Shown here in pieces: positions 1 through 64,000 of a DNA stretch of 64,000 nucleotides. The stretch is from Myxococcales bacterium 68-20 (GTDB taxonomy: Bacteria; Myxococcota_A; Polyangia; Polyangiales; Polyangiaceae). How positions within the stretch are numbered: the first letter of the stretch is position 1; the number at the start of each line of letters is the position of its first letter. The translations under genes were made by a program, and so were the position numbers. The notes beneath the pieces are model-generated. The model was given only the letters and a program-made list of their open reading frames with translations, was not told where the DNA came from and made no database searches. The stretch spans positions 258,986-322,985 of the forward strand of contig MKVQ01000030.1 of assembly GCA_001899635.1 (NCBI GenBank). The letters run 5' to 3'.

Positions 1-1193
1 CCCGCGGGCTTCGCAGGCGCGGGCGTCGCTGCAGACTTCGCGGGCGTCGGCGTCGCTGCGGGCTTCGCGGGCGCGGGCGCAGCCGCGGCCTTCGCGGGCG
101 TCGCCTGCGACGCAGGGATGTTGCCTGCGGAGGCGATGTTGAAGAGCCCGAGCTGCTGCTGCATCTCGAGGCTGTTCTGGTACGTCCACGCGCGCACGAC
201 CTTGCCGTCCTTGATCCGGAAGATGTCGACGAGGTGGATCGCGATCGGCTTCTTCGTCGGCTGGATGGTGCCGAGCGCGCCCTTGTGGGTTCCTTTGAGC
301 ACGGACTCGATGATGGCGTAGTCGCCGATGGCGAGCGTCTTCGTCGTCTCGAACTTGGCGTCGGGGAACGCGGTGGTGAAGCTCTTGTAGAACTTCTTCG
401 CGCCGTCCTTGCCCTTCGACATCTCGAGGTGGAAGAGGCCGTCCTGCTCGACATCGTCGGCGAGGAGGTTCGTGAAGTCCGCCTCCTTCTTCCCAGCCTC
501 GAGCGACGCGAGCACGCTCTTCGCGACCTCGACGTTCTTCTCCTCGTCTGCCGCTGCCGTCGACATGATCGTCTCGGGCGCGGGCGGGACCGCCGGGATC
601 GGACGCGCCTTCGCCTTCGCGCCGCCGACCTGCGTCATCACGGTGCCGAGCTCACCGTAGCGGTGTTCGCTCGCGACCTTCCCTTCCGGGCTCATCGTCA
701 CGATGCTGAGGCCGTAGTGGCCGATCGGCTGCTCGGTGCCCTTCACGCCGAAGAGCTCACCGTGATGCTTGCCGTTGATCACCCACTCGAGGACGAGCGT
801 ATCGTTCTTCACCCAGACGCGCGAGAAGCCGAGCTTCACGTCCTTGAACGTCTCGAACCACTCCGTCATGTTCCGTTCGACCGCGGCGCGGCCGTTCACC
901 TCGTTCAGCCCCGCAACGGAGATCACGCCGTCCTCCGCGTAGACGGAGGCGAACTTCTTCGGGTCCTGACCGTTGAGACCCTCGAGCGCCGCCCCGATCG
1001 CCGCCTTCTGCAGCTCCGCCATCGTCGGCTTCGGCGGCGGAGGCGGCTCGGGCTTCGCGGGCTCGGTCGTGGGCGGCGGCGGAGGCGTCACGACGGGCTG
1101 CTGCGGGGTGACCGGCGGCGGCTCCTCTCCGCCACAGCCGAGAGCGGGAGCGAACGCAGCGAGCGCAACGACGACGTAACGGATCCGACGCAT
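1..1193 (-). CDS. lipoprotein with two NTF2/SnoaL-like domains (3' end beyond window)
   Basis: The frame opens at an ATG at 1193 preceded by GAGGAGGG and runs off the left edge, so the C-terminus is missing. It has a lipoprotein signal peptide with lipobox PALGC (Cys20), then a Pro/Thr-rich linker. Two copies of an NTF2-like (SnoaL / ester-cyclase type) fold follow, at roughly residues 55-170 and 200-320. Each has the 'AL.ALNG.DP..FAS.YAEDG'-like opening or the 'VDIFRIKDGKVV' closing typical of that superfamily. From about residue 358 the protein becomes a low-complexity Ala/Pro/Lys tail with repeats of PAKPAATP type. NTF2-like folds bind small molecules or are non-catalytic scaffolds, so substrate and activity cannot be told from sequence. 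It is probably anchored in the envelope. I am confident of the coding call and moderately confident of the fold. Confidence 0.8.
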   Translation of the reverse strand, partial: MRRIRYVVVALAAFAPALGCGGEEPPPVTPQQPVVTPPPPPTTEPAKPEPPPPPKPTMAELQKAAIGAALEGLNGQDPKKFASVYAEDGVISVAGLNEVNGRAAVERNMTEWFETFKDVKLGFSRVWVKNDTLVLEWVINGKHHGELFGVKGTEQPIGHYGLSIVTMSPEGKVASEHRYGELGTVMTQVGGAKAKARPIPAVPPAPETIMSTAAADEEKNVEVAKSVLASLEAGKKEADFTNLLADDVEQDGLFHLEMSKGKDGAKKFYKSFTTAFPDAKFETTKTLAIGDYAIIESVLKGTHKGALGTIQPTKKPIAIHLVDIFRIKDGKVVRAWTYQNSLEMQQQLGLFNIASAGNIPASQATPAKAAAAPAPAKPAATPTPAKSAATPAPAKPA

Positions 1194-1472
1194 GGAGCCC
1201 TCCTCGAGTCGAGGCAAGGAAGGTCCACTGGATATCGGCCCCTCGTCAAGGAGCAGCCGTCTGCTTATCCCGACCGGGATCGACGCGAGGCGAGACCGAA
1301 GCGAGCCCGAGACGAGCCCGTTCCGTCGTCGGCAGACGCTTCGAGCGATGGCGGATCGCCCGCTATCCATGAGGCCACCGAGACCGAGCGCACACATTCG
1401 TAGGTGGGCCACAAACCCACCTTCCACTACTGGCACGAGCTCTGCTTTTCTGACGCTCGGGGAGAGACGCTG

Positions 1473-3239
1473 ATGACCGTTCGGAACCTTCGCTCGTACG
1501 GATTGCTGCTGGCCGTCGTGACGGCGACCGCGACGCCGTTCCTCATCAACTGCAGCACCGACGAATACGAGGACGAGGAGAGCGAGGGCGCGCTCACCGG
1601 CGTCGACAACAAGCTCGGGCTCGGCCTCTCCTACGACGAGGCCTCCGGCACCGTCACCGCGACGCTGAAGGAGTCGCTCAAGGCGGGCGAGCAGCTTCGC
1701 ATCCGCGTCCGCCGTGGAAAGCCGGAGCTCGGCGACGAAGCGAAGATCGATTGCGACTCGATCAACGAGGCACGCCCGATCACCGGTGCCGGCTCACGCG
1801 AGAACGCGCCGATCGGCAAGGTCGTCTATCAGGGCCCCAAGGTCACGAAGGAGCTCGTCGAGCTCGTCGGCGTCTACGACGATCATCGCTTCCAGAGCGA
1901 TCCCGCCTGGGCCGCGCAGCGCAGCGCCGAGATCACGGCGGCCGGTGGACCGAAGGCGCTCGTCGAAGCGTGCGTCGTGCGCCCGGGCAAGACTCCGATC
2001 AAGCTCCAGACGAACCTCGAGCAGGCATGGGACATCGGCAACGCGACCCAGAAGGAGCTCGCGTCGCGCGCGATCGGCAACGGCCTCAAGTTCAACGCCG
2101 GCGACGGCGGCGCCGACGATCCGACGCCTGCGCGCGAGGTCGCCCTCCGTTCGATGGAGGAGTACGGCGAGAGGTGCGTGGAGGAGCTCGGCGAGATCCC
2201 CTTCTTCAAGAAGCTCGCGAACGGCAAGTACGACACGTTCGACTGCCGTGACTTCGTCGGCACCGGTGAGGGCCACGAGCCCGTGCGCATCCCGGGCGTC
2301 GAGGGCGCGATGATCCCGCTCATGCAGAACGATCGCCCCGTCACGAAGTGCGACGGCGAGGGCCCGCACGGGCAGAAGCCCGGCGCCAGCTACAACTGCG
2401 TCGACAAGTGCGACCGCGCCGAGTTCCTCAGCGAAGGCTGCGAGCCCGGCCCCACGGTGACGCACGCGGTGAACGAGCAGGGCAGCCACTGGATCCTCCT
2501 CTGTCGCAAAGTCACGGGCGGCGAGGAGATCGGCTGGACCAAGACGAAGCGCTTCAACGACATCGCGATGATCGGGAACAACCCGAAGACCGGGAAGACC
2601 TGCTACTTCCAGAACACGATCAACTCCGGCACCGACGGCGAGCACGTCCCCCACCCCGCCGACCGCGAGAAGTCGCGCACGATCTGGGACTCGCCGAAGG
2701 GCTACTGCTTCGAGAGCTGCCACGGCACCGATCCCTTCATCCAGTCGCCGTGGATCAACAATGCGAAGCGCTCGGACGGCAAGCCGGTCGTCCCGATGAT
2801 GGGCTTCGATCGCGACTACGAGATCAGCTGGCTCGAGTCCCCGTACTACGTCGTCAACATGGACGCGCAGGGTTGGACGATGCCGAAGCAGCTCGTGAGC
2901 GAGGAGGCCGGTCCCTGCCTCACGTGCCACCGCGTCGGTGGCGACGCCTGGATCCGTGAGTTCGCCAACTGGACCACCGGCAACGTCGAGGGCGGTGGTC
3001 CGATCAGCAACGGCGACAGCTACTGGAACAAGATCACCGACAGCTACAAGGCCTTCGAGAAGGCTCACTGGATGCCCATGCGCCTCGACGGGCTCACCGC
3101 CGAGACCTGGCCGAGCTCGAAGTGGGCGAAGGCGATGGAGCACCTCAACAAGTGCAACAAGAACCGAAACGATCCGGAATGCCTCTGGGCCGACGTCCCC
3201 CGCGGCGAGGGCAACCCTCAGCGGCCCGGCCAGCCCTGA
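1473..3239 (+). CDS. secreted lipoprotein with a CxxCH haem-type motif, function unknown
   Basis: 588 aa. I chose the ATG at 1473 over the upstream frame because GGGGAGAG lies 8-13 nt before it and the protein then opens with a lipoprotein signal (lipobox FLINC, Cys27; Asn at -1 is unusual). The first 60 mature residues are acidic and low-complexity. Two Cys/His clusters stand out: CFESCH at about residue 412 and a true CxxCH, CLTCHR, at about 482. The second is the covalent haem c signature. The first has three residues between the cysteines, so it is not a canonical site. At least eight further cysteines suggest disulfides. No named family is recognised. A periplasmic or surface mono-haem cytochrome c is possible, but no distal Met ligand can be assigned. 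It stands alone between the divergent NTF2 lipoprotein and a Cys-rich lipoprotein. Confidence 0.85.
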   Translation: MTVRNLRSYGLLLAVVTATATPFLINCSTDEYEDEESEGALTGVDNKLGLGLSYDEASGTVTATLKESLKAGEQLRIRVRRGKPELGDEAKIDCDSINEARPITGAGSRENAPIGKVVYQGPKVTKELVELVGVYDDHRFQSDPAWAAQRSAEITAAGGPKALVEACVVRPGKTPIKLQTNLEQAWDIGNATQKELASRAIGNGLKFNAGDGGADDPTPAREVALRSMEEYGERCVEELGEIPFFKKLANGKYDTFDCRDFVGTGEGHEPVRIPGVEGAMIPLMQNDRPVTKCDGEGPHGQKPGASYNCVDKCDRAEFLSEGCEPGPTVTHAVNEQGSHWILLCRKVTGGEEIGWTKTKRFNDIAMIGNNPKTGKTCYFQNTINSGTDGEHVPHPADREKSRTIWDSPKGYCFESCHGTDPFIQSPWINNAKRSDGKPVVPMMGFDRDYEISWLESPYYVVNMDAQGWTMPKQLVSEEAGPCLTCHRVGGDAWIREFANWTTGNVEGGGPISNGDSYWNKITDSYKAFEKAHWMPMRLDGLTAETWPSSKWAKAMEHLNKCNKNRNDPECLWADVPRGEGNPQRPGQP

Positions 3240-3240
3240 C

Positions 3241-3260
3241 GCTGCGCGCGCGCGCGCGGG
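3241..3260. repeat. alternating GC dinucleotide tract
   Basis: Just after the stop of the CxxCH lipoprotein there is an uninterrupted GC alternation of about seven units. Such tracts can adopt Z-DNA and are prone to slippage. No function is implied. Confidence 0.5.
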
Positions 3261-3317
3261 ATGCGTAAGGTCGCGCGAAGGTCACGTCCACCGCGCTCCG
3301 CTGGTATGATGCCGGAG

Positions 3318-3839
3318 ATGCTCCGCCGCCGCGCAGCCAGCTTCGCGTTCGTTGCGCTCGTCGCGCTCGCCGTGGGCTGCTCCTACGACTGGAACATCGG
3401 GACCGGATCGACCGCCGAGGGCTCGAGCAGCTCGTCGTCCGGATCGTCCGGCAATGCGAGCTCCTCCGGGAGCGTCCCCTCCGACAGCGGCGCGGACACG
3501 GGAGCGAGCTCGGCGACGAGCGGCGAGTGCGGGACGAGCTGCGCGTGCAAAGAGAACGAGAGGTGCCGATTCACGTGCACGACGGGCGCGTGCAAGCTCG
3601 ATTGCGGTGGCTCGAGCGACTGCAAGCTGACCTGCGGAGAGGGAGCGTTCTGCGCGCTCGCGTGCAGCGACAGGGCCGACTGCGACCTCGACTGCAAGGA
3701 GAACCGCTCGACGTGCTCGCTCGCGTGCACCGATCAGGCGGACTGCAAGGGGAGCTGCGGTCTGGGGAGCATTTGCACGAAGAACTGCCCGCGCGACTGC
3801 GACCTGAGCTGCCCTCCTGGAAGCATCTGCCCGCCGTGA
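3318..3839 (+). CDS. Cys-rich lipoprotein with repeated C-x-L-x-C-like units
   Basis: 173 aa from the ATG at 3318; in-frame ATGs at 3306 and 3309 are alternatives and no start has a strong ribosome site. A lipoprotein signal ends in lipobox LAVGC (Cys21). Residues 30-70 are a Ser/Gly/Ala linker. The last ~105 residues hold about 22 cysteines in short repeated units (CKLDC, CKLTC, CALAC, CDLDC, CSLAC), each separated by 3-6 residues. The spacing resembles small disulfide-rich repeat modules seen in myxobacterial surface proteins, not a metal-binding ferredoxin pattern, but no family can be named. It probably sits on the outer membrane. The gene lies 13 nt before a TPR protein on the same strand, so the two may share a transcript. 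Confidence 0.7.
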   Translation: MLRRRAASFAFVALVALAVGCSYDWNIGTGSTAEGSSSSSSGSSGNASSSGSVPSDSGADTGASSATSGECGTSCACKENERCRFTCTTGACKLDCGGSSDCKLTCGEGAFCALACSDRADCDLDCKENRSTCSLACTDQADCKGSCGLGSICTKNCPRDCDLSCPPGSICPP

Positions 3840-3852
3840 CGAGACGCCTCCC

Positions 3853-4809
3853 GTGAAACGCCTGCGTCCCGTCTCGCTCGCACTCGTCGTCGTCGTCGGC
3901 AGCGCGCTCTCGACCCTGTCCGCGCTCGCCCACGCAGAGCCGTCCGACAAGGCCCGCGCGCGTGAGGCCTACGACCTCGGGCTCGAAGCGCACAAGCGCG
4001 GCGACGTCCACAAGGCGGCCGAGGAGTTCGCGCGCGCCGATGCGCTCGCGCCGAGCGCGGTGGCGCTGCAAGCTGCGCTCGACGCCGCGATCGAGTCCGA
4101 CGACGCACCTCTCGGCGCCGAGCTGATCGAGCGCAGCAAGCGCGAGCCCGCGCCGCCGGGACTCGCTTCGAGCATCACCGTGGCGCACCTCAAGTTCAGC
4201 GGACGCACGGGACGCCTCCGTGTGATCTGCCCGCAGGGCTCGACCTGCACCGCCAAGGTGGACGAGCGGCCCGTCGAGGTCGACAGGATCGTGTGGACCA
4301 ACACGGGACAGCACTCCGTCGTCGTGGACGTCGACGGCGACACGCAGACGAAGCGCGTCGAGGTCAGCGCCGACCGGGTGCTCGACGTGACGGGAAGCAA
4401 GGGCGCACCGCCGACGGTGGTGACCGGCGCATCGACGGACGTGGCTGAGCCGCATCCGGACGCGCGGAGGAGGGACCAGCTCCGCGACGGGCTCCCGCCG
4501 ATCGTCTTCTACGGCGGCGTGGGGCTCACCGTGGCGCTCGCGGGAGTGACGACCTTCTTCGCGCTCGACGCATCGAGCACGCATGGCGCCTTCGAGAGCG
4601 CCGGCTGCAGCCGCGCCAACTTCGACGCCTGCCAGCGGCTCAAGGACGAAGGCGAGTCGAGTCAGACAGCGACGAACGTTGCCCTCGCGCTCACGGCCGT
4701 GTCCGGCATCGCGACGACCGTCGTGGGAGCGGTGTTCACGAACTGGAAGGGCCCGGTCGTCACCGCGCATCCAGGCGGCGGCGGAGCGAGCTGGCGTCTC
4801 ACCTTCTGA
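3853..4809 (+). CDS. secreted TPR-type protein with one membrane helix
   Basis: 318 aa. A signal peptide cleaves near residues 23-28 (ALAHA). One helical TPR-like unit follows (AYDLGLEAHKRGDVHKAAEEF, about residues 34-60). A beta-rich middle domain resembles PEGA modules (about 110-170, with 'TCTAKVDERPVEVDR'). A transmembrane helix follows at about 215-240 (GGVGLTVALAGVTTFFAL), and a second hydrophobic segment lies at about 270-295. This layout (signal peptide, TPR, PEGA-like domain, membrane helices) recurs in this window at 37859 and 57980. In this lineage such proteins often accompany Ser/Thr kinases. Function unknown. It starts 13 nt after the Cys-rich lipoprotein gene. Confidence 0.8.
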   Translation: MKRLRPVSLALVVVVGSALSTLSALAHAEPSDKARAREAYDLGLEAHKRGDVHKAAEEFARADALAPSAVALQAALDAAIESDDAPLGAELIERSKREPAPPGLASSITVAHLKFSGRTGRLRVICPQGSTCTAKVDERPVEVDRIVWTNTGQHSVVVDVDGDTQTKRVEVSADRVLDVTGSKGAPPTVVTGASTDVAEPHPDARRRDQLRDGLPPIVFYGGVGLTVALAGVTTFFALDASSTHGAFESAGCSRANFDACQRLKDEGESSQTATNVALALTAVSGIATTVVGAVFTNWKGPVVTAHPGGGGASWRLTF

Positions 4810-5028
4810 TCGGCGACGCCTCCTCTCGCTCGCGGTGAGGGTGGAGAGCGTGGCGAGCGAACGCGCGCGGATGCGTCGTCGAGATCGAGAGGACAGGAGG
4901 CGCACGTCGCACGACACGTCTGTCTCCGGTGTAGGCTGATCTTTTTTGCAGTCGTAAGCTGCCGATATTCCGCGACTGCGACACCGGAGCGGAATTCGCC
5001 CCCTTGCGCGTGCTGCGAACCGTCGCCC

Positions 5029-5553
5029 ATGCTCGCGCCTCCAATGAGCGTACCCGTGTCATGGGTGGTGGGGCTCTTGGCGGCGCTGGAACCGACGGCG
5101 CCGTGGAGCAACACCTACGAGAAGACCGCCGAGGCGATCGCTCGCGTGTCGGAGAGCGAGCCGCTGTTCGACGTCGACGACCGTGGCGAGGAGCGCACCG
5201 CGACGCTGCTCGTCGCGCTCGCGTGGTACGAGAGCCGTCTCAACCCGAGCGCGCGATCGAAGAACGGGCGCTGGTACTGCCTCTACCAGCTCGACAAGAG
5301 CTACCTGCCCGACGCCCAGAAGTCGCTCAGCGACCCGGAGATGTGCACCCGCGCGGCGGTGAAGATCCTCCGCAAGTCGCTGTCGATGTGCAAAGCCCGT
5401 CCGCAGAACGAACGCCTCGCCGCGTTCATGTCCGGCCGGTGCGACCGCGGCGGCGCCGGAAGCCGCCACCGCATGTTCCTCGCGAACAAGCTCCTCAAGG
5501 AGCATCCGATGCCTCCGCCGTCCGGCGGAACGAGCTACGCTCGAGCGCGCTGA
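5029..5553 (+). CDS. small lysozyme-fold / lytic-transglycosylase-like protein
   Basis: 174 aa from the ATG at 5029; the ATG at 5044 is equally possible and neither has a clear ribosome site. The central block ALAWYESRLNPSA (about residues 64-76) matches the catalytic-Glu motif of SLT-type transglycosylases (xxESxxNP). It is followed by 'GRWYCLYQLDKSY' in place of the usual 'GLMQI' motif and by 'AAVKILRKSL', equivalent to the family's 'nl..G...L' helix. The N-terminus is weakly hydrophobic and may be a poor signal peptide. By family it would cleave the MurNAc-GlcNAc bond of peptidoglycan. The altered second motif makes activity uncertain. The preceding 219 bases (4810-5028) show no gene, only a T-tract at about 4942. 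Confidence 0.65.
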   Translation: MLAPPMSVPVSWVVGLLAALEPTAPWSNTYEKTAEAIARVSESEPLFDVDDRGEERTATLLVALAWYESRLNPSARSKNGRWYCLYQLDKSYLPDAQKSLSDPEMCTRAAVKILRKSLSMCKARPQNERLAAFMSGRCDRGGAGSRHRMFLANKLLKEHPMPPPSGGTSYARAR

Positions 5554-5583
5554 TCTCGTGCTAAGGATGGTCCGTCACACCAA

Positions 5584-5667
5584 GCACGGGTGGCGGAATG
5601 GCAGACGCAGTGGGTTTAGGTTCCACCGTCGTAAGGCGTGCGGGTTCAAGTCCCGCCCCGTGCACCA
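5584..5667 (+). tRNA. tRNA-Leu (anticodon UAG, reads CUA) with encoded CCA
   Basis: A cloverleaf is visible. The 7-bp acceptor stem is GCACGGG (5584-5590) with CCCGTGC (5657-5663). The anticodon arm is GTGGG-TTTAGGT-TCCAC, giving anticodon UAG. A variable arm follows, then a T-arm GCGGG-TTCAAGT-CCCGC (5640-5656). The discriminator A is at 5664 and a genomically encoded CCA ends at 5667. The length and long variable arm fit a class II leucine tRNA. Confidence 0.95.
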
Positions 5668-5797
5668 GGGCTCTTCCTTCAAACCTTCGGCGATGACCTG
5701 TCTCTCAGTAGAATCGTAGGCGTCGCCTCGACAAGGCCGAGACGGCCTCCGCGACCGGTGCGAGGGGCAGCATCGCCTCACGTGATAGAGTTCGTGT

Positions 5798-6379
5798 ATG
5801 GCGCAACCCGCGAAGCGACCGGCGACGTATGCCGACCTGGACGCGTTGCCGGAAGGAACGAAGGCGCATCTCGTGCGGGGCGCTCTCGTCGTTCCGCCCC
5901 GTCCCTCGATGAGCCATCAAGAGGTGGAGAGCGCGCTTGGCGAGGAGCTCCGACCGCCATTCCACCGGGGCCGCGGAGGCCCGGGCGGGTGGCTCATCCT
6001 CATGGTGCCGGAGGTGCGGGTCGGCGGCGATGCGCTCGTCCCGGATCTCGGCGGGTGGCGCCGGGAGCGCCTTCCGGCCGTACCCGCGAAGGCACATGCC
6101 ACGATCGCACCAGACTGGGTCTGCGAGGTCCTCAGTCGTTCGAGTGCCGCGTTCGACCGTGGCGAGAAGCTCGATGTCTACGCCAGCTGGAGCGTCGGCC
6201 ACGCGTGGCTGGTCGATCCGACGACACGGACCCTGGAGGCGTATCGGCTGGAAGCAAAGCGCTGGGTTCGCGTCGGCGGATGGTCCGAGAATGCACGCGT
6301 TCGGGTCGAGCCGTTCGAGGCCTTCGAGCTCGACCTTGCCTCGCTCTGGTCCGCCCTCACGACCCCGGACGAGGACTGA
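5798..6379 (+). CDS. Uma2 family (DUF820) putative restriction-type nuclease
   Basis: 193 aa, typical for the family. It has the Uma2 order of motifs: an N-terminal 'TYADLDALPEGTKAHLVRGALVV' block, then the PD-(D/E)xK-like core with Asp in 'VPDLGGWR' (about residue 83), Glu in 'DWVCEVLS' (about 108) and Lys in 'RGEKLDVYA'. It ends with 'HAWLVDPTTRTLEAYRL'. The family is predicted to be Mg-dependent nucleases; biological role is generally unknown and paralogues often scatter through myxobacterial, cyanobacterial and planctomycete genomes. It lies 130 nt downstream of the tRNA-Leu gene, a position often used by inserted genes, though no attachment-site duplication is visible. Confidence 0.9.
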   Translation: MAQPAKRPATYADLDALPEGTKAHLVRGALVVPPRPSMSHQEVESALGEELRPPFHRGRGGPGGWLILMVPEVRVGGDALVPDLGGWRRERLPAVPAKAHATIAPDWVCEVLSRSSAAFDRGEKLDVYASWSVGHAWLVDPTTRTLEAYRLEAKRWVRVGGWSENARVRVEPFEAFELDLASLWSALTTPDED

Positions 6380-6480
6380 ACGGCGAGTCGCGACGGCCGT
6401 CCCATCCCATCGTCGGATGGCACGAGATCGACGAGGCCTTCGATGATGATGGCGCCGGCTCGTTCACGCCATCGACGGCG

Positions 6481-6873
6481 TCACGCGGGCTCGGGTCCGG
6501 GCTCGTCGATGAGGAGCTCGTCCGAGCCCTCCGGCGACGAACCGATGCGGCGCGTGGCGACCGCGCGCGGACGTTCTCGCGCGAGCTCGCGGGCGACGCG
6601 TTCGTCGAGCCGGTTGGCGGCCTGACTCACCGCCGCGTAGGCGTCCGAGTCGGTGGCCTCGACGAGGATGTTCCGCGCCGGCATCAGGCGAACGACGATA
6701 CGACAGCGCTTGTCCGGTCCTCCGCGCGGACCGTTGAGGTCGACGATGCGCACCGTGACCCGCTCGACACGATGGGTGAAGCGGCCGAGCGCGAAGGAGA
6801 GCCTCCTCGCGACGTGCTCACGAAGCGCAACGGATATGGCAACGTTCGAGCTGCGCAGGTCGATCGGCATCAT
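6481..6873 (-). CDS. HPF/RaiA-family ribosome hibernation factor
   Basis: 130 aa from the ATG at 6873 (MPIDL start context, GAGGAA 9-13 nt upstream; a second ATG follows immediately). The N-terminal ~95 residues match the S30AE/HPF fold: 'LREHVARRLSFALGRFTHRVERVTVRIVDLNGPRGGPDK...' then 'VEATDSDAYAAVSQAANRLDERV'. This is the short form without the C-terminal dimerisation domain of long HPF, with a ~30-residue acidic tail instead. By family it binds the 30S decoding region and inactivates or dimerises ribosomes in slow growth. A GTTC-N8-GAAC dyad lies about 75 bases upstream of the start and recurs upstream of the rnk-like gene at 8959. Confidence 0.88.
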   Translation of the reverse strand: MMPIDLRSSNVAISVALREHVARRLSFALGRFTHRVERVTVRIVDLNGPRGGPDKRCRIVVRLMPARNILVEATDSDAYAAVSQAANRLDERVARELARERPRAVATRRIGSSPEGSDELLIDEPGPEPA

Positions 6874-6944
6874 GGCGGCAGTTCCTCGTCTCACTCAGGC
6901 TAGGAACCGCAAGCGTCCTCTTGTATGAGCGTTCGGAGACCAGA

Positions 6945-6962
6945 CTGTTCGGATCGGAGAAC
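6945..6962 (-). promoter_or_regulatory. dyad GTTC-N8-GAAC upstream of the hibernation factor gene
   Basis: ACTGTTCGG (6944-6952) followed by GAAC (6959-6962) gives an imperfect dyad about 75 bases before the hibernation-factor start. The left half is the same ten bases (GACTGTTCGG) as in the perfect dyad upstream of the rnk-like gene. Operator role is inferred. Confidence 0.4.
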
Positions 6963-6996
6963 GACGCGCGCCGCCAGCCGTTCCGCTTGATATCTG

Positions 6997-7156
6997 CTAG
7001 AGCACCGATCAGTCTGCGGACCGAGTATTTCCGCCGAGTTCCGAGCAGCGCGAGGAGCGACGACGACGGATACTGAAGTATCCGGAGGAGGAGCGACGAA
7101 GCGATGCGACGGAAATCGGCGGAAAGACGACGGGAGCAGACTGATTGGTGCTCTAG
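6997..7156. mobile_element. TA-flanked palindromic element (MITE-like), copy 1
   Basis: 160 bases beginning and ending CTAG. The TA pairs at 6998-6999 and 7154-7155 bracket a 154-bp core whose ends are inverted repeats (GAGCACCGATCAG... / ...CTGATTGGTGCTC). The interior is a long quasi-palindrome with a central hairpin CGGATACT-GA-AGTATCCG at 7067-7084. It codes for no transposase. TA flanks and terminal inverted repeats fit a non-autonomous Tc1/mariner-IS630-type element. It is 154/160 identical to the copy at 57366-57525. It ends 11 bases before the start of the LysR-Rnk gene, so it lies in that gene's promoter/leader. Confidence 0.85.
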
Positions 7157-7167
7157 TTCCAAGAACG

Positions 7168-8505
7168 ATGCGTGCGAGCCCGGACGACATCCTCGGAATG
7201 GCCTTCTTCGCCCGAGTGGTAGAGGCGCGGTCGTTCAGCGACGCCGCGCGGTCGCTCGGGCTGTCGAAATCTGCCGTGAGCGCCCGCGTCTCGCGGCTGG
7301 AGCAGCGGCTCGGGGTGCGCCTGCTCCACCGGACGACGCGCAAGCTCGCGCTCACCGCGGACGGGGTGCGGCTGTACGAACGGTGCGCTCGCGTCGCGGC
7401 CGAGGCCGACCAGGCGGCGGAAATCGCTGCCGGGGCGAGCGCCGTGCCGCGCGGGGTCCTGCGCCTCCACGCAGCGCCTGCGTTCGCCCAGCAGTACCTC
7501 ACGAAGCCGATCGACGAGTTCATGCACGCCTACCCCGACGTGCGCATCGAGCTGCGCCTCGGCGACCGCATTCCGGACATCGGCGCGGACGGCGTCGACG
7601 TCTCCGTCGTGGTCGCTCAACGGCTCAGCGACTCGGGGCTGCTGGCGAGGAAGCTCGGTTCGAGCCGCGTCGCGACGTGCGCCGCGCCCGCCTACCTCCG
7701 TCGCAAGGGGATCCCGTTCCGGCCCCAGGATCTCGTCCATCATCAGTGCCTTTCGCACTCGGTCGTCCACTTCGAGGACTGGCACTTCGACACGGAGGAG
7801 GGCGCGGTCGCCATCACGGCAGGCGCGCGGATGGTCGCCGACGACCTCCGGTACCTGCGTCAGGCAACGCTCGACGGCCTCGGAATCGCGATGTTCCCCG
7901 AGATCCTCGTGGCCGAGGACCTCGCCGCGGGACGACTGCACCGCGTGCTCGATGCCTTCCAGTCGATGGAGCTCACGGTCCATGCGCTTCACCCGCACGC
8001 GCGGCACGCGCCGGCGAGCGTCCGAGCGTTCCTGGATCACCTCGCAACCTGCTTCCGGAAGCCACCGTGGGAGGAAACGCTGAGCCGCGGCGAGCCGATG
8101 CCGCGGCCGACGGGCCGTACGAAGCACCCGATTCCGATGACCGAGCAGGACGTACGTCGTCTCGGCGCCGTGGCAGCGCTCTACGCGGACGTGGACGCAG
8201 AAGGCACGGCGAGGTTGAGGCAGGCCATCTCGCAGGCGAAGGTCACGCTCGCGTCGAAGATCCCGCGCGGGACGGTGACGATGAACTCGCGCGTGATCTG
8301 TCGCAACGAGGCCGGTCAGGAACAGGAGCTCACGCTCGTGTATCCGTGGGACGCGCGCGACAATCGCATCTCCGTTGTGAGCGCACGCGGCCGTGCGCTC
8401 ATCGGAGCTACGATCGGAACGACGCTCACGAACGAGCGTGGCAAGCCCCTCAAGATCGCGAGCATCCCGTATCAGCCCGAGGCTGCCGGGGATCATCACC
8501 TGTGA
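7168..8505 (+). CDS. LysR-type regulator fused to a C-terminal Rnk/GreA-C-like domain
   Basis: 445 aa; a usual LysR protein is about 300. Residues 8-67 are the winged HTH ('ARSFSDAARSLGLSKSAVS...RLEQRLGVRLLHRTTRKLALT'), and about 95-295 are the LysR substrate-binding domain ('GVLRLHAAPAF', 'DGLGIAMFPEILV'). A short linker leads to residues 324-445, which match the neighbouring rnk-like protein along their length (TEQD[VI]RRL, VTMNS.VICR, IPYQPEAAGD). The second domain starts exactly at an in-frame ATG (8137), so separate translation is possible. Start: ATG at 7168, or ATG at 7198, which fits classical LysR N-termini better. The family regulates transcription by effector binding; Rnk-like domains contact RNA polymerase. 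The fusion is unusual. The gene begins right after the palindromic element. Confidence 0.88.
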   Translation: MRASPDDILGMAFFARVVEARSFSDAARSLGLSKSAVSARVSRLEQRLGVRLLHRTTRKLALTADGVRLYERCARVAAEADQAAEIAAGASAVPRGVLRLHAAPAFAQQYLTKPIDEFMHAYPDVRIELRLGDRIPDIGADGVDVSVVVAQRLSDSGLLARKLGSSRVATCAAPAYLRRKGIPFRPQDLVHHQCLSHSVVHFEDWHFDTEEGAVAITAGARMVADDLRYLRQATLDGLGIAMFPEILVAEDLAAGRLHRVLDAFQSMELTVHALHPHARHAPASVRAFLDHLATCFRKPPWEETLSRGEPMPRPTGRTKHPIPMTEQDVRRLGAVAALYADVDAEGTARLRQAISQAKVTLASKIPRGTVTMNSRVICRNEAGQEQELTLVYPWDARDNRISVVSARGRALIGATIGTTLTNERGKPLKIASIPYQPEAAGDHHL

Positions 8506-8551
8506 GTTGCGGCGCGCGCCACGCGACGAGAGTCGCGTCGTCGGCTCGGGC

Positions 8552-8959
8552 TCAGAGGTCGTAGTCGCCCGCCGCTTCGGGTTGGTAGCGAACCTCTTCG
8601 ACGGTCCAGAACTTGGACCGACCTCGACCGACGACCTCGACACGATCGCCCACGCGTGCCCCGAGGAGCGCGTGGCCAAGCGGCGCCAGCACCGAGACTC
8701 GACCGGTCGCGAGGTTCGCGTCCTTCGGATAGACGATGAAGACCTCGCGCGTGGTTCCCTGATCGTCACGGCAGATGACGTGGGAGTTCATCGTAACGAC
8801 GGACGCACCCACGGCAGACGGAGCAACGACGACGGCGCGATCGAGCTCGCGCTGGAGCGCTTCCGTCCCCTCCTCCTCGATCTCGCCATAGAGCGACACG
8901 ACCTCCGAAAGACGACGGATGTCTTGCTCAGTGACGATGATGGGCTGCGAAACGGACAT
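8552..8959 (-). CDS. Rnk-type regulator / GreA-GreB C-terminal domain protein
   Basis: 135 aa from the ATG at 8959, preceded by GAGGAGAACCGAGAAG; an upstream in-frame ATG at 8977 is less likely. An N-terminal helical hairpin ('VTEQDIRRLSEVVSLYGEIEEEGTEALQRELDRA') is followed by a GreA/GreB C-terminal FKBP-like fold ('ASVVTMNSHVICRD', 'VYPKDAN', 'VSVLAPLGHALLGARVGD'). Rnk proteins bind RNA polymerase and were first named as regulators of nucleoside diphosphate kinase. It is tail-to-tail with the LysR-Rnk fusion (46 bases apart), and both end in nearly the same residues (YQPEAAGDYDL / YQPEAAGDHHL), which indicates paralogy. A perfect 9-bp inverted repeat lies about 80 bases upstream. Confidence 0.88.
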   Translation of the reverse strand: MSVSQPIIVTEQDIRRLSEVVSLYGEIEEEGTEALQRELDRAVVVAPSAVGASVVTMNSHVICRDDQGTTREVFIVYPKDANLATGRVSVLAPLGHALLGARVGDRVEVVGRGRSKFWTVEEVRYQPEAAGDYDL

Positions 8960-9038
8960 CTTCTCGGTTCTCCTCATGGCTCACGTCGAAGGGCAAGCGC
9001 ATGTCACTTTGCAACGATAGGCACGTCGCATGGTGCTC

Positions 9039-9060
9039 ACTGTTCGGGGTTCCGAACAGT
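9039..9060 (-). promoter_or_regulatory. perfect inverted repeat ACTGTTCGG-N4-CCGAACAGT
   Basis: A 9-bp perfect dyad with a 4-base centre, about 80 bases upstream of the rnk-like start (8959) and about 180 bases upstream of the divergent HELGH gene. It shares GACTGTTCGG and the GTTC-N8-GAAC spacing with the site upstream of the hibernation factor. It is most likely an operator; a transcript hairpin is the alternative. The rest of 8960-9243 holds no supported gene. Confidence 0.5.
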
Positions 9061-9243
9061 CTGACCTCGGAACCGCCCTGGACGATCCGGCCGCCGCCGT
9101 CACCGCCGCCGCGTCGCGCGCGCCAACCGACGGCTCGTCGCAGGTCGCGGCTCGCAGCTCCAGCTGCTCGGATCGCACGAAAACGGCTCTGGCGTTCGCT
9201 TCCGGCGAACTCATCTTGGCAGCGCCTCGAGCCTCGCTCCGAG

Positions 9244-9801
9244 ATGGCAGCCGCGGAAGCGTCGACCATGCGCACGATGAAGCGCGAGACCCCTCTCGCC
9301 TGGCCTCAGAACTACCAGACGCAGCTCGTGACGAAGCACTTCCCTCTCCTCGTCCGGCACGCGATGCACGAGCGACGGATCGCCGTCCGCTTCTACGTCG
9401 CGTCCGTGTCGCCGCACGCTGTCTTCGTCACGAGCGACTGCCCGAAGGGAGAGGATCCGTTCGTCGCGTTCTACTGCGAGCGCAGTATCGGCAACATCGA
9501 GGACGTGCCCGCCACGATCTACCTCGCTCACGAGCTCGGTCACCACGAGTCGTGGCTGCGAGGAGACACGTCCGACGCGTTCGAGGATCTCATGACCACG
9601 AGGCCGCGCACGGTCTACGAGAGGCCCGAGACACTCGACCGATCGATCCGGGAAGAGGTCCTCGCCGAGGAGCAGCGCGCGTGGTCCTATGGACGCAAGA
9701 TCCTCGCATCGGTCCTCCCTCGCTTCCCGGCGCTGACCGAGTACGACCGCTTCACCCGAGAGAACGTCGACGGATACCGCACCGGCTTGCTCCTCGCCTG
9801 A
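9244..9801 (+). CDS. small HELGH-motif protein (putative zinc metallopeptidase)
   Basis: 185 aa from the ATG at 9244; ATGs at 9268 and 9280 are alternatives, and none has a good ribosome site. The key motif is YLAHELGHHESW at about residues 92-103, an HExxH zinc site with an additional His. A downstream acidic cluster (EEVLAEEQRAW) could provide the third ligand Glu, as in ImmA/IrrE-like or minimal gluzincin folds. There is no signal peptide, so it would act in the cytoplasm. No family can be named with confidence, and whether it cleaves anything is unknown. It lies upstream of the MEDS kinase in the same direction. Confidence 0.6.
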   Translation: MAAAEASTMRTMKRETPLAWPQNYQTQLVTKHFPLLVRHAMHERRIAVRFYVASVSPHAVFVTSDCPKGEDPFVAFYCERSIGNIEDVPATIYLAHELGHHESWLRGDTSDAFEDLMTTRPRTVYERPETLDRSIREEVLAEEQRAWSYGRKILASVLPRFPALTEYDRFTRENVDGYRTGLLLA

Positions 9802-9923
9802 GCCGCGTCATCGCGCCCCCCCTCGCAGCTGCGCCCGGTCGGCTGCGAGGCCGATTGCCACGTTGACCAGGAGAGCCGTCCAGACCACGGTTCGAGGACG
9901 CAGCGCGTCTCGTCGGCGCGCTC

Positions 9924-11426
9924 GTGGGGAGAAGACCTCGAGTCGTGGGCACCATCATCCGCCTCCCGTCTGCGAGCCGCGATGGCTCCGGCACGGTCAA
10001 GCATCTCTCCGAGGCCGCGGACCTCGCCCACGCGGTGCATTTCTACGAGGAGCCCTCGATGCTCTTCGAGAACGTTGCGAAGTTCCTCGCCGCGGGGCTC
10101 GACGAGGGGGATCGCGTCATCGTGATCGCAACGACCACGCACCGCGAAGGCATCACGCGATGCCTCGGCGCTGCGCCGGTCGCGCACGCGCTCGCCTCGC
10201 GACAGCTGACGATGCTCGACGCACACGAGACGCTCGCGACCTTCATGGTCCACGACGAAGTCGACCCCGACCGCTTCCGTGCCGTCCTCGAGGGGATCCT
10301 CGAGCCCCTCCGCGCGGACGCTCCGAACGCGCGCATCCGCGCCTTCGGCGAGATGGTCGACGTGCTCTGGAAAGACGGCAACTCGAACGCGGCCCTCCGG
10401 CTCGAAGAGCTCTGGAACGAAGCCGCCAGTGCGCACTCCTTCACGTTGCTCTGCGCTTACGTGATGGGGAACTTCTACGGCGAGACGAACGCACCCGGGT
10501 TCACCGAGGTGTGCGCGCGCCACACGCACGTCCTGTCGACCGAAGTCGTCGCCAGCAGCGCCTCGTTCCCACGTACCCGCGAGGGCGCGCTCGAAGAACA
10601 CGTGCGCTCGCTCGAGACCGAGCTCCACCACCGCAAGGGCCTCGAGGTCGCGCTCCGCGAAGCGCTCCGCGATCGGAGCCGTGTGGAGGCAGCGCTCCGC
10701 GAGAGCGTCGCGCGAGAGCGCAACGCCCGCGCGCTAGCGGAGGAGAACGATCGGTTCAAGGAGCAGTTCCTCGCCGTCCTCGGCCACGACCTCCGCAACC
10801 CGCTCAACACGATCCTGACGACGACGCGCCTCATGGTGATGCGGACCGAGCTCTCGCAGGAGAGCAACCGGCGGCTCGATCGCGTCATCTCGAGCGGTGT
10901 CCGGATGCAGCGGATGATCGAGCAGATCCTCGACGTGACCAGCGATCGCCTCAGCGGCGGCATCCCGATCATGCGCGAGCCCGCGCACGACGTCGCCAGC
11001 CTCGCGGCGAAGGTCGTCGCGGAGGTACGCCTCGCTCATCCGACCCGCCACATCGAGCTCCTCGTCGACGGGGCCTGTCTCGCGTCCATCGATCCGGAGC
11101 GGATCGAGCAGGTGCTGCGCACCCTCGTCGCCAACGCGGTCGCGCACGGGGCCGTCGAGTTCCCGGTACGCGTCATGGTAACCGCGAGCGCACGCATGGT
11201 CCGGCTCGAGGTCCACAACGGCGGGCCTCCCATCGACGCGGACCAGCGCGCGCTCCTCTTCGATCCCTTCAAGCGTGATCGGAAGACGAAGGGACGCTCC
11301 GAAGGCCTCGGCCTCGGCCTCTACATCGCGGAGCGCATCGTGCACGCGCACGACGGCACGCTCGAGCTCCAATCATCGATCGAGGGCGGTACGCGCTTCC
11401 GCGTCGCCCTGCCGCGAGGGTATTGA
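9924..11426 (+). CDS. MEDS-domain sensor histidine kinase
   Basis: 500 aa from a GTG at 9924 (a GTG at 9945 is possible). About residues 33-185 form a MEDS/DcmR-like sensory domain ('HAVHFYEEPSMLFENVAKFLAAGLDEGDRVIVIATTTHREGI', 'ARIRAFGEMVDVLW'), a RecA-like fold used for ligand sensing in cytosolic kinases. A coiled coil (about 215-270) leads to HisKA with phospho-acceptor His288 (LGHDLRNPLN). The HATPase domain follows at about 380-498, with a degenerate N-box (RTLVANAVAHGA) and G-box GLGLGLYIAERI. There are no membrane segments. A single-domain response regulator starts three bases after the stop, so the two form a pair. Confidence 0.92.
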   Translation: MGRRPRVVGTIIRLPSASRDGSGTVKHLSEAADLAHAVHFYEEPSMLFENVAKFLAAGLDEGDRVIVIATTTHREGITRCLGAAPVAHALASRQLTMLDAHETLATFMVHDEVDPDRFRAVLEGILEPLRADAPNARIRAFGEMVDVLWKDGNSNAALRLEELWNEAASAHSFTLLCAYVMGNFYGETNAPGFTEVCARHTHVLSTEVVASSASFPRTREGALEEHVRSLETELHHRKGLEVALREALRDRSRVEAALRESVARERNARALAEENDRFKEQFLAVLGHDLRNPLNTILTTTRLMVMRTELSQESNRRLDRVISSGVRMQRMIEQILDVTSDRLSGGIPIMREPAHDVASLAAKVVAEVRLAHPTRHIELLVDGACLASIDPERIEQVLRTLVANAVAHGAVEFPVRVMVTASARMVRLEVHNGGPPIDADQRALLFDPFKRDRKTKGRSEGLGLGLYIAERIVHAHDGTLELQSSIEGGTRFRVALPRGY

Positions 11427-11429
11427 GCC

Positions 11430-11825
11430 ATGGCACCGAGGAGCGCATGCGTGCTCGTCGTCGATGACGAGGAAGACATCCGCGAGGCGGTTCGCGAGGC
11501 GGTCGAGATGATCGGGGCGACGGCGATCACCGCCGCCAACGGCGCCGACGCCCTCGAGCTGCTCCGGAACCAGCGCCCATGCCTCGTGGTCCTCGACTTG
11601 ATCATGCCCGTGATGACCGGGCAGGAGATGCTCGCCGCCATGCGGAAGGACCCCATGCTCGCCACGCTGCGCGTCCTGATCTCGACGTCGGCGCCGAGTC
11701 GAGCGCCCTCCGGCGTTTCGGTCCTGCCGAAGCCGATCGACATCGAGAGGCTCTGGGACTGGCTGCGCCGGAGCTGCCGCTGCGGGCGGGCCCGGGCCCA
11801 GCGCGTGCATCACGCCGGCTTCTGA
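11430..11825 (+). CDS. single-domain response regulator
   Basis: 131 aa receiver domain with phospho-acceptor Asp56 (VVLDLIMP), the acidic pair DDEED at residues 12-16, a Ser/Thr switch (LISTSAPS) and Lys in LPKPIDI. No output domain follows, only a Cys/Arg-rich tail of ~15 residues. It is coupled to the MEDS kinase by a 3-base gap and probably passes the signal on by protein contact. The gene ends 6 bases from the convergent M36 peptidase gene. Confidence 0.93.
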   Translation: MAPRSACVLVVDDEEDIREAVREAVEMIGATAITAANGADALELLRNQRPCLVVLDLIMPVMTGQEMLAAMRKDPMLATLRVLISTSAPSRAPSGVSVLPKPIDIERLWDWLRRSCRCGRARAQRVHHAGF

Positions 11826-11831
11826 GCAGGC

Positions 11832-14800
11832 TCAGCGGCGACGCGACCGTCGTGCGAGGAGCGCCGCGATGCCGACGAAGGCGAGCGCGCCCGTCGCGGG
11901 ACGCGAGGAGGGCGTCGTACGGCATGCGCAGCCCGCGCTGTCGGCGCCCCCCTTCGCCGGTCCGACGACGACGTCGACGCGCGACGCCGCGCTGAGCAGC
12001 GCGCCGTCGTGCGCACGGAGCGCCAACGTGATCGTGACGGGCTCGTTCGTGTCCGGCGCCTTGAACGACGGCGCCAGCGTGCCGCCTTCGGTGAGCGCTA
12101 CCGCCGGACCGGCGACCTGCGACCAGAGATACGTGAGCGGGAGGTTCGACGGATGGGTGGCGGTGCCCGCCAGCTGCACGTTCGCGCCCGAGGCGACGAC
12201 CTGCGGCAGTCCCGCGTCCACGGTGGGTCCGTTCGGGTCACAGGCATCGGCGTGCGCGGCGTAGGACCAGAACGGCGTGCTCGAGATCCCTCCGAGCTCG
12301 ATGTCGTCGATCGCCCAGCCCTCGGCCGCGCGACCGAAGCTCGCGCCGAGACGGAAGCGGAGCTGGACCTTCTCCGGGTGCTCCGGCAGCGTGACGTCGA
12401 TGCGCGACGTGACCCACGCGTCGGGGTAGCCTGCGCTCTTGTCGCCGTAGGCCTTCCGTCCCTTGAGAGGGTTGTCGGTGCGCTCGCTGTCGTCGAGCGT
12501 CGTGTTGTAGTCGACCTGGCCGTAGGTGGAGATGTCCTTCCACGTCTTGCCGCCGTCGACGGTGAGCTCGATCACGCCTCCGTCGATGTCGACGTTGCGC
12601 CGCGTGGAGCGCTTGAGCGCCCACTTGTGCTTGAACGAGAGCGAGAAGGTCGTCCCTTCGATCGTGAAGCTCGGAGACGTCAGCTTGTGATCCGCCCTCT
12701 GCGGCGGGTCGACGATCTCCCAGAAGCCGTCACCGGTCTTGGTCGAGCGTTCCCACTTCGCGCCGGCGCCCTCGCCCGTCACCTTCCACACCGTCTTCGT
12801 CGTGTCGACACGGTCGGTCGCCGACGACTGGGGGGTCTGGTCGGCATCGTAGCGAGTGGGCACGATGACGTGGATGACGCGCCCGTCGGGCAGCGACGGA
12901 TCGCTCACCGCGACGTCGAGCTCGATCGGCTCGCCCGACTTCGTCCCCGTGATGCTCGCCCGGAGCTTCAGCGTCGCCGATGCGAACGGCTCGAGCGGCG
13001 GTAGCTTGCTCGGAGCCGAATCGAGGATCGTGACGCCCTCGGTCTTCGCAAAGAGCTCCGCCTTGGGCTCGGCGAGCAGGCCCGAACCGGTGTTCCGGAC
13101 GGTGAGCTCGAGGGTGCCGACCTCGGCCTCGTCGAGGATGCCGTCGTGATCGCAAGAGATGACGTCGTCGTCGAGCTTGGCCTCCACGATCTGGAGGTCG
13201 TTGCCGAACTCGAAGCTCTCCTTGACGCCTTGGTTGGTGGAGCTGTCCTTCTCCGGCCCGACCGCGCCAGCTCCCGCACCGCGACGCGCGAAGGCCTTCC
13301 AGAACAGCGCGAAGTCCTTCGTGTCGACCGCGAGCGCCGCTGCGAGGACCGCATCACGGGCCTCGATGATCGTCGGATCGGACGGCGTGAGCTTGAGCGA
13401 CGCCACGAGGTAGTGCTTCATCCGGTCCTGCGCCTCGGTGAACGAGAGCCGGCCCTCGCGGAGGAGCGACGCGTAACACTCCCAGAGCATCGTCGCCCAC
13501 ACCTCGCCGGTGTTGTGGACCTCGGAGTTGAAGCTGCCGTCTTCGCCGAAGCTCGTGGCGACGTCCGCCGGGAGCGGGTTGCCGTTGGCGATGTGCTTGA
13601 GCGTGAGCGCGTTCTTCGTGAAGTCGATCGAGTACGGGACGCGGCGGGTGCCGAAGTAGATGTCGTCGCCGCTGCCGCTCGTGGCGTAGGAGCCGTTGGC
13701 GTACGTGCCGCCGAAGTTCCCCGGATCGTCCGGACGCGCCATGAGGAGGAGAGCGGTGAAGTCGCCCCAGCCCTCGCCGAGGCCACCGGCCTGGTTCGTC
13801 CGGAGCCCCATTCCGTTACCGACGAGCCGACTCGACAGGACGTGTCCCCACTCGTGCGCCACGATCGTGGTGTCGAGCGCGCCGTCGAGATCGCCGCCCG
13901 CCGCTCGTTTCATCGTGACCATCGCGCCGGAGGAGACCGCGCCCTCGAGCGCCTGACCGTCCGCGAGGGAGAGCGAGAGGACCGGGATCGAGATCCCGTC
14001 CTGCTGGCCGCCCATGAACGGTGCCACTGTCGGGTTCGTGGAGCTCGCGACGTTCGCGATCAGTACGCCCGCGGCGCCTGCGGCCTGCGCGGCAGCGGCC
14101 TTCTGCGCGAAAGAGCAGGTGCCGCGATGCACGAGGACGATCTTGCCCGCCACCTCGTTCTCGATCGCCTCGCATCCGTCCGCGGGGTCGGCGCCGCCGC
14201 CGTCGACCGCGAGGACCACGGAGCCCGTGACATCGAACACGTCCTTGCCGAAGCCGCTCGCGATGCCGACGGTCTTCGTCCCCGCGATCGACGCGGGTGC
14301 GCTCACGACGAGCGAGGCGTTGCTCGCGCCGGAGAAGACGAACATCTGGATACGCGGCGACTGCCCATCGGGCGGCACCATCGCGTTGGCGTTGTTACGG
14401 CCGCTGTTGTCCTGCGCCTCGGCGTAGAGCGGGTCGCCCCCCTTGCCACCACGACCGAAGTTGTCGAGCTGGTGGTTCCCGGACTTCTCGTCGAAGCCCG
14501 CGTCGTAGAACCAGTCGTGGAGGAAGTTGGTGACGTAGAAGAGCTGCGTCGCCGATGCCTGGATCGAGGCCGAGGTCGCGTCCGGGAAGGCCGCCGTATC
14601 GTAGACGTGATCGAACGTCAGCGGGCTGGTGAGCGCCGGCGTCGTGTCCGCGCCTTGGTCGAAGCCGTCCGGTGCGACGCGATCGGCGTAGGCGACGACG
14701 TTGTTGCCGTCCGTCGTGGTCGCGCCCGGCGCGAGCCAGGGGTCGTTCTTCGAGAAGGGGAAGTTCTGGAGCGTGACGAGCTGGCTCGGCTGCCACTCGA

Positions 14801-15659
14801 GCTGCTGCTTGTCGGGCTTGCCCGACGGATGCGGCGCCACGAGGTTTCCCTGCGGCCCGTCCATCGGGAGCTTCGTCTCGGAGTCGGCAAAGACGCGGTA
14901 GCTGAACGCGTCGTTGCGGACGAGATTGTTCTCGAAGAGCACGCGTCCGTCGGAGGCCGAGAGCACCCACGCGCGCGCAGGCCCGGATGCGAGGATGAGC
15001 TCGACGTACCACGCGGGCTCGAGCTCGAGGCCCTCGCTGCCCCCGGTCGGAAAGAGCACCTTCTTCGCACGAGCTGGGGCGAAGAGCCCTGCGCCGGCGA
15101 AGCGCTCGTAGCCGTTCTTCTCCGCCACCGGCGAGAACGCCGGCGTCACGCCGATGAGGCGCGCGCCGATCGCGAGTGCGTCGGCCGAGCCGAGCGCGAA
15201 CACGCGCTCGCTCCCTCGCGCCGTCGGAGCGAGAAAGCCCGCAGCCGCGATCGGCCGGAGGGCGCGCGACATGATGACGTTCACGCCGCCTCGAAATACC
15301 TCGAGACCGCCGACGTGCTGCTCGTAGCGCGCGACGATCGGTCCCTTGCCGTGATCATCGAGGTGCGCAAGGGCGATCGGCGGCGCGTTCGCAGCGAGGC
15401 CGAACGATCGCGACACGGCCGGCATCAACGCGACGGCCGCTTCGGACGCGCTCGAGAACGAAGGGGCGCCCGCGCGGTTCATCCACACGAACGTGGGCGC
15501 GCCGCCGAGACGAGGATCGCGATGCCCCACCGAGCCGGAGACGTCGTCTTGCTGCGCCTTCCCTCGATCGGGCGCCGGCTCGGAGCCGCCATCGGCGGTG
15601 CTGCAGCTCAGGGCGAGGAGCGCGAGGAGCGCCGAGGAGCGAACGGTGCGGGCGAGCAT
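11832..15659 (-). CDS. M36 (fungalysin-type) metallopeptidase with PA insert and MYXO-CTERM-like tail
   Basis: 1275 aa from the ATG at 15659 (AGGCGG upstream). A lipoprotein-type signal ends in LALSC (Cys19). Residues ~60-190 form an FTP-like propeptide. The M36 catalytic domain begins about 290 ('NNVVAYADR', 'TNFLHDWFYDAGFDE') and is interrupted at about 480-575 by a PA domain ('CEAIENEVAGKIVLVHRGTC'). The zinc motif is HEWGH at about 603. Beta-sandwich domains resembling immune-inhibitor-A jelly rolls (about 960-1130, 'EGWAIDDIELGG') and an Ig/PKD-like domain follow. The C-terminus has Cys-Ala-Cys, a hydrophobic helix and Arg-Arg-Ser-Arg-Arg-Arg, the MYXO-CTERM layout. It is predicted to be exported and surface-processed, digesting proteins during feeding. 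Confidence 0.93.
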   Translation of the reverse strand: MLARTVRSSALLALLALSCSTADGGSEPAPDRGKAQQDDVSGSVGHRDPRLGGAPTFVWMNRAGAPSFSSASEAAVALMPAVSRSFGLAANAPPIALAHLDDHGKGPIVARYEQHVGGLEVFRGGVNVIMSRALRPIAAAGFLAPTARGSERVFALGSADALAIGARLIGVTPAFSPVAEKNGYERFAGAGLFAPARAKKVLFPTGGSEGLELEPAWYVELILASGPARAWVLSASDGRVLFENNLVRNDAFSYRVFADSETKLPMDGPQGNLVAPHPSGKPDKQQLEWQPSQLVTLQNFPFSKNDPWLAPGATTTDGNNVVAYADRVAPDGFDQGADTTPALTSPLTFDHVYDTAAFPDATSASIQASATQLFYVTNFLHDWFYDAGFDEKSGNHQLDNFGRGGKGGDPLYAEAQDNSGRNNANAMVPPDGQSPRIQMFVFSGASNASLVVSAPASIAGTKTVGIASGFGKDVFDVTGSVVLAVDGGGADPADGCEAIENEVAGKIVLVHRGTCSFAQKAAAAQAAGAAGVLIANVASSTNPTVAPFMGGQQDGISIPVLSLSLADGQALEGAVSSGAMVTMKRAAGGDLDGALDTTIVAHEWGHVLSSRLVGNGMGLRTNQAGGLGEGWGDFTALLLMARPDDPGNFGGTYANGSYATSGSGDDIYFGTRRVPYSIDFTKNALTLKHIANGNPLPADVATSFGEDGSFNSEVHNTGEVWATMLWECYASLLREGRLSFTEAQDRMKHYLVASLKLTPSDPTIIEARDAVLAAALAVDTKDFALFWKAFARRGAGAGAVGPEKDSSTNQGVKESFEFGNDLQIVEAKLDDDVISCDHDGILDEAEVGTLELTVRNTGSGLLAEPKAELFAKTEGVTILDSAPSKLPPLEPFASATLKLRASITGTKSGEPIELDVAVSDPSLPDGRVIHVIVPTRYDADQTPQSSATDRVDTTKTVWKVTGEGAGAKWERSTKTGDGFWEIVDPPQRADHKLTSPSFTIEGTTFSLSFKHKWALKRSTRRNVDIDGGVIELTVDGGKTWKDISTYGQVDYNTTLDDSERTDNPLKGRKAYGDKSAGYPDAWVTSRIDVTLPEHPEKVQLRFRLGASFGRAAEGWAIDDIELGGISSTPFWSYAAHADACDPNGPTVDAGLPQVVASGANVQLAGTATHPSNLPLTYLWSQVAGPAVALTEGGTLAPSFKAPDTNEPVTITLALRAHDGALLSAASRVDVVVGPAKGGADSAGCACRTTPSSRPATGALAFVGIAALLARRSRRR

Positions 15660-15858
15660 GGGAACGCCGCCTAATTCCACCGCTCCTGGGCGAAGTCCAG
15701 AAGATCGAGGTCTCCGTCGCGCCCCACGAATCAGGCGGATTTATGCACGCGCCTTGACGTCTCGTGCGCGCGGATCCGGCCCATGGAAGCGGCCCTGAGA
15801 CCACGCATGAGCGAACGAGGATGATGTAGGTTGCCGGAGTTGGGCTAGGGTGTGATCG

Positions 15859-17010
15859 ATGCCTTCCGGCGGTTCGACCGAGCGTCCGACGTCGCTGCTC
15901 CTGCGACTCCTTCCCGGGGCGACCGCACATCCTCCGGCGCTCGCACGGCGCCGGCTCCTGACCGGCCTCACCATCGTCGTCGTCTCGATCATCCTGCAGA
16001 CGCTGCCGAGCGCGTTCAAGGCGCAGCACGTCGGCGCGATCGCGTTCCGCTTCGCGTGGTCGCTGCTGAACATGCTCGTGCTGACGGCCGCGCTGTCGTC
16101 GATCTACGACTGGAACCAGCGGCAGCGGGCGAGCACCCCGCGCATACTCGTCAGCGCACTCATCGTGGCGCTGGTGATCTCGACGGCGTTCGCCGCGGCG
16201 TACAACCTCGGGATCCTCCCGACGTGGCCGTCGCTCAGGAACGAAGGCCCGCCACGACCGCTCGCGTCCTCGATGACGTTCGGTCTCGTCATCGGCGTGC
16301 TCCACACCGGCGTCTGGGCACTCGCTTTCGTGTTCCCCTACGTCGCCGAGGATGCACGGCTCCGCGCCCTCGAAGCCGACAAGCTCCGGCTCGAGGCCGC
16401 GCAGCTCAAGAGCGCCGCCGAGCTCGCGCGCCTCCGCTCGCAGCTCGAGCCGCATTTCCTCCTCAACACCCTCAACGCCATCGCCGGCCTCGTCACGGAG
16501 AACCCGCGCGAGGCGCGCCGGCTCATCGCCTGCCTCGGCGACCTCCTGCGCGACTCGCTCCACGACGCAGACGAGCTCCAGCCCCTCGAAGCCGAGGTCG
16601 CCTGGCTGCGTCGCTACGCGGAGATCCTCGAGTCCCGACACGCGGGTACGCTCAGCTTCGTCTGGGAGATCGAGCCGAGCGCGCGGCGCGCCCTCCTCCC
16701 ACGGCTCCTCCTCCAGCCGCTCGTCGAGAACGCGGTGAAGCACGGCGCTCTCCGGCGACGCGGAGGCGGCGTCGTCACCGTTCGCGCCGCGCTCGACGAC
16801 ACGCGACGCGTGATCTGCACGGTCGAGGACAATGGCCCTGGCCTACCGGACGTGGAGCCGAGGCAAGGCGCGTTCGGGCTCCACTCCGTCCGTCGCCGAC
16901 TCGAGCTGAAATTCCCCGACGCCGTCCTTCGCATGGAGTCGTCGAGGTCGGGAACACGGTCCATCGTGGAGCTTCCAGGGCTCCCGATCGCCAACAAGGA
17001 GCTCTCATGA
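15859..17010 (+). CDS. LytS-type sensor histidine kinase
   Basis: 383 aa. Four hydrophobic segments occupy about residues 34-165, with no extracellular sensor domain. A coiled coil follows (about 165-195). The His_kinase domain has acceptor His199 in 'QLEPHFLLNTLNAI', the diagnostic motif of the LytS/YehU class. The HATPase has 'PLVENAVKHG' (N-box) and 'VEDNGPGLP' (G1). The stop overlaps the start of the LytTR regulator (ATGA), so the genes are translationally coupled. The gene runs divergently from the M36 peptidase across a 199-base spacer. The signal sensed is unknown. Confidence 0.93.
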   Translation: MPSGGSTERPTSLLLRLLPGATAHPPALARRRLLTGLTIVVVSIILQTLPSAFKAQHVGAIAFRFAWSLLNMLVLTAALSSIYDWNQRQRASTPRILVSALIVALVISTAFAAAYNLGILPTWPSLRNEGPPRPLASSMTFGLVIGVLHTGVWALAFVFPYVAEDARLRALEADKLRLEAAQLKSAAELARLRSQLEPHFLLNTLNAIAGLVTENPREARRLIACLGDLLRDSLHDADELQPLEAEVAWLRRYAEILESRHAGTLSFVWEIEPSARRALLPRLLLQPLVENAVKHGALRRRGGGVVTVRAALDDTRRVICTVEDNGPGLPDVEPRQGAFGLHSVRRRLELKFPDAVLRMESSRSGTRSIVELPGLPIANKELS

Positions 17011-17837
17011 AGCGCCCCGGAGTCGTTCCGCTACGCACGCTGGTCCTCGAGGACGAATGGCCTGCGCGCAACTACCTCGTCGAGCTGCTCGAAGGCACGG
17101 GGCTCGCGGAGGTCGTGGGCGCGATCGCATCGGTCGATGAGGCACGCGCCGTCCTCGCGGCCGCGAAGAACGGGGTCAGCGTCGACGTGGTGTTCGTCGA
17201 CGTGCAGCTCATGCCCGATGGCGAGGGCGCCGGACTCGAGCTCGTGCGTGAGCTCTCGAGCGAGCCCAACGCACCGCTCTTCGTGCTCGCGACCGCCTTC
17301 AGGGAGCACGCGCTCGAGGCATTCGAGCTGGGCGTCGCCGACTACCTCATCAAGCCGTTCACCGAGGAGCGGGTGGAGGCGTGCCTCGGCCGGCTGCACG
17401 CGCGCCGGGCTCGCTCGGAGTCGCAACCGCCGCCCCCGCCACTGCGGATCGTCGCACGCCGCGGCCGCGGCCTCGTGTTCGTCGAGCCGTCGGAGGTCTG
17501 GGCGTTCGAGGCGGCCGACCGCCTGACGTCGGTGCACACCGCTCACGGGACGTTCGACGTCGACCTCTCGCTCTCCGCGATCGAAGCGTCGCTTGGTCGC
17601 TCGTTCGCGCGCGTGCACCGCAACTGGCTCGTCAACGCCTCGCACATCAAGCGGCTCGACCGCGATGGGAGCGAAACGACGATCTTCGTCGGTGCCGCCC
17701 TCGCCGCCGATGACGCCGGGTCGAGCGAGCGCGGCAGCTCGTCCAACAGCGGGCTCACGGTACCGGTCGCTCGCGAGCGCGCGCAAGGCGTCCGAGAGAT
17801 GCTGCTCTCGAACGCGATGGGCGTCCGCCGAACGTGA
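17007..17837 (+). CDS. LytTR-type response regulator
   Basis: 276 aa starting within the kinase stop codon (ATGA overlap). The receiver domain spans about 8-125 with phospho-acceptor Asp65 (VVFVDVQLMP) and Lys in LIKPFTEE. A Pro-rich linker (about 137-145) leads to a LytTR DNA-binding domain (about 147-245: 'VFVEPSEVWAFEAADRLTSVHT', 'FARVHRNWLVNASHIKRLDRDG'). The family binds direct-repeat sites. Three GTCACAG repeats on a 10-base period begin 13 bases after this gene and upstream of the TonB receptor gene. Confidence 0.94.
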   Translation: MKRPGVVPLRTLVLEDEWPARNYLVELLEGTGLAEVVGAIASVDEARAVLAAAKNGVSVDVVFVDVQLMPDGEGAGLELVRELSSEPNAPLFVLATAFREHALEAFELGVADYLIKPFTEERVEACLGRLHARRARSESQPPPPPLRIVARRGRGLVFVEPSEVWAFEAADRLTSVHTAHGTFDVDLSLSAIEASLGRSFARVHRNWLVNASHIKRLDRDGSETTIFVGAALAADDAGSSERGSSSNSGLTVPVARERAQGVREMLLSNAMGVRRT

Positions 17838-18184
17838 CCTGAAACGAATCGTCACAGCTCGTCACAGATCGTCACAGTACGTCGCCGCCGAGCATCGCTC
17901 GCCCCTCGAGAGAACGCCCGTTCTCGCACGGATCGTCATCGATCGTTCGACGTCGGGCTAGCTGAGGTGCAAATCCGCCGGCGCAGCGGCGAATTACGCT
18001 CGTCTGGAGCGCGGCGCGCGACTTGCTGTGCGGGCCCCCGAATGTCGAACCAGAAGGCGCGTCGAGCCGATCGACGCAGCATGCCGGCGATTCGCGCGCG
18101 AATCGTCCCCCTCCACGCGATCTTTTTCCGAAATGTGGCGCCCGCCGCGCAACCATGGGCGGACATCGATCATCGGAGGCGCCC
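17838..18184 (+). promoter_or_regulatory. 347-base leader of the TonB receptor with GTCACAG direct repeats
   Basis: No coding sequence is supported here. At 17851-17877 the heptamer GTCACAG occurs three times with start-to-start spacing of exactly 10 bases (17851, 17861, 17871) and a partial GTC at 17881. This puts all copies on one face of the helix. It sits just downstream of the LytTR regulator gene and about 300 bases upstream of the receptor start. Binding by the LytTR regulator is inferred. Confidence 0.45.
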
Positions 18185-20779
18185 GTGAAGAAGCGCTCTC
18201 CGCTTCGTCGGGCGCTGCTCGCAGGACTCGTGTCGGGGCTCTCGCTCAGCGCGTCGTCTGCCGTCGCGCAACCGGCGAATCCCGGTCCCTCTGGAGTCCC
18301 CGCGCAGCCTCGAGCCGAAGTCGTCCCCCCGCGGCTGAAAACGGACTCGCCTGCCCGCTACCCCGATCAAGCGCTGCGTGACGGCATCCGCAAGAAGGTG
18401 ACCGTCCAGCTGGTCCTCGAGGTCGATGCCTCGGGCGTCGTGAAGAACGCGACGATCGACGCGCCGGCAGGCCACGGCTTCGACGAGGCCGCCGCGTCCG
18501 CCGCGTCGTCGCTCGTCTTCGAGCCCGCGACCCGCAACGGGACGCCGATCGCGGCGATGATCCGCTTCTCGTACACGTTCGAGCCACCGAACGCACGCAT
18601 CGCCGGCCGAGTGATGCGCCAGCCGAGCGAGGCGCCGGTCGCCGGCGCGACCGTCATCGTGCGCGACGCGGACGGCGTCGAATATCCGACGACGACGGAC
18701 GCCGACGGCAACTTCCGCGTCGAAGGCCTCGTCCCCGGCAAGGTGCACATCCACGTCGAAGCGCGTGGGCGTAAGGCGGAGGATCTCGACGAGGACGTCG
18801 GGCCGGGCGAGGAGGCGATGGTCACCCTCCGGCTCGCCTCCGACGAGGAGCCGCCCCCGCCGCCGCCGAACCTCCCCCCCGGCGAGGTCGTCGAGGAGGT
18901 CCGCGTCCGTGGCGAACGTCCGCCGCGCGAAGTCACGAAGCGCAGCATCCCGCGCGAGGAGATCGCGCTCATCCCCGGAACGAACGGCGACGCGCTCCGC
19001 TCACTGCAGAACCTCCCCGGCGTCGCGCGCCCGCCGCCCTTCGGCGGCGCCCTGGTCGTTCGAGGCTCCTCGCCTCAGGACACGCAGTACTTCGTCGACG
19101 GGACGAACATCCCGCTCGTCTATCACTTCGGCGGACTCTCCTCGGTCCTGCCCACCGAGGTACTCGACCGCATCGACTTCTACCCCGGCAACTTCGGCGC
19201 CCAATACGGCCGAGGAATGGGCGGCATCGTCGACGTGGCCGTCCGCGGGCCGAAGAACGACGGCAAGGTCCACGGCATGGCGCAGATGGACTTCATCGAC
19301 GCGCGCGTGGTCGCCGAGAGCTCGCTCGGGAAGGGATGGAGCTTCCTCGTCGGCGGCCGTCGCTCGTACTTCGATCTCTGGCTCGGCCCGATCCTCGAGC
19401 AGGCCGGAGGCGTGAGCACGGCGCCGCGCTACTACGACTATCAGGTGATGCTGAAGAAGGAGTTCGCCCCGGACCACGAGCTCCGGTTCTTCCTCTTCGG
19501 CTCCGACGACCGGATCGAGATCTTCGGCTCCGACTTCGGCGGCGACTTCGTCCTCGGCGGCGGCATCCGCGCGCTCACCGCGTTCTGGCGTCTGCAGGCG
19601 CGCTACCTCTACAAGATCAACTCGAAGACGCGCGTGACCGCGGTGGCTGCGTACGGCAGCGACCGGATCAACCTCGGGTTCGGCAGCAACTTCCTCGAGG
19701 TGACGACCCACCCGCTCTCCGCGCGCGCCGAGCTCTCGCACCGCATCGCCCGACCGGTAACCGTAAACATCGGCACGGACGTGGCCTACACGCCCTACGA
19801 CCTCAACATCCGTCTCCCGCGACCGACGCGTCCGGGCGTTCCGGACAGCGGCCTCGCGGCGCCGTCGCTCTCGCAGACGGTCTCGGACGCCCTCTTCATG
19901 CCGGCGGCCTACGCCGACGTCGAGCTCACCCCGTTCAAGGGCACGCGCATCGTCCCCGGCTTTCGTGCAGACTACACAAATATGATCAAACGCTGGGACT
20001 GGTCCCCGCGCGTGGTCTTCCGCCAGGATCTGACGACGTCGGGCCCTCGCACGACGGTAAAGGGCGGCGTTGGCATGTATTACCAGCCGCCCGACCCCGC
20101 AGAGCTCGATCCCATCTTCGGGCAGCTCGGCCTCAAGACCAACCGCGCCGTCCACTACGCGCTCGGGATGGAGCAGGAGATCAGCTCGAACGTCGAGGTC
20201 TCGGTCGAGGGCTTCTACAAGTCGCTCGATCGGCTCGTCGTGCAGGACGCGAAGAACTCCGGTGACGGCCGGGTGTACGGCGCGGAGTGGCTCCTGCGCT
20301 GGAAGAACGATCCGAAGCTGTTCGGGTGGCTCGCGTACACGCTCATGCGGAGCGAACGGCGCGACTCGCAGGACGAGCTGCTCCGCCTCTTCGAATACGA
20401 TCAGACGCACATCCTGACGGCGGTCCTGAGCCGCGCGCTCCCGGACGGCTGGCGCGTCGGCGGGCGCTTCCGCCTCGTCTCGGGCAACCTCTACACCCCG
20501 AACAACCCCGGCGCGCTCGACGTCGACCGCGGCGCCTACCAGCCGGTGACCTCGCTCCCGTTCTACGGCTCCCGCCTCGGCATGTTCCATCAGCTCGACT
20601 TCCGGATCGACAAGACGCTCAACGCGAAGCCACTGAAGCTGACAGCGTATCTCGACATCCAGAACGTCTACTTCCATCGCTCCGAAGAGGGCGTCTCGTA
20701 CAACTTCAACTACACGCAGAGGCAGCCGGTGCTCGGCCTTCCGATCCTCCCCATCATCGGCCTGCGAGGTGACCTGTGA
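18185..20779 (+). CDS. TonB-dependent receptor with N-terminal TonB C-terminal-like domain
   Basis: 864 aa from a GTG at 18185 with GGAGGC just upstream, which then gives a clean signal peptide (cleavage near SAVAQ, residue ~29). Order of domains: TonB C-terminal-like fold (about 48-130, 'ARYPDQALRDGIRKKVTVQL...VFEPATRNG'); carboxypeptidase-regulatory-like domain (about 135-215); Pro-rich linker; a TonB-box-like stretch EEVRVRGE; plug (about 245-370, 'LQNLPGVARPP', 'VVRGSSPQDTQYFVDG'); and a 22-strand-type beta-barrel to the end. It should sit in the outer membrane and import a ligand using TonB energy. The ligand is unknown. Its stop overlaps the next lipoprotein gene by 4 bases. Confidence 0.92.
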   Translation: MKKRSPLRRALLAGLVSGLSLSASSAVAQPANPGPSGVPAQPRAEVVPPRLKTDSPARYPDQALRDGIRKKVTVQLVLEVDASGVVKNATIDAPAGHGFDEAAASAASSLVFEPATRNGTPIAAMIRFSYTFEPPNARIAGRVMRQPSEAPVAGATVIVRDADGVEYPTTTDADGNFRVEGLVPGKVHIHVEARGRKAEDLDEDVGPGEEAMVTLRLASDEEPPPPPPNLPPGEVVEEVRVRGERPPREVTKRSIPREEIALIPGTNGDALRSLQNLPGVARPPPFGGALVVRGSSPQDTQYFVDGTNIPLVYHFGGLSSVLPTEVLDRIDFYPGNFGAQYGRGMGGIVDVAVRGPKNDGKVHGMAQMDFIDARVVAESSLGKGWSFLVGGRRSYFDLWLGPILEQAGGVSTAPRYYDYQVMLKKEFAPDHELRFFLFGSDDRIEIFGSDFGGDFVLGGGIRALTAFWRLQARYLYKINSKTRVTAVAAYGSDRINLGFGSNFLEVTTHPLSARAELSHRIARPVTVNIGTDVAYTPYDLNIRLPRPTRPGVPDSGLAAPSLSQTVSDALFMPAAYADVELTPFKGTRIVPGFRADYTNMIKRWDWSPRVVFRQDLTTSGPRTTVKGGVGMYYQPPDPAELDPIFGQLGLKTNRAVHYALGMEQEISSNVEVSVEGFYKSLDRLVVQDAKNSGDGRVYGAEWLLRWKNDPKLFGWLAYTLMRSERRDSQDELLRLFEYDQTHILTAVLSRALPDGWRVGGRFRLVSGNLYTPNNPGALDVDRGAYQPVTSLPFYGSRLGMFHQLDFRIDKTLNAKPLKLTAYLDIQNVYFHRSEEGVSYNFNYTQRQPVLGLPILPIIGLRGDL

Positions 20780-21771
20780 AGGCGCACAACATCGCAAGCG
20801 CCTCCGCCTCCGTCCTCGCCCTCGCCTTCGCGCTCGTGGCCGGGTGCGGGAGCGACTTCGCGCCCAAGAACGCCGTCACCGGAGTTCGCATCCTCGCCGC
20901 GCGCGCCGACCAGCCGTACGCGCGGCCAGGCGAGACCGTCCGCGTCGAGGTGCTGGCGCACGACGGTCGGACCGCGCCGGCCGAGCCGATGCGGGTCTTC
21001 TGGTTCCCGGCCCCGTGCGTGTCGCCGCCGGGCGACCTCTACTTCGCGTGCTTCCCGGCGTTCGAGGCGCTCTTCCCGGTCGGTGTCGACCTCACGCCGT
21101 CGCTCGTCGAGAGCCGGGAGCTCACCTTCACGATCCCTCCGGACGCGCTCGCGAACGCCGTCGTACACCCAGGCCAGCGCGAGCGGTACACCTCGGCGTT
21201 CGCCTTCATGGTCGCGTGCCCTGGTCACGTCGAGCGGATCGCGCGACGAGGCGACCTCGGACCGAACGCGATCCCGGTCGCATGCATGAACGCGCGCGGT
21301 GAGCCGCTTCCCGCCGACCAGTTCGTCTTCGGCTACACGCAGGTCTATGTCTTCGACGAGCGACGCAACGCGATCCCGAAGCTCGAAGGCATCACCTTCG
21401 AGGGCAAACCCGTCGACCTCGCCACCGGCATCGTGACCGAGCGCTGCCGCGAAGAAGAGACGGGCGACACGTGCAAGAAGAAGGTGAAGTTCGACGTCAC
21501 CTTCCCCGAGGACGCGGCCGAGGTCGATCCCGACAACGTCGACGCCGAAGGCAAGGTGGGCCGCGAGGCGATCTACGTCGACTGGTTCACCTCGGTCGGG
21601 AAGTTCCAGACGAACCGCAAGATCCTGTTCGACGGCAACCTCGGCCGAACGCCGAAGCCGGCGATCGACTTCAACGCGCCGTTCGGGCCGGCCAAGGGCA
21701 CCGTCTGGGCCGTCCTGCACGACAACCGAGGCGGCACGTCGTGGCTCGAGGTCCCGATCGAGATCAAGTGA
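20776..21771 (+). CDS. lipoprotein coupled to the TonB receptor
   Basis: 331 aa, GTG start overlapping the receptor stop (GTGA). Lipoprotein signal with lipobox LVAGC (Cys24). The mature part is beta-rich with an Ig-like pattern ('VTGVRILAARADQPYARPGETVRVEVLAHDG') and several cysteines, but no named family. Coupling and order suggest an outer-membrane surface lipoprotein working with the receptor, by analogy with SusC/SusD-type pairs, though it does not resemble SusD. The 3' end overlaps the convergent RND gene by 8 bases. Confidence 0.85.
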   Translation: MKAHNIASASASVLALAFALVAGCGSDFAPKNAVTGVRILAARADQPYARPGETVRVEVLAHDGRTAPAEPMRVFWFPAPCVSPPGDLYFACFPAFEALFPVGVDLTPSLVESRELTFTIPPDALANAVVHPGQRERYTSAFAFMVACPGHVERIARRGDLGPNAIPVACMNARGEPLPADQFVFGYTQVYVFDERRNAIPKLEGITFEGKPVDLATGIVTERCREEETGDTCKKKVKFDVTFPEDAAEVDPDNVDAEGKVGREAIYVDWFTSVGKFQTNRKILFDGNLGRTPKPAIDFNAPFGPAKGTVWAVLHDNRGGTSWLEVPIEIK

Positions 21772-24700
21772 CGTTCGTCGCTCGCCCCGGGGCGGGGGCG
21801 CCCTTCTTCTGGAAGAGGCGCCCCTTCACCCGATCGCTCACGACATAGAAGGCCGGCACGACGACCAGGCTCAGGATCGTCGAGACGGTCAGACCACCGA
21901 GCACCGCGGCGGCCATCGGGCTGCGCGTCTCCGTGCCCGGTCCGAGCCCGAGGATCGGCGGCACCGCCGCCGTCATCGTGGCGATCGTCGTCATCAGGAT
22001 GGGGCGAAGCCGCAGCGGGCCCGCCTTGGCAGCGGCCGACAGCGCATCGAGCTTCTCGTGCTCGCGGATGTGCTCCGCGTACTCGACGAGAAGGATCGAG
22101 TTCTTCTTCACGATGCCCATGAGGAGCAAGAGGCCGATCATGCTGAAGAGGTTCAGCGTCTTGCCGGCGACCACGAGGCCGATGACGGCCCCGCATATCG
22201 CCAGGGGCAAGATGGTGAGCACCGTCACGGGATGGAGGAACGAGTTGAACTGGCTCGCCAGCACCATGTACGCGACGAGGATGCCGACGAGCATCGCGAA
22301 CCAGAGGCCGCTCGTCGTCTCCTCGAGCTGAGACGCCTGCCCTCCCGCCGCGACGCGGAGCCCGACGGGGAGATCCTTCGCGAGCTCGTGGACCCGCGCC
22401 ATCGCCTCCGCCTGGGAGTGGCCGGCGCCGACGTTGGCCTTGATGCTGATCGCGCGCTCGCGGTCGAGACGGCTGATCGTCTGGAGGACCGGCTTCTCCT
22501 CCTGGGTGACGACCATCGAGAGCGGGATCAGCGAGTTGTTCGCGCCGCGCACGCGGATGAGCGAGAGGTCCTCCGGGCGCGTGCGTTGAGAGGCGAGCAG
22601 GCGCATCCGGATGTCGACGCGCCGCCCCGCGGTGGAGAACTTGCCGACCGTGTTCCCGCCGACGAGCGCGCTGACCGTGCTCCCGAGCTCGCTGATCGAG
22701 ACGCCGAGCTCGGTCGCACGGCGGCGGTCCGGCGTGACCTGCAGCTCGGAGCCCCCGACCTGGTAGTCGGAGGTGATGTCGGTCGCGATGCCGCTCCTCT
22801 CGAGCTCGGTCCTGAACATGTCCGCAGCGGCGACGAGGGCGTCCCAGTCGGAGCCGCGGATCGTGAAGTCGATCGGCGAGCCGCCCGACGAGACGCCGAA
22901 GCCTTGCTGCGACGGATCCTGGACCGAGCCACGAATGCCGGGGATCCCCTGGAGGTCCTTCCGGAGCGCGACCATGAGCTGCTGCGCCGACTGCTTCCGC
23001 TCGTTCGGGGGCACGAGCGTGAGCGAGATCGACCCGGACGCTCCGTTCATCGACACGAGCATGCGCGCGATCTCGGGATGCCTCGCGATCCGCTCCTCCG
23101 CCTTCGCGAGGAGTGGTTGCGCCGCCATCGGCGTCGTGCCGGCCTCGGTCGAGAGGCGCACGTTCAGGCGGCTCTGATCCTGTGACGGGATGAACTCCGT
23201 CTTGATGCGCGTGACGAGAAGGGCGCTGGCTGCGAGCACGAGCACCGAGCCGAGGAGCACCTTCACCGGATGCCGGAGCGACGCGCGGAGCACGCGCGCA
23301 TAGGCACGCTCGAGCGCACCGAAGCCGCGGTCCACGAGGCGGCCGACGGCGCTCCGTCCCTCGCGCGACGTGTTCAGCATCTGGGCGCAGCGCGCCGGGG
23401 CGAGCGTGATCGCCTCGAAGTACGAGAGCATCACCGCGACGGAGAGGGTCACGCCGAACTGGAAGAAGAACTTGCCGATGACGCCCTTCATGAAGACGAC
23501 CGGCAGGAAGATCGCGATCACCGCGAGGGTCGCGGCGAGGGCGGCGAAGGTGATTTCCTTCGTGCCCTCCGAGGAGGCGCGGACCTTGTCTTTGCCCATC
23601 TCCGCGTGGCGGTAGATGTTCTCCATGACCATGACCGCGTCGTCGACGACGAGGCCGACGGCGAGCGACAGTCCGAGGAGCGTGAACGTATTGAGCGTGA
23701 AGCCGCAGAAGTAGACGACCGCGACGGTGCCGAGCAGCGACATCGGGATCGCGAGGACGACGTTCATCGTGCTCGATAGCGAGCCGAGGAAGAGCCAGCA
23801 CACGAGCGCCGTCAGCGCCACGGCCATCACCAGCTCGAGCTGGAGCTCGTGGACCGACTCCTCGATGAAGACGGTGGAGTCGAAGAGGACCTCGACGTTC
23901 ATCCCCTCCGGGAGCGTCCGTTGGATCTCGGCGACGCGGGCCTTCACCGCGGCGGCAACTGCGACGGCGTTCGTGCCGCGCTGCTTGAGGATGCCGAGGG
24001 TCTGGAGGGGAACGCCGTCGAGGCGGGAGATCGACGTCGCGTCCTCGAAGCCGTCCTCGACGAGCCCGACGTCCTCGAGATAGATGGGCGCGGTGCCGGG
24101 GGTCGTCACGCCCGTGCGGGCGTCGACCGTCGGGGGCTTGCCCTTCTTCACGACCAGCTTCCTGAGCTGCTCGATGTCGAGCGCCTCGCCGAGCAAGCGC
24201 ACGTCGAGCGCGCGTCCGCCGGTGTCGAGCTGACCGCCGGGTACCTCGACGTGCTCGGTCTTGATCGCGCTGATGATGTCGCTCGCGACGACGCCCTTCT
24301 CGATGAGCCTGCTGGCGTCGAGCCAGATGCGGACGTTGCGCGCCTGCGCGCCGCTCAGCGTGATCTGGCCTACGCCTTCGACCGTCTGCAGGCGCTCCTG
24401 CACCTGGTACTTGGCGACGTCCGCGAGCATCTGCTTCGAGAACGGGCCGGTCACGGCGATCTGGAGGATCGCGGTGTCGTCGGGGTTCGACTTCGAGACC
24501 GTCACCGCGGGGACGTCCTTCGGGAGCGAGCGCTGCGAGGAGGCGACGCGGGCCTGGACGTCCTGGAGCGCGAGATCGACGTCGCGCGACATGTCGAACG
24601 TCGCCGTCACACGAGCGCTTCCGGCGCGTGCCTGCGAGCTGATCTGCTTGACGCCCTCGACCTGCGAGATCGCCTGCTCGATCGGCTCGACGAGCTCACG

Positions 24701-24880
24701 CTCGACGGCAGGCGGCGACGCGCCGGGCCACTGAACCGAGACGGAGATGTTGGGATAGTCGACGTCCGGGAACTGGCTGATCCCGATGCGCGTCAGCGCG
24801 ACGATGCCGAACAGCATCGTGCACGCCATCAGCATCCACGCGAACACCGGGTTCTTGATCGATACGTCGGTGATGCTCAC
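21764..24880 (-). CDS. RND efflux transporter, HAE1 family inner-membrane pump
   Basis: 1038 aa from a GTG at 24880 with GAGGAGG just upstream; the family's usual opening 'SITDVSIKNPVFAWMLMAC' follows at once. Twelve-helix layout with two periplasmic loops. Recognisable blocks include 'PGASPPAVERELVEPIEQAI', 'LGLSLAVGLVVDDAVMVMENIYRH' (the TM4 Asp-Asp proton relay), 'PLSMVV' and 'LLLMGIVKKNSILLVEYA'. It exports hydrophobic or amphiphilic compounds using the proton gradient, with the adaptor and channel encoded just upstream. The substrate cannot be read from the sequence. It is the last gene of the three-gene efflux operon. Confidence 0.95.
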   Translation of the reverse strand: MSITDVSIKNPVFAWMLMACTMLFGIVALTRIGISQFPDVDYPNISVSVQWPGASPPAVERELVEPIEQAISQVEGVKQISSQARAGSARVTATFDMSRDVDLALQDVQARVASSQRSLPKDVPAVTVSKSNPDDTAILQIAVTGPFSKQMLADVAKYQVQERLQTVEGVGQITLSGAQARNVRIWLDASRLIEKGVVASDIISAIKTEHVEVPGGQLDTGGRALDVRLLGEALDIEQLRKLVVKKGKPPTVDARTGVTTPGTAPIYLEDVGLVEDGFEDATSISRLDGVPLQTLGILKQRGTNAVAVAAAVKARVAEIQRTLPEGMNVEVLFDSTVFIEESVHELQLELVMAVALTALVCWLFLGSLSSTMNVVLAIPMSLLGTVAVVYFCGFTLNTFTLLGLSLAVGLVVDDAVMVMENIYRHAEMGKDKVRASSEGTKEITFAALAATLAVIAIFLPVVFMKGVIGKFFFQFGVTLSVAVMLSYFEAITLAPARCAQMLNTSREGRSAVGRLVDRGFGALERAYARVLRASLRHPVKVLLGSVLVLAASALLVTRIKTEFIPSQDQSRLNVRLSTEAGTTPMAAQPLLAKAEERIARHPEIARMLVSMNGASGSISLTLVPPNERKQSAQQLMVALRKDLQGIPGIRGSVQDPSQQGFGVSSGGSPIDFTIRGSDWDALVAAADMFRTELERSGIATDITSDYQVGGSELQVTPDRRRATELGVSISELGSTVSALVGGNTVGKFSTAGRRVDIRMRLLASQRTRPEDLSLIRVRGANNSLIPLSMVVTQEEKPVLQTISRLDRERAISIKANVGAGHSQAEAMARVHELAKDLPVGLRVAAGGQASQLEETTSGLWFAMLVGILVAYMVLASQFNSFLHPVTVLTILPLAICGAVIGLVVAGKTLNLFSMIGLLLLMGIVKKNSILLVEYAEHIREHEKLDALSAAAKAGPLRLRPILMTTIATMTAAVPPILGLGPGTETRSPMAAAVLGGLTVSTILSLVVVPAFYVVSDRVKGRLFQKKGAPAPGRATNVT

Positions 24881-24920
24881 GCGCCTCCTCCGGTCGCCCG
24901 TGGATTCCGCTCGACCCGGT

Positions 24921-26189
24921 TCACGGCGCGGGGCTCTCCGCGCCCGCTTCGCGTCCACCGCGAGCGCGGCGTCCGGAGCCCGTCGGCGCGACGCCGTCGT
25001 CCGGCCGCGCCTCGGCGAGCGGCGGAGCCCCCGCATCGAGCGCGGAGAGACGGGTCCCGTTCACTCGTGCGCCCGGCGAGAGCGCCTCGGCGCCGCGAAC
25101 GACGATCCATTCCCCGCCCTTCAGACCGGAGCGCACCTCGACCCAACCGTCCTTCGTGCTCATGCCGAGCGTGATGACGCGCTCCTGCGCGACGTCGTTC
25201 TCGACCACGTAGGTCACGTAGCCATGATCGGTCGCTCGCGTCGCGAAGCGCGGGATCACCGGCGCATCACGCGTCGCTCCGACGTCGACGCTCACATCGC
25301 AGAACGACCCCGGACGGAGCCAGTACTTGTTCTCGGAGGTGATCACCTCGGCGGTCACGCCGACCATGTGCGTCGTCGGATCCGCCGCCCCGGCAACGAG
25401 CGTGATCTTCGCCTCGAAGGTGCGCGCTGTCTCGCGCATCGTGAACGTCGCCTTCATCCCCGGCTTCAGACGCGGCGCCTCCTGAGGCTCGACCTGGAAG
25501 CGGAGCAGCATCGGGTCCTGACGCAGGAGCGTCGCCATCACGACGCCTGTATTCACGTACTGGCCGGTCTCGACGGTGCGCGTCTGGATGACGCCTCCGA
25601 GCGGTGCGCGAACGAAGGAGTCGCGGAGATTGAGCTCCGCGATCTTCAGGTTCTCCGCGGCGACGGCCGTGTCGGCCTTCGCGGTGAGGGTCTTCGTGCG
25701 ATAGGTCTCGAGCTCCTCGCCGGGGATCAGCCCGGGGTGCTTCTCCATCGCGCCTTCGCGGCGGTTGACCTGCGCCTCGACGTCCTTCTGCGCCGCCTGC
25801 GCCTTCTCGAGCGCTGCCTTGCTGCTGTTCACCGCGAGCCGGAACCGCTCCGAGTCGATGACGACGAGGACGTCACCCTTCTTCACCTCCTGACCGTCGG
25901 TGAAGGCGACCTTGTCGACGACGCCCGCGACGCGGGAGGTGACCTGCACGCGCTCGAACGCTTCGATCGTCCCAGGCGCGGTGACGACGTACTCGAGCTT
26001 CTTCGCCTCGGTCTGGAGCAGGTCGACGGCGTAGGTGAGGCCGCCGTCGCCGCCGCGCATCCCGCGCCCGGCACGAGCGCCGCCTCCGCTCGCTCCGTCC
26101 GGGGCCGGCGTCTCGCGCTTGCACGCGGCGAGGCCGATCGGAAGAAGCGGGACGGAGATCGCAGCGAGGAGGATGACGATGCGCTTCAT
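24921..26189 (-). CDS. RND periplasmic adaptor (membrane fusion protein)
   Basis: 422 aa; the ATG at 26189 overlaps the channel gene's stop (ATGA). Lipoprotein signal with lipobox LAAC (Cys23), then a Gly/Arg linker. It has a biotinyl-lipoyl half ('VTAPGTIEAFERVQVTSRVAGVVDKVAFTDGQEVKKGDVL'), a helical hairpin (about 125-190), the second lipoyl half ('SFVRAPLGGVIQTRTVETGQYV'), and beta-barrel and membrane-proximal domains. The C-terminal ~35 residues are Arg/Gly/Ala-rich and vary from the family. It links the pump to the TolC-like channel. Confidence 0.94.
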   Translation of the reverse strand: MKRIVILLAAISVPLLPIGLAACKRETPAPDGASGGGARAGRGMRGGDGGLTYAVDLLQTEAKKLEYVVTAPGTIEAFERVQVTSRVAGVVDKVAFTDGQEVKKGDVLVVIDSERFRLAVNSSKAALEKAQAAQKDVEAQVNRREGAMEKHPGLIPGEELETYRTKTLTAKADTAVAAENLKIAELNLRDSFVRAPLGGVIQTRTVETGQYVNTGVVMATLLRQDPMLLRFQVEPQEAPRLKPGMKATFTMRETARTFEAKITLVAGAADPTTHMVGVTAEVITSENKYWLRPGSFCDVSVDVGATRDAPVIPRFATRATDHGYVTYVVENDVAQERVITLGMSTKDGWVEVRSGLKGGEWIVVRGAEALSPGARVNGTRLSALDAGAPPLAEARPDDGVAPTGSGRRARGGREAGAESPAP

Positions 26190-27490
26190 CTGGACAGGTT
26201 TTCGTCGATGGGCCCGAAGCCGAGCGCGTAGCGCAGCTCGAGGTATGCCTGCTCCATCGAGAGCTTCGCCGAGGCGCGGGTGACCTCGGCGTCGTAGCGA
26301 CGCGCGTTGGCGTCCGTCAGCTCGATCGCGCGTGCGAGGCCCTGGCGATAGAGGATCTCGGTCTCGTCGGAGCTCCGCTGGGCAGCGGCGATTGCGTCGT
26401 CGGCGATCTTGAACGCCTCGCGCGCCGCCCTGAGCGAGACGAGCGCGACGCGGATCTCGTTGTCGATCGTTCGACGGAGCAAGCTCTCGTCGAGCGCCTG
26501 GCTCTCGGCCTGCGCGAGACGCGTTCGCCGGTCGGCGTAGCGAAAGCCGGCGTCGAAGATGTTCCACTGGAGGTTCAGCGTCGCGATCTCGTCGCGCCCA
26601 CGCTCGGTCGGCAGCGGATCGGGCAGGAAGCGGACCTGCGCCGAAGCGGAGAGCGAGGGGAGCAAGCGGTAGAGCGGCTCCTTGGCCGAAGCGCGCAGGG
26701 CCTCCGTCCTCTCCTGCGCCGCGCGGAGATCGGGCCGGCGATCCATCGCGGCGCGGACCTGATCGTCGGGGTTCGTCTCGAAGCTCTCTGCTGCCTGCGT
26801 CGTGCGATCGGGCGGGGCCAGCGCCGGCGCTCCTCCCAACCTCGGGGGCGCGATGGGCCGTCCCATGAGGAAGCCGAGGCCGAGGTACGCCGTGCCGACG
26901 CGCCCCTCGGCGGTCGCGACCTCGCGCGCCGCGGACGCGACCTCGAGCGTCGCGCGCGTCGCGTCGTTGATGCTCGCGAGCCCCGCGGCCGCGCGAGCCT
27001 CGGCGTTCTGGAGATTCGCCTGCGCGCGATCGAGGCGCTTCGTAGCCGCCTCGAGCACGCGCTCGGCCGCGAGCGTCTGGAGGAAGGCACGCGCGGTGTC
27101 GAACGCAACGGCGCGCCGCTCCTGCGCGCTGTTCCATCTCTCGGCCTCGAGCTGGTGGCTCGCCTGCGAGTAGGAAGGGAACGCGCTCGGCGCGAGGATC
27201 GGCTGGCTGAGGGTGATGGTCCCGCTCGACGTCGTGTTCCGTCCGCTCCGATCCTCTTGGAGGCGGTACTGGCCCGTGCCGGCGGCGGTGAGCGAAGGAA
27301 GGAACGCCCCACGCGCGCGTTCGAGCTGACCGGCAGCCTGCTCCACCCGGAGCGGCGCCCGGCGCGCGCGTTCGTTGTTCTCCAGCGCGGAGCGAACCGC
27401 CTGCTCGAGTCGAAGCGACTCCTCGGCTCCGGCGCTATGGGAAAAGAGCACGCCGGCGAGCAGGATTGCGGGCACGACGTCGAGACGCAT
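26186..27490 (-). CDS. TolC-family outer-membrane efflux channel
   Basis: 434 aa with a cleavable signal peptide (about 1-22, HSAGAEE). Two OEP repeats of long coiled helices are visible: 'RLEQAVRSALENNERARRAPLRVEQAAGQLERARGAFLPSLTAAG' opens the first and 'FETNPDDQVRAAMDRRPDLRAAQERTEAL' the second. 'ATLNLQWNIFDAG' marks a barrel strand. No lipobox. First gene of the operon channel-adaptor-pump. Confidence 0.93.
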   Translation of the reverse strand: MRLDVVPAILLAGVLFSHSAGAEESLRLEQAVRSALENNERARRAPLRVEQAAGQLERARGAFLPSLTAAGTGQYRLQEDRSGRNTTSSGTITLSQPILAPSAFPSYSQASHQLEAERWNSAQERRAVAFDTARAFLQTLAAERVLEAATKRLDRAQANLQNAEARAAAGLASINDATRATLEVASAAREVATAEGRVGTAYLGLGFLMGRPIAPPRLGGAPALAPPDRTTQAAESFETNPDDQVRAAMDRRPDLRAAQERTEALRASAKEPLYRLLPSLSASAQVRFLPDPLPTERGRDEIATLNLQWNIFDAGFRYADRRTRLAQAESQALDESLLRRTIDNEIRVALVSLRAAREAFKIADDAIAAAQRSSDETEILYRQGLARAIELTDANARRYDAEVTRASAKLSMEQAYLELRYALGFGPIDENLSR

Positions 27491-27822
27491 CGGGCCCGAA
27501 ATGCTCGGCTCGAGAAGGCCCGATCACAACGCAGTTGCGACCAGGTGGCGTGGGCCCATGACCGTCGCCGTTCCCCTGCCGACGACGAGAAGGGGGCGGT
27601 ACCGGTCGGTCGATGGAGAAGGTCGCCCGAGGTGGGTGTGAAAGCGCGGCCGTAACGAGCGCGCCGGCCCTTCGCCGCCGGGCGAGCTCGCGAGCGCTCG
27701 CGACTCGCGAGGTCTCGCGTCGACGTTCGCGCGCGGACGCGAGTACGGAGCGCTCCGAGCCCCCAAAAGACGCGCAATTGCACACACATGCAGCAGGCTG
27801 CCGGTCTCGGCCCGATCGATGC
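27491..27822. promoter_or_regulatory. 332-base divergent spacer between efflux operon and M15 peptidase gene
   Basis: No gene is supported. Both neighbours start outward from it, so both promoters must lie here. No clear dyad, repeat or terminator is visible. Confidence 0.4.
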
Positions 27823-28911
27823 ATGGGCACGCATCGAATGCTTCGCCACGCGCCCTGGCTGCTCGTTCCGCTCTTCGCTGCTGCCTGCTCCGGCGCGGGT
27901 GACGATCTCGAGGATCCGCAGGACCATCACGTCCACGAGGAGGGTGAGGACCTGGACGAGGTGGTGGGGACCGTCTCGAGCGCCCTCACCGCAACGTCGC
28001 CGGTCTCGGCGGCCGTGACGCAGAGCTGCTCCACGAACGCGGTGAAGGCGCTCGCGGTGCAGCTCGTGGAGGAGATCCAGTGCTTGAAGCCCGGCTCGAT
28101 GAAGCGGATCGACAAGGTCCCCGGCCTCGCGCTCGGAGCAACGGTCTTCCCCTACCTGCAGACGCCCGCGGCCAACGCGCTCATCGCGGCCCAGAAGGCG
28201 CGCGGCGTCACGCTCTCGATCAACTCGGGCCTGCGTGCGCTCCCGCAGCAGTACCTCCTCTACCGCTGGTACAGGACCGGCCGTTGCGGCATCCCCCTCG
28301 CGGCCGAGCCGGGGACGAGCAACCACGAGTCCGGCATCGCGGTCGACATCAGGGACAACGCGGCGTGGCGCACGGCGATGAAGAACAAGGGCTACGCCTG
28401 GCTCGGCGCTAGCGACCCCGTCCACTTCGACTACCGCGGCGGCGGCACGGTCCGCATGAAGGGCCTCTCGGTGCTCGCGTTCCAGCGACTGTGGAACCGG
28501 AACAATCCGAACGACAAGATCGCCGAAGACAGCTCGTACGGCCCCGCGACCGAGGCACGCCTCATGAAGTCACCGGTGGGCGGCTTCCCGATCGGCGCGG
28601 TCTGCTCATCGAGCACCTCGCCGCCGATGGATGGCGGAGCAGATGCGGGCATCGAGGACGAGGAAGAGCCGGTCGCGATCCCCGACGCCACCGAGCCATA
28701 CGAAGAAGCACCGACCGACGGCGCGGACGAAGAGACGACGACGACGACGACGGCAACGTCATCCCCGATTCGCACGGCGCCGCGCGCAGGCGCCGTGGAG
28801 CAGGGCTGCGCGGTATCACTCGGAGCAAGCGCCCGCTCATGGCCCGGAGCGTCGCTCGTTCTCGGGTTGGCCGGCGCCGGCCTCGTCCTCCGCCGCCGTC
28901 GCCAACGCTGA
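27823..28911 (+). CDS. M15-type peptidase with peptidoglycan-binding-like domain and MYXO-CTERM-like tail
   Basis: 362 aa from the ATG at 27823; the ATG at 27838 is equally good. Lipoprotein signal with lipobox FAAAC. The catalytic domain (about 95-215) shows VanY/D,D-carboxypeptidase motifs: 'INSGLRALPQQ', 'SNHESGIAVDI' (His and Asp zinc ligands) and 'HFDYRG' (third His). A peptidoglycan-binding-1-like unit follows ('VLAFQRLWNRNN...YGPATEARLMKS', about 222-260). An acidic linker carries a poly-Thr run. The C-terminus has GC, a hydrophobic helix and RRRRQR. It likely trims peptide crosslinks in the cell wall of itself or prey. Confidence 0.88.
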   Translation: MGTHRMLRHAPWLLVPLFAAACSGAGDDLEDPQDHHVHEEGEDLDEVVGTVSSALTATSPVSAAVTQSCSTNAVKALAVQLVEEIQCLKPGSMKRIDKVPGLALGATVFPYLQTPAANALIAAQKARGVTLSINSGLRALPQQYLLYRWYRTGRCGIPLAAEPGTSNHESGIAVDIRDNAAWRTAMKNKGYAWLGASDPVHFDYRGGGTVRMKGLSVLAFQRLWNRNNPNDKIAEDSSYGPATEARLMKSPVGGFPIGAVCSSSTSPPMDGGADAGIEDEEEPVAIPDATEPYEEAPTDGADEETTTTTTATSSPIRTAPRAGAVEQGCAVSLGASARSWPGASLVLGLAGAGLVLRRRRQR

Positions 28912-28915
28912 ACGC

Positions 28916-30472
28916 TCAGCTCGCCGTCACCGCGGAGAGGACGGCGAGCAGCTTCTCGAGCGTGAACGGCTTCACGATCCGACGGCAGCGTGCCTGGCGA
29001 AGGAACGCTTCTCCGTGGGGCGTGAACGCCCCTGCCGTCATGAGGATGAAGCGGCTCGCGACACCGAGCGCCTCCATCTGAGCGAAGAATGCGACGCCGT
29101 CGACCTCCGGCATCGAGAGGTCGCAGAGGATCGCGTCGAAGCGCTTCGGATCGGCGCGAACCAGCTCGAGCGCGTCCGGCGAACGATTGCAGACGACGAC
29201 GTCCTGGGTGTCCTCGAGCACGAGCTCGAGCGAGCGCAGGAACGAGGGCTCGTCGTCGATGACGAGGATGGTGAGCCGTTGCGGGCTCACGACAGGCTGC
29301 GCCGACGGGGGCGCCGAGTCCCCGATCGCCACCGGGAGCCTGACCACCACCGTGGTCCCTTGGCCGAGCCGAGAGTCGATCTCGAGGACGCCGCCTGCCT
29401 CCTCGACGATGCGCTTCGACACGAAGAGACCGAGCCCCGTTCCGCGCCCGGGCGCCTTGGTGGTGAAGAACGGATCGAAGACGCGCGCGGAATGGGCCGG
29501 ATCGATCCCGCAGCCGTCGTCCTTCACCGAGATCCGAACCTGCTTTCCGTCGTCGTGGAGCGAGGCCGCCACCTCGATGATGTTCGCAGGCGTCCGCGCG
29601 GGGTCGACGGCATGCGCAGCGTTGAGTAGGAGATTCGTGACGACCTGACAGAGCGCGCCCTCGCTCGCTCGCACCCGCGGGAGGGCGGAGACGTCGACGC
29701 AGATCTTCGCGCGTCCCTGGAGCTCGCTCGCGCAGAGATCGAGAGCAGCCTCGATGGGGCGCCGCACGTCCGCCGTCGTATCCTGCTGACGGTCGGGCGC
29801 GAGGAGGCCGACGCTCGCCGCGATGCCGCCGATGCGACGGAGCGCATCTCGAACATGGTCGAGCGCCTCGGTCGCCCGCTGGCTCGAAGCACCGGCACGC
29901 CCGAGCTCACGCGCGAGCACCTCGATGCTCGTCGTCGCGAACGCGAGCGGTTGCCGGATCTCGTGACCGACACTCGCCGCCACGAGGCCCATCGCCGCGA
30001 GACGCTCGGCCTCGAGGAGCTTCGCTTTGAGCTGCACCTCCTCGGTGACGTCGCGCACGAGCACGAGCACCGAGGGAGCCTGGTCCTCGTTCGCGGGGCG
30101 CGGCGCCGGACGCATCTCGCACCGGAAGTTGCGTCGCCCGGCCGGGACGTCGAGCGTGTAGTCGAACGACTCGGTGACGCCCGTCGTGAGGACGTCACGC
30201 AACATGGCGGTGAACCGATCGCCGAGCTCGGGCCCGATCAGCTCCGTCACCGTTCGGCCCCGCAGCTCCTCCACCGGGCGGTAGAGGAGCTGTGGATATC
30301 CCGTCCAGACCGCGAGGTAGCGACCGTCGATGTCGACCTCGAAGAGGATGCCTCCGACGAACGCGACCAGGATGCCGACACGCGCATTGAACGCCTCGAC
30401 GTCGCGCGGAATGACCGCGTCGTCGAAGTAGGTCGCAATCACGGCCGGAGCCGGTCCCTTCTCGTTCGACAT
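28916..30472 (-). CDS. PAS hybrid histidine kinase with C-terminal receiver
   Basis: 518 aa, cytosolic. PAS-type sensor (about 28-150, 'GILFEVDIDGRYLAVWTGYPQLLYRPVEELRGRTVTELI'), then a HisKA-like region with His in 'SVGHEIRQPL' (about residue 180). HATPase at about 275-385 has 'NLLLNAAHAVD' (N-box), 'VKDDGCGIDP' and 'GTGLGLFVSKRIV'. Receiver at about 395-515 has Asp in 'AILCDLSMPEVDG' and Lys in 'RIVKPFTLEK'. No HPt or DNA-binding output is encoded beside it. The stop lies 4 bases from the convergent M15 gene. Confidence 0.93.
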   Translation of the reverse strand: MSNEKGPAPAVIATYFDDAVIPRDVEAFNARVGILVAFVGGILFEVDIDGRYLAVWTGYPQLLYRPVEELRGRTVTELIGPELGDRFTAMLRDVLTTGVTESFDYTLDVPAGRRNFRCEMRPAPRPANEDQAPSVLVLVRDVTEEVQLKAKLLEAERLAAMGLVAASVGHEIRQPLAFATTSIEVLARELGRAGASSQRATEALDHVRDALRRIGGIAASVGLLAPDRQQDTTADVRRPIEAALDLCASELQGRAKICVDVSALPRVRASEGALCQVVTNLLLNAAHAVDPARTPANIIEVAASLHDDGKQVRISVKDDGCGIDPAHSARVFDPFFTTKAPGRGTGLGLFVSKRIVEEAGGVLEIDSRLGQGTTVVVRLPVAIGDSAPPSAQPVVSPQRLTILVIDDEPSFLRSLELVLEDTQDVVVCNRSPDALELVRADPKRFDAILCDLSMPEVDGVAFFAQMEALGVASRFILMTAGAFTPHGEAFLRQARCRRIVKPFTLEKLLAVLSAVTAS

Positions 30473-30519
30473 CGACGTGACCCTACCACGCTCGTCGCGG
30501 CATCGAGGCCGCCGCGCCG

Positions 30520-31158
30520 CTACTTCTTCTTCCGGTAGGCCACCGGGATCACGAACCGAACCGCGGTCAGGTCTTCGTCGATCTTCACCTGCTTGTTGTC
30601 CGTGAGCGTCAGCGTCCGTCCCGCCGTGAGGACAGCGCGCTCGGTCAGCTCCGGGTCCACCTTCACGCCCGACGCGGTCGCCTTGGGATAGACGATCCAG
30701 ATGGCGCCGTCAGGGACGATGGTCTCCTTGATCGCCGGCAGCTTCTCGAGATCCTTCTTCACGTTCGCGGCGACGAAGACGACGTCGAAGTCCTTGCCGC
30801 GCGCAGTCTTCGCGACCTTCGCCCCGGACGCCTCGATGTTCGCCCGGAGATCCGCGTCGAGCTTGCCGACGACGCACACCTTCTTCGTCTCGGAGAGTCC
30901 GAGCTTCTCGACGACGGACTTCGGGTTCTTGATCCTCTCTCTCCAGACCTCGGCTTTCGGCCCGAGCTCGAGCAAGAGGAGCCCGCGCGGAGTTTTGAGC
31001 TCGAGCCACCCGGAGCTCGCTTCGACGGAGAACATCTCCGCGAACGGAATCGTCATCGTCGCGCCGCCGCGGAAGACGATCGTGTCGGTCTCGAGTAGCG
31101 CAGTGACGTCGATGATGCGGCCGTCCAACCGCAGCTGGGTCTTGATTTCCTGGCCCAC
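30520..31158 (-). CDS. DUF3052-like cytosolic protein
   Basis: 212 aa from a GTG at 31158 (VGQEIKT) preceded by GGAGGC 7 bases upstream; an upstream GTG at 31176 is the alternative. The N-terminal half (about 1-85) is beta-rich ('LDGRIIDVTALLETDTIVFRGG', 'SGWLELKTPRGLLLLELGPKAE'). The C-terminal half ('VCVVGKLDADLRANIEASGA', 'DFDVVFVAANVKKDLEKLPAI', 'DGAIWIVYPKA') has a nucleotide-fold rhythm like DUF3052 proteins. No catalytic residues are evident. It runs divergently from cydA with a ~92-base spacer that must hold both promoters. Confidence 0.7.
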   Translation of the reverse strand: MGQEIKTQLRLDGRIIDVTALLETDTIVFRGGATMTIPFAEMFSVEASSGWLELKTPRGLLLLELGPKAEVWRERIKNPKSVVEKLGLSETKKVCVVGKLDADLRANIEASGAKVAKTARGKDFDVVFVAANVKKDLEKLPAIKETIVPDGAIWIVYPKATASGVKVDPELTERAVLTAGRTLTLTDNKQVKIDEDLTAVRFVIPVAYRKKK

Positions 31159-31250
31159 GTAGATGCCTCCGTGCACGCCATCCTATCCCGCCCCGCAGGC
31201 CGGGTGTGCGCCTTGCGCGGGTGCCCCGGCGCCCCTAGAACCTGTGCGAA

Positions 31251-32654
31251 ATGACCGCCCTCACGGCGCACCGGCTCCATTTCGCCTTCAGCATCGTCTA
31301 CCACTACCTGTTCCCGCAGCTGACGATGGGGCTCGGCCTCCTCATCGTGATCCTGAAGGTGAAGGGCTTCCGTGGAAACGTGGCGGCGGCGGACTCGGCC
31401 CGCTTCTGGGGTCGCATCTTCGGGCTGACGTTCGTGATGGGCGTGGTCACCGGGATCCCGCTCGAGTTCCAGATCGGCGCCGGCTGGTCACGCTTCGCCC
31501 ACGCGACAGGCGGCGTCATCGGGCAGACCCTCGCGATGGAGGGGGTGATCGCGTTCTTCCTCGAGTCGACCTTCCTCTACTTGTTCCTCTTCGGAGAGAA
31601 GTGGATGGCGCCGCGCACGCACGTCGCAGTGGCGGTGCTCGTCATGACGGGCTCGTGGCTCTCCGGCTACTTCATCGTCACGACCAACGCGTTCATGCAG
31701 CACCCCGTCGGCCACGTCGTCGGCGCCGACGGCGTCGTTCATCTGGCGAGCATCAGCGAGTACCTCGGCAATCCGTGGGCATGGGTTCAATACCTGCACA
31801 CGATGACCGGCTCGGTCGTCACGGCATCGTTCGTCGTCACCGCCGCCGGCGCGTTCTACCTGCTCCAGGACAAGCACGTGGAGCACGCAAAGGTCTTCCT
31901 TCGCGTCGGCGTCATCGCCGGCGTCGTCGCGACGATCATGATGGCCATGCCGACCGGCGACCTCCACGCGCGGCTCGTCGCGAAGTACCAGCCGGTCGCC
32001 TTCGCCGCGATGGAAGGGCACTTCCACACGGAGGACGGAGCGGCGCTCACGCTCGTCGGTCAGCCGGACGTCGACCGACTCAGGCTCGACAACCCGATCC
32101 AGATCCCCCGCGCCCTCAGCTTCATGACGCACCAGCGGTGGAACGCGCGCATCGAGGGACTGACGGCGTTCGACCCCGACCTGTGGCCGGACAACGTCCC
32201 GCTCCTCTACTACTCGTACCATGTGATGGTCGGCCTCGGGACGATCTTCATCGCGCTCATGGCCTCGAGCGCCGCGCTCCTCCGGAAGGGACGCCTCTTT
32301 CATCCGCGCGCACGGCCGCTGCTCTGGGCGTTGATGCTCGCCGCACCGCTTCCATACGTCGCCAACACGGCCGGATGGATGACCGCGGAGCTCGGACGGC
32401 AGCCCTGGATCGTCTACGGCGTCATGCGAACGGCGCACGGATATTCAGCGAACGTGTCGGCCGGCAACACGCTCTTCACGTTGCTCGGCTTCATGGGTCT
32501 CTACGCGCTCCTCTCGCTTCTCTTCGTGTTCGTCGCCTATCGGATCTTCGCCAGCGGTCCGGGCCCGCTCGTCACCACGCCCCCGAACGAAGACGAAGCA
32601 CCGCCCCCCGACTCGCTCGAGGGACCGCCCGCACCGACGGAGGGCATCGCCTGA
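31251..32654 (+). CDS. cydA: cytochrome bd oxidase subunit I
   Basis: 467 aa. The N-terminus 'HRLHFAFSIVYHYLFPQLTMG' contains His18, equivalent to the high-spin haem b ligand. The next signatures are 'GIPLEFQIGAGWSRFAHATGGVIGQTLAMEGVIAFFLESTFLYLFLFG' and 'GSWLSGYFIVTTNAFMQHPVG' (with the haem ligand His of the family), then 'NAYVANTAGWMTAELGRQPW'-type sequence near residue 365. The Q-loop is of the short type. The enzyme oxidises quinol and reduces oxygen at high affinity. It is translationally coupled to cydB (stop and start share one base). No cydX or cydDC lies nearby. Confidence 0.96.
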   Translation: MTALTAHRLHFAFSIVYHYLFPQLTMGLGLLIVILKVKGFRGNVAAADSARFWGRIFGLTFVMGVVTGIPLEFQIGAGWSRFAHATGGVIGQTLAMEGVIAFFLESTFLYLFLFGEKWMAPRTHVAVAVLVMTGSWLSGYFIVTTNAFMQHPVGHVVGADGVVHLASISEYLGNPWAWVQYLHTMTGSVVTASFVVTAAGAFYLLQDKHVEHAKVFLRVGVIAGVVATIMMAMPTGDLHARLVAKYQPVAFAAMEGHFHTEDGAALTLVGQPDVDRLRLDNPIQIPRALSFMTHQRWNARIEGLTAFDPDLWPDNVPLLYYSYHVMVGLGTIFIALMASSAALLRKGRLFHPRARPLLWALMLAAPLPYVANTAGWMTAELGRQPWIVYGVMRTAHGYSANVSAGNTLFTLLGFMGLYALLSLLFVFVAYRIFASGPGPLVTTPPNEDEAPPPDSLEGPPAPTEGIA

Positions 32655-33700
32655 TGGTCGACCTCTGGTTCGTCCTCGTCTGCGCGATGTTCGCCGCCTA
32701 CGTCGTCCTCGACGGCTACGACCTCGGCGCCGGGATCGTCTCGCCGTTCGTCGCGAAGACCGACGCCGAACAGCGGGTCGTGCTCCACACGATCCTTCCG
32801 TTCTGGGACGGCAACGAGGTCTTCCTCGTGGCCGGCGCCGCCACGCTCTACCTCGCCTTCCCTCGCCTCTTCCCTGCGTTCGTGAGCGGCTTCTACCTGC
32901 CCGTGATGATCGTCCTCTGGCTGCTCATGGGGCGCGGGCTGGGGATCGAGATGCGGCACAAGCTCGACCATCCGCTCTGGAACCAACTCTGGGACGCGAT
33001 CTTCTTCGTCTCGAGCACCCTCGTCGTCCTCTTCTACGGCGCTGCGCTCGGGAACGTCGTGCGCGGCGTGTCGGTGGACGAGAACGGTGACTTCTTCGCC
33101 CCCCTATGGACGAACTTCGGCGTGGGCGACGATGCCGGCGTCCTCGACTGGTACACCTTGCTCGTCGGGGCGACCGCGGTGGTGATGCTCGCTCGCCACG
33201 GCGCGCTCCGGCTACGCGCTCACACCACGGAGGACGAGGAGACCGAGCGCATCGTCGGGGCGCGCTCGGCTCGGCTCGCCGAGCGCCTGGTCGCGCCGAG
33301 CGCGCTGCTCGCAGTCCTGGCGACGGTCGCGACGTTCGCGGTGCAGCCGAACGTCGCCCGCAGCCTCGGAGGTCATCCATACGGAGTCGTCTTCGGGATT
33401 GTCGCGTTCGGCGGCATCGCGTTCTCCGCGATCGCGGCGCGCCGTGCTCGATTCGCACGTGCATTCCAGGCCTCGTCGGCAGCGCTCGTCGGGCTGTTCG
33501 CCTGCGCGTGCCTCGGAATTCATCCCTACGGAGTCATTGCTCGGATACCATCCCGGAGCGTCCTCCTCCAGGACGCGGCCGCTGCACCGTATTCGCTCGG
33601 CGTCGGGCTCGCTTGGTGGGTGCCGGGTATGGCCGCGGTCGTGGCCTACTCGATCTACGCTCACCGGCGACTCGGGCGCGGCGCCCGCTCCGCGGGATGA
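32654..33700 (+). CDS. cydB: cytochrome bd oxidase subunit II
   Basis: 348 aa with about eight hydrophobic helices. It opens with the family's 'LWFVLVCAMFAAYVVLDGYDLGAGIVSPF' and continues 'PFWDGNEVFLVAGAATLYLAFP'. The middle contains 'GAALGNVVRGVSVDENGDFF', which in this family lines the subunit interface. The start overlaps the cydA stop by one base, so the two are co-translated. The downstream PAS kinase starts 46 bases later on the same strand. Confidence 0.95.
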   Translation: MVDLWFVLVCAMFAAYVVLDGYDLGAGIVSPFVAKTDAEQRVVLHTILPFWDGNEVFLVAGAATLYLAFPRLFPAFVSGFYLPVMIVLWLLMGRGLGIEMRHKLDHPLWNQLWDAIFFVSSTLVVLFYGAALGNVVRGVSVDENGDFFAPLWTNFGVGDDAGVLDWYTLLVGATAVVMLARHGALRLRAHTTEDEETERIVGARSARLAERLVAPSALLAVLATVATFAVQPNVARSLGGHPYGVVFGIVAFGGIAFSAIAARRARFARAFQASSAALVGLFACACLGIHPYGVIARIPSRSVLLQDAAAAPYSLGVGLAWWVPGMAAVVAYSIYAHRRLGRGARSAG

Positions 33701-33746
33701 GGCAGCGGCCGACACATCGAAGCGCAAGTTGCGGTACCATCGGGGG

Positions 33747-35294
33747 GTGATTGACGGATGCGCCGCCGGTGCGCCGGTAGGCTCCGAACGAGCTTGGGTG
33801 CTCGACGCCGTCGCTGGTATCAGCGACGCGCTCGTCGTCGTGGACGAGCGTGCTCGCCTCGTCTACCGCAACCCAGCAGCCGATCTCCTCGGCCTCCAGG
33901 ACCTTGCCCCTGATCCGGCTCACTGGAGCCGTGTGCACGGCATCTTCCTCCCCGACGAGCAGACGCCCTTCCCAACGGCCGAGCTCCCCGTCTCCCGTGC
34001 CCTCACGGCGGGCGAGGCGGTCCGCGACGTCGGCATGTTCGTGAAGAACGAGCGCGTCCCTGCGGGGCTCCACGTCCTCGCGAGCGCGAACCCGCTCCGG
34101 GATCCCTGCGGCCACATCCGCGGCGCGGTGTGCATCCTCCGGGACATCTCCGTGCTCCGGAAGCAAGAGGCTCAGCTCGAGGAGGGCGCTCGCCAGAAGA
34201 AGGCAATCCTCGACAACATCCCCGACATCGCTTGGCTCAAGGACGAGCTCGGCCGTTACGTGCTCGTCAATCAGCCCTTCGCCTCGGCCGCAGGCCGAGC
34301 TGTACCCGACGACGTCGCCGGGCTCACCGATCTCGACCTGTGGCCCCAGGATCTCGCCGAGCTCTACCGCGGTGACGACGCGGAGATCATGCACACGCGG
34401 CTCCACAAGCAGATCGAGGAGCCGTTCGTCGACGCCGATGGCCGGCGGAGCTGGATCGAGACCTTCAAGACGTGCATCGTCGACGACAACGGGAAGGTGA
34501 TCGGAACGACCGGGATCGCGCGTGACATCACCGAGCGCCGGCGGATCGAAGAAGACATGCGCACGAGGAAGAACGAGCTCGAGCAGCGCGTCCTCGAACG
34601 CACCGCGGAGCTCGCCGAGGCGCAGGAGAACCTGGTCCGCCAGGAGCGCCTCGCCGTGCTCGGTCAGCTCGCGGGAGGCGTCGCGCACCAGATCCGCAAC
34701 CCGCTCGCCGCGATCATGAACGCGTCGTACGTCCTGAAGCGACACCTCGCGCCCGATCGACACGAGAACGTCGAGGACGCGATCCGCATCATCCATGACG
34801 AGGTCCGCCACGCGAACATCATCATCACCGGGCTGCTCGACTACGCGCGAGTCCGGACGCCCGATCGCCACCCCACGTCGATCGTCGATCTCCTCGAGCG
34901 CATCCTCGACTCCGACTGGATCCCTTCGAACGTCCGCATCGTGCGGGAGCTCCCGGCGGACTCGGTCGTGAGTGAGGTCGACTCCGACCAGCTCCAGGGG
35001 GCGATCGCGAACTTGGTGCGCAACGCCATCGACGCAATGCCGGACGGCGGCGAGCTCTCGATGGCGCTCGCCGTCCGCGGCGGAGAGATCGTGATCACCG
35101 TCACGGACACGGGCGGAGGGATCAGTCCACACGTGCGAGCGCACCTCTTCGAGCCGCTGCACAGCACGAAGCCGATGGGGATCGGGCTCGGCCTCGTCAC
35201 TGCACGACGCTTCGTCGAGGCGCATGGGGGCCAGATCGCGTGCATCGACGTGCCGAGCGGCGCCCGCTTCGAGATCCGCCTCCCGGCGAGCTGA
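33747..35294 (+). CDS. two-PAS sensor histidine kinase downstream of cydAB
   Basis: 515 aa from a GTG at 33747 after a G-run; no better start fits the first PAS fold. PAS domains lie at about 15-125 ('AVAGISDALVVVDERARLVYRNPAADLLG') and about 150-265 ('ILDNIPDIAWLKDELGRYVLVNQPFA'). A coiled coil follows (265-305), HisKA with His314 ('GGVAHQIRNPLAA'), then HATPase ('NLVRNAIDAMPDGG', 'DTGGGISP', 'GIGLGLVTARRFVEAHGG'). No membrane helices. No response regulator adjoins it. Its place behind cydAB hints at redox or oxygen-linked signalling, which is inference. Confidence 0.92.
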   Translation: MIDGCAAGAPVGSERAWVLDAVAGISDALVVVDERARLVYRNPAADLLGLQDLAPDPAHWSRVHGIFLPDEQTPFPTAELPVSRALTAGEAVRDVGMFVKNERVPAGLHVLASANPLRDPCGHIRGAVCILRDISVLRKQEAQLEEGARQKKAILDNIPDIAWLKDELGRYVLVNQPFASAAGRAVPDDVAGLTDLDLWPQDLAELYRGDDAEIMHTRLHKQIEEPFVDADGRRSWIETFKTCIVDDNGKVIGTTGIARDITERRRIEEDMRTRKNELEQRVLERTAELAEAQENLVRQERLAVLGQLAGGVAHQIRNPLAAIMNASYVLKRHLAPDRHENVEDAIRIIHDEVRHANIIITGLLDYARVRTPDRHPTSIVDLLERILDSDWIPSNVRIVRELPADSVVSEVDSDQLQGAIANLVRNAIDAMPDGGELSMALAVRGGEIVITVTDTGGGISPHVRAHLFEPLHSTKPMGIGLGLVTARRFVEAHGGQIACIDVPSGARFEIRLPAS

Positions 35295-35308
35295 CGGCCA
35301 ACCGTGCC

Positions 35309-36148
35309 TCAGGTCGGGCGCTTCGGCGGCCACACCTGCCGGAGGTAGCGCTCCGGCTGGCTCGGGTCCCACTGGCGTCGGTAGCCGAGCGAGACCTCGT
35401 GGAACACCACGCCGTCGACCTCGCGTTGCTGCCGGATGTGGAGGTGGCCGAACACGACGGCCTTCGCGCGGAACCGCATGTGCCAGTCCTCGGTCTTCCG
35501 CGTCCCACACCAGATCGAGAAGCGGGGGACGCGCGGCAGGCGCGCGTGCTCGCGACGAAGCGGAAAATGGTTCACGAGGATCGTCGCGACCTCCTCGGGC
35601 AACGCTGCGAGGCGTGCCTCGGTCGCACGCACGCGCGCGTCGCACCACGCGGCTCGACTCGGATGAGGATCCGGATGGAGGACGTACTCGTCGGTGCACA
35701 CGATGCCGTGCTCGGCCGCCCACGCGAGTGCCTCCTCTGCCGGGACGTCGTCGGGACGGAAGGAGTAGTCGTAGAGGAGGAAGAGCGGCGCGATCACGAT
35801 CGGCGGCCCGTCGCCCGGCCAGCGCTCGTACGGATCCTCCGGCGAGAGGACGTCGTAGCGACGACACATGTCGACGAGACGCCCGTAGCGCTCCTCGCCG
35901 CGCGGACCGTCCTTCTCCACGGTCCAGAGCTCGTGATTGCCGGGCACCCAGACGAGCCGCTCGAACTTCGGCGCGAGCGTCTCGAAGACCAGCTCGAGAT
36001 CCTTCTCCGACTCGCCGAGGTCGCCGCCGAGGATGAGCCAGTCTGCGGTCTTCCCGGGACGAGCGGCTGCGATCTCCTCGACGAAGCGCCGGTTCTGCAC
36101 TTGCCGAACATGGAGATCGCTTACCGCGAGCAGGGCACCGGCCTTCAT
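35309..36148 (-). CDS. calcineurin-like metallophosphoesterase
   Basis: 279 aa. The five phosphoesterase motifs are present: 'AVSDLHV' (Asp/His), 'LILGGDLGE' (Asp), 'WVPGNHELW' (Asn-His-Glu), 'ILVNHFPL' (His) and 'VVFGHLHIRQ' (His-x-His). The middle holds an insert with 'PLFLLYDYSFRPDDVPAEEAL'. No signal peptide. It would hydrolyse a phosphoester with two metal ions; substrate unknown. Its 3' end is 14 bases from the convergent kinase stop. Confidence 0.92.
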   Translation of the reverse strand: MKAGALLAVSDLHVRQVQNRRFVEEIAAARPGKTADWLILGGDLGESEKDLELVFETLAPKFERLVWVPGNHELWTVEKDGPRGEERYGRLVDMCRRYDVLSPEDPYERWPGDGPPIVIAPLFLLYDYSFRPDDVPAEEALAWAAEHGIVCTDEYVLHPDPHPSRAAWCDARVRATEARLAALPEEVATILVNHFPLRREHARLPRVPRFSIWCGTRKTEDWHMRFRAKAVVFGHLHIRQQREVDGVVFHEVSLGYRRQWDPSQPERYLRQVWPPKRPT

Positions 36149-36182
36149 CCCCGCTCATCCTAGTGTGGTCTCGAGCGACGCG

Positions 36183-37637
36183 TCAGTCGCGACGGCGCCG
36201 GCGCGCTCCGGCGAGCACGAGCGCAGAGACGGCGAGCACCAGCACTGACGAGCTCGATGCGCCGGCGGCGGTCGAGCATCCGGTCGTCGTGGTCGTCGTG
36301 GTCCCGCCGCCCGCGCTCTCCGGCGGCGCCTCCTCCTCGGGCGCCCCGTCCTCGCCGCCGTTCTGGACCGGCGAGTCCGCGCACTCGGTCTTGCAGTTGG
36401 TCGTCGCGCACGCCGCGAGCTTCTTGCGTGCCGTGTTGGTGGCGCAGGCGGGATCGGCGTCGTTGTCCTTCAGACAGACGTAGCACTGGCCGTTCGCCGC
36501 GCAGTCGGTCTGCTCCTCGCAGCACGACTTCTCGACGCACGTCCGGCAGGAGCCGGATTCCATCTTGTAGCCACACTTCGGGGCGGTGAGACACGAGCCC
36601 GAGCCCGCGCACTTGTCAGCGCAGGCACGAGTGCAGACGCAGTTGGCGGCCGCCTGGAACGGGCCTTCCGCGAGCGGGTACTCCTTGAAGCAATCGGCCG
36701 CCTTCTTTCCGGCGGAGAGGCACTCGTAGTAGCCCCTGCAGGCCTTGTCGGCGAGACAGGAGGCGCTCATCGCGGCGCATTCGCTCTTGCCGGAGTTGGC
36801 GATCTTCTCGCAGAGCGAGCAGCTGTCGCCGGGCAGAGCCTTGGTCAGCTCCGTCTCGAAGAACGAGAGGTCGGACGTCACGCGTGCGCTGCCACCAGTG
36901 CCGTTACAGCCATCCTGCACGTACGAGTGGATGCCGACGACGCGCTCGCTCCCGACCGCACCGACGAGCACCGGACCGCCGCTGTCGCCTTGGCAGATCC
37001 CGCTGCTCTGCATGTTGTAGCCGATGGTGGTCAAGGAGAGCTGAGCGACCCGCTTGCTGACCATCCGACGCTGGGTGTTCTCTTCGTCGGGCGACGTCGG
37101 CTCGGTGAGCAACGTTCGTCCGAAGCCCACGCTCGTGACCTGTGTGCCGTTGACGCCGCCGGTGAGGCCATCGGGCGCGCCGGTGAGCGGGATCACCGGC
37201 GTCGACGCGTCCACACCTGCGATCCGAACGACGGCGAAGTCGTAGGCCCCGGTCTGCCGCGAGTAGCGAGCATCGGCCTTGAAGTCGATCACCTCGTAGC
37301 GGAGGGCGTCCGGCGACATGAAGTCCTGCGCCTGGACGACGAGTGCCGGAGCGGGGTCTACGCAGTGTGCCGCGGTCGCCACCCATCCGATTCCACGCTG
37401 CACGTCCTTCTTCACGATCGTGCCGGAGCAGAGACCACCCTGATTGCCCTTCGCGAGGATGAGGGCGACGACGGCCGGGTGCGTGGTATCGACCGAGCCG
37501 TTGATGATCGCGCTCGAGGATTGAGCGACGTTCTCGTTGCTCCCGGAGGCGCCTGGCAGGCCGGCCGGCTCCATCGAGCAGGCGGCGCCGAGGACGATCA
37601 ACGGGAGGCTTCGCACGAGAGAAAGGCGCATCGTCAT
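36183..37637 (-). CDS. secreted trypsin-like serine protease with Cys-rich domain and MYXO-CTERM-like tail
   Basis: 484 aa from the ATG at 37637. Lipoprotein-type signal, lipobox LGAAC (Cys20). The S1 domain opens with 'IINGSVDTTHPAVVAL' and has the catalytic triad: His in 'ATAAHCVD', Asp in 'YDFAVVRI', Ser in 'CQGDSGGPV'. The first two residues after the putative activation site are Ile-Ile, not the chymotrypsin Ile-Val. From about residue 275 to 425 there are about 28 cysteines in short repeats. An acidic linker with a seven-Thr run leads to GC, a helix and RRRRRD. Likely exported and processed at the cell surface to digest protein. Confidence 0.92.
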   Translation of the reverse strand: MTMRLSLVRSLPLIVLGAACSMEPAGLPGASGSNENVAQSSSAIINGSVDTTHPAVVALILAKGNQGGLCSGTIVKKDVQRGIGWVATAAHCVDPAPALVVQAQDFMSPDALRYEVIDFKADARYSRQTGAYDFAVVRIAGVDASTPVIPLTGAPDGLTGGVNGTQVTSVGFGRTLLTEPTSPDEENTQRRMVSKRVAQLSLTTIGYNMQSSGICQGDSGGPVLVGAVGSERVVGIHSYVQDGCNGTGGSARVTSDLSFFETELTKALPGDSCSLCEKIANSGKSECAAMSASCLADKACRGYYECLSAGKKAADCFKEYPLAEGPFQAAANCVCTRACADKCAGSGSCLTAPKCGYKMESGSCRTCVEKSCCEEQTDCAANGQCYVCLKDNDADPACATNTARKKLAACATTNCKTECADSPVQNGGEDGAPEEEAPPESAGGGTTTTTTTGCSTAAGASSSSVLVLAVSALVLAGARRRRRD

Positions 37638-37858
37638 ACCTCGAAGAGCTCCTGAGAGTGGCGACGCGTGACCCACACGGGCGCCCCGGAGCGACGGGCC
37701 ACTCAGTATACGGTAGCGCTTGCGAAATGCCGCCTCGACGCCGTCCCCGATGGCGAGCTCGCGGGAACCGGAGCGCCTCGCCGGCTTTGGCGGGCCCCCG
37801 CAGAGGTGCGCCTTCGGCGCTCATCGAAGCTCGACCGTGTTACCCTCGGTCGACCTTC

Positions 37859-38800
37859 ATGGGTACGGCCGGACGGATCCTGGGCGCTGTCTTGGTCGCA
37901 GTGATGACCGCCACCACGGCTCCGCAGCTCGCCTGGGCGCAGGCTGCTCCTGCGACGAACGCCTCCGCCGAGGAAGCCAAGCGCAAGGGCGACGACGCGA
38001 TGGTGGCATTGCGCTACGAAGAAGCGCTCTCGCACTATCGCATCGCGTACGCCGTCACGAAGAACCCGGCCCTCCTCTACAACATGGGCCGCGCCTACGA
38101 GGGGCTCGCCGACTTCCCGAAGGCGCTCGATGCACTCGAGGAGTTCGTCGCCACGGCCTCTCCCGAGCTCAAGGGGCGGGTCCCGAAGCTCGATGACCTT
38201 CTCCGCGACGTCCGAGGCCGCGTCTCGACGCTCGTGGTGAGCGCGCCGGTCGAAGATGCCGAGATCCGGCTCGGCGAGCGGGTCGTGGGCAAGACGCGCG
38301 CCGGTCAGGTCGTCATCCGAGTGAACGCGGGAAAGCAGCGGCTCGTCGTCTCGAAGGAAGGCTACTCCCCGTTCGACACGGACGTGATGCTCCCCGGAAC
38401 GAAGATCGAGACCGTCAACGCGCGTCTCCTCACGCGCGCGAGCTCGGGTTTCCTCCGCGTGACCTCACCGGTGGCGGGCGCCGCCGTCTCGATCGACGGA
38501 AAGCTGGTCGGCATCGTCCCAGCCGAGTCGGCCGTCTCGGCGGGCTCGCACAAGATCGCGCTGGCGCGTGACGGCTACGAGAAGGCCGAGACGAGCGCCT
38601 TGGTCGCCGTGGGAGAGAGGAAGGAGGTCGACGTCCCGATGGTCGAGCGGTCCTCGATCCTCGGCCGGTGGTGGTTCTGGACCGCGGTCGGCGTCGTGGC
38701 TGCAGGCGGCGTCACGACCATCATCGCCCTCACGACGGAGAAGAGCCCGGACACGGGCACGATCGCCCCCGGTCAGGTGAAGGCAGAGCTCCGGTTCTGA
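37859..38800 (+). CDS. secreted TPR/PEGA-domain protein
   Basis: 313 aa. Signal peptide to about residue 28 (LAWAQA). Two TPR units ('AKRKGDDAMVALRYEEALSHYRIAYAVTKNPALLYNMGRAYEGLADFPKALDALEEFV', about 38-95). Two PEGA modules follow: 'TLVVSAPVEDAEIRLGERVVGKT' (about 122-190) and 'FLRVTSPVAGAAVSIDGKLVGIVP' (about 197-262). A transmembrane helix lies at about 275-297. PEGA modules are beta-sandwich folds found in envelope proteins and after bacterial Ser/Thr kinases. Same class as the proteins at 3853 and 57980. No partner adjoins it. Confidence 0.85.
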   Translation: MGTAGRILGAVLVAVMTATTAPQLAWAQAAPATNASAEEAKRKGDDAMVALRYEEALSHYRIAYAVTKNPALLYNMGRAYEGLADFPKALDALEEFVATASPELKGRVPKLDDLLRDVRGRVSTLVVSAPVEDAEIRLGERVVGKTRAGQVVIRVNAGKQRLVVSKEGYSPFDTDVMLPGTKIETVNARLLTRASSGFLRVTSPVAGAAVSIDGKLVGIVPAESAVSAGSHKIALARDGYEKAETSALVAVGERKEVDVPMVERSSILGRWWFWTAVGVVAAGGVTTIIALTTEKSPDTGTIAPGQVKAELRF

Positions 38801-38882
38801 GACCGGACCGCGCCTCGGGCGGCAGCCTCGCCGTCATCGATCGCTCGGGACGCCTCGTCCGCGGCGAGCAGGTCGAGGGCCG

Positions 38883-40109
38883 TCAGTGGAGGAGCCGCAG
38901 GCCGACGAGCCACGCGGTCCCGATCGCGGTGGTGACCACGGCGACCGGGATCCCCGCGCGCAGGTACTCGCGGAAGGAGAGCCCGCCGATCCGCTGGCTC
39001 TTCTCCGCAACGATCACGTTGGCGACCGAACCGAGCAGCGTGAGGTTGCCCGCGAAGGTCGACGCCATCGCGAGCAGCTCCCAAGCGAGCACGCTATCGG
39101 GCGCGCTGTTCATCTCCGGCCTCACGATCAGGATGAACGGCACGTTCGTGACGACGTTGCTGCCGAGCATGAAGAACGCGGCCGCGCGGGCGTAGGAGAG
39201 CGGTCCAAGCGAAACATCGAACAGCGGAACGTGCTCGAACACCGCGCTCACGACGCCGCTCCGCGCGAGCGCATCGACCGCGATGAAGAGACCTCCGAAG
39301 AAGATGAGGATCGACCAGTCGACGCGCTCCCAGACCTTCTCGGCCTCGACGCGATGAAGGACGAGAAGGAGGACGAACCCGGCGAGCGCCGTGAAGGAGA
39401 GGCTCCCACCGGCGGCGTAGACGACCACCGTCCCCGCGATGACGAGAAGAGTGAGGATGGTGCGCCACGTGAAGAGGGGCTCGCCAGCCTCCACGGGCGG
39501 GAGCTCACCCTCGAGGTCGGCGCGAAAGAGCCAGGCGAGGATCGCATGGTTCGCGGCGAGTCCGAGGACGGCCACCGGGCCCATGTGAACGAGGAACGTC
39601 GCGAAGTCGAGCTCGCCGAGGCTCGCGCAGAGCATGTTCTGCGGGTTTCCGACGAGCGTGGCGACGCTGCCGGTGTTCGCGCCGGTGGCGAGCGCGAGCA
39701 AGAACGGCAGGCGCGGGAGCTTGCATCGTTCGACGAGCTCGACCACGAGCGGGGCGGCGAGCACACACACCGCGTCGTTCGTGACGAATGCCGAGAGGAT
39801 GCCCGCGCCCCAGACGACGGAACCGAGCAGCCGTCCGCGAGTCCGAGCACTCCGGACGAGCAGCGGGGTCGCGCGATCGAGGAAGCCGTCGATCGAGAAG
39901 AACGCGCCCATGCCCATCACGGCGAAGAGGAGCGTCAGCGTGCTCTTGTCGACTGCGGCGCCGGCCTCGGCGGGCGAGACGGCGCCGAGCACGACCGCGA
40001 GCACGGCCCCGATCAGCGCCCCCGAAGGACGATCGATCGGAAGCCAACGGAGGCGTCGTCCCGCGACGAGGACGTAGGTCACGCCGAAGACGAGCAGGCC
40101 CTTCCACAC
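38883..40109 (-). CDS. ArsB/NhaD/SLC13-type ion permease
   Basis: 408 aa, about ten to eleven hydrophobic helices, from a GTG at 40109 that just includes the first helix (GLLVFGVTYVLVAG). Family features include 'AFVTNDAVCVLAAPLVVEL' and 'LATGANTGSVATLVGNPQNML' (the conserved inter-helical ion-binding loop), mirrored in the second half by 'VVTNVPFILIV' and 'ASTFAGNLTLLGSVANVIVAE'. It transports an anion or dicarboxylate, or exchanges Na+/H+; the substrate cannot be fixed from sequence. Its start lies only 24 bases from the divergent MoxR gene. Confidence 0.88.
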   Translation of the reverse strand: MWKGLLVFGVTYVLVAGRRLRWLPIDRPSGALIGAVLAVVLGAVSPAEAGAAVDKSTLTLLFAVMGMGAFFSIDGFLDRATPLLVRSARTRGRLLGSVVWGAGILSAFVTNDAVCVLAAPLVVELVERCKLPRLPFLLALATGANTGSVATLVGNPQNMLCASLGELDFATFLVHMGPVAVLGLAANHAILAWLFRADLEGELPPVEAGEPLFTWRTILTLLVIAGTVVVYAAGGSLSFTALAGFVLLLVLHRVEAEKVWERVDWSILIFFGGLFIAVDALARSGVVSAVFEHVPLFDVSLGPLSYARAAAFFMLGSNVVTNVPFILIVRPEMNSAPDSVLAWELLAMASTFAGNLTLLGSVANVIVAEKSQRIGGLSFREYLRAGIPVAVVTTAIGTAWLVGLRLLH

Positions 40110-40133
40110 GGGGCTGATGGTATCGTCGCGACG

Positions 40134-41237
40134 ATGGCCGAACGCAAGAGCGAGAGCAAAGGAATGCAGCGGCCGCCCGCCGAGGTTTCGTATGCGGAAG
40201 AGCTCACGCGCCTCCGCAAGGACGACGACGCGCCGAAGCCGCCGGGCTGGAAGCTGTCGGCGCGCGCCGTGCGGACGTTCATCCTCGGCGACGAGAAGAA
40301 GAACGTGAGGCAGAAGTTCGTCGGCAACCCGTCGCTCGTCGATCGGGCGATGGTCGCGCTCGCGACGGGGCGCGGCCTCTTGCTCGTCGGCGAGCCCGGA
40401 ACCGCGAAGTCGTTGCTCAGCGAGCTCCTTGCGGCGGCGGTCAGCGGCGACTCGACGCGCACGATCCAGGGCAGCGCAGGCACGACCGAGGACCACATCA
40501 AGTACTCGTGGAACTACGCGCTGCTCCTCGCCGAGGGCCCCACGCCGCGCGCGCTCGTCCCCTCCCCGCTCTACCAGGCGATGAAGGAGGGCGCGATCGT
40601 CCGGTTCGAGGAGGTGACGCGCTGCCCCCTCGAGGTGCAGGACTCACTCCTCGCGGCGCTCTCCGATCGCGTCCTCGCCGTGCCGGAGCTCGAAGGCGAC
40701 GGCGCGATGTTGTTCGCACGCGACGGCTTCAACGTCATCGCCACCGCGAACACGCGCGACCTCGGCGTCAACGAGATGAGCGCCGCGCTGAAGCGCCGCT
40801 TCAACTTCGAGACCGTCTTTCCGATCCCGGACATGAAGACGGAGATGGCGCTCGTTCGCGAGGAGTCTCGCCGCCTCCTCGAGCGCTCCGGCGTGGCGAA
40901 GCCGCTACCGGACGACGTGCTCGAGCTGCTCGTGACGACGTTCCGCGAGCTCCGCTCCGGCGAGACGACCGACGGACAGTCGATGGAGCGCCTCTCCACC
41001 GCGATGAGCACGGCCGAGGCGGTGAGCGTGGCGCACGCGGTCGGTGTGCGAGGTCACTTCCTCGGCGACGGCGCGAATGCGGCGGACCTCGTCGAGTGCC
41101 TCGTCGGCGCGGCGGTGAAGAGCAACGACGACGACCTCAAGCGCCTCCGTCGCTACTTCGAGCAGCGCGTCTCCCGCCGCGAGGGCGCCCACTGGAAGGC
41201 GTACTACGAGGCACGCCACCGGATCCCCGGAAAGTAG
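40134..41237 (+). CDS. MoxR-type AAA+ ATPase (first gene of a MoxR/DUF5682/VWA/SWIM operon)
   Basis: 367 aa from the ATG at 40134; an ATG at 40164 preceded by AAAGGA would be shorter. Walker A GEPGTAKS (about residue 87), Walker B-like 'IVRFEEVTR' with Glu replacing the usual Asp, sensor 1 'VIATANTRD' and arginine finger 'ALKRRFNFE'. The lid domain follows to the C-terminus ('ALGVRGHFLGDGANAADLVECLVGAAVK' region). MoxR ATPases act as chaperones that remodel or load metals into clients, usually with a VWA partner, which is encoded two genes on. It heads a same-strand block of four genes. Confidence 0.92.
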   Translation: MAERKSESKGMQRPPAEVSYAEELTRLRKDDDAPKPPGWKLSARAVRTFILGDEKKNVRQKFVGNPSLVDRAMVALATGRGLLLVGEPGTAKSLLSELLAAAVSGDSTRTIQGSAGTTEDHIKYSWNYALLLAEGPTPRALVPSPLYQAMKEGAIVRFEEVTRCPLEVQDSLLAALSDRVLAVPELEGDGAMLFARDGFNVIATANTRDLGVNEMSAALKRRFNFETVFPIPDMKTEMALVREESRRLLERSGVAKPLPDDVLELLVTTFRELRSGETTDGQSMERLSTAMSTAEAVSVAHAVGVRGHFLGDGANAADLVECLVGAAVKSNDDDLKRLRRYFEQRVSRREGAHWKAYYEARHRIPGK

Positions 41238-41294
41238 GGAGAAGAGTCGCCGAGACGAGGAGAACCGCGGAGGAGCGAGGAGCAAGAGGAGGAA

Positions 41295-43625
41295 GTGGCC
41301 AGGCTTCACGTCATCGGCGTCCGCCATCACAGCCCAGCATGTGCCCGACTCGTCGCGCACGTGATCCGGAAGGTGCGCCCTCGCTTCGTCCTGGTCGAGG
41401 GCCCGAGCGACATGAACGGACGCATCGACGAGCTCGTCCTCGGGCACGAGCTCCCGATCGCGATCTTCAGCTACGCCCACGGCCCGGGGATCCACCGCGC
41501 GAGCTGGGCGCCTTTCTGCGGGTACTCGCCGGAGTGGATCGCGGTCGCCGCGGCGCGCGAGGTGCAAGCCGAAGCGCTCTTCATCGATCTACCGGCTTGG
41601 GATGACGCCTTCCTCGACGTCGAGAACCGCTACTCCGATCGCCACACTCGCGCGAGCCTCCGCATGCAGGCGCTCTGCAGCCGGATGGGGATCGAGGACA
41701 CGGACGCGCTGTGGGACCACCTCTTCGAGCAGCCGCTCCCGCTCCCCGAGCTGCAAGAGCGCCTCGCGACCTACTTCCGTGAGCTCCGCGATGGCGACGA
41801 GACGCTCGCACGCGACGTCACCCGCGAGGCGTACATGTCTCGGTGGATCGCGTGGGCGATGCGCGAGGCCGGTGACGGCGACGTCGTCGTCGTGTGCGGG
41901 GGTTACCATGCGCCCGTCCTCGAAGAGGCGCATCGTTCGCTCACGGAGACGAGCGCGCCTTCGGTCCCGGAGCTGGCCGACTCCCTTCCGGCAGCGCAAG
42001 CGAGCGTACGGACGGGGAGCTACCTCGTGCCGTACTCGTTCCGCCGCCTCGACTCGTTCGTCGGCTACGAATCCGGGATGCCCTCGCCCGACTTCTACCA
42101 GCGAGTCTGGGAGGACGGCCCCGACGTCGCGGGCGAGCAGATGCTCTTCACGGCGATCGAGCACCTCCGCAAGAAGAAGCAGCGCGTCTCCCCCGCCGAC
42201 GCGATCGCCGCCATGACGCTCGCGCGCGGTCTCCAGACGCTGCGGGGACACGAAGCGCTCGCCCGAGTCGACGTGCTCGACGGCCTCGCCGCCGCGGTGG
42301 TGAAAGACGCGCTTGATGCGCCGCTTCCCTGGAGCCGACGCGGCGTGCTCCTGCCCGGCACCGATCCGATGCTCGTCGAGATCGTGGCCGCGTTCTCCGG
42401 CGACCGGACCGGCAGGCTCGCGGAGGGCACCCCGCTGCCGCCGCTCGTCGCCGATGCATTCGACGAGCTCGCCCGCGTGGGCGTCGATCTCCAGCGCACG
42501 GCGCGCACTGTGAACGATGTCGTGCTCACCGAGCCGGCCGGGCTCGCGCGGAGCCGCGTCCTCCACCGCCTCCGGGTACTGCGCGTGCCGGGCATCGTCC
42601 TCACGCGGGAGCCGTCGTTCGATCGCGATCGCACCGCGCTCACCGAGGGCTGGACCGTCACCCGCACCCTCGAACAAGAGCCGGCCCTCATCGAGGCCGC
42701 CGCGTACGGGGCGACACTCGAGTCCGCCGCCGCAGCTCGTCTCGAGGATTCCGTGGCGACGGCCCGCGGCATGTCGAGTCTTGCGAAGCACCTGCGCGAG
42801 GCGGCGCTCGTCGGAATCGGCTCGCTCGCAACTCGACTCGCGAGCGACGCACGCCGCGCCGCCGGGCTCGAGCCCTCGTTCGCCGAGCTCGGTGACGGGC
42901 TGGCGGTCCTCGTCGCGCTCCACGAGCACGACGTCCTCTTCGGAGCGAAGGACGCTCCGCTGATCGGCGAGGCGATCGCCGCTGCCTTCGATCGCGGCCT
43001 GTGGCTGTTCGAGGGGATCGAGGGCGCGGCGGGCGAGCCCGACGTGAAGGGCGCGCTCGCGCTGCGCGACGCGCTGAAGCGAGCAGGGCAGAAGCTCGGG
43101 CTCGACGGTGCACGCGCCGAGGCCGTCATGCAACGACGCGCCTCGGACGCATCCGCTCCTCCCGCCGTGCGCGGCGCTGCGTTCGGTTTCATGTGGTCGG
43201 TCGCCGGCGATGTCGACGAGGCCATGGCCGCGCGCGCGGTGAAGAGCGCGGGACGGCCGGACACGCTCGGCGACTTCCTCGCCGGTCTCTTCGCGCTCGC
43301 GCGGGAGGAGGTCCTCCGCGCGCCGGGGCTCCTCACCGTCGTCGACGGGCTCGTCTCGCCGATGACCCGCGAGGACTTCCTCGTCGCGATCCCGGCCCTC
43401 CGGATGGCGTTCGCGTGGTTCCCGCCGCGCGAGCGCGAGGAGATCGCGCGCCAGGTGCTCGAGCTCCACGGAGGCGAGCCGACCGGTGCCGGGCGCTTCG
43501 TGAAGCTCGACGTGAGCGCGGACGTCACGATGTCCGGCATGCACCTCGACGCGATGGTCGACGCCCTCGCGCAGCGATTCGGGCTCGGCGACGTCACGAC
43601 CGATGACGAGGAGAAGAGCGCGTGA
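41295..43625 (+). CDS. DUF5682 family protein
   Basis: 776 aa from a GTG at 41295 with AGGAGGAA directly upstream. The N-terminal ~250 residues have the family's 'LHVIGVRHHSPACARLV', 'VLVEGPSDMN' and 'VVVVCGGYHAPVLEE' blocks. Together these resemble the Glu/His pattern of TraB/ChaN/Ere-like hydrolase folds, but that is only my impression. The remainder is helical and Ala/Leu-rich. No signal peptide or membrane helix, so cytosolic. The family is consistently found beside MoxR, VWA and SWIM proteins; function has not been established to my knowledge. It overlaps the VWA gene by 4 bases (GTGA). Confidence 0.88.
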   Translation: MARLHVIGVRHHSPACARLVAHVIRKVRPRFVLVEGPSDMNGRIDELVLGHELPIAIFSYAHGPGIHRASWAPFCGYSPEWIAVAAAREVQAEALFIDLPAWDDAFLDVENRYSDRHTRASLRMQALCSRMGIEDTDALWDHLFEQPLPLPELQERLATYFRELRDGDETLARDVTREAYMSRWIAWAMREAGDGDVVVVCGGYHAPVLEEAHRSLTETSAPSVPELADSLPAAQASVRTGSYLVPYSFRRLDSFVGYESGMPSPDFYQRVWEDGPDVAGEQMLFTAIEHLRKKKQRVSPADAIAAMTLARGLQTLRGHEALARVDVLDGLAAAVVKDALDAPLPWSRRGVLLPGTDPMLVEIVAAFSGDRTGRLAEGTPLPPLVADAFDELARVGVDLQRTARTVNDVVLTEPAGLARSRVLHRLRVLRVPGIVLTREPSFDRDRTALTEGWTVTRTLEQEPALIEAAAYGATLESAAAARLEDSVATARGMSSLAKHLREAALVGIGSLATRLASDARRAAGLEPSFAELGDGLAVLVALHEHDVLFGAKDAPLIGEAIAAAFDRGLWLFEGIEGAAGEPDVKGALALRDALKRAGQKLGLDGARAEAVMQRRASDASAPPAVRGAAFGFMWSVAGDVDEAMAARAVKSAGRPDTLGDFLAGLFALAREEVLRAPGLLTVVDGLVSPMTREDFLVAIPALRMAFAWFPPREREEIARQVLELHGGEPTGAGRFVKLDVSADVTMSGMHLDAMVDALAQRFGLGDVTTDDEEKSA

Positions 43626-44755
43626 GCACCAACGACGAGGCGCTCGCGCGGTGGAGGCTGATGCTCGGGAGCTCGGCGTGCGGCGGCTTCGGCGCCGAAG
43701 GCAAGCTCGATGCGGACGCGGCCGCTGCGGACGCCGCGCTCGGCTGGCTCTACGACCGGGACGCGGCATTGAAAGACCGCGACGTGCGCCAGCGTACCGG
43801 TGGGCTCGGCGACTCTCAGCTCACCGTCCCCGCCTGGCTCGACGAGATCCATCGACTCTTCCCGAAGGAGACGGTCGAACGCCTCGAGCGAGACGCGGTC
43901 GAGAAGTACGAGATCCACGACGTCGTGACGAACCCCGACGTCCTCGCCCGCGTCGAGCCGAACGAGACGCTCCTCAAAGCGGTGCTGCGCACGAAGCACC
44001 TGATGAACCCCGAGGTCCTCGCGCTCGCGCGAGACCTGGTCGCGAAGGTGGTGCGGAAGCTGATCGAGAAGCTCGCCCGGACCGTCCGGACCAGCATGTC
44101 CGGAGCACGGCAGCGGCGCCGCTCCACCTTCAAGCTGGCGCGCAACTTCGACGCGAAGCTCACGGTCCGGTCGAACCTCGGGCGATGGGACCGCACCAAG
44201 AAGCAGCTCGCGATCGAGAAGCCGATCTTCTTCTCGCGCTCCCGGCGAAGCTGCGACAACTGGCAGATCATCCTGCTCGTCGACGAGAGCGCCAGCATGC
44301 TGGGCTCGGTCATCCATGCGGCGGTGACGGCGGCGTGCCTCTGGGGGCTCCCCGGAGTGAAGACCCATCTCTGCATCTTCGACACGGAGGTCGTCGACCT
44401 GACCGCGCAGGTCACCGATCCGGCCCTTGTCTTGATGAAGGTGCAGCTCGGGGGCGGCACCGACATCGGCAAGGCCGTCGCCTACGGCGCAGGCCTCGTC
44501 GAGTCCCCGCGCCGCTCGATCGTCGTCCTCGTCACGGACTTCTTCGAAGGCGCGAGCACCGAGCTCCTCGTCCAGCGGGTCAAGGCGCTGTGCGACTCAG
44601 GCGCGATCGTGCTCGGGCTCGCGGCGCTCGACGAGCAGGCGAACCCGGCCTACGACCGGGACACCGCGCAGCGCCTCGTTCAGGTGGGCGCGCACGTCGG
44701 TGCGATGACGCCCGGCGAGCTCGTGGGTTTCATCGCCGAGAAGGTGCGCGCGTGA
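43622..44755 (+). CDS. VWA-domain protein, MoxR partner
   Basis: 377 aa, GTG start overlapping the DUF5682 stop. The N-terminal half is helical and basic ('KVVRKLIEKLARTVRTSMSGARQRRR'). The C-terminal VWA domain (about 210-375) has an intact MIDAS: DESAS in 'IILLVDESASMLG', Thr in 'GGGTDIGKAV' and Asp in 'VLVTDFFEG'. It should bind Mg2+ and a partner's acidic side chain, and is the likely substrate or co-factor of the MoxR ATPase. The stop overlaps the SWIM gene start (GTGA). Confidence 0.93.
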   Translation: MSTNDEALARWRLMLGSSACGGFGAEGKLDADAAAADAALGWLYDRDAALKDRDVRQRTGGLGDSQLTVPAWLDEIHRLFPKETVERLERDAVEKYEIHDVVTNPDVLARVEPNETLLKAVLRTKHLMNPEVLALARDLVAKVVRKLIEKLARTVRTSMSGARQRRRSTFKLARNFDAKLTVRSNLGRWDRTKKQLAIEKPIFFSRSRRSCDNWQIILLVDESASMLGSVIHAAVTAACLWGLPGVKTHLCIFDTEVVDLTAQVTDPALVLMKVQLGGGTDIGKAVAYGAGLVESPRRSIVVLVTDFFEGASTELLVQRVKALCDSGAIVLGLAALDEQANPAYDRDTAQRLVQVGAHVGAMTPGELVGFIAEKVRA

Positions 44756-46758
44756 GCCGCGCCGATCTCCTCGCCCTTACACCGGCGAGCGTCGCGGCGC
44801 TCGCAAACCTCGGACTCGTGAAGCGCGCTCAGCGCGAGATCGAGTCGGGCAAGGGGCCCGAGCTCGACGAGGACGACGCCGGCGTCGTGACGGGGCGGTT
44901 CGAGGATGGCGTCGTCACCAAGCTCCCGCCGGGAGTCCTCCTCCGCGATGCGCCGTGCACATGTGGATCGACCGCGGTGTGCCGCCACCGGGTCGCGATC
45001 GTGCTCGCCTACCCGGCATGGCATGCGGGGCCGGGAGCGAAGCGTGAGCCGGCACCAGCTCCGCCGGTCGAAGCATGGTCGCCTTCGTGCTTCACCGACG
45101 AGCAGCTCACCGCGCTCGTCGGCAAGCGGGTGATGACGCGCGCGCAGACGATCCTCCGCGCGGGAACCGTCGTCGAGCTGGAGGGCGGCGCCGCTCCCGT
45201 GGCGAGGCTCCCGACATGCGCGGTGCGCTTCCACGTGCCGCGAGACCTCGGCTATGCGCGGTGCGATTGTCAGGCCGCGCTCGCCTGCGAGCACGTCGTC
45301 GTCGCAGCGTGGGCGTTCAGACAGGCGGACGCCGCCGGCACACCTGCGCCGTGCACGATCGAGCTCGGGGCGAAGCCCGCGGGCACGACGGCGGGACGCG
45401 ATGCGCCGCTCGACGAGGCGCTTCGACTCGCGGAGCACGTCATCGTCGAAGGGGTCGCGCATCTCGGCGACGCCGACAAGCAGCGCTTCGCGGGCGCGCG
45501 GGCGTCGCTGTCGAAGGCGGGCTTGCTCTGGCCGGGCACGCTCGTCGATGACCTCGAGATCGCGCTCGAGGCGTACCGCGCCCGGAGCGCCCGCTATCGA
45601 ACCAGCGAGGTCGTCTCGCTCCTCGCGAGCCTCGAGGCACGCGCCCGCGCGGCGAAGAGCGGCGCTGCGTTGCCGAGCCGCTTCGTGCTCGGCAGCGACG
45701 AGGCGCGCGAGACATTGCTCGATCACGTTCGGCTGATGTCGCTCGGCGCACGGATCGAGGCCGACGGGGACCGACGAGAGGCGAGCGTGTACCTCGCCGA
45801 TCCCGACTCGGGCGTCGTTCTCGTCGCCTCGCGCGCATTTCCGCCGCCGGCGAGCGACGGCGAGCCCGAGGAGGGCCCCGCCCTCGCGCGCCGCGCGCTC
45901 ACCGGGCGCGTGACGCTCGGCGCGCTCGCGCGCGGGCAGCTCGTCACGCGGACAGCGAAGCGGCACGCGAACCACACGCTGACGCTCGGGACCACGCGTA
46001 CCGCCCAGACATCGGTCGCTCCGTCATCCGGTGATTGGGATTGTCTCCCGGCGAACCTCCTCGTGAGGGATCTCGACGCGCTCGCAGAGGACCTCCGGTC
46101 GCGACCGCCGCGGCTCCTCCGCCCGCGCACGCTCGCCGCGCAGATGAAGGTGCTGGCGCTCCCTCCCGAAGGCGCGGTGCTCGAAGTCGCGTACCGTCCG
46201 GGCGATCAAGAGCTCATCGCCGTCCTCGGCCTGACGGATCCGACGACGGGCAACACAGGTCGGATCCATCTCGTCCGACGGCACTCGCGGACCGGGCCCT
46301 CGGCGCTCGATGCGATCGCGAAGGCGCTGCAGTCGACCACGCCCGCGCCGCGCTTCGTCGCCGGTGACGTGCGGTTCGGACCGCGAGGGCTCGAGATCGA
46401 TCCGACGGCGATCGTGACCGATCGCGTGATCGTCCCGGACCTCGAGACCGAGCCGCCGATGGTGGAGAGCCTGCCGCTCCTCGCGCCGCGGAAAGAGCCG
46501 CCGTTCCACGCCGCCATCGCCCTCGCGGCGACGCTGCTGGAGGAGGCGCTTCACGACGGGCTCGCACACCTGCGTGTAGGATTCATCGATCGTGCGCTGC
46601 ACGCCGCCGGCGTCCTGGGCGCAGTCGGGCTCGGCGGAGCGCAGCGTCGCGTCCTCGCCCTGCGCGAGGCGGTGAGCTCGGGCAACGCCGACGCTGCCCG
46701 TATTTGGCTCGACGCGGCCGTACGTCTCGAGCTGACGCGCGACACGGCGTTCGCCTGA
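44752..46758 (+). CDS. SWIM zinc-finger protein (last gene of the MoxR operon)
   Basis: 668 aa, GTG start overlapping the VWA stop. Two SWIM-type zinc motifs (CxCxnCxH) are visible: 'CTCGSTAVCRH' at about residue 68 and 'CDCQAALACEH' at about 171. SWIM fingers bind DNA or protein. The rest is a long helical/beta region without a recognisable catalytic motif; 'ALPPEGAVLEVAYRPGDQELIAVLG' recurs in the family. With the three genes before it, this makes a four-gene unit with three 4-base-class overlaps or tight spacings, implying one protein machine. Confidence 0.88.
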   Translation: MSRADLLALTPASVAALANLGLVKRAQREIESGKGPELDEDDAGVVTGRFEDGVVTKLPPGVLLRDAPCTCGSTAVCRHRVAIVLAYPAWHAGPGAKREPAPAPPVEAWSPSCFTDEQLTALVGKRVMTRAQTILRAGTVVELEGGAAPVARLPTCAVRFHVPRDLGYARCDCQAALACEHVVVAAWAFRQADAAGTPAPCTIELGAKPAGTTAGRDAPLDEALRLAEHVIVEGVAHLGDADKQRFAGARASLSKAGLLWPGTLVDDLEIALEAYRARSARYRTSEVVSLLASLEARARAAKSGAALPSRFVLGSDEARETLLDHVRLMSLGARIEADGDRREASVYLADPDSGVVLVASRAFPPPASDGEPEEGPALARRALTGRVTLGALARGQLVTRTAKRHANHTLTLGTTRTAQTSVAPSSGDWDCLPANLLVRDLDALAEDLRSRPPRLLRPRTLAAQMKVLALPPEGAVLEVAYRPGDQELIAVLGLTDPTTGNTGRIHLVRRHSRTGPSALDAIAKALQSTTPAPRFVAGDVRFGPRGLEIDPTAIVTDRVIVPDLETEPPMVESLPLLAPRKEPPFHAAIALAATLLEEALHDGLAHLRVGFIDRALHAAGVLGAVGLGGAQRRVLALREAVSSGNADAARIWLDAAVRLELTRDTAFA

Positions 46759-46934
46759 GGCTCGCCCGACGCGTACGCGCTGCCGTTCTGAGCCGCGTCG
46801 TCCACCAGCATGTGTCGGTGGTGAACGTGCGATCACCCGTCATCTTGACCGCGGTACCCCCAGCCATCAGAAAGAGCACGGCTCGATCCGTGACACTCGA
46901 CGGATTGGGTGACGAACAAGAAGGGGGCCGCTCG

Positions 46935-47294
46935 GTGGTTCGAGTCCTACTCAGCAGGTGCAGTGCCCCGAGCGCGCTCCTCGCGGCAGCACTGCTCGTC
47001 GTCGTATTCCTCTTCGTCGGATGCTCGGGCTCCGTCACGAGCGTCCGCCACGCCGGAGAAGTGAAGGCCAGCGCCACCGTCGCGTTCGAGCACGCGATCA
47101 CTGCGAGCTACCCCCGAGGCAAAGCCCTCCCCTATCTCGCCGAATGTGCCTTCGACCAGAGAGACTTCGGCGCCGTTCGGGAACTGCTCTCGAAGCTCGG
47201 CGCCTCGCCGCACGACAGCGCGACTCTCCGATCGATCTTCGACCTCCGGGTCGGGGGCGAGCCGGAGCGAGCGCCCGCCACCGGACGCCGCTGA
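46935..47294 (+). CDS. small lipoprotein upstream of pelF
   Basis: 119 aa from a GTG at 46935 after GAAGGGGG-like sequence; start uncertain, with another GTG at 46890. Hydrophobic segment 'ALLAAALLVVVFLFVGC' ends in a lipobox Cys at about residue 30. The mature part has one helix-turn-helix repeat of TPR type ('GKALPYLAECAFDQRDFGAVRELLSKLG'). It occupies the position pelE has in pel loci (PelE is also TPR-bearing), but similarity is too weak to name it. It ends 19 bases before pelF. Confidence 0.6.
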   Translation: MVRVLLSRCSAPSALLAAALLVVVFLFVGCSGSVTSVRHAGEVKASATVAFEHAITASYPRGKALPYLAECAFDQRDFGAVRELLSKLGASPHDSATLRSIFDLRVGGEPERAPATGRR

Positions 47295-47313
47295 TGGTCT
47301 CGGAGCGCATGTC

Positions 47314-48858
47314 ATGAGTCGCTTCGGCGGGCCGACCCTGAAGGCAGGAGAATCCACCGACATCACGCTGCTGCTCGAGGGGACATACCCGTTCGTGAGC
47401 GGCGGAGCGTCGAGCTGGGTGCATCAGGTCGTGAGCGGGCTTCCGGACATTCGCTTCGCGCTCGTGTTCATCGGCGGAAATCCGGAGAGCTACGAGCGCA
47501 TTCGCTACGAGCTGCCGAACAACGTCGTCCACCTCGAGGAGCACTTCCTGGGAGAGGTGCCACGGTTCCAGCGCCTCGCCGCCAACGTCGGCAATCGCGA
47601 CTTCTACCAGGTAACCGGCGAGCTCCACGACGCCTTCGCGTCCGCAGGCGACGCTCGCGAGCGCCTCGACCGCATGCTCGATCGTGTCGTCAGGATGCTC
47701 CTCGAAGACCCCGCAGGGCACGAGCACGACTTCCTCTCGAGCGAGTCGTCGTGGGCACAGATCTGCGAGCGTTTCGAGCGATCGGCGTCGCCCCGCAGCT
47801 TCCTCGAGTACTTCGGGACGGTGCGCTCGATGCACGCGCCGCTCTTCAAGATGGCGCGCGTCGCGGCACACCTCCCGCGCTCGCGCGCGTTTCATGTCGT
47901 GTCCACCGGCTTCGGTGGCTTCCTCGCAGCCCTCGCGCAGAAGAAGCAACAACGGCCGCTGATCCTGACGGAGCACGGGAGCTACTCGGCGGAGCGAGGC
48001 CTCGAGCTGCTCCAGGCGACGTGGATCCGCGACGACGACTCCGAGCAGGCCGCAGCGGACGACGCCCATGCCGTCGGCTTCTCCAGACAGATGTGGATCC
48101 GATTCTTCGAGGTCTTGGCCCGGATCTCGTACGCAGCCGCGACGCCGATCATCGCGCTGTACGAGGGGAATCGACAGCGGCAGATCCGCGATGGCGCAGA
48201 CCCGGGGCGCGCCCGCATCGTTCCGAACGGGATCGATCTCGCCCGCTTCGCGGCAGTCCGCGAGAAGAGGCCGCGCGAGATCCCTCGTGTCCTCGGGCTC
48301 ATCGGCCGGGTCGTTCCGACCAAGGACATCAAGACCTTCATCCGAGCGATGCGGGTCGTCGTCTCGGAGCTGCCGGATGCGGAGGGCTGGATCGTCGGTC
48401 CCGAGGACGAGAACCAGAGCTACGCCGAGGAGTGTCATCACCTCGTCCGGAGCCTGGGGCTCGAGAAGGTGGTCAGGTTCCTCGGCTTCCAGAACGTGAC
48501 CGAGATCCTCCCGCACCTCGGGCTAAACGTCCTCACGTCGATCAGCGAGGCGCAGCCGCTCGTCGTGCTCGAAGGGTTCGCCGCCGGAGTGCCGTGCCTC
48601 TCCACCGACGTGGGATGCGTCCGCGAGCTCGTCTACGGCGCGGATCCCGACGACCGCGCGCACGGCGCGGCCGGGGCGGTCGTGAACATCGCCAACCCCG
48701 AGGCGACGGCTCGCGCCGCGCTGGAGCTCCTCGCCGATCCGCAGCGCTGGCACGCCGCGCAGGCGGCCGGGATCGCGCGTGTCGAGAGCCTCTACACTCA
48801 GGAGCTCATGCTCGCCCGCTACCGCACCATCTACGAGACGGCGCTGGCGCAAGCCTGA
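47314..48858 (+). CDS. pelF: PelF-type GT4 glycosyltransferase
   Basis: 514 aa. The N-terminal half has the PelF/DUF3492 signatures: 'ITLLLEGTYPFVSGGASSWVHQVV', 'FALVFIGGNPE', 'LTEHGSYSAERGLELLQATWI'. The C-terminal GT4 half has 'IVPNGIDLARF', 'LIGRVVPTKDIKTFIRAM', 'RFLGFQNVTEILPHLGLNVLTSISEAQPLVVLEGFAAGVPCLSTDVG' (the EX7E region). In Pel synthesis PelF polymerises amino-sugar units in the cytoplasm from a UDP-sugar. The rest of the locus is absent except for a truncated pelG immediately after it, so its present role is unclear. Confidence 0.9.
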   Translation: MSRFGGPTLKAGESTDITLLLEGTYPFVSGGASSWVHQVVSGLPDIRFALVFIGGNPESYERIRYELPNNVVHLEEHFLGEVPRFQRLAANVGNRDFYQVTGELHDAFASAGDARERLDRMLDRVVRMLLEDPAGHEHDFLSSESSWAQICERFERSASPRSFLEYFGTVRSMHAPLFKMARVAAHLPRSRAFHVVSTGFGGFLAALAQKKQQRPLILTEHGSYSAERGLELLQATWIRDDDSEQAAADDAHAVGFSRQMWIRFFEVLARISYAAATPIIALYEGNRQRQIRDGADPGRARIVPNGIDLARFAAVREKRPREIPRVLGLIGRVVPTKDIKTFIRAMRVVVSELPDAEGWIVGPEDENQSYAEECHHLVRSLGLEKVVRFLGFQNVTEILPHLGLNVLTSISEAQPLVVLEGFAAGVPCLSTDVGCVRELVYGADPDDRAHGAAGAVVNIANPEATARAALELLADPQRWHAAQAAGIARVESLYTQELMLARYRTIYETALAQA

Positions 48859-48872
48859 GGGGAAGACGCGTC

Positions 48873-48959
48873 TTGGTAGGGATCGGCTTCGAGCTCAGGC
48901 AAATCCTCCGCGACGCGTGGGTCGCGCCCGGCGAGGCTCCACCTACTGCAAGCGGATGA
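48873..48959 (+). pseudogene. pelG: 5' remnant of pelG (28 codons)
   Basis: Fourteen bases after pelF, a TTG with GAGGGGA upstream opens 'VGIGFELRQILRD...', the characteristic N-terminus of PelG ('AGIGFELRK-LL'). The frame stops after 28 codons, and the ~450-residue membrane protein that should follow is missing. The 3' end overlaps the convergent DUF434 gene by 17 bases. Position (pelF then pelG) and motif agree, so this looks like a deletion relic. A chance match over ten residues is the alternative. Confidence 0.7.
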
Positions 48960-49641
48960 TCTTCGCGCGCGGAATGACCTCGACGACGCGGCCGACGAGG
49001 TTGAACCACGCCGCACAGGCGTCGAGCGTATCGGCGTCGCCGGTGACGATCTGCCTCTCCTTGCGCAGCGCCCGGCGCGCGTCGGGGACGCCGGCGACTT
49101 CGACCTTCGCCTTGTGCACCTTCGCTCGTGCCTCGATCCTCGCGGCGAGCTCCGACGCGCCCGGAGCGCGCTCGTCGACGACGAACTTCAGGAGGGATGG
49201 CCGGAGCACCTTCGCGACCCCGAGCAAGCGGTCGAGCGCATCGTCCGCCGCGCTGCCGAGGGCATACGCCGCGCGATCGACGCCGAACGCGCGAACGGTG
49301 CCATCGAGGGTCTGGAGGACCGGACGCCCGCCGAGCGCCGCCTCGATCGTCGCAACCGCGTCGATCGCATCGATTGCGAGGGGACGTCGGGCGACGTCCT
49401 CGGCCTCCAGCTCGCGCGCGGCACGGCGCCGGTACTGCGGCTCGGAGCACGTCCCCCGTGCGAGGGCGGCTCGGTGTTCGTCGGAGAGTGAATGATGCTC
49501 CGCGACCAGGTTGCCGACAGCCTCGAGCGCGTAGCCGCGCCCGGTGAGCCACGCGACCTCCTCAGCGGCGAGGCGCAGCCGCTCGATCGCGGCGTCATCG
49601 AAGGTCGTAGGGTCCGTGTTCGAGGCTCGATCGTCCGGCAC
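48943..49641 (-). CDS. DUF434-family protein
   Basis: 232 aa from a GTG at 49641 (PDDRASN), the most plausible start before the conserved region. The N-terminal ~60 residues ('AIERLRLAAEEVAWLTGRGYALEAVGNLVAEHHSLSDEHRAALARGTC') match DUF434. The remainder ('PLAIDAIDAVATIEAALGGRPVLQTLDGTVRAFG', 'LKFVVDERAPGASELAARIE', 'VVTGDADTLDACAAWFNLVGRVVE') reads like the paired DUF5616/PIN-like nuclease fold, with Asp residues at strand ends (DGT, VDE, DAD). Function not known; nuclease activity is a guess. Confidence 0.8.
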   Translation of the reverse strand: MPDDRASNTDPTTFDDAAIERLRLAAEEVAWLTGRGYALEAVGNLVAEHHSLSDEHRAALARGTCSEPQYRRRAARELEAEDVARRPLAIDAIDAVATIEAALGGRPVLQTLDGTVRAFGVDRAAYALGSAADDALDRLLGVAKVLRPSLLKFVVDERAPGASELAARIEARAKVHKAKVEVAGVPDARRALRKERQIVTGDADTLDACAAWFNLVGRVVEVIPRAKIIRLQ

Positions 49642-49821
49642 GAGCGCGGAGTATACCCGCCGCGCTCGCCGTCCACGCGTGCATCTCGCCGTCGTCGAGC
49701 CGTTCGACGAGCTCGGCAAGCGTGACGTCGAGCGGAAGCTCTACGCCAGTGGCGGAGACTGCGCGGGCGCTGCCGGCACACACGTCCTAGGCGGCGTTGC
49801 TGGTCAGGGTATGCTCGAGAA

Positions 49822-51543
49822 ATGACGCTCGCCGACACGCTCCGCCGTCGCATCCGCGCTGCCCAGGGACAGGAGCCTTGCGATCTCGTCCTCCGCAACG
49901 TCCGCTGGCTCGACGTATTCACATGCGAGTTCGTCTCGGGCGACGTCGCGATCAAGGACGGCGCCGTGGTCGGGCTCGCTCCGGGCCTGCGCGGGGCACG
50001 CGAGATCGACGGCCGAGGCGCCCACGTGGTGCCTGGGTTCATCGACGCGCACGTGCACCTCGAGAGCTCGCTCCTCGTCCCCGAGAGCTTCCAGCGCGCC
50101 GTCCTCCCGCGAGGCACGACCACGGCGGTGTGCGATCCGCACGAGCTCGCGAACGTCCTCGGCGTGCCCGGCATCCAGTTCTTCCTCGACGCCGCCGAGC
50201 GGTTGATGGATGCCGATCGGCGTCGCCCCGGCCTCGACCTGCGCGTGATGGTGAGCTCATGCGTTCCGGCGACGAGCTTCGAGACGAACGGCGCCGGCGT
50301 GCTCGACGCATCGATGCTGGCCCCGCTCCTCCCGCATCCGAAGACGCTCGGGCTCGCCGAGGTGATGAACGTCCCCGGCGTGCTCTCGGGCGATCCGCTC
50401 GTGATCGACAAGCTCGCGGCATTCGACGGCCGCCCGCTCGACGGCCACGCGCCGCTCGTCCACGGGCAGGCGCTCTCGGCCTACGCCTGCGCGGGGATCA
50501 CGAGCTGCCACGAGAGCTCCGAGCTCGGCGAGGCTCGCGAGAAGCTCAGGAACGGCATCGCGGTGTGGATCCGCGAGGGCAGCGTCGCGAAGGACCTCGA
50601 CGCGCTCGCCCCCCTCCTCACGCTCGCCACGTCGACGAGCATCGGCTTCTGCACCGACGATCGGAATCCACTCGACATCGCACACGAGGGCCATCTCGAC
50701 TGGCTCGTTCGTTCCGCGATCGCGAAGGGCGTCCCGGCCGAGGTCGCCTATCGCGCCGCCTCCTGGTCGGTCGCGCGTCACTACGGGCTCGCCGGCCCGG
50801 CGCGCGGCGGGGAACGCATCGGCGCGATCGCTCCCGGCTTCCGCGCCGACCTCGTCGTGCTCGACGACGTTGCGACGTGCCAGATCCGCGATGTCCTCAT
50901 CGCCGGACAGCTCGTGCGCGAGCTCGATCTGCCGAGGCCGTCCCTCGGCTCACCGCCGAACACGATCCGCGCCTTCGTCCCCGAAGCACGCGACCTCGAA
51001 GGTCCGAGCGGTATGGTGCACGTCATCGGTGTCCGGGCGGGGCGCATCCTCACCGATCGTCATGTCGCCCGCCACGACGCGGCCGGCGTCCGCCGCCTCG
51101 CGGTCCTCGAGCGCTATGGCAAGGGCCAGAAGCCCGCGAACGGCTACGTCTCCGGGTTCGGCGACATCGACGGCGCCATCGCCTCGAGCGTCGGCCACGA
51201 CAGCCACAACCTCGTCGTCGTCGGCAAGGACCCGAGCGACATGCGCGCGGCGCTCGCATGCCTCATCGAGATCGGCGGAGGCTTCTGCGTCGTCCGCGGG
51301 GGCAACGTCCTCGCGCGCCTCGCCCTCCCGCTCGGCGGGCTGATGTCGCTCGAGGATCCCGAGTCGATCGCGCGCTCGCTCGAGGAGCTCCGCGCTGCGA
51401 GCCAGGCGATCGGCTGCGTCCTGCCGGAGCCGTTCCTCCAGCTCGCGTTCCTCAGCCTCCCGGTCATCCCGAGCCTCAAGCTCACCGATCGTGGCTTGAT
51501 GGACGTCGACGCATTCCGGCTCATCGACGTCCGCGCTGCCTGA
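49822..51543 (+). CDS. ade: adenine deaminase
   Basis: 573 aa, normal for the family. Amidohydrolase fold: 'HVVPGFIDAHVHLESSLLVPESF' (HxH metal ligands), 'GTTTAVCDPHELANV', 'MVSSCVPATSFETNGA', 'GITSCHESS' (His) and 'FCTDDRNPLDI' (catalytic Asp). The C-terminal family domain shows 'GFGDIDGAIASSVGHDSHNLVVVG' and 'RGGNVLARLALPLGGLMS'. It converts adenine to hypoxanthine and ammonia in purine salvage, using Mn/Fe. Monocistronic; a short hairpin follows the stop. Confidence 0.96.
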   Translation: MTLADTLRRRIRAAQGQEPCDLVLRNVRWLDVFTCEFVSGDVAIKDGAVVGLAPGLRGAREIDGRGAHVVPGFIDAHVHLESSLLVPESFQRAVLPRGTTTAVCDPHELANVLGVPGIQFFLDAAERLMDADRRRPGLDLRVMVSSCVPATSFETNGAGVLDASMLAPLLPHPKTLGLAEVMNVPGVLSGDPLVIDKLAAFDGRPLDGHAPLVHGQALSAYACAGITSCHESSELGEAREKLRNGIAVWIREGSVAKDLDALAPLLTLATSTSIGFCTDDRNPLDIAHEGHLDWLVRSAIAKGVPAEVAYRAASWSVARHYGLAGPARGGERIGAIAPGFRADLVVLDDVATCQIRDVLIAGQLVRELDLPRPSLGSPPNTIRAFVPEARDLEGPSGMVHVIGVRAGRILTDRHVARHDAAGVRRLAVLERYGKGQKPANGYVSGFGDIDGAIASSVGHDSHNLVVVGKDPSDMRAALACLIEIGGGFCVVRGGNVLARLALPLGGLMSLEDPESIARSLEELRAASQAIGCVLPEPFLQLAFLSLPVIPSLKLTDRGLMDVDAFRLIDVRAA

Positions 51544-51545
51544 CC

Positions 51546-51566
51546 CCCGCCTCTGCGGGAGGCGGG
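51546..51566 (+). terminator. hairpin after adenine deaminase gene
   Basis: CCCGCCTC-TGCGG-GAGGCGGG, an 8-bp perfect stem 2 bases after the stop. No T-run follows, so this is a possible factor-independent terminator of the high-GC kind only. It overlaps the G-rich repeat tract described next. Confidence 0.4.
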
Positions 51567-51603
51567 AGGCGGGAGGTGGGGGGTTGGGGCGCCAGCCCGA
51601 AAC
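51550..51603. repeat. interspersed short repeat, copy A with 7-bp tandem expansion
   Basis: CCTCTGCGGG, then a (GGGAGGC)-type heptamer repeated about three times, then TGGGGCGCCAGCCCGAAAC. The two outer blocks recur at 58017-58049 with only a 4-base spacer between them: the first block is identical and the second matches 17 of 19. The rest of 51567-51805 holds no supported gene, only the leader of the next lipoprotein. Confidence 0.5.
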
Positions 51604-51805
51604 CCGAGGGATCCGCCTGCCACACCGCGTCATTCGCCACAGAAACTCTTCGATCTACGGTGCCAGAAAGGCGCGGTAAGATCCGAGGGCTAGGGACTTG
51701 CACTACTTCAATTCACACTCTGCAGAGGAGAGGTGTTCGAGGATCATCGAACGCGAGCTCGAATCCACAGAGGTCCATCGCATGAGCGGGGGGTCGGGGT
51801 GAAAC

Positions 51806-53485
51806 ATGAAGAGTATCCGTGGTCTTCTTGGCATGTTTGTGGCCGTGGCAGGAGCCACGGGGGTGCTTCTCGCGTGCTCGGATGACGACGCGCCGCTGAC
51901 GGTGACGGAGAACGACGCGGGTTCGGACAGCGAGGCAGCGCCCGAGACGGGCTCACAGTGCCCGCCGGTCGCGACGCCGGCGTGCAACGCCGCGAAGTGC
52001 ACCGCCGACCTCGGCGAGCCGGCGGTCTGCGTCTCGGATACGTGCGTCAAGCTGAAGTCGCAGGACTGCCAGCGCGTCGGAGGCGATCTGACGGGCGCAA
52101 ACCAGGTCGTGCTCGGCGTGCTGCTCGCTCAGAACGGCTCGAACGCGACGTCGGGCACGACCCGCATCAACAGCATCGAGCTCGCGATCAAGGAGATCAA
52201 CGCCAACGGCGGCATCCCCGATCCGGATGCGTGCAAGCCGGCGCGCACGCTCGCGTACGTCGCCTGTGACGACGCGAACCTCGCAGGAGATGCAGGCGCC
52301 GACGGCGGACCGGGAGAGCCGGCGATCGACCGCGTTCGCGCGGGCAAGCACCTCGTCGAGGAGCTCAAGGTCGCCGCCGTCATCGGCGGGAGCACGAGCG
52401 GCACCACGCTCGACATCGCGAAGAACGTGACGATGCCCGCGAAGGTGCTGCAGTTCGCGCCCAGCTCGACCGCGATCGCGATCACGGCGCCGACGGACTT
52501 CAACGCATCGCCCGACGGAACGCGCCTCCTGTGGCGCGCCGCCCCCTCGGACGTCGTCCAGAGCGTGGTCCTCCAGCAGATGTTCCTACAGGTCGAGGCG
52601 GAGGTGAAGACCGGCGGGGCGGCGAGCCCGAAGCTGGCACTCATCACCAAGAACGACGCCTACGGCAAGGGCATCCTGGCCGCGTTCAAGTCGGACCTGA
52701 AGGTGAACGGCGCGGCGATCCCGAACGCGAACTTCGAGGCGTTCGAGTACAAGACCAACGCGGCGGATGCCGACGGCATCCTCCAGTCGGAGGTCGTGAC
52801 GGGGCTCCAGACGTTCGCGCCGGACATCATCGTGATCGCCGGTACGAGCGAGGCCACGGACAACATCATGCGTCCCTACGAGGCGGCGAACCCGTCGAAG
52901 AAGCCGATCTACATCCTCGCCGACGGCCTGAAGAAGTCGGAGCTGACGCTGCTCGTCGATCCGGCCGACACGAAGCAGCCTGCGCCGGCGGACCGCGATG
53001 CGCTGAGGACGCGCATCCGTGGCACGCAGCCGGGCGTCGTGACCCTGCTCGCGCAGAACTTCTTCAACTTCGGCTACAAGACCGCCTACGGCAACGACTC
53101 CGTCCTCGCCTACGGCATGGCTGGCAGCTACGACATCACGTACATGCTTGCCTACGCGATCGCGGCGACGAAGGGCGGTCCGGTGGACGGCACGACGCTC
53201 GCGAAGAACATGTCGCTCCTCGTCGGCGGGACCAATCAGATCTCCGTCGGCACAGCGGCCCTCTCGAAGGGCATGAACGCGATGATCACGGGCGAGAAGG
53301 TCGACTTCAACGGCGCTTCCGGTCCGCTCGACTTCGACGTGGCCACCGGCGAGGCACCGTCCGACTACAGTGTCTGGTGCGTGAAGGTGGACCCGAACAA
53401 CCAGAAGCGCGTCTTCGAGGAGGCCGCCGGGCTCTCCTACAGCGCGACGGACGGGAAGCTCGTAGGAGCGTTCAACTGTCCGTGA
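51806..53485 (+). CDS. branched-chain-amino-acid-type solute-binding lipoprotein (orphan), I
   Basis: 559 aa. Lipoprotein signal, lipobox VLLAC (Cys24), then an acidic linker and a Cys-containing stretch ('CPPVATPACNAAKC', about 51-64) unusual for the family. The rest matches periplasmic-binding fold type I (LivJ/AmiC class): 'VVLGVLLAQNGSN', 'SIELAIKEINANGGI', 'AAVIGGSTSGTTLDIAKN', 'DIIVIAGTSEATDNIM', 'AYGMAGSYDITYMLAYAI'. It would bind a small ligand outside the cell. No permease or ATPase gene of an ABC importer lies in this window, so a signalling role is possible. Confidence 0.9.
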   Translation: MKSIRGLLGMFVAVAGATGVLLACSDDDAPLTVTENDAGSDSEAAPETGSQCPPVATPACNAAKCTADLGEPAVCVSDTCVKLKSQDCQRVGGDLTGANQVVLGVLLAQNGSNATSGTTRINSIELAIKEINANGGIPDPDACKPARTLAYVACDDANLAGDAGADGGPGEPAIDRVRAGKHLVEELKVAAVIGGSTSGTTLDIAKNVTMPAKVLQFAPSSTAIAITAPTDFNASPDGTRLLWRAAPSDVVQSVVLQQMFLQVEAEVKTGGAASPKLALITKNDAYGKGILAAFKSDLKVNGAAIPNANFEAFEYKTNAADADGILQSEVVTGLQTFAPDIIVIAGTSEATDNIMRPYEAANPSKKPIYILADGLKKSELTLLVDPADTKQPAPADRDALRTRIRGTQPGVVTLLAQNFFNFGYKTAYGNDSVLAYGMAGSYDITYMLAYAIAATKGGPVDGTTLAKNMSLLVGGTNQISVGTAALSKGMNAMITGEKVDFNGASGPLDFDVATGEAPSDYSVWCVKVDPNNQKRVFEEAAGLSYSATDGKLVGAFNCP

Positions 53486-53497
53486 GGAAGCGGTGAC

Positions 53498-53525
53498 GCG
53501 AGGGCGGGAGCACTCCCGCCCTCGC
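53498..53525 (+). terminator. strong hairpin terminator after solute-binding lipoprotein I
   Basis: A perfect 13-bp inverted repeat (GCGAGGGCGGGAG / CTCCCGCCCTCGC) with a 2-base centre starts 13 bases after the stop. There is no T-run. It very likely ends transcription of the gene at 51806. Confidence 0.75.
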
Positions 53526-53587
53526 TCGTGCAGGCGTGGGGGGCGTGGTCGGGGGCGTAGTCCGACAAGCGGCGTAAGCACAACGAT

Positions 53588-54085
53588 ATGACGTTCAGGG
53601 AAGTAGACAACGACGAGGAGGGCCAGGCCTCCGAGATCAAAACGGTGCCGCCGCCGGCCGGCGAGTCGGATGCGTACAACGCGCCGACGCGGGTGGCCGA
53701 CCTCGACGCGAACGCGTACGCGAAGCTCCTCGAGCACTATGCCGGGCCGCAGACCAGCGCCTCCGAGGCGCCGGCTCCGTCGCCGGAGGACATCGCCATC
53801 CCGGTAGCCGAGATCGAGATCGAGACCGACACCAGTCGGTCTCCACTCGCATCGCGGCCACCTCCGGCGTTCCCGGAAGAGATCGCGTCTCCTCCTCCTG
53901 GAGGTGGAGCGGCATTGCTTACGGCCACCGAGCGCTCGCTCACGGACGAACCGTCACCACCGTCCAGCGTCGCTCCGTTCACCTCGCCTCCTCGCTCACC
54001 TGCGTGGGCGCTGTTCGTTTGGTTGATCGCCGTGAGCGTCGTCGTCACGGTAGCGGCGCTCGTCGCGATCTGGCTCACGCCATGA
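53588..54085 (+). CDS. tail-anchored acidic protein with one C-terminal membrane helix
   Basis: 165 aa. No signal peptide. Residues 1-130 are acidic and Pro/Ser-rich, probably disordered. A single hydrophobic helix at about 139-161 ('ALFVWLIAVSVVVTVAALVAIWL') sits three residues from the C-terminus. This topology leaves the N-terminal part in the cytoplasm. No family recognised. It lies between the two solute-binding lipoprotein genes on the same strand, and upstream of a Ser/Thr kinase. Confidence 0.7.
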   Translation: MTFREVDNDEEGQASEIKTVPPPAGESDAYNAPTRVADLDANAYAKLLEHYAGPQTSASEAPAPSPEDIAIPVAEIEIETDTSRSPLASRPPPAFPEEIASPPPGGGAALLTATERSLTDEPSPPSSVAPFTSPPRSPAWALFVWLIAVSVVVTVAALVAIWLTP

Positions 54086-54197
54086 CGACTGCAGGTTCCT
54101 CCCGATGACTCAGACCTCTCCCTTTGAAGTACCGAACCAAGGCCGCGCTCGATCGCGGCGCGATGCGTCCCTCTTCGGGGAACGGCGGTGTGGACAG

Positions 54198-55613
54198 ATG
54201 ATCCGAGCATACGTTCGTCCCGTACTGACCGCGTTGTTGAGCGTCGCCCTCCTGTCTTCCTGTGCAGACAAGGGCAGCCCGACGACCGACCCTCCGACTG
54301 CCGACAACCCGAACACGATCAAGGTCGGCGTCGTTCTCTCACTCAGCGGACCGCTTGCCACCGGTGACGACGCCAAGCGCGGCGCCGAGGTGGCGGTCGC
54401 GCAGATCAACGCTCTCGGTGGTGTCCTCGGCAAGCAGCTCGAGCTCGAGGCCGTCGACGATCAGAGCGACGAGAAGATCGCGCGCGCGAAGTTCGACGAG
54501 CTCCTCGCGAAGGACGTGGTCCTCGCGATCGGCCCCTCCACCAACGGCGCCGCGCTCGCGATCAAGGACTTGCTCCTGAGCGACAAGCTCCTCGTCATCT
54601 CGCCGAGCGCGACTTCGCCCGTGCTCGACGTGCTCGACAGCGACGCCGGAGCCGCGCCGGCCAACCCCCGCCCCGATCAGGAAGGCCTGAAGCCGGTCTT
54701 CCTCCGAACCGCGGCGACGGACATCTTCCTCGCGACGGCGATCGCGCAGTACGCCTCCGAGATCCCGAACGGCGAAACCGAGCGGCGATGCGGCAACATC
54801 GTGCTCGTGTCCCAGGGGGACGATTACGGGCGGCCGATCGCGGCGCTCGTCGAGGACCGGTACGTCAAGCTCGGGCTCGGCATCGCGAGAAAGCTCGAGC
54901 TCGATCCGAACGTCGCGAACGCCTCGAAGCTCGACTCCGCGGCCGCCGAGGCTGCCTCCACGCTCCAGGCGAAATGCCAGATCATCGTCGCCCAGCCCCA
55001 GATCGCGGGCGCGTACATGCTGGCGTTCAAGAAGTACCAGCTAATCAATCCGACGAAGCGTGACTACAGCGCCTTCCTCACGATCGGCTCCGACGGTCTC
55101 CGTCAGGACAAGTTCATCGAGGCCGGTCGAACCGACCCCTCGGACAAGAGCGCGCCGACGGCCGGCGAGGGTGGCTTCACACTGGCCGCCGACGCTGCTC
55201 CGGAGGGGAAATTCTCGACGCAGGAGTTCAGCGCCTTCGCGAACCTCTACAAGGCTCACAACCCCGGGACCACGTCCGTCGGCCGCTACGCGTCGACGGC
55301 CTACGACGCCGTCGTCCTTCTCGCCGGCGCGATCGAGCGCGCGCAGTCGGCGACCGACGTCGTGGCCATCCGGCAGGCGCTCTACAAGATCTCCAAGGGG
55401 CGAGTCATCGTCGGGCCGAACCGGATGACGGAGTACTTCGATCTGATCCGGCGCGGCGAGGACATCAACTACGAAGGTGCCTCCGGGCCCTGCGACTTTC
55501 TCCCGTCCGGGACCGTTCGCTCGGACTTCGCCGTCTGGCAGATCGTCAACTCCTCCTTCGAGCGGAGGGCGACGATCCCGGCCGACGTCCTCAGCGAGCA
55601 GAGCTCACTCTAG
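54198..55613 (+). CDS. branched-chain-amino-acid-type solute-binding lipoprotein (orphan), II
   Basis: 471 aa from the ATG at 54198 (GGACAG upstream), chosen because the lipoprotein signal (lipobox LLSSC, Cys22) then starts at residue 1. Type I binding fold: 'TIKVGVVLSLSGPLATGDDAKRGAEVAVAQINALGGVLGKQLELEAVDDQS', 'IGPSTNGAALAIKDLLL', 'GRYASTAYDAVVLLAGAI'. Related in class to the protein at 51806 but without its Cys insert. The Ser/Thr kinase gene starts 19 bases after its stop, suggesting co-transcription and that binding outside the cell is linked to kinase signalling. That link is inference. Confidence 0.92.
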   Translation: MIRAYVRPVLTALLSVALLSSCADKGSPTTDPPTADNPNTIKVGVVLSLSGPLATGDDAKRGAEVAVAQINALGGVLGKQLELEAVDDQSDEKIARAKFDELLAKDVVLAIGPSTNGAALAIKDLLLSDKLLVISPSATSPVLDVLDSDAGAAPANPRPDQEGLKPVFLRTAATDIFLATAIAQYASEIPNGETERRCGNIVLVSQGDDYGRPIAALVEDRYVKLGLGIARKLELDPNVANASKLDSAAAEAASTLQAKCQIIVAQPQIAGAYMLAFKKYQLINPTKRDYSAFLTIGSDGLRQDKFIEAGRTDPSDKSAPTAGEGGFTLAADAAPEGKFSTQEFSAFANLYKAHNPGTTSVGRYASTAYDAVVLLAGAIERAQSATDVVAIRQALYKISKGRVIVGPNRMTEYFDLIRRGEDINYEGASGPCDFLPSGTVRSDFAVWQIVNSSFERRATIPADVLSEQSSL

Positions 55614-55632
55614 GCCTGAACGAAGGTAGCGG

Positions 55633-57318
55633 GTGTATCACCTCGGAAAATACCAGCTCGTCGCCGAGCTCGCCCGCGGCGGGATGGGGATCGTCTACCT
55701 GGCGATCTCCGAGGGCCCCGGTGGCTTCAGCAAGCTCCTCATCGTCAAGGAGCTCAAGCCGGATCTCGTCTCGGATCCGTCGTTCTTGCAGATGTTCCTC
55801 GAGGAGGCGCGGCTGGCGGCTCGCCTCAGTCACTCGAACATCATCCAGACGTACGAGATCGGGTCCGACGACGAGCGTCACTACATCGTCATGGAGTACC
55901 TCGACGGCGTCACGCTCTCGCGCGTCGTCCGCAAGAAGAGCCCGAGCTTCTCGCTCGACATGCAACTGCGCGTCATCTGCGAGATGCTCAAGGGACTTCA
56001 CTACGCCCACACGTTGAAGGACTTCGACGGCGTCCCGCTCGGCATCGTCCATCGAGACGTCTCCCCCCAGAACGTCTTCATCTCGTTCGACGGACAGGTG
56101 AAGATCGGCGACTTCGGGATCGCGAAGGCGCGTGACTCGTCGATCGAGACCAACGCCGGCGTGCTCAAGGGCAAGCCGGCGTACATGGCGCCCGAGCAGG
56201 TCGCCGGGAGAGCCGACGCGCGCTCGGACGTCTACTCCGCCGGAGTCATGCTCTGGGAGGCCGTAGCTGGACGGCGGATGTGGGCCGGCGCGGGCGAGCT
56301 CGAGATCCTCTCGAACGTCATCGCCGGGACGCTGCCTCCCCTGCAAGACGTCGCGCCGGACGGGCCGCCCGACCTCGTCCCGATCATCACGCGAGCGCTC
56401 GCGAAGGACCCCGACCAGCGGTATCCGTCGGCAGACGCGCTCCTCGTCGACCTCGACGCGTATCTCGCACCGCGCAACGTGACCACGCGCGCCGTCTCGG
56501 AGGTCCTCGAGCCGCTCTTCAACGAGGAGCGCGCGAAGAAACGCGCCGTCATCGAGGCGCACGTCGCCTCGGCGCGGGCCGGCCGGACCGAGCGCGTCTC
56601 GACCCTTCCCGAGATGCCGGAATCGACCACCACGCCGGCCGCGGACGGGAACGTCGCGCCGGCACCTTCGAGGCCGCCCGCCTCTCGACCGTCCGTCGCC
56701 GCGACGACGCAGCAGCGACGAACCGCTATCCTCGCGTCCACGCTCCTCGCCCTCGCCGGCATCGGAGCGACCATCGCGGTATGGCTTGGCGCCGAGAGCA
56801 CCGAGCCGAGGGGCGTTGCTTCGAGAGCGCCTGCACCGAGCGCCGCGGCCGATGACGTGCGCCCCGGAGCAGCCGCCAGCGCCCCCGCCGCGGAGACGCC
56901 GGTCGCGGTCACTCCGCCGACTGCCCCGCCCGTGAGCGACGCGGTCGCGGCGGCGGCTGCCTCTGCCACGACCGCATCACCAGTCGACAGTGCGCCACCT
57001 GCGGCGAAGGCGGCGACGAACCACCGCGCTCGACCGACACCACCGCCTCCACGAACGACGGCGGCACGCCCATCGCCAGCGCCTGCTGCGACGAGCGCCG
57101 AGGAGAAGAGCGGCACGGGCTATCTCACGCTCGACACCTACCCGTGGACACGCGTGTCGCTCGGCGGCCGCGTTCTCGGCGACACGCCGCTCGTCCGCGC
57201 GCAGCTCCCGGCGGGAACGCACACGCTGGTGCTCGAGAACTCCGGCGAGAAGATCCGGCAGACCACTGTCGTGACGATCAAGCCGGGAGAAACGGTTTCA
57301 CGCAGGCTCGCATTCTGA
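55633..57318 (+). CDS. membrane Ser/Thr protein kinase with C-terminal PEGA domain, I
   Basis: 561 aa from a GTG at 55633. Hanks-type kinase (about 5-270): Gly loop 'ARGGMGIVY', Lys39 (IVKELKP), 'HRDVSPQNV' with Asp142, 'DFGIAKA' with Asp160, 'GKPAYMAPEQ'. A Pro/Ala-rich linker is followed by a transmembrane helix at about 362-382, a second low-complexity linker, and a PEGA domain at about 495-561 ('GYLTLDTYPWTRVSLGG', 'TPLVRAQLPAGTHTLV'). The kinase is cytoplasmic and the PEGA domain faces the periplasm. The PEGA domain is very like that of the kinase at 59021. Confidence 0.94.
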   Translation: MYHLGKYQLVAELARGGMGIVYLAISEGPGGFSKLLIVKELKPDLVSDPSFLQMFLEEARLAARLSHSNIIQTYEIGSDDERHYIVMEYLDGVTLSRVVRKKSPSFSLDMQLRVICEMLKGLHYAHTLKDFDGVPLGIVHRDVSPQNVFISFDGQVKIGDFGIAKARDSSIETNAGVLKGKPAYMAPEQVAGRADARSDVYSAGVMLWEAVAGRRMWAGAGELEILSNVIAGTLPPLQDVAPDGPPDLVPIITRALAKDPDQRYPSADALLVDLDAYLAPRNVTTRAVSEVLEPLFNEERAKKRAVIEAHVASARAGRTERVSTLPEMPESTTTPAADGNVAPAPSRPPASRPSVAATTQQRRTAILASTLLALAGIGATIAVWLGAESTEPRGVASRAPAPSAAADDVRPGAAASAPAAETPVAVTPPTAPPVSDAVAAAAASATTASPVDSAPPAAKAATNHRARPTPPPPRTTAARPSPAPAATSAEEKSGTGYLTLDTYPWTRVSLGGRVLGDTPLVRAQLPAGTHTLVLENSGEKIRQTTVVTIKPGETVSRRLAF

Positions 57319-57335
57319 CCGTATCGAGGAGTTTC

Positions 57336-57983
57336 ATGACATCCCGGAGAACGACCTTTCTCTCCCTAGAGCACCGATCAGCTTGCGGACCGAGTATTTC
57401 CACCGAGTTCCGAGCAGCGCGAGGAGCGACGACGACGGATACTGAAGTATCCGGAGGAGGAGCGACGAAGCGATGCGACGGAAATCGGTGGAAAGACGAC
57501 GGGAGCAAGCTGATTGGTGCTCTAGCTCTTCTCGTCGTGGGCGCGTGCGCCGTGAAGGAGGACGCCGAGCCCGCCGAGATCGCCCTGGACGTGCAGTTCC
57601 CGTCGACGGCGGCGGCCGTCGCCGTCGACGGCGTGAAGGTCTACGTCTACGACGGCACGCTGGCCTGCAACGAGCTCGTTCGCCTTCGCCAGACGGCACA
57701 GCAGCTCCCGCCGAACAGGTTCGAGTCGCGCTCGATCACTCCGTGTGATCTCCAGGCGGGCGGGCCGAACGCCAGCGTCGAGCTCGACCTCGACAAGGAG
57801 TACACGATGCTCGCCGTCGGTCAGGCGAGCGGTCGGGATCTCCTGGTCGGGTGCTCGTCGCAGTCCGCATTCGGCAAGACGAAGGCGCAACCGATCGCGC
57901 TCACGTACATCGACGCGACCCAAAGGATCCCCGAGACCACGTGCACCAAGCTCTCGGACAAGTGCGGAGGACGTTGCCAATGA
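57336..57983 (+). CDS. lipoprotein gene interrupted in its signal peptide by the 160-bp element
   Basis: 215 codons from the ATG at 57336. The start codes MTSRRTTFLSL, then 52 codons of palindromic element, then ALLVVGAC and the mature protein ('VKEDAEPAEIALDVQFPSTAAAVAVDGVKVYVYDG...'). Taking out 156 bp (57369-57524) rejoins MTSRRTTFLSLALLVVGAC in frame, a canonical lipoprotein signal with Cys19. As it stands the signal is split and the protein probably is not exported, unless translation begins inside the element near its right end (…KLIGALALLVVGAC has no ATG/GTG). The mature part is beta-rich with several Cys; no family named. The stop overlaps the next gene (ATGA). Confidence 0.8.
   Translation: MTSRRTTFLSLEHRSACGPSISTEFRAARGATTTDTEVSGGGATKRCDGNRWKDDGSKLIGALALLVVGACAVKEDAEPAEIALDVQFPSTAAAVAVDGVKVYVYDGTLACNELVRLRQTAQQLPPNRFESRSITPCDLQAGGPNASVELDLDKEYTMLAVGQASGRDLLVGCSSQSAFGKTKAQPIALTYIDATQRIPETTCTKLSDKCGGRCQ
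57366..57525. mobile_element. TA-flanked palindromic element (MITE-like), copy 2
   Basis: 160 bases with CTAG at both ends; TA pairs at 57367-57368 and 57523-57524 bracket the 154-bp core. It differs from copy 1 at six positions only: 57382, 57383, 57402, 57489, 57508 and 57509. These pair as 57382/57509, 57383/57508 and 57402/57489, each mirror-symmetric about the element's centre, and each remains Watson-Crick paired in both copies. The element is open in the host gene's frame. Confidence 0.9.
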
Positions 57984-58894
57984 AGTGCTCGGAGCTCGAC
58001 GCGCGCCGCGGGCGCACCTCTGCGGGTGGCTGGGGCGCGAGCCCCAAACGTTGGCTCGCTGCTGGGGCCCTACTCGCCGCGCTCGCCGTTCCTGGCTTCG
58101 CTCAGGCCGCCGGAGTCGAGAACGAGCTGGCGACTGCGGAGAATGCCTACGCGGCCCTCGACTACGCGAACGCGCTGACCGCCGCCGAGGCGGTCCTCGC
58201 GCAGCAGAACCTCAGCCATGACGTGCTCACGCGCGCGACGCGTGTATCGGCGCTATCGCATGCCGCGCTCGGTCATGCCGACCAAGCGAAGCAGCAGTTC
58301 ATCCTGCTCCTCGAGTACGACTCCGAGTTCAAGGTGGACCCGAAGCTCGGGCCGCGCTTCACCGAGCCGTTCGCCGAGGCCCGAGGCTATTGGCAGGCGC
58401 AGGGCCGCAAGAGCGGGATGGACCTACAGGTCGTCGTGCAGTGGGGACAGGCTGGCGAGATCCGCATCGTCACCCGCGACCCGCTCGGCATCGTGAAGAG
58501 GGTCAGCGCCGGCCATCGATGGGCGCCGGCGCAGACCTATACGACGATCGAGGTAGCGCCGTCGGGGAAGGCGATCTCGATCCCCGCGAACCCCGAGGGC
58601 TCGACACGCCTGGAGTACTGGGTGCGCGCGCTCGACGCGAAGAACAACGCGGTGTTCGAGCAAGGCACGCCCGAGACCCCGCAGATCAACCTCGTGACCG
58701 AGCCCGTGCGCGGAGAGGCTCCGCAGGAGAAGAAGTCCGTCTTCTCTAGCCCGCTCTTCTACATCATCGGCGGCAGCATCCTCGCGGGCGCTGCGGTCGG
58801 GGGCTTCTTCGCCTTGCGGCCCACGGAGTACCAGCCCCCGCCAACGGGGCGCGGCGTGTTCGGCGCCACCTGCGGATCGGCTCGCTGCGACTGA
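57980..58894 (+). CDS. secreted TPR-type protein with C-terminal membrane helix
   Basis: 304 aa, ATG overlapping the previous stop. The N-terminus is abnormally long before the signal helix: about 30 polar residues including 'GGWGASPK', encoded by a short interspersed repeat, precede 'RWLAAGALLAALAVPGFAQA'. TPR-like helices span about 42-110 ('ATAENAYAALDYANALTAAEAVLAQQNLSHDVLTRATRVSALSHAAL'). A beta domain follows (about 140-240), then a transmembrane helix (about 258-282, 'LFYIIGGSILAGAAVGGFFAL'). Likely periplasmic partner of the kinase upstream, as inferred from order and coupling. Confidence 0.82.
   Translation: MKCSELDARRGRTSAGGWGASPKRWLAAGALLAALAVPGFAQAAGVENELATAENAYAALDYANALTAAEAVLAQQNLSHDVLTRATRVSALSHAALGHADQAKQQFILLLEYDSEFKVDPKLGPRFTEPFAEARGYWQAQGRKSGMDLQVVVQWGQAGEIRIVTRDPLGIVKRVSAGHRWAPAQTYTTIEVAPSGKAISIPANPEGSTRLEYWVRALDAKNNAVFEQGTPETPQINLVTEPVRGEAPQEKKSVFSSPLFYIIGGSILAGAAVGGFFALRPTEYQPPPTGRGVFGATCGSARCD
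58017..58050. repeat. interspersed short repeat, copy B inside a coding start
   Basis: CCTCTGCGGG-TGGC-TGGGGCGCGAGCCCCAAAC; the second block contains the hairpin GGGGC-GCGA-GCCCC. It encodes the extra residues ahead of the signal helix of the TPR protein. Copy A is at 51550-51603. Confidence 0.5.
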
Positions 58895-58939
58895 CGCAAC
58901 GTCGAGGCGAGCGAGCAATCACCGTAAACGGCGCGAGTC

Positions 58940-58974
58940 CGAGGAGAGGCACGACGGCGACGTTCCTCTCCTCG
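58940..58974. terminator. bidirectional hairpin between convergent genes
   Basis: CGAGGAGAGG (58940-58949) and CCTCTCCTCG (58965-58974) form a perfect 10-bp stem around a 15-base loop, midway between the TPR gene and the convergent kinase gene. It could stop transcription from both sides. No T-run is present. Confidence 0.5.
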
Positions 58975-59020
58975 CGCGTAGCGCCTTCGGCCTTCGTCGA
59001 CGCCAGGCGCCGCGAAGCGG

Positions 59021-60955
59021 CTACTTGCTGTCGAACGCGAGGCGCTTCGACGTCGTCTCGCCGCTCTTCACGACGATGGTCGTCGTCTCGCGGATCCCTT
59101 CGCCGGGGTTCTCCATGACGACGGTGTGCGTCCCGGGCGGGAGGCTGACGCGCACGAGCGGCGTCGAACCGACCGGCTTGCCGTCGACCGAGACCTTCGT
59201 CCAGGGATAGGTGTCGAGCGTCAGGTAGCCGGCCGCCTCCGCAGGAGCAGCTGCTGGCGCGGCAGGCGTGGGCGCGGTGGACTCGGTGGGGCTCTGCTTC
59301 GCCGGCACGTGCGGCGAAGCAGCGGCGCCGCGCGCAGCCGGAACGTAGACAGGGCCTCGAGGGGTCGGAGGCGGCGTCGCGGCGGCAGCCGTCGCGTTCG
59401 GCTCGCTCGTCGGCTCCGCCGGTGATGCGCTGGCCGCAGGCGCCATCGTGTTCGCAGCCGTCGCCTTGGCGACCGGAGGCTCGGGAGCCGGGGCTTCGCC
59501 CTTCGCGGTAGCTGCCGTCTCCGGAGAGGCCGGCGGCTTGGCCCTCGACGTGTAAACACCGGCGAAGACGCTCGCACCGAGAAGGACGAGCAGGGCTCCG
59601 ATCACGATCGGTCGTCGCGAACGCGGCGCCGCCGGTCGGATGCTCTCCACCCCGCTCACCGGGCCGGTCGATGCGCTCACGGCCGGCTTCGAGGCCGAGC
59701 TCGGAGGCCCCGAGGACTCCGTCCCGAGAATGATGCGAGCCGAAGCTCCCGAGCCCGAGCCGGAACCAGTGCCTGCCGAGGAGCCGACCACGCGGCTGCC
59801 GCTCGCGGAGGTGGTCTTGCCGCCCATGCTCCGGAGATCGTCCGTGTCGAGCGCGACGAACGCGGCGCTGAGGTTCGAGTCGCTCGGCGCTCCGACGGCG
59901 GATGCACCGGCTTCGGGTGCCGTCAGTCGCGTCCGGACGATGGCCTGGAGCTTCTCGCGCTGACTCGCGAACGTCTCCGAGACGAGCGCGCCAATCTCCT
60001 TCGGCTGCACATTGCCTGCGCTTGCCACGTATTCGAGGAGCGCCTCCCGCATCTCACTCGCCGTCGCGAAGCGCGCCGCGGGATCGCGAGCGAGCGCCTT
60101 GTCGACGATATGATCGAGCTTCGGGTCGATGTCCGGCAGCTCGCTCGAGAGGCGCGGCGCCGGCACCTTGATCACGTTCACGAGCTGCTCGAACATGTTC
60201 GCGCCCGAGATGAGCTTCCGGCCCGTGAACAGCTCCCAGAGCATCACGCCGGCGGAGTAGACGTCCGCGCGCCGATCCACGTTCTTGTTGATGACCTGCT
60301 CGGGCGCCATGTAACGCGCCTTGCCCTTCATCGTCCCGGCTCGGGTCTGCGACGACCGGAACGACGCCTTCGCGACTCCGAAGTCCACGAGCTTGACCGT
60401 GCCGTCGTAGCCGACGAGCACGTTCTGCGGGCTCACGTCGCGATGAACGATGTTGAGCTTCTCTCCCGTGATGTCCGTGAGCTCGTGTGCGTAGTGGAGC
60501 CCCGCGAGCACCTCCGCGACGATCATCGCCGCGAGCCCTCGGGCGAGGGGCTGCTGCTTCTTGGCGAGCTCGCGCTGAAGGACGTTGAGCGATTGCCCCT
60601 CGACGTACTCCATGACGAGGTGGAGGGTGCCTTCCTCCTCGAACACGTCGTACGTGTGCACGATGTTGGCGTGCTTCAGGAGGACGGCGAGACGCGCCTC
60701 GTCGCGGAACATCGAGGCGAAGTGCTCGGCGTCCTGCGCGTCCTCGTCCTGATCGGTCAGGAGATCCGTGCGAAGTCTCTTGATGACGGCGAGCCTTTCG
60801 AGCCCCGGCGCCGACCGGGAGACGGCCAGGTAGACGTCCGCCATCCCGCCCTGCCCGAGCTTCAACAAGGGCCGATAGCGCTGGAGGATGGGCGCAGTCT
60901 GCGACGGTGACGCTGTCACGATGGAAGCGTCGCTGAGAAGTCGTCGCCGCGTCAA
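59021..60955 (-). CDS. membrane Ser/Thr protein kinase with C-terminal PEGA domain, II
   Basis: 644 aa if the TTG at 60955 is the start; a GTG at 60919 would be 12 residues shorter, and neither has a clear ribosome site. Kinase domain about 25-300: 'LGQGGMADVYLA', Lys59 (VIKRL), 'HRDVSPQNV', 'DFGVAKA', 'GKARYMAPEQV'. A Ser/Gly-rich linker leads to a transmembrane helix at about 455-475, then a Pro/Ala linker and PEGA domain at about 575-641. The PEGA domain shares GYLTLDTYPWT, TPLVR, LP.GTHT, ENPGE/ENSGE and KRLAF/RRLAF with kinase I. The linkers are not similar. Confidence 0.93.
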   Translation of the reverse strand: MTRRRLLSDASIVTASPSQTAPILQRYRPLLKLGQGGMADVYLAVSRSAPGLERLAVIKRLRTDLLTDQDEDAQDAEHFASMFRDEARLAVLLKHANIVHTYDVFEEEGTLHLVMEYVEGQSLNVLQRELAKKQQPLARGLAAMIVAEVLAGLHYAHELTDITGEKLNIVHRDVSPQNVLVGYDGTVKLVDFGVAKASFRSSQTRAGTMKGKARYMAPEQVINKNVDRRADVYSAGVMLWELFTGRKLISGANMFEQLVNVIKVPAPRLSSELPDIDPKLDHIVDKALARDPAARFATASEMREALLEYVASAGNVQPKEIGALVSETFASQREKLQAIVRTRLTAPEAGASAVGAPSDSNLSAAFVALDTDDLRSMGGKTTSASGSRVVGSSAGTGSGSGSGASARIILGTESSGPPSSASKPAVSASTGPVSGVESIRPAAPRSRRPIVIGALLVLLGASVFAGVYTSRAKPPASPETAATAKGEAPAPEPPVAKATAANTMAPAASASPAEPTSEPNATAAAATPPPTPRGPVYVPAARGAAASPHVPAKQSPTESTAPTPAAPAAAPAEAAGYLTLDTYPWTKVSVDGKPVGSTPLVRVSLPPGTHTVVMENPGEGIRETTTIVVKSGETTSKRLAFDSK

Positions 60956-61295
60956 GGTGGGGTCGGGAACTTGGCCTTACCGCCCCCCCGCGGGGGTGCG
61001 CCCTGTGGGGCTCTTCGAGCTGGCAGGGCGGTCGCGGGGTGCTCGACTATCCCCACGGAGTCCCCCGATCGCCATCCGCCGCCCGGGGTCGACCGACCGC
61101 CTCGCACTGCGGCGCCGAGCTCAGAGCACGGCGTCCGGGCAACGTACGCGGCGAGTCCGCGGCCGCCGCGCTCGTCGACTCGCGGCGCGCCGTGGTCGAT
61201 GGCAACGAAACCACTGCACCTTGCACACATCCACCCGTCGGACGAGCGCGCGTTCGGGGCTCCTCATCGGCGTCCCGCTCACGTACAGTCGAAGC
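60956..61295. other. 340-base spacer upstream of kinase II and the histidine phosphatase
   Basis: Divergent spacer that must hold the promoters of both neighbours. The only structure seen is a 12-base perfect palindrome CCCCCGCGGGGG at 60985-60996. No gene or RNA is supported. Confidence 0.4.
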
Positions 61296-61847
61296 TTGGG
61301 CACGCGAACCCTGGTCCTCGTGAGGCATGGCCAGTACGGGCTCGAAGACGGCGGCAAGCTCACCAGGCTCGGCCGCGAGCAGGCCAACCTCACCGGTCAA
61401 TGGCTCCGCCGACACCTCGACGGGCAACGGGTCGACGCGCTGTGGTCGAGCACGCTCCCGCGCGCGAGAGAGACCGCCGACATCATCGCACGCGAAACCT
61501 CGAGCTCGAAGGTGCGAGCGATCGGCGTCCTCCGCGAGGGCATGTACTCCAAGGTGAAGGGCTACGAGATCCCGCCGAGCGAACGGCAAGAGGACCGGGA
61601 GCGAGCGGACGCCGCTTATGCGAGGTTCTTCCGGACGAGCCGTACCGACCGCCTCGAGATTGTCGTGTGCCACGGAAACCTAATCCGCTACCTCGTCTGC
61701 CGTGCGATCGACGTACCCGTCGTCCGCTGGACGCGAATGAACAGCAACCATTGCAGCGTCACGCGCATTCTCGTGCGCGTGAGCGGCGCCGTGCGCGTCG
61801 TCTCGTACAACGAGACCGCTCATCTCCCGGCAAAGCTGGTGACGTGA
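61296..61847 (+). CDS. histidine-phosphatase (PGAM/SixA-like) family protein
   Basis: 183 aa from a TTG at 61296, which starts just before the catalytic motif; this start is uncertain. 'LVLVRHGQYGLEDGGKLTRLGREQANLTGQWL' has the RHG phospho-acceptor His. 'LWSSTLPRARETADIIA' supplies the second Arg, Glu lies in 'GVLREGMYS', and 'IVVCHGNLIRYL' has the second His. It resembles PGAM5/SixA-type phosphatases. It might act on phosphoproteins such as the kinases nearby, but that is only suggested by location. Confidence 0.82.
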   Translation: MGTRTLVLVRHGQYGLEDGGKLTRLGREQANLTGQWLRRHLDGQRVDALWSSTLPRARETADIIARETSSSKVRAIGVLREGMYSKVKGYEIPPSERQEDRERADAAYARFFRTSRTDRLEIVVCHGNLIRYLVCRAIDVPVVRWTRMNSNHCSVTRILVRVSGAVRVVSYNETAHLPAKLVT

Positions 61848-62114
61848 ACGCGCCCGCGCCGCTGCGCGCTCTACTTCGCGGCGCGGCTCGGAGTTGCAAA
61901 CGTGCAAGGGCACCACGCTTCAAAGATGCAACGCTGACACAGCGCGTTCATTCCGCGTCGTGACGAAGGGCGTCCGGCGTCGAAGAAGGGCGGTGTCGGA
62001 CAACGGGAAAGGCTCAGCTGGAGCTCGACGTGTGCTCCATCTCGCGCGGGCGCCCGGGGCTTGACCGAGCGCGACTTCGCGTGAATCCTCCTTGGCCTCG
62101 TGTCTTCGAGATGG

Positions 62115-64000
62115 ATGCTTCGTGCGGCCGCGGCGCCGGAGCGGTTTCTCGATCGCGGCTTCGTGCGATTCCTTTCGCGTCCGGGTGTGATTCATCACCC
62201 GAAGGCGAAGGGAGAGAAGGCGCGCGCCGTGGATCTCGGCGTCACGCTCCCGCACGATCTCGCCCGCTTCATGAGCGCGGTCGACGGCGGGACGATCGCC
62301 GACTTCATCGCGAAGCCATCGCTCCCTCGGTTCCCGTCGCTCCTCACGGCGGCGCGACGCGGGGATGCAGCTCTCGCTCGCCTCACCGCGCTGCTCGCGG
62401 GCGCAGTGCCGATCGGAGAGAGTCGCATCGGCGAGATCATCGTCTACTTCCTCGCGGACGAACCGGCACGAGGCGTGATCGCGGCGATCGACGTTCGCCG
62501 CATGACCGCCCGGCTGCTCTGCCGCGGCGCGGCAGAGCTCGCGGTCATCTGCAGCCTGCTCGCAGCCGGCGAGGATCCGGAGCCACCCCCGTTCGGGCTC
62601 GCCGAGGAAGAGAACGTGCGAGCGCTCCTCGAGCGCGCGCGCTCGCTTGCGTCCGTGCTCACCGGGACGGACGCCCAGCTCAGGACCGCGATGCGAGCGC
62701 TCGCCGTGAAGCCGCTCGACGAGCCTCTGATGGTCGCCTACCCGGTGACCGGCTCGCGACGCAAGAAGAGCGAAGATCGGACCATCCCGCTCGCGCTCGG
62801 CTACGTGGTCGAAGCGTTCTTCCGCGAAGACCGAGACGACCTCGCGAAGCGGCTCGCGGCGCATGTTTCCTCGACCGACACGGTCGTGCGCGAAGTGGCC
62901 GAGCTCCTCCTCGCGGCCCTCGACGACGAGCGGCGGCCACGCACCGGCGAGCTCACTCGGCGGCGCGAGCTCGCGATCCGCGCCCTCCGGTCGACCAAGC
63001 GCCAGGTCGAAGCCACCCGAGACGGGACGCTCGATACGACCCGCCGGATCGTGACGCGGTTCGACGAGCTGCCGCCCAACGCCGAGTCCTTCGCGGCGCT
63101 CCACGAGCGCGAAGAGACGCTGCTCGCCCTGGCGGAGCTCGGTGATCGCCGCATCGCCCCGACGCTGCTCGCACGCGCGCTCACGGGCGACGCCGGCGCG
63201 GTCGACATGCTCGCCGCGCTGAACGACCGAAGCATCGTCCCTCACCTCGTCGGGCTCCTCGGCGGCGAGCCGAGCCGCGTCCGCCTCTACGAGGCCGCGG
63301 TCGTCCGCACGCTCGTCGCCGTGAACGCCAAGGAGGCACTGCCCGCGCTCCGCACACTGCTCGATGCGAACCCGCTGACGGGATGGCGCGAAGGACTCGA
63401 GCGCGGCGGGCTGGTCCGCGAGCTCGTCCTTGCGCTCGGCGAGCTCGAAGACGAGGCCTCCGCGCCGAAGCTCCTCGCGATCCTCGAGTCGACGAGCCAG
63501 GAGTACCGCGCGGTCTTGCCGACGGCGGCACACGCCCTCGGACGCCTGCGCTACGTCCCCGCGATCGAAGCCCTCGAGCAGCTCCTCTTTTCGCCGAAGG
63601 AGCCAGCCTCCTGCGAGGCCGTCTGGGCCGTCGGCGCGATCGGTCAGGCCCACGTCGAGGCACGCGAGCGCGCGGCCGCCCTCCTCGAGCGCCTGACCGG
63701 ACTCGAGCCGGGCGCGGAGGCGACGCGCTTGGCCGCCCTCGCGAAGCTGCGCTTCGGCAAGAGCGCACCGAAGAGCACCGATCTCCGCCGCGCGATCGAT
63801 CGCGCGCTGTGGGAGCCAGCATTCCGCCAGGAGGAGACGTCACGCCGGCGCGCGTGGGGGCTCCGCGCGCTCGAGGAGCTCGCGGGGATCGCCAAGACGG
63901 AGCGGAGCGCCCGCATCGAGGCAGGAGTCCTCTTCCTCGGCCACGGTGCGATGCGCCACCTGGTGACGCGCGACGATCATCGTGTGCGGCGCGCCGCGGT
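62115..64000 (+). CDS. HEAT-repeat protein (3' end beyond window)
   Basis: At least 628 codons from the ATG at 62115, open at the right edge; a GTG at 62100 is an alternative start and no ribosome site is clear. No signal peptide. After ~280 residues of helical sequence, HEAT-type units appear ('ETLLALAELGDRRIAPTLLARAL', 'DMLAALNDRSIVPHLVGLLGGE', 'ELVLALGELEDEASAPKLLAILES', 'AHALGRLRYVPAIEALEQLLFS', 'AVWAVGAIGQ'). HEAT solenoids are protein-binding scaffolds. No catalytic motif is seen. The 267 bases before it (61848-62114) hold no supported gene. Confidence 0.8.
   Translation, partial: MLRAAAAPERFLDRGFVRFLSRPGVIHHPKAKGEKARAVDLGVTLPHDLARFMSAVDGGTIADFIAKPSLPRFPSLLTAARRGDAALARLTALLAGAVPIGESRIGEIIVYFLADEPARGVIAAIDVRRMTARLLCRGAAELAVICSLLAAGEDPEPPPFGLAEEENVRALLERARSLASVLTGTDAQLRTAMRALAVKPLDEPLMVAYPVTGSRRKKSEDRTIPLALGYVVEAFFREDRDDLAKRLAAHVSSTDTVVREVAELLLAALDDERRPRTGELTRRRELAIRALRSTKRQVEATRDGTLDTTRRIVTRFDELPPNAESFAALHEREETLLALAELGDRRIAPTLLARALTGDAGAVDMLAALNDRSIVPHLVGLLGGEPSRVRLYEAAVVRTLVAVNAKEALPALRTLLDANPLTGWREGLERGGLVRELVLALGELEDEASAPKLLAILESTSQEYRAVLPTAAHALGRLRYVPAIEALEQLLFSPKEPASCEAVWAVGAIGQAHVEARERAAALLERLTGLEPGAEATRLAALAKLRFGKSAPKSTDLRRAIDRALWEPAFRQEETSRRRAWGLRALEELAGIAKTERSARIEAGVLFLGHGAMRHLVTRDDHRVRRAA

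Follow-up and report, generated by a model that had tools for sequence, protein, structure and literature searches.

What keeps two distant copies of one short element symmetric, so that a base changed in one arm of a hairpin is answered by a change in the other? The DNA analysed here (the window) is a stretch of 64,000 nucleotides from Myxococcales bacterium 68-20, a member of the Polyangiaceae. An earlier note on it had described two copies of a 160-bp palindromic element whose six differences fall into three mirror pairs, and had offered two alternatives, a selected hairpin structure or a templated repair process that enforces symmetry. The two copies and their parts are as follows.

6997..7156, + strand: copy 1, with CTAG at both ends; counterpart site in G009 without the element
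6997..7017, + strand: copy 1 left arm, outer stem and terminal inverted repeat (element positions 1-21)
7018..7135, + strand: copy 1 conserved structured core (element positions 22-139)
7059..7066, + strand: copy 1 tandem G.A module, 5' side (element positions 63-70)
7085..7092, + strand: copy 1 tandem G.A module, 3' side (element positions 89-96)
7136..7156, + strand: copy 1 right arm, outer stem and terminal inverted repeat (element positions 140-160)
57366..57525, + strand: copy 2, with CTAG at both ends; counterpart site in G003 without the element
57387..57504, + strand: copy 2 conserved structured core (element positions 22-139)

The copies are identical at 154 of 160 bases, as claimed, and the six differences (in copy 1 at 7013, 7014, 7033, 7120, 7139 and 7140) form three compensated mirror pairs, all of them base pairs within a 59-pair rod-like hairpin predicted in common for both copies, with predicted minimum free energies of -103.4 and -101.6 kcal/mol. 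Six differences placed at random on 160 sites would occupy three of the 59 pairs with a probability of 1.5e-6, in agreement with the earlier statement that chance would not pair all six. The word palindromic is used loosely, the whole being a rod with internal loops in which 78 of the 160 positions have no mirror partner. A third close copy, L002, shows six differences from copy 1 too: two compensated pairs account for four of them, and the other two are one-sided. As part of the explanation that we favor below, the symmetric differences between the window copies are likely to be compensatory changes under a constraint on the fold.

The element belongs to a dispersed family. Its own genome (G000, 11.9 Mb) contains at least 18 matches at E <= 0.001, with 40 of 139 candidates scored, and five matches, copy 1 included, show at least 91% identity over at least 158 bases. 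Of the 108 genomes in the GTDB family, at least 28, the own genome included, are matched by a covariance model (R1) built from a 20-copy seed, under strict filters that lose weak matches; there are at least 27 matches in each of G010 and G035, at least 20 in G065 and at least 19 in G124, no more than 27 candidates having been scored per genome. In G035, the pattern of the element ends gave 200 hits with up to one mismatch, as against 37 with a reversed-pattern control. The MAGs in which pattern and model both place the element have record titles naming Polyangiaceae, Myxococcales, delta proteobacterium and Labilithrix, and its assignment to the Polyangiaceae follows these titles. A strict-pattern scan of genome contigs gave no hit and a second scan gave 53 stretches, of which two, in a Christensenella bin, are without an R1 match at 1e-9. 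The element was absent from the plasmids, the phages and the viral contigs searched. Rfam gave no match on the element, either in the window at the gathering threshold or in twelve loci at a relaxed E-value; a single sub-threshold match, in L215, lies outside it. A search of the open-access literature found no paper describing this family.

For the analyses of structure, 100 selected loci were submitted to alignment (A5), of which 99 matched (97 distinct) and one, L036, was below threshold. Fragments, weak matches, nested or cut copies, the identical L034 and a few full copies (e.g. L112) were left out, as were the loci from named records (L116-L168), many of which duplicate loci already included. 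Seven aligned copies lie outside the seven genome groups and were omitted from the counts of symmetric changes, of strand preference and of the unpaired control; in the analysis of transitions and transversions they were omitted from the change counts only.

Element length ranges from 145 to 194 bp. Several G035 copies of about 185-194 bp (L061, L062, L064-L068, L078 and L090) have extra sequence within the core, which in several of them is predicted to form a stem-loop. In six G008/G010 loci (L019, L020, L033, L039, L040 and L044), the core is embedded in a longer repeat that ends in most of them, judged by eye, in GAAAGCGGTC or similar; the outer region in these genomes is different and without CTAG, and the L039 core appears by eye to lie directly upstream of a rimM-like gene. 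There are also collapsed derivatives, L089:2219-2244 in G035 (about 26 bp) and L017:1501-1553 in the own genome (53 bp), bare hairpins with little beyond the two element ends.

The insertion target of the element is CTAG or CTNAG, and because relatives carry corresponding sites without the element, we read both window copies, on these comparisons, as insertions at a CTAG-like site. For copy 2, G003 has 46 bases between matching blocks where the window has 201, and the window minus 156 bases aligns with it without gaps at CTAG/CTCG, one single-base gap lying further upstream. For copy 1, G009 has 133 bases between blocks where the window has 290, with matches on both sides; G004 and G005 match only from the start of the following gene onward, and no element precedes the gene there either. 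In G124, 9 of the 11 copies read have TNA on either side. Together with a length of 160 bp, 21-bp inverted-repeat arms, dispersed copies and the lack of a transposase gene, these are the features of a MITE; the element is MITE-like and very probably moved in trans. The earlier note overlooked both this mobility and the variation of the ends by transposon type. Two genes are closely associated with the window copies.

7168..8505, + strand: LysR-type regulator gene, its ATG 11 bases after the end of copy 1
57336..57983, + strand: 215-codon ORF, lipoprotein-like by eye, reading in frame through copy 2

The C-terminal part of the LysR-type regulator matches the GreA/GreB C-terminal domain (PF01272, 1.8e-9), an odd combination. 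Other features of these neighborhoods include a tRNA gene (Rfam RF00005) at 5584-5664, about 1.3 kb before copy 1, and a stretch of about 50 bases at 57995-58050 that recurs in the own genome in 19 other matches (86-95% identity) and looks like a separate dispersed repeat. A bias in the orientation of flanking genes, suggested on the right side by a crude strand caller (11 sense, 43 antisense), was dropped when a better gene caller gave 19 sense and 29 antisense on that side (p = 0.19).

Copy 2 adds 52 in-frame codons near the N-terminus of its ORF, and in several other copies a stop-free frame, judged by eye, crosses most of the core. It could accordingly be proposed that a peptide encoded by the core is the reason for its conservation. 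We consider this very improbable and have set it aside: the frame in G037 is not maintained between the two core halves (by eye), not all net lengths are divisible by three, and the changes follow pairing.

If the element is moved in trans, its short inverted-repeat ends would be what the supplied transposases recognize. Several end types occur, in which G(A/G)GC comes after an initial TA or TNA. The MITE copies of G124 typically begin with TNA followed by GAGCGCCGAACAAAACC, and their right ends are mostly GAGCGCCTCTCAAAACC, with GAGCGCC(G/T)AACAAAACC in some copies. The same genome contains an insertion sequence with TNA followed by GAGCGCCTAACAA at both ends at six loci, with a spacing of 889 bp at five of them and of 1042 bp at the sixth; its transposase is in two reading frames, both matching the IS5 family model NF033580, with PF13340 in the first and PF01609 in the second. 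The ends of this IS and those of the G124 MITE are similar, not identical, and we therefore only infer that the IS5-family transposase mobilizes the MITE. In G037, element ends such as AGTACCTCGCCATGGGGGAGATGACC are close to those of an IS630-type element of G035 (L113; CTAGTACCTCGACACAGGGGAGATGACC); the sole IS630 locus found in G037 is without ends like those of the G037 elements. Further end types are found in G057, G065, G082, G083 and G095. For the type carried by the window copies, GAGCACCGA, no insertion sequence with such ends was found in the own genome or in G035 in a search that comprised Pfam DDE_3 and DDE_Tnp_1, one protein query and part of the end-pattern hits (about 100 of the 200 G035 hits listed, with 20 stretches around those read). 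At L197, L199, L221 and L224 (G065 and G124), the MITE adjoins IS ends or IS-end-like sequence at a common target site, judged partly by eye.

Comparison of individual copies shows that the ends and the core vary separately. The cores of L001 and L004, both from the own genome, are alike at 117 of 118 bases and their ends at only 21 of 28, whereas the ends of L004 and L209, which come from different genera, match at 26 of 28 bases and their cores at 90 of 117; L196 and L213 have identical ends (28 of 28) and cores that agree at 88 of 118 bases. Either recombination between elements or parallel adaptation to one transposase would give this pattern, and the end sequences recognized by transposases appear to be exchanged.

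Symmetric ends are expected in any inverted-repeat transposon, another point that the earlier note missed. The covariation of the core was evaluated on its own. Across 99 copies and 38 core pairs, 89.4% of cells are paired as against 74.6% after shuffling, and there are 467 double-change cells as against 161, a number reached in 0 of 500 shuffles; slid controls gave 57-111. The core-only covariation score is 0.357 (0.112 shuffled), and 0.404 with the ends added. That the ends covary more than the core is consistent with a plain MITE, in which arm symmetry comes only from the need of a transposase to bind at either end and folding of the nucleic acid plays no part, as are the sites without the element in relatives and the resemblance of the ends to those of the G124 IS and, in G037, to those of the G035 IS630-type element. 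We nevertheless judge the plain MITE decidedly unlikely, as internal stems away from the ends covary well above controls and the core mismatches described below are conserved across end types.

Because the 99-copy alignment had been fitted to a model of the tested structure, the test was repeated with sequence-only alignments within genome groups and consensus folds without G.U pairs. Nearest-neighbor edges then contained 80 symmetric pairs (changes on both sides, pair kept or lost), compared with a null mean of 25.8 and maximum of 42. The null maximum was exceeded in G000, G035, G008/10, G065 and G030/108/109; no excess was seen in G124 (2 pairs) or G088 (0).

In paired columns, the nearest-neighbor edges of 92 copies from the seven genome groups show 550 differences. 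Of these, 350 are one-sided; the other 200 are symmetric and make up 100 pairs where random placement would give about 26; in 64 of the 100 a standard pair is present in both copies, and in 36 it is not. The clean result for the window pair, six of six, is a favorable case within the family. The earlier note had proposed to weigh paired against unpaired substitutions in further copies, and the outcome is divided: one-sided changes are the commoner, and symmetric ones are three to four times the chance number.

Double changes that yield Watson-Crick pairs (n = 55) comprise 25 of transition and 30 of transversion type, while 25 further double changes give no Watson-Crick pair; the one-sided changes comprise 98 of transition and 81 of transversion type. 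A transversion-type double change does not pass through a single G.U step. With 30 of 55 double changes of this type, the visible double changes do not mainly follow a path through G.U, and template switching may contribute. Quasi-palindrome correction or template switching, by which one arm is copied onto the other so that symmetry arises without selection on the fold, would also be compatible with the collapsed mini-hairpins L089 and L017 and with the perfect pairing of part of the G124 inner stem (in the L215 structure), and such events have been described for RNA genes, as far as the account in PMC8794818 extends. However, the process should erase internal mismatches, and in the window pair uncorrected loops lie between the changed pairs at element positions 17-18 and the one at 37.

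Internal mismatches are conserved in the core. G.A or A.G is present at 28/133 in 98 of 99 copies and at each of 66/93, 67/92, 69/90 and 57/102 in 95; the counts are 87 for 70/89, 84 for 23/139, 81 for 31/130, 79 for 42/119 and 74 for 63/96, and 64/95 (72) and 24/138 (49) are less constant. The conserved mismatches include a run of tandem G.A steps with single C-G pairs between the steps. In G008/G010, the tandem step 63-64/95-96 is mostly Watson-Crick instead, and in a divergent relative (L206 and L207) part of the G.A module seems, by eye, to be Watson-Crick. Five G.A positions kept in 95-98 of 99 copies are difficult to reconcile with one arm being copied onto the other.

Template switching should also be blind to strand, and the aligned copies are split 53 and 46 between the contig orientations. 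Yet among one-sided changes on the reported strand, interchanges of a Watson-Crick pair with G.U exceed interchanges with A.C by 111:48, while the complement gives 43:114. The ratio is 66:32 when each group and pair is counted once, and the excess is found in the inner stem (63:31) as well as the outer (48:17), which is further evidence against a plain MITE. Because a mutation bias could mimic an excess of G.U, unpaired columns served as a control. Rates per 1000 at paired sites are 11.0 for C>T, 4.7 for G>A, 18.8 for A>G and 7.7 for T>C, and at unpaired sites 11.0, 14.9, 10.7 and 19.2, respectively; the unpaired control leans the opposite way (Fisher p = 0.0035, with edges and events not fully independent). 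Given the mismatches and the strand preference, we regard template switching as improbable for the symmetry as a whole. The templated correction proposed in the earlier note is accordingly not supported as the main cause, since it would remove the G.A mismatches and make no difference between the strands, and survives as a possible source of double changes; its other alternative, a selected hairpin, gains support. Because the core stems covary, the G.A mismatches are kept and G.U exceeds A.C at paired sites only, we conclude that the fold of one strand is selected, probably as RNA.

The strand test has the same expected outcome for RNA and for one strand of DNA. The folded form could therefore be single-stranded DNA at replication forks, as in IS200/IS605 or REPIN-type elements, and REPIN hairpins likewise show compensatory changes, according to what is described in PMC3116915. 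The inverted-repeat ends, the TNA on both sides of G124 copies and the similar-ended IS5-family element point instead to a DDE transposase, and we view the single-stranded DNA form as unlikely.

We therefore consider it likely that the two window copies belong to a MITE-like family of the Polyangiaceae, moved in trans, with a rod-hairpin core that has conserved G.A mismatches and whose fold on the reported strand is selected, probably as RNA. Transposases supplied in trans would insert the element at CTAG or CTNAG; the fold is under selection in the copies that propagate, its form being presumably an RNA transcript rather than single-stranded DNA. Candidate roles for the folded RNA are the binding of a protein, protection of the element and making its insertions tolerable, and the symmetric changes may arise with some help from template switching between arms. 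A variant that we hold possible, though rather doubtful, is that the G.A-rich rod is itself a mobile structured RNA that spreads by taking on different IS ends and needs its own fold for propagation. The borrowed ends would be IS5-type and perhaps IS630-type, and possible routes of action for the RNA are the transposase, host RNA processing or an RNA intermediate.

Compensated changes in repeated hairpins admit two readings, selection on RNA or an artefact of replication. A family with many copies, varied decay, several end types and kept mismatches allows the two readings to be compared by counting, and the strand-asymmetry test with its unpaired-site control makes that comparison here. If the core RNA is functional, a structured RNA on exchangeable transposon ends would be a model for the spread of regulatory RNA. 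In the open-access literature searched, we found no MITE with such a strand-specific constraint and no conserved core between exchangeable transposon ends.

Parts of this picture are already known, namely compensatory changes in mobile hairpins (PMC3116915) and TA-target MITEs with long stem-loops (PMC2229807). RUP of the pneumococcus and Correia/NEMIS of Neisseria are described in the latter as TA-target bacterial MITEs of 100-200 bp with long stem-loop transcripts, and an IS630-type transposase acting in trans is held responsible for moving RUP. The present element resembles both in its size, inverted-repeat ends, terminal TA and long stem-loop; in the available description, they differ from it in that its core structure is conserved across many genomes, its constraint is strand-specific and it has several end types. 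Unlike RUP as described there, its only similar-ended IS in the same genome is of the IS5 family. Copy 2, a palindromic hairpin in frame inside an ORF, is reminiscent of the Rickettsia palindromic elements covered by the same account (PMC2229807), although it is a single in-frame case and the likeness is one of description, not of sequence. REPINs, as portrayed in PMC3116915, are likewise dispersed hairpins in which compensatory changes are common; they are associated with RAYT tyrosine transposases, whereas the ends and target duplication of the present element are of the DDE type. Finally, the symmetric arm changes are similar to those of the RNA hairpins maintained by template switching, as described in PMC8794818, but the conserved mismatches and the strand asymmetry found here point to a selected fold.
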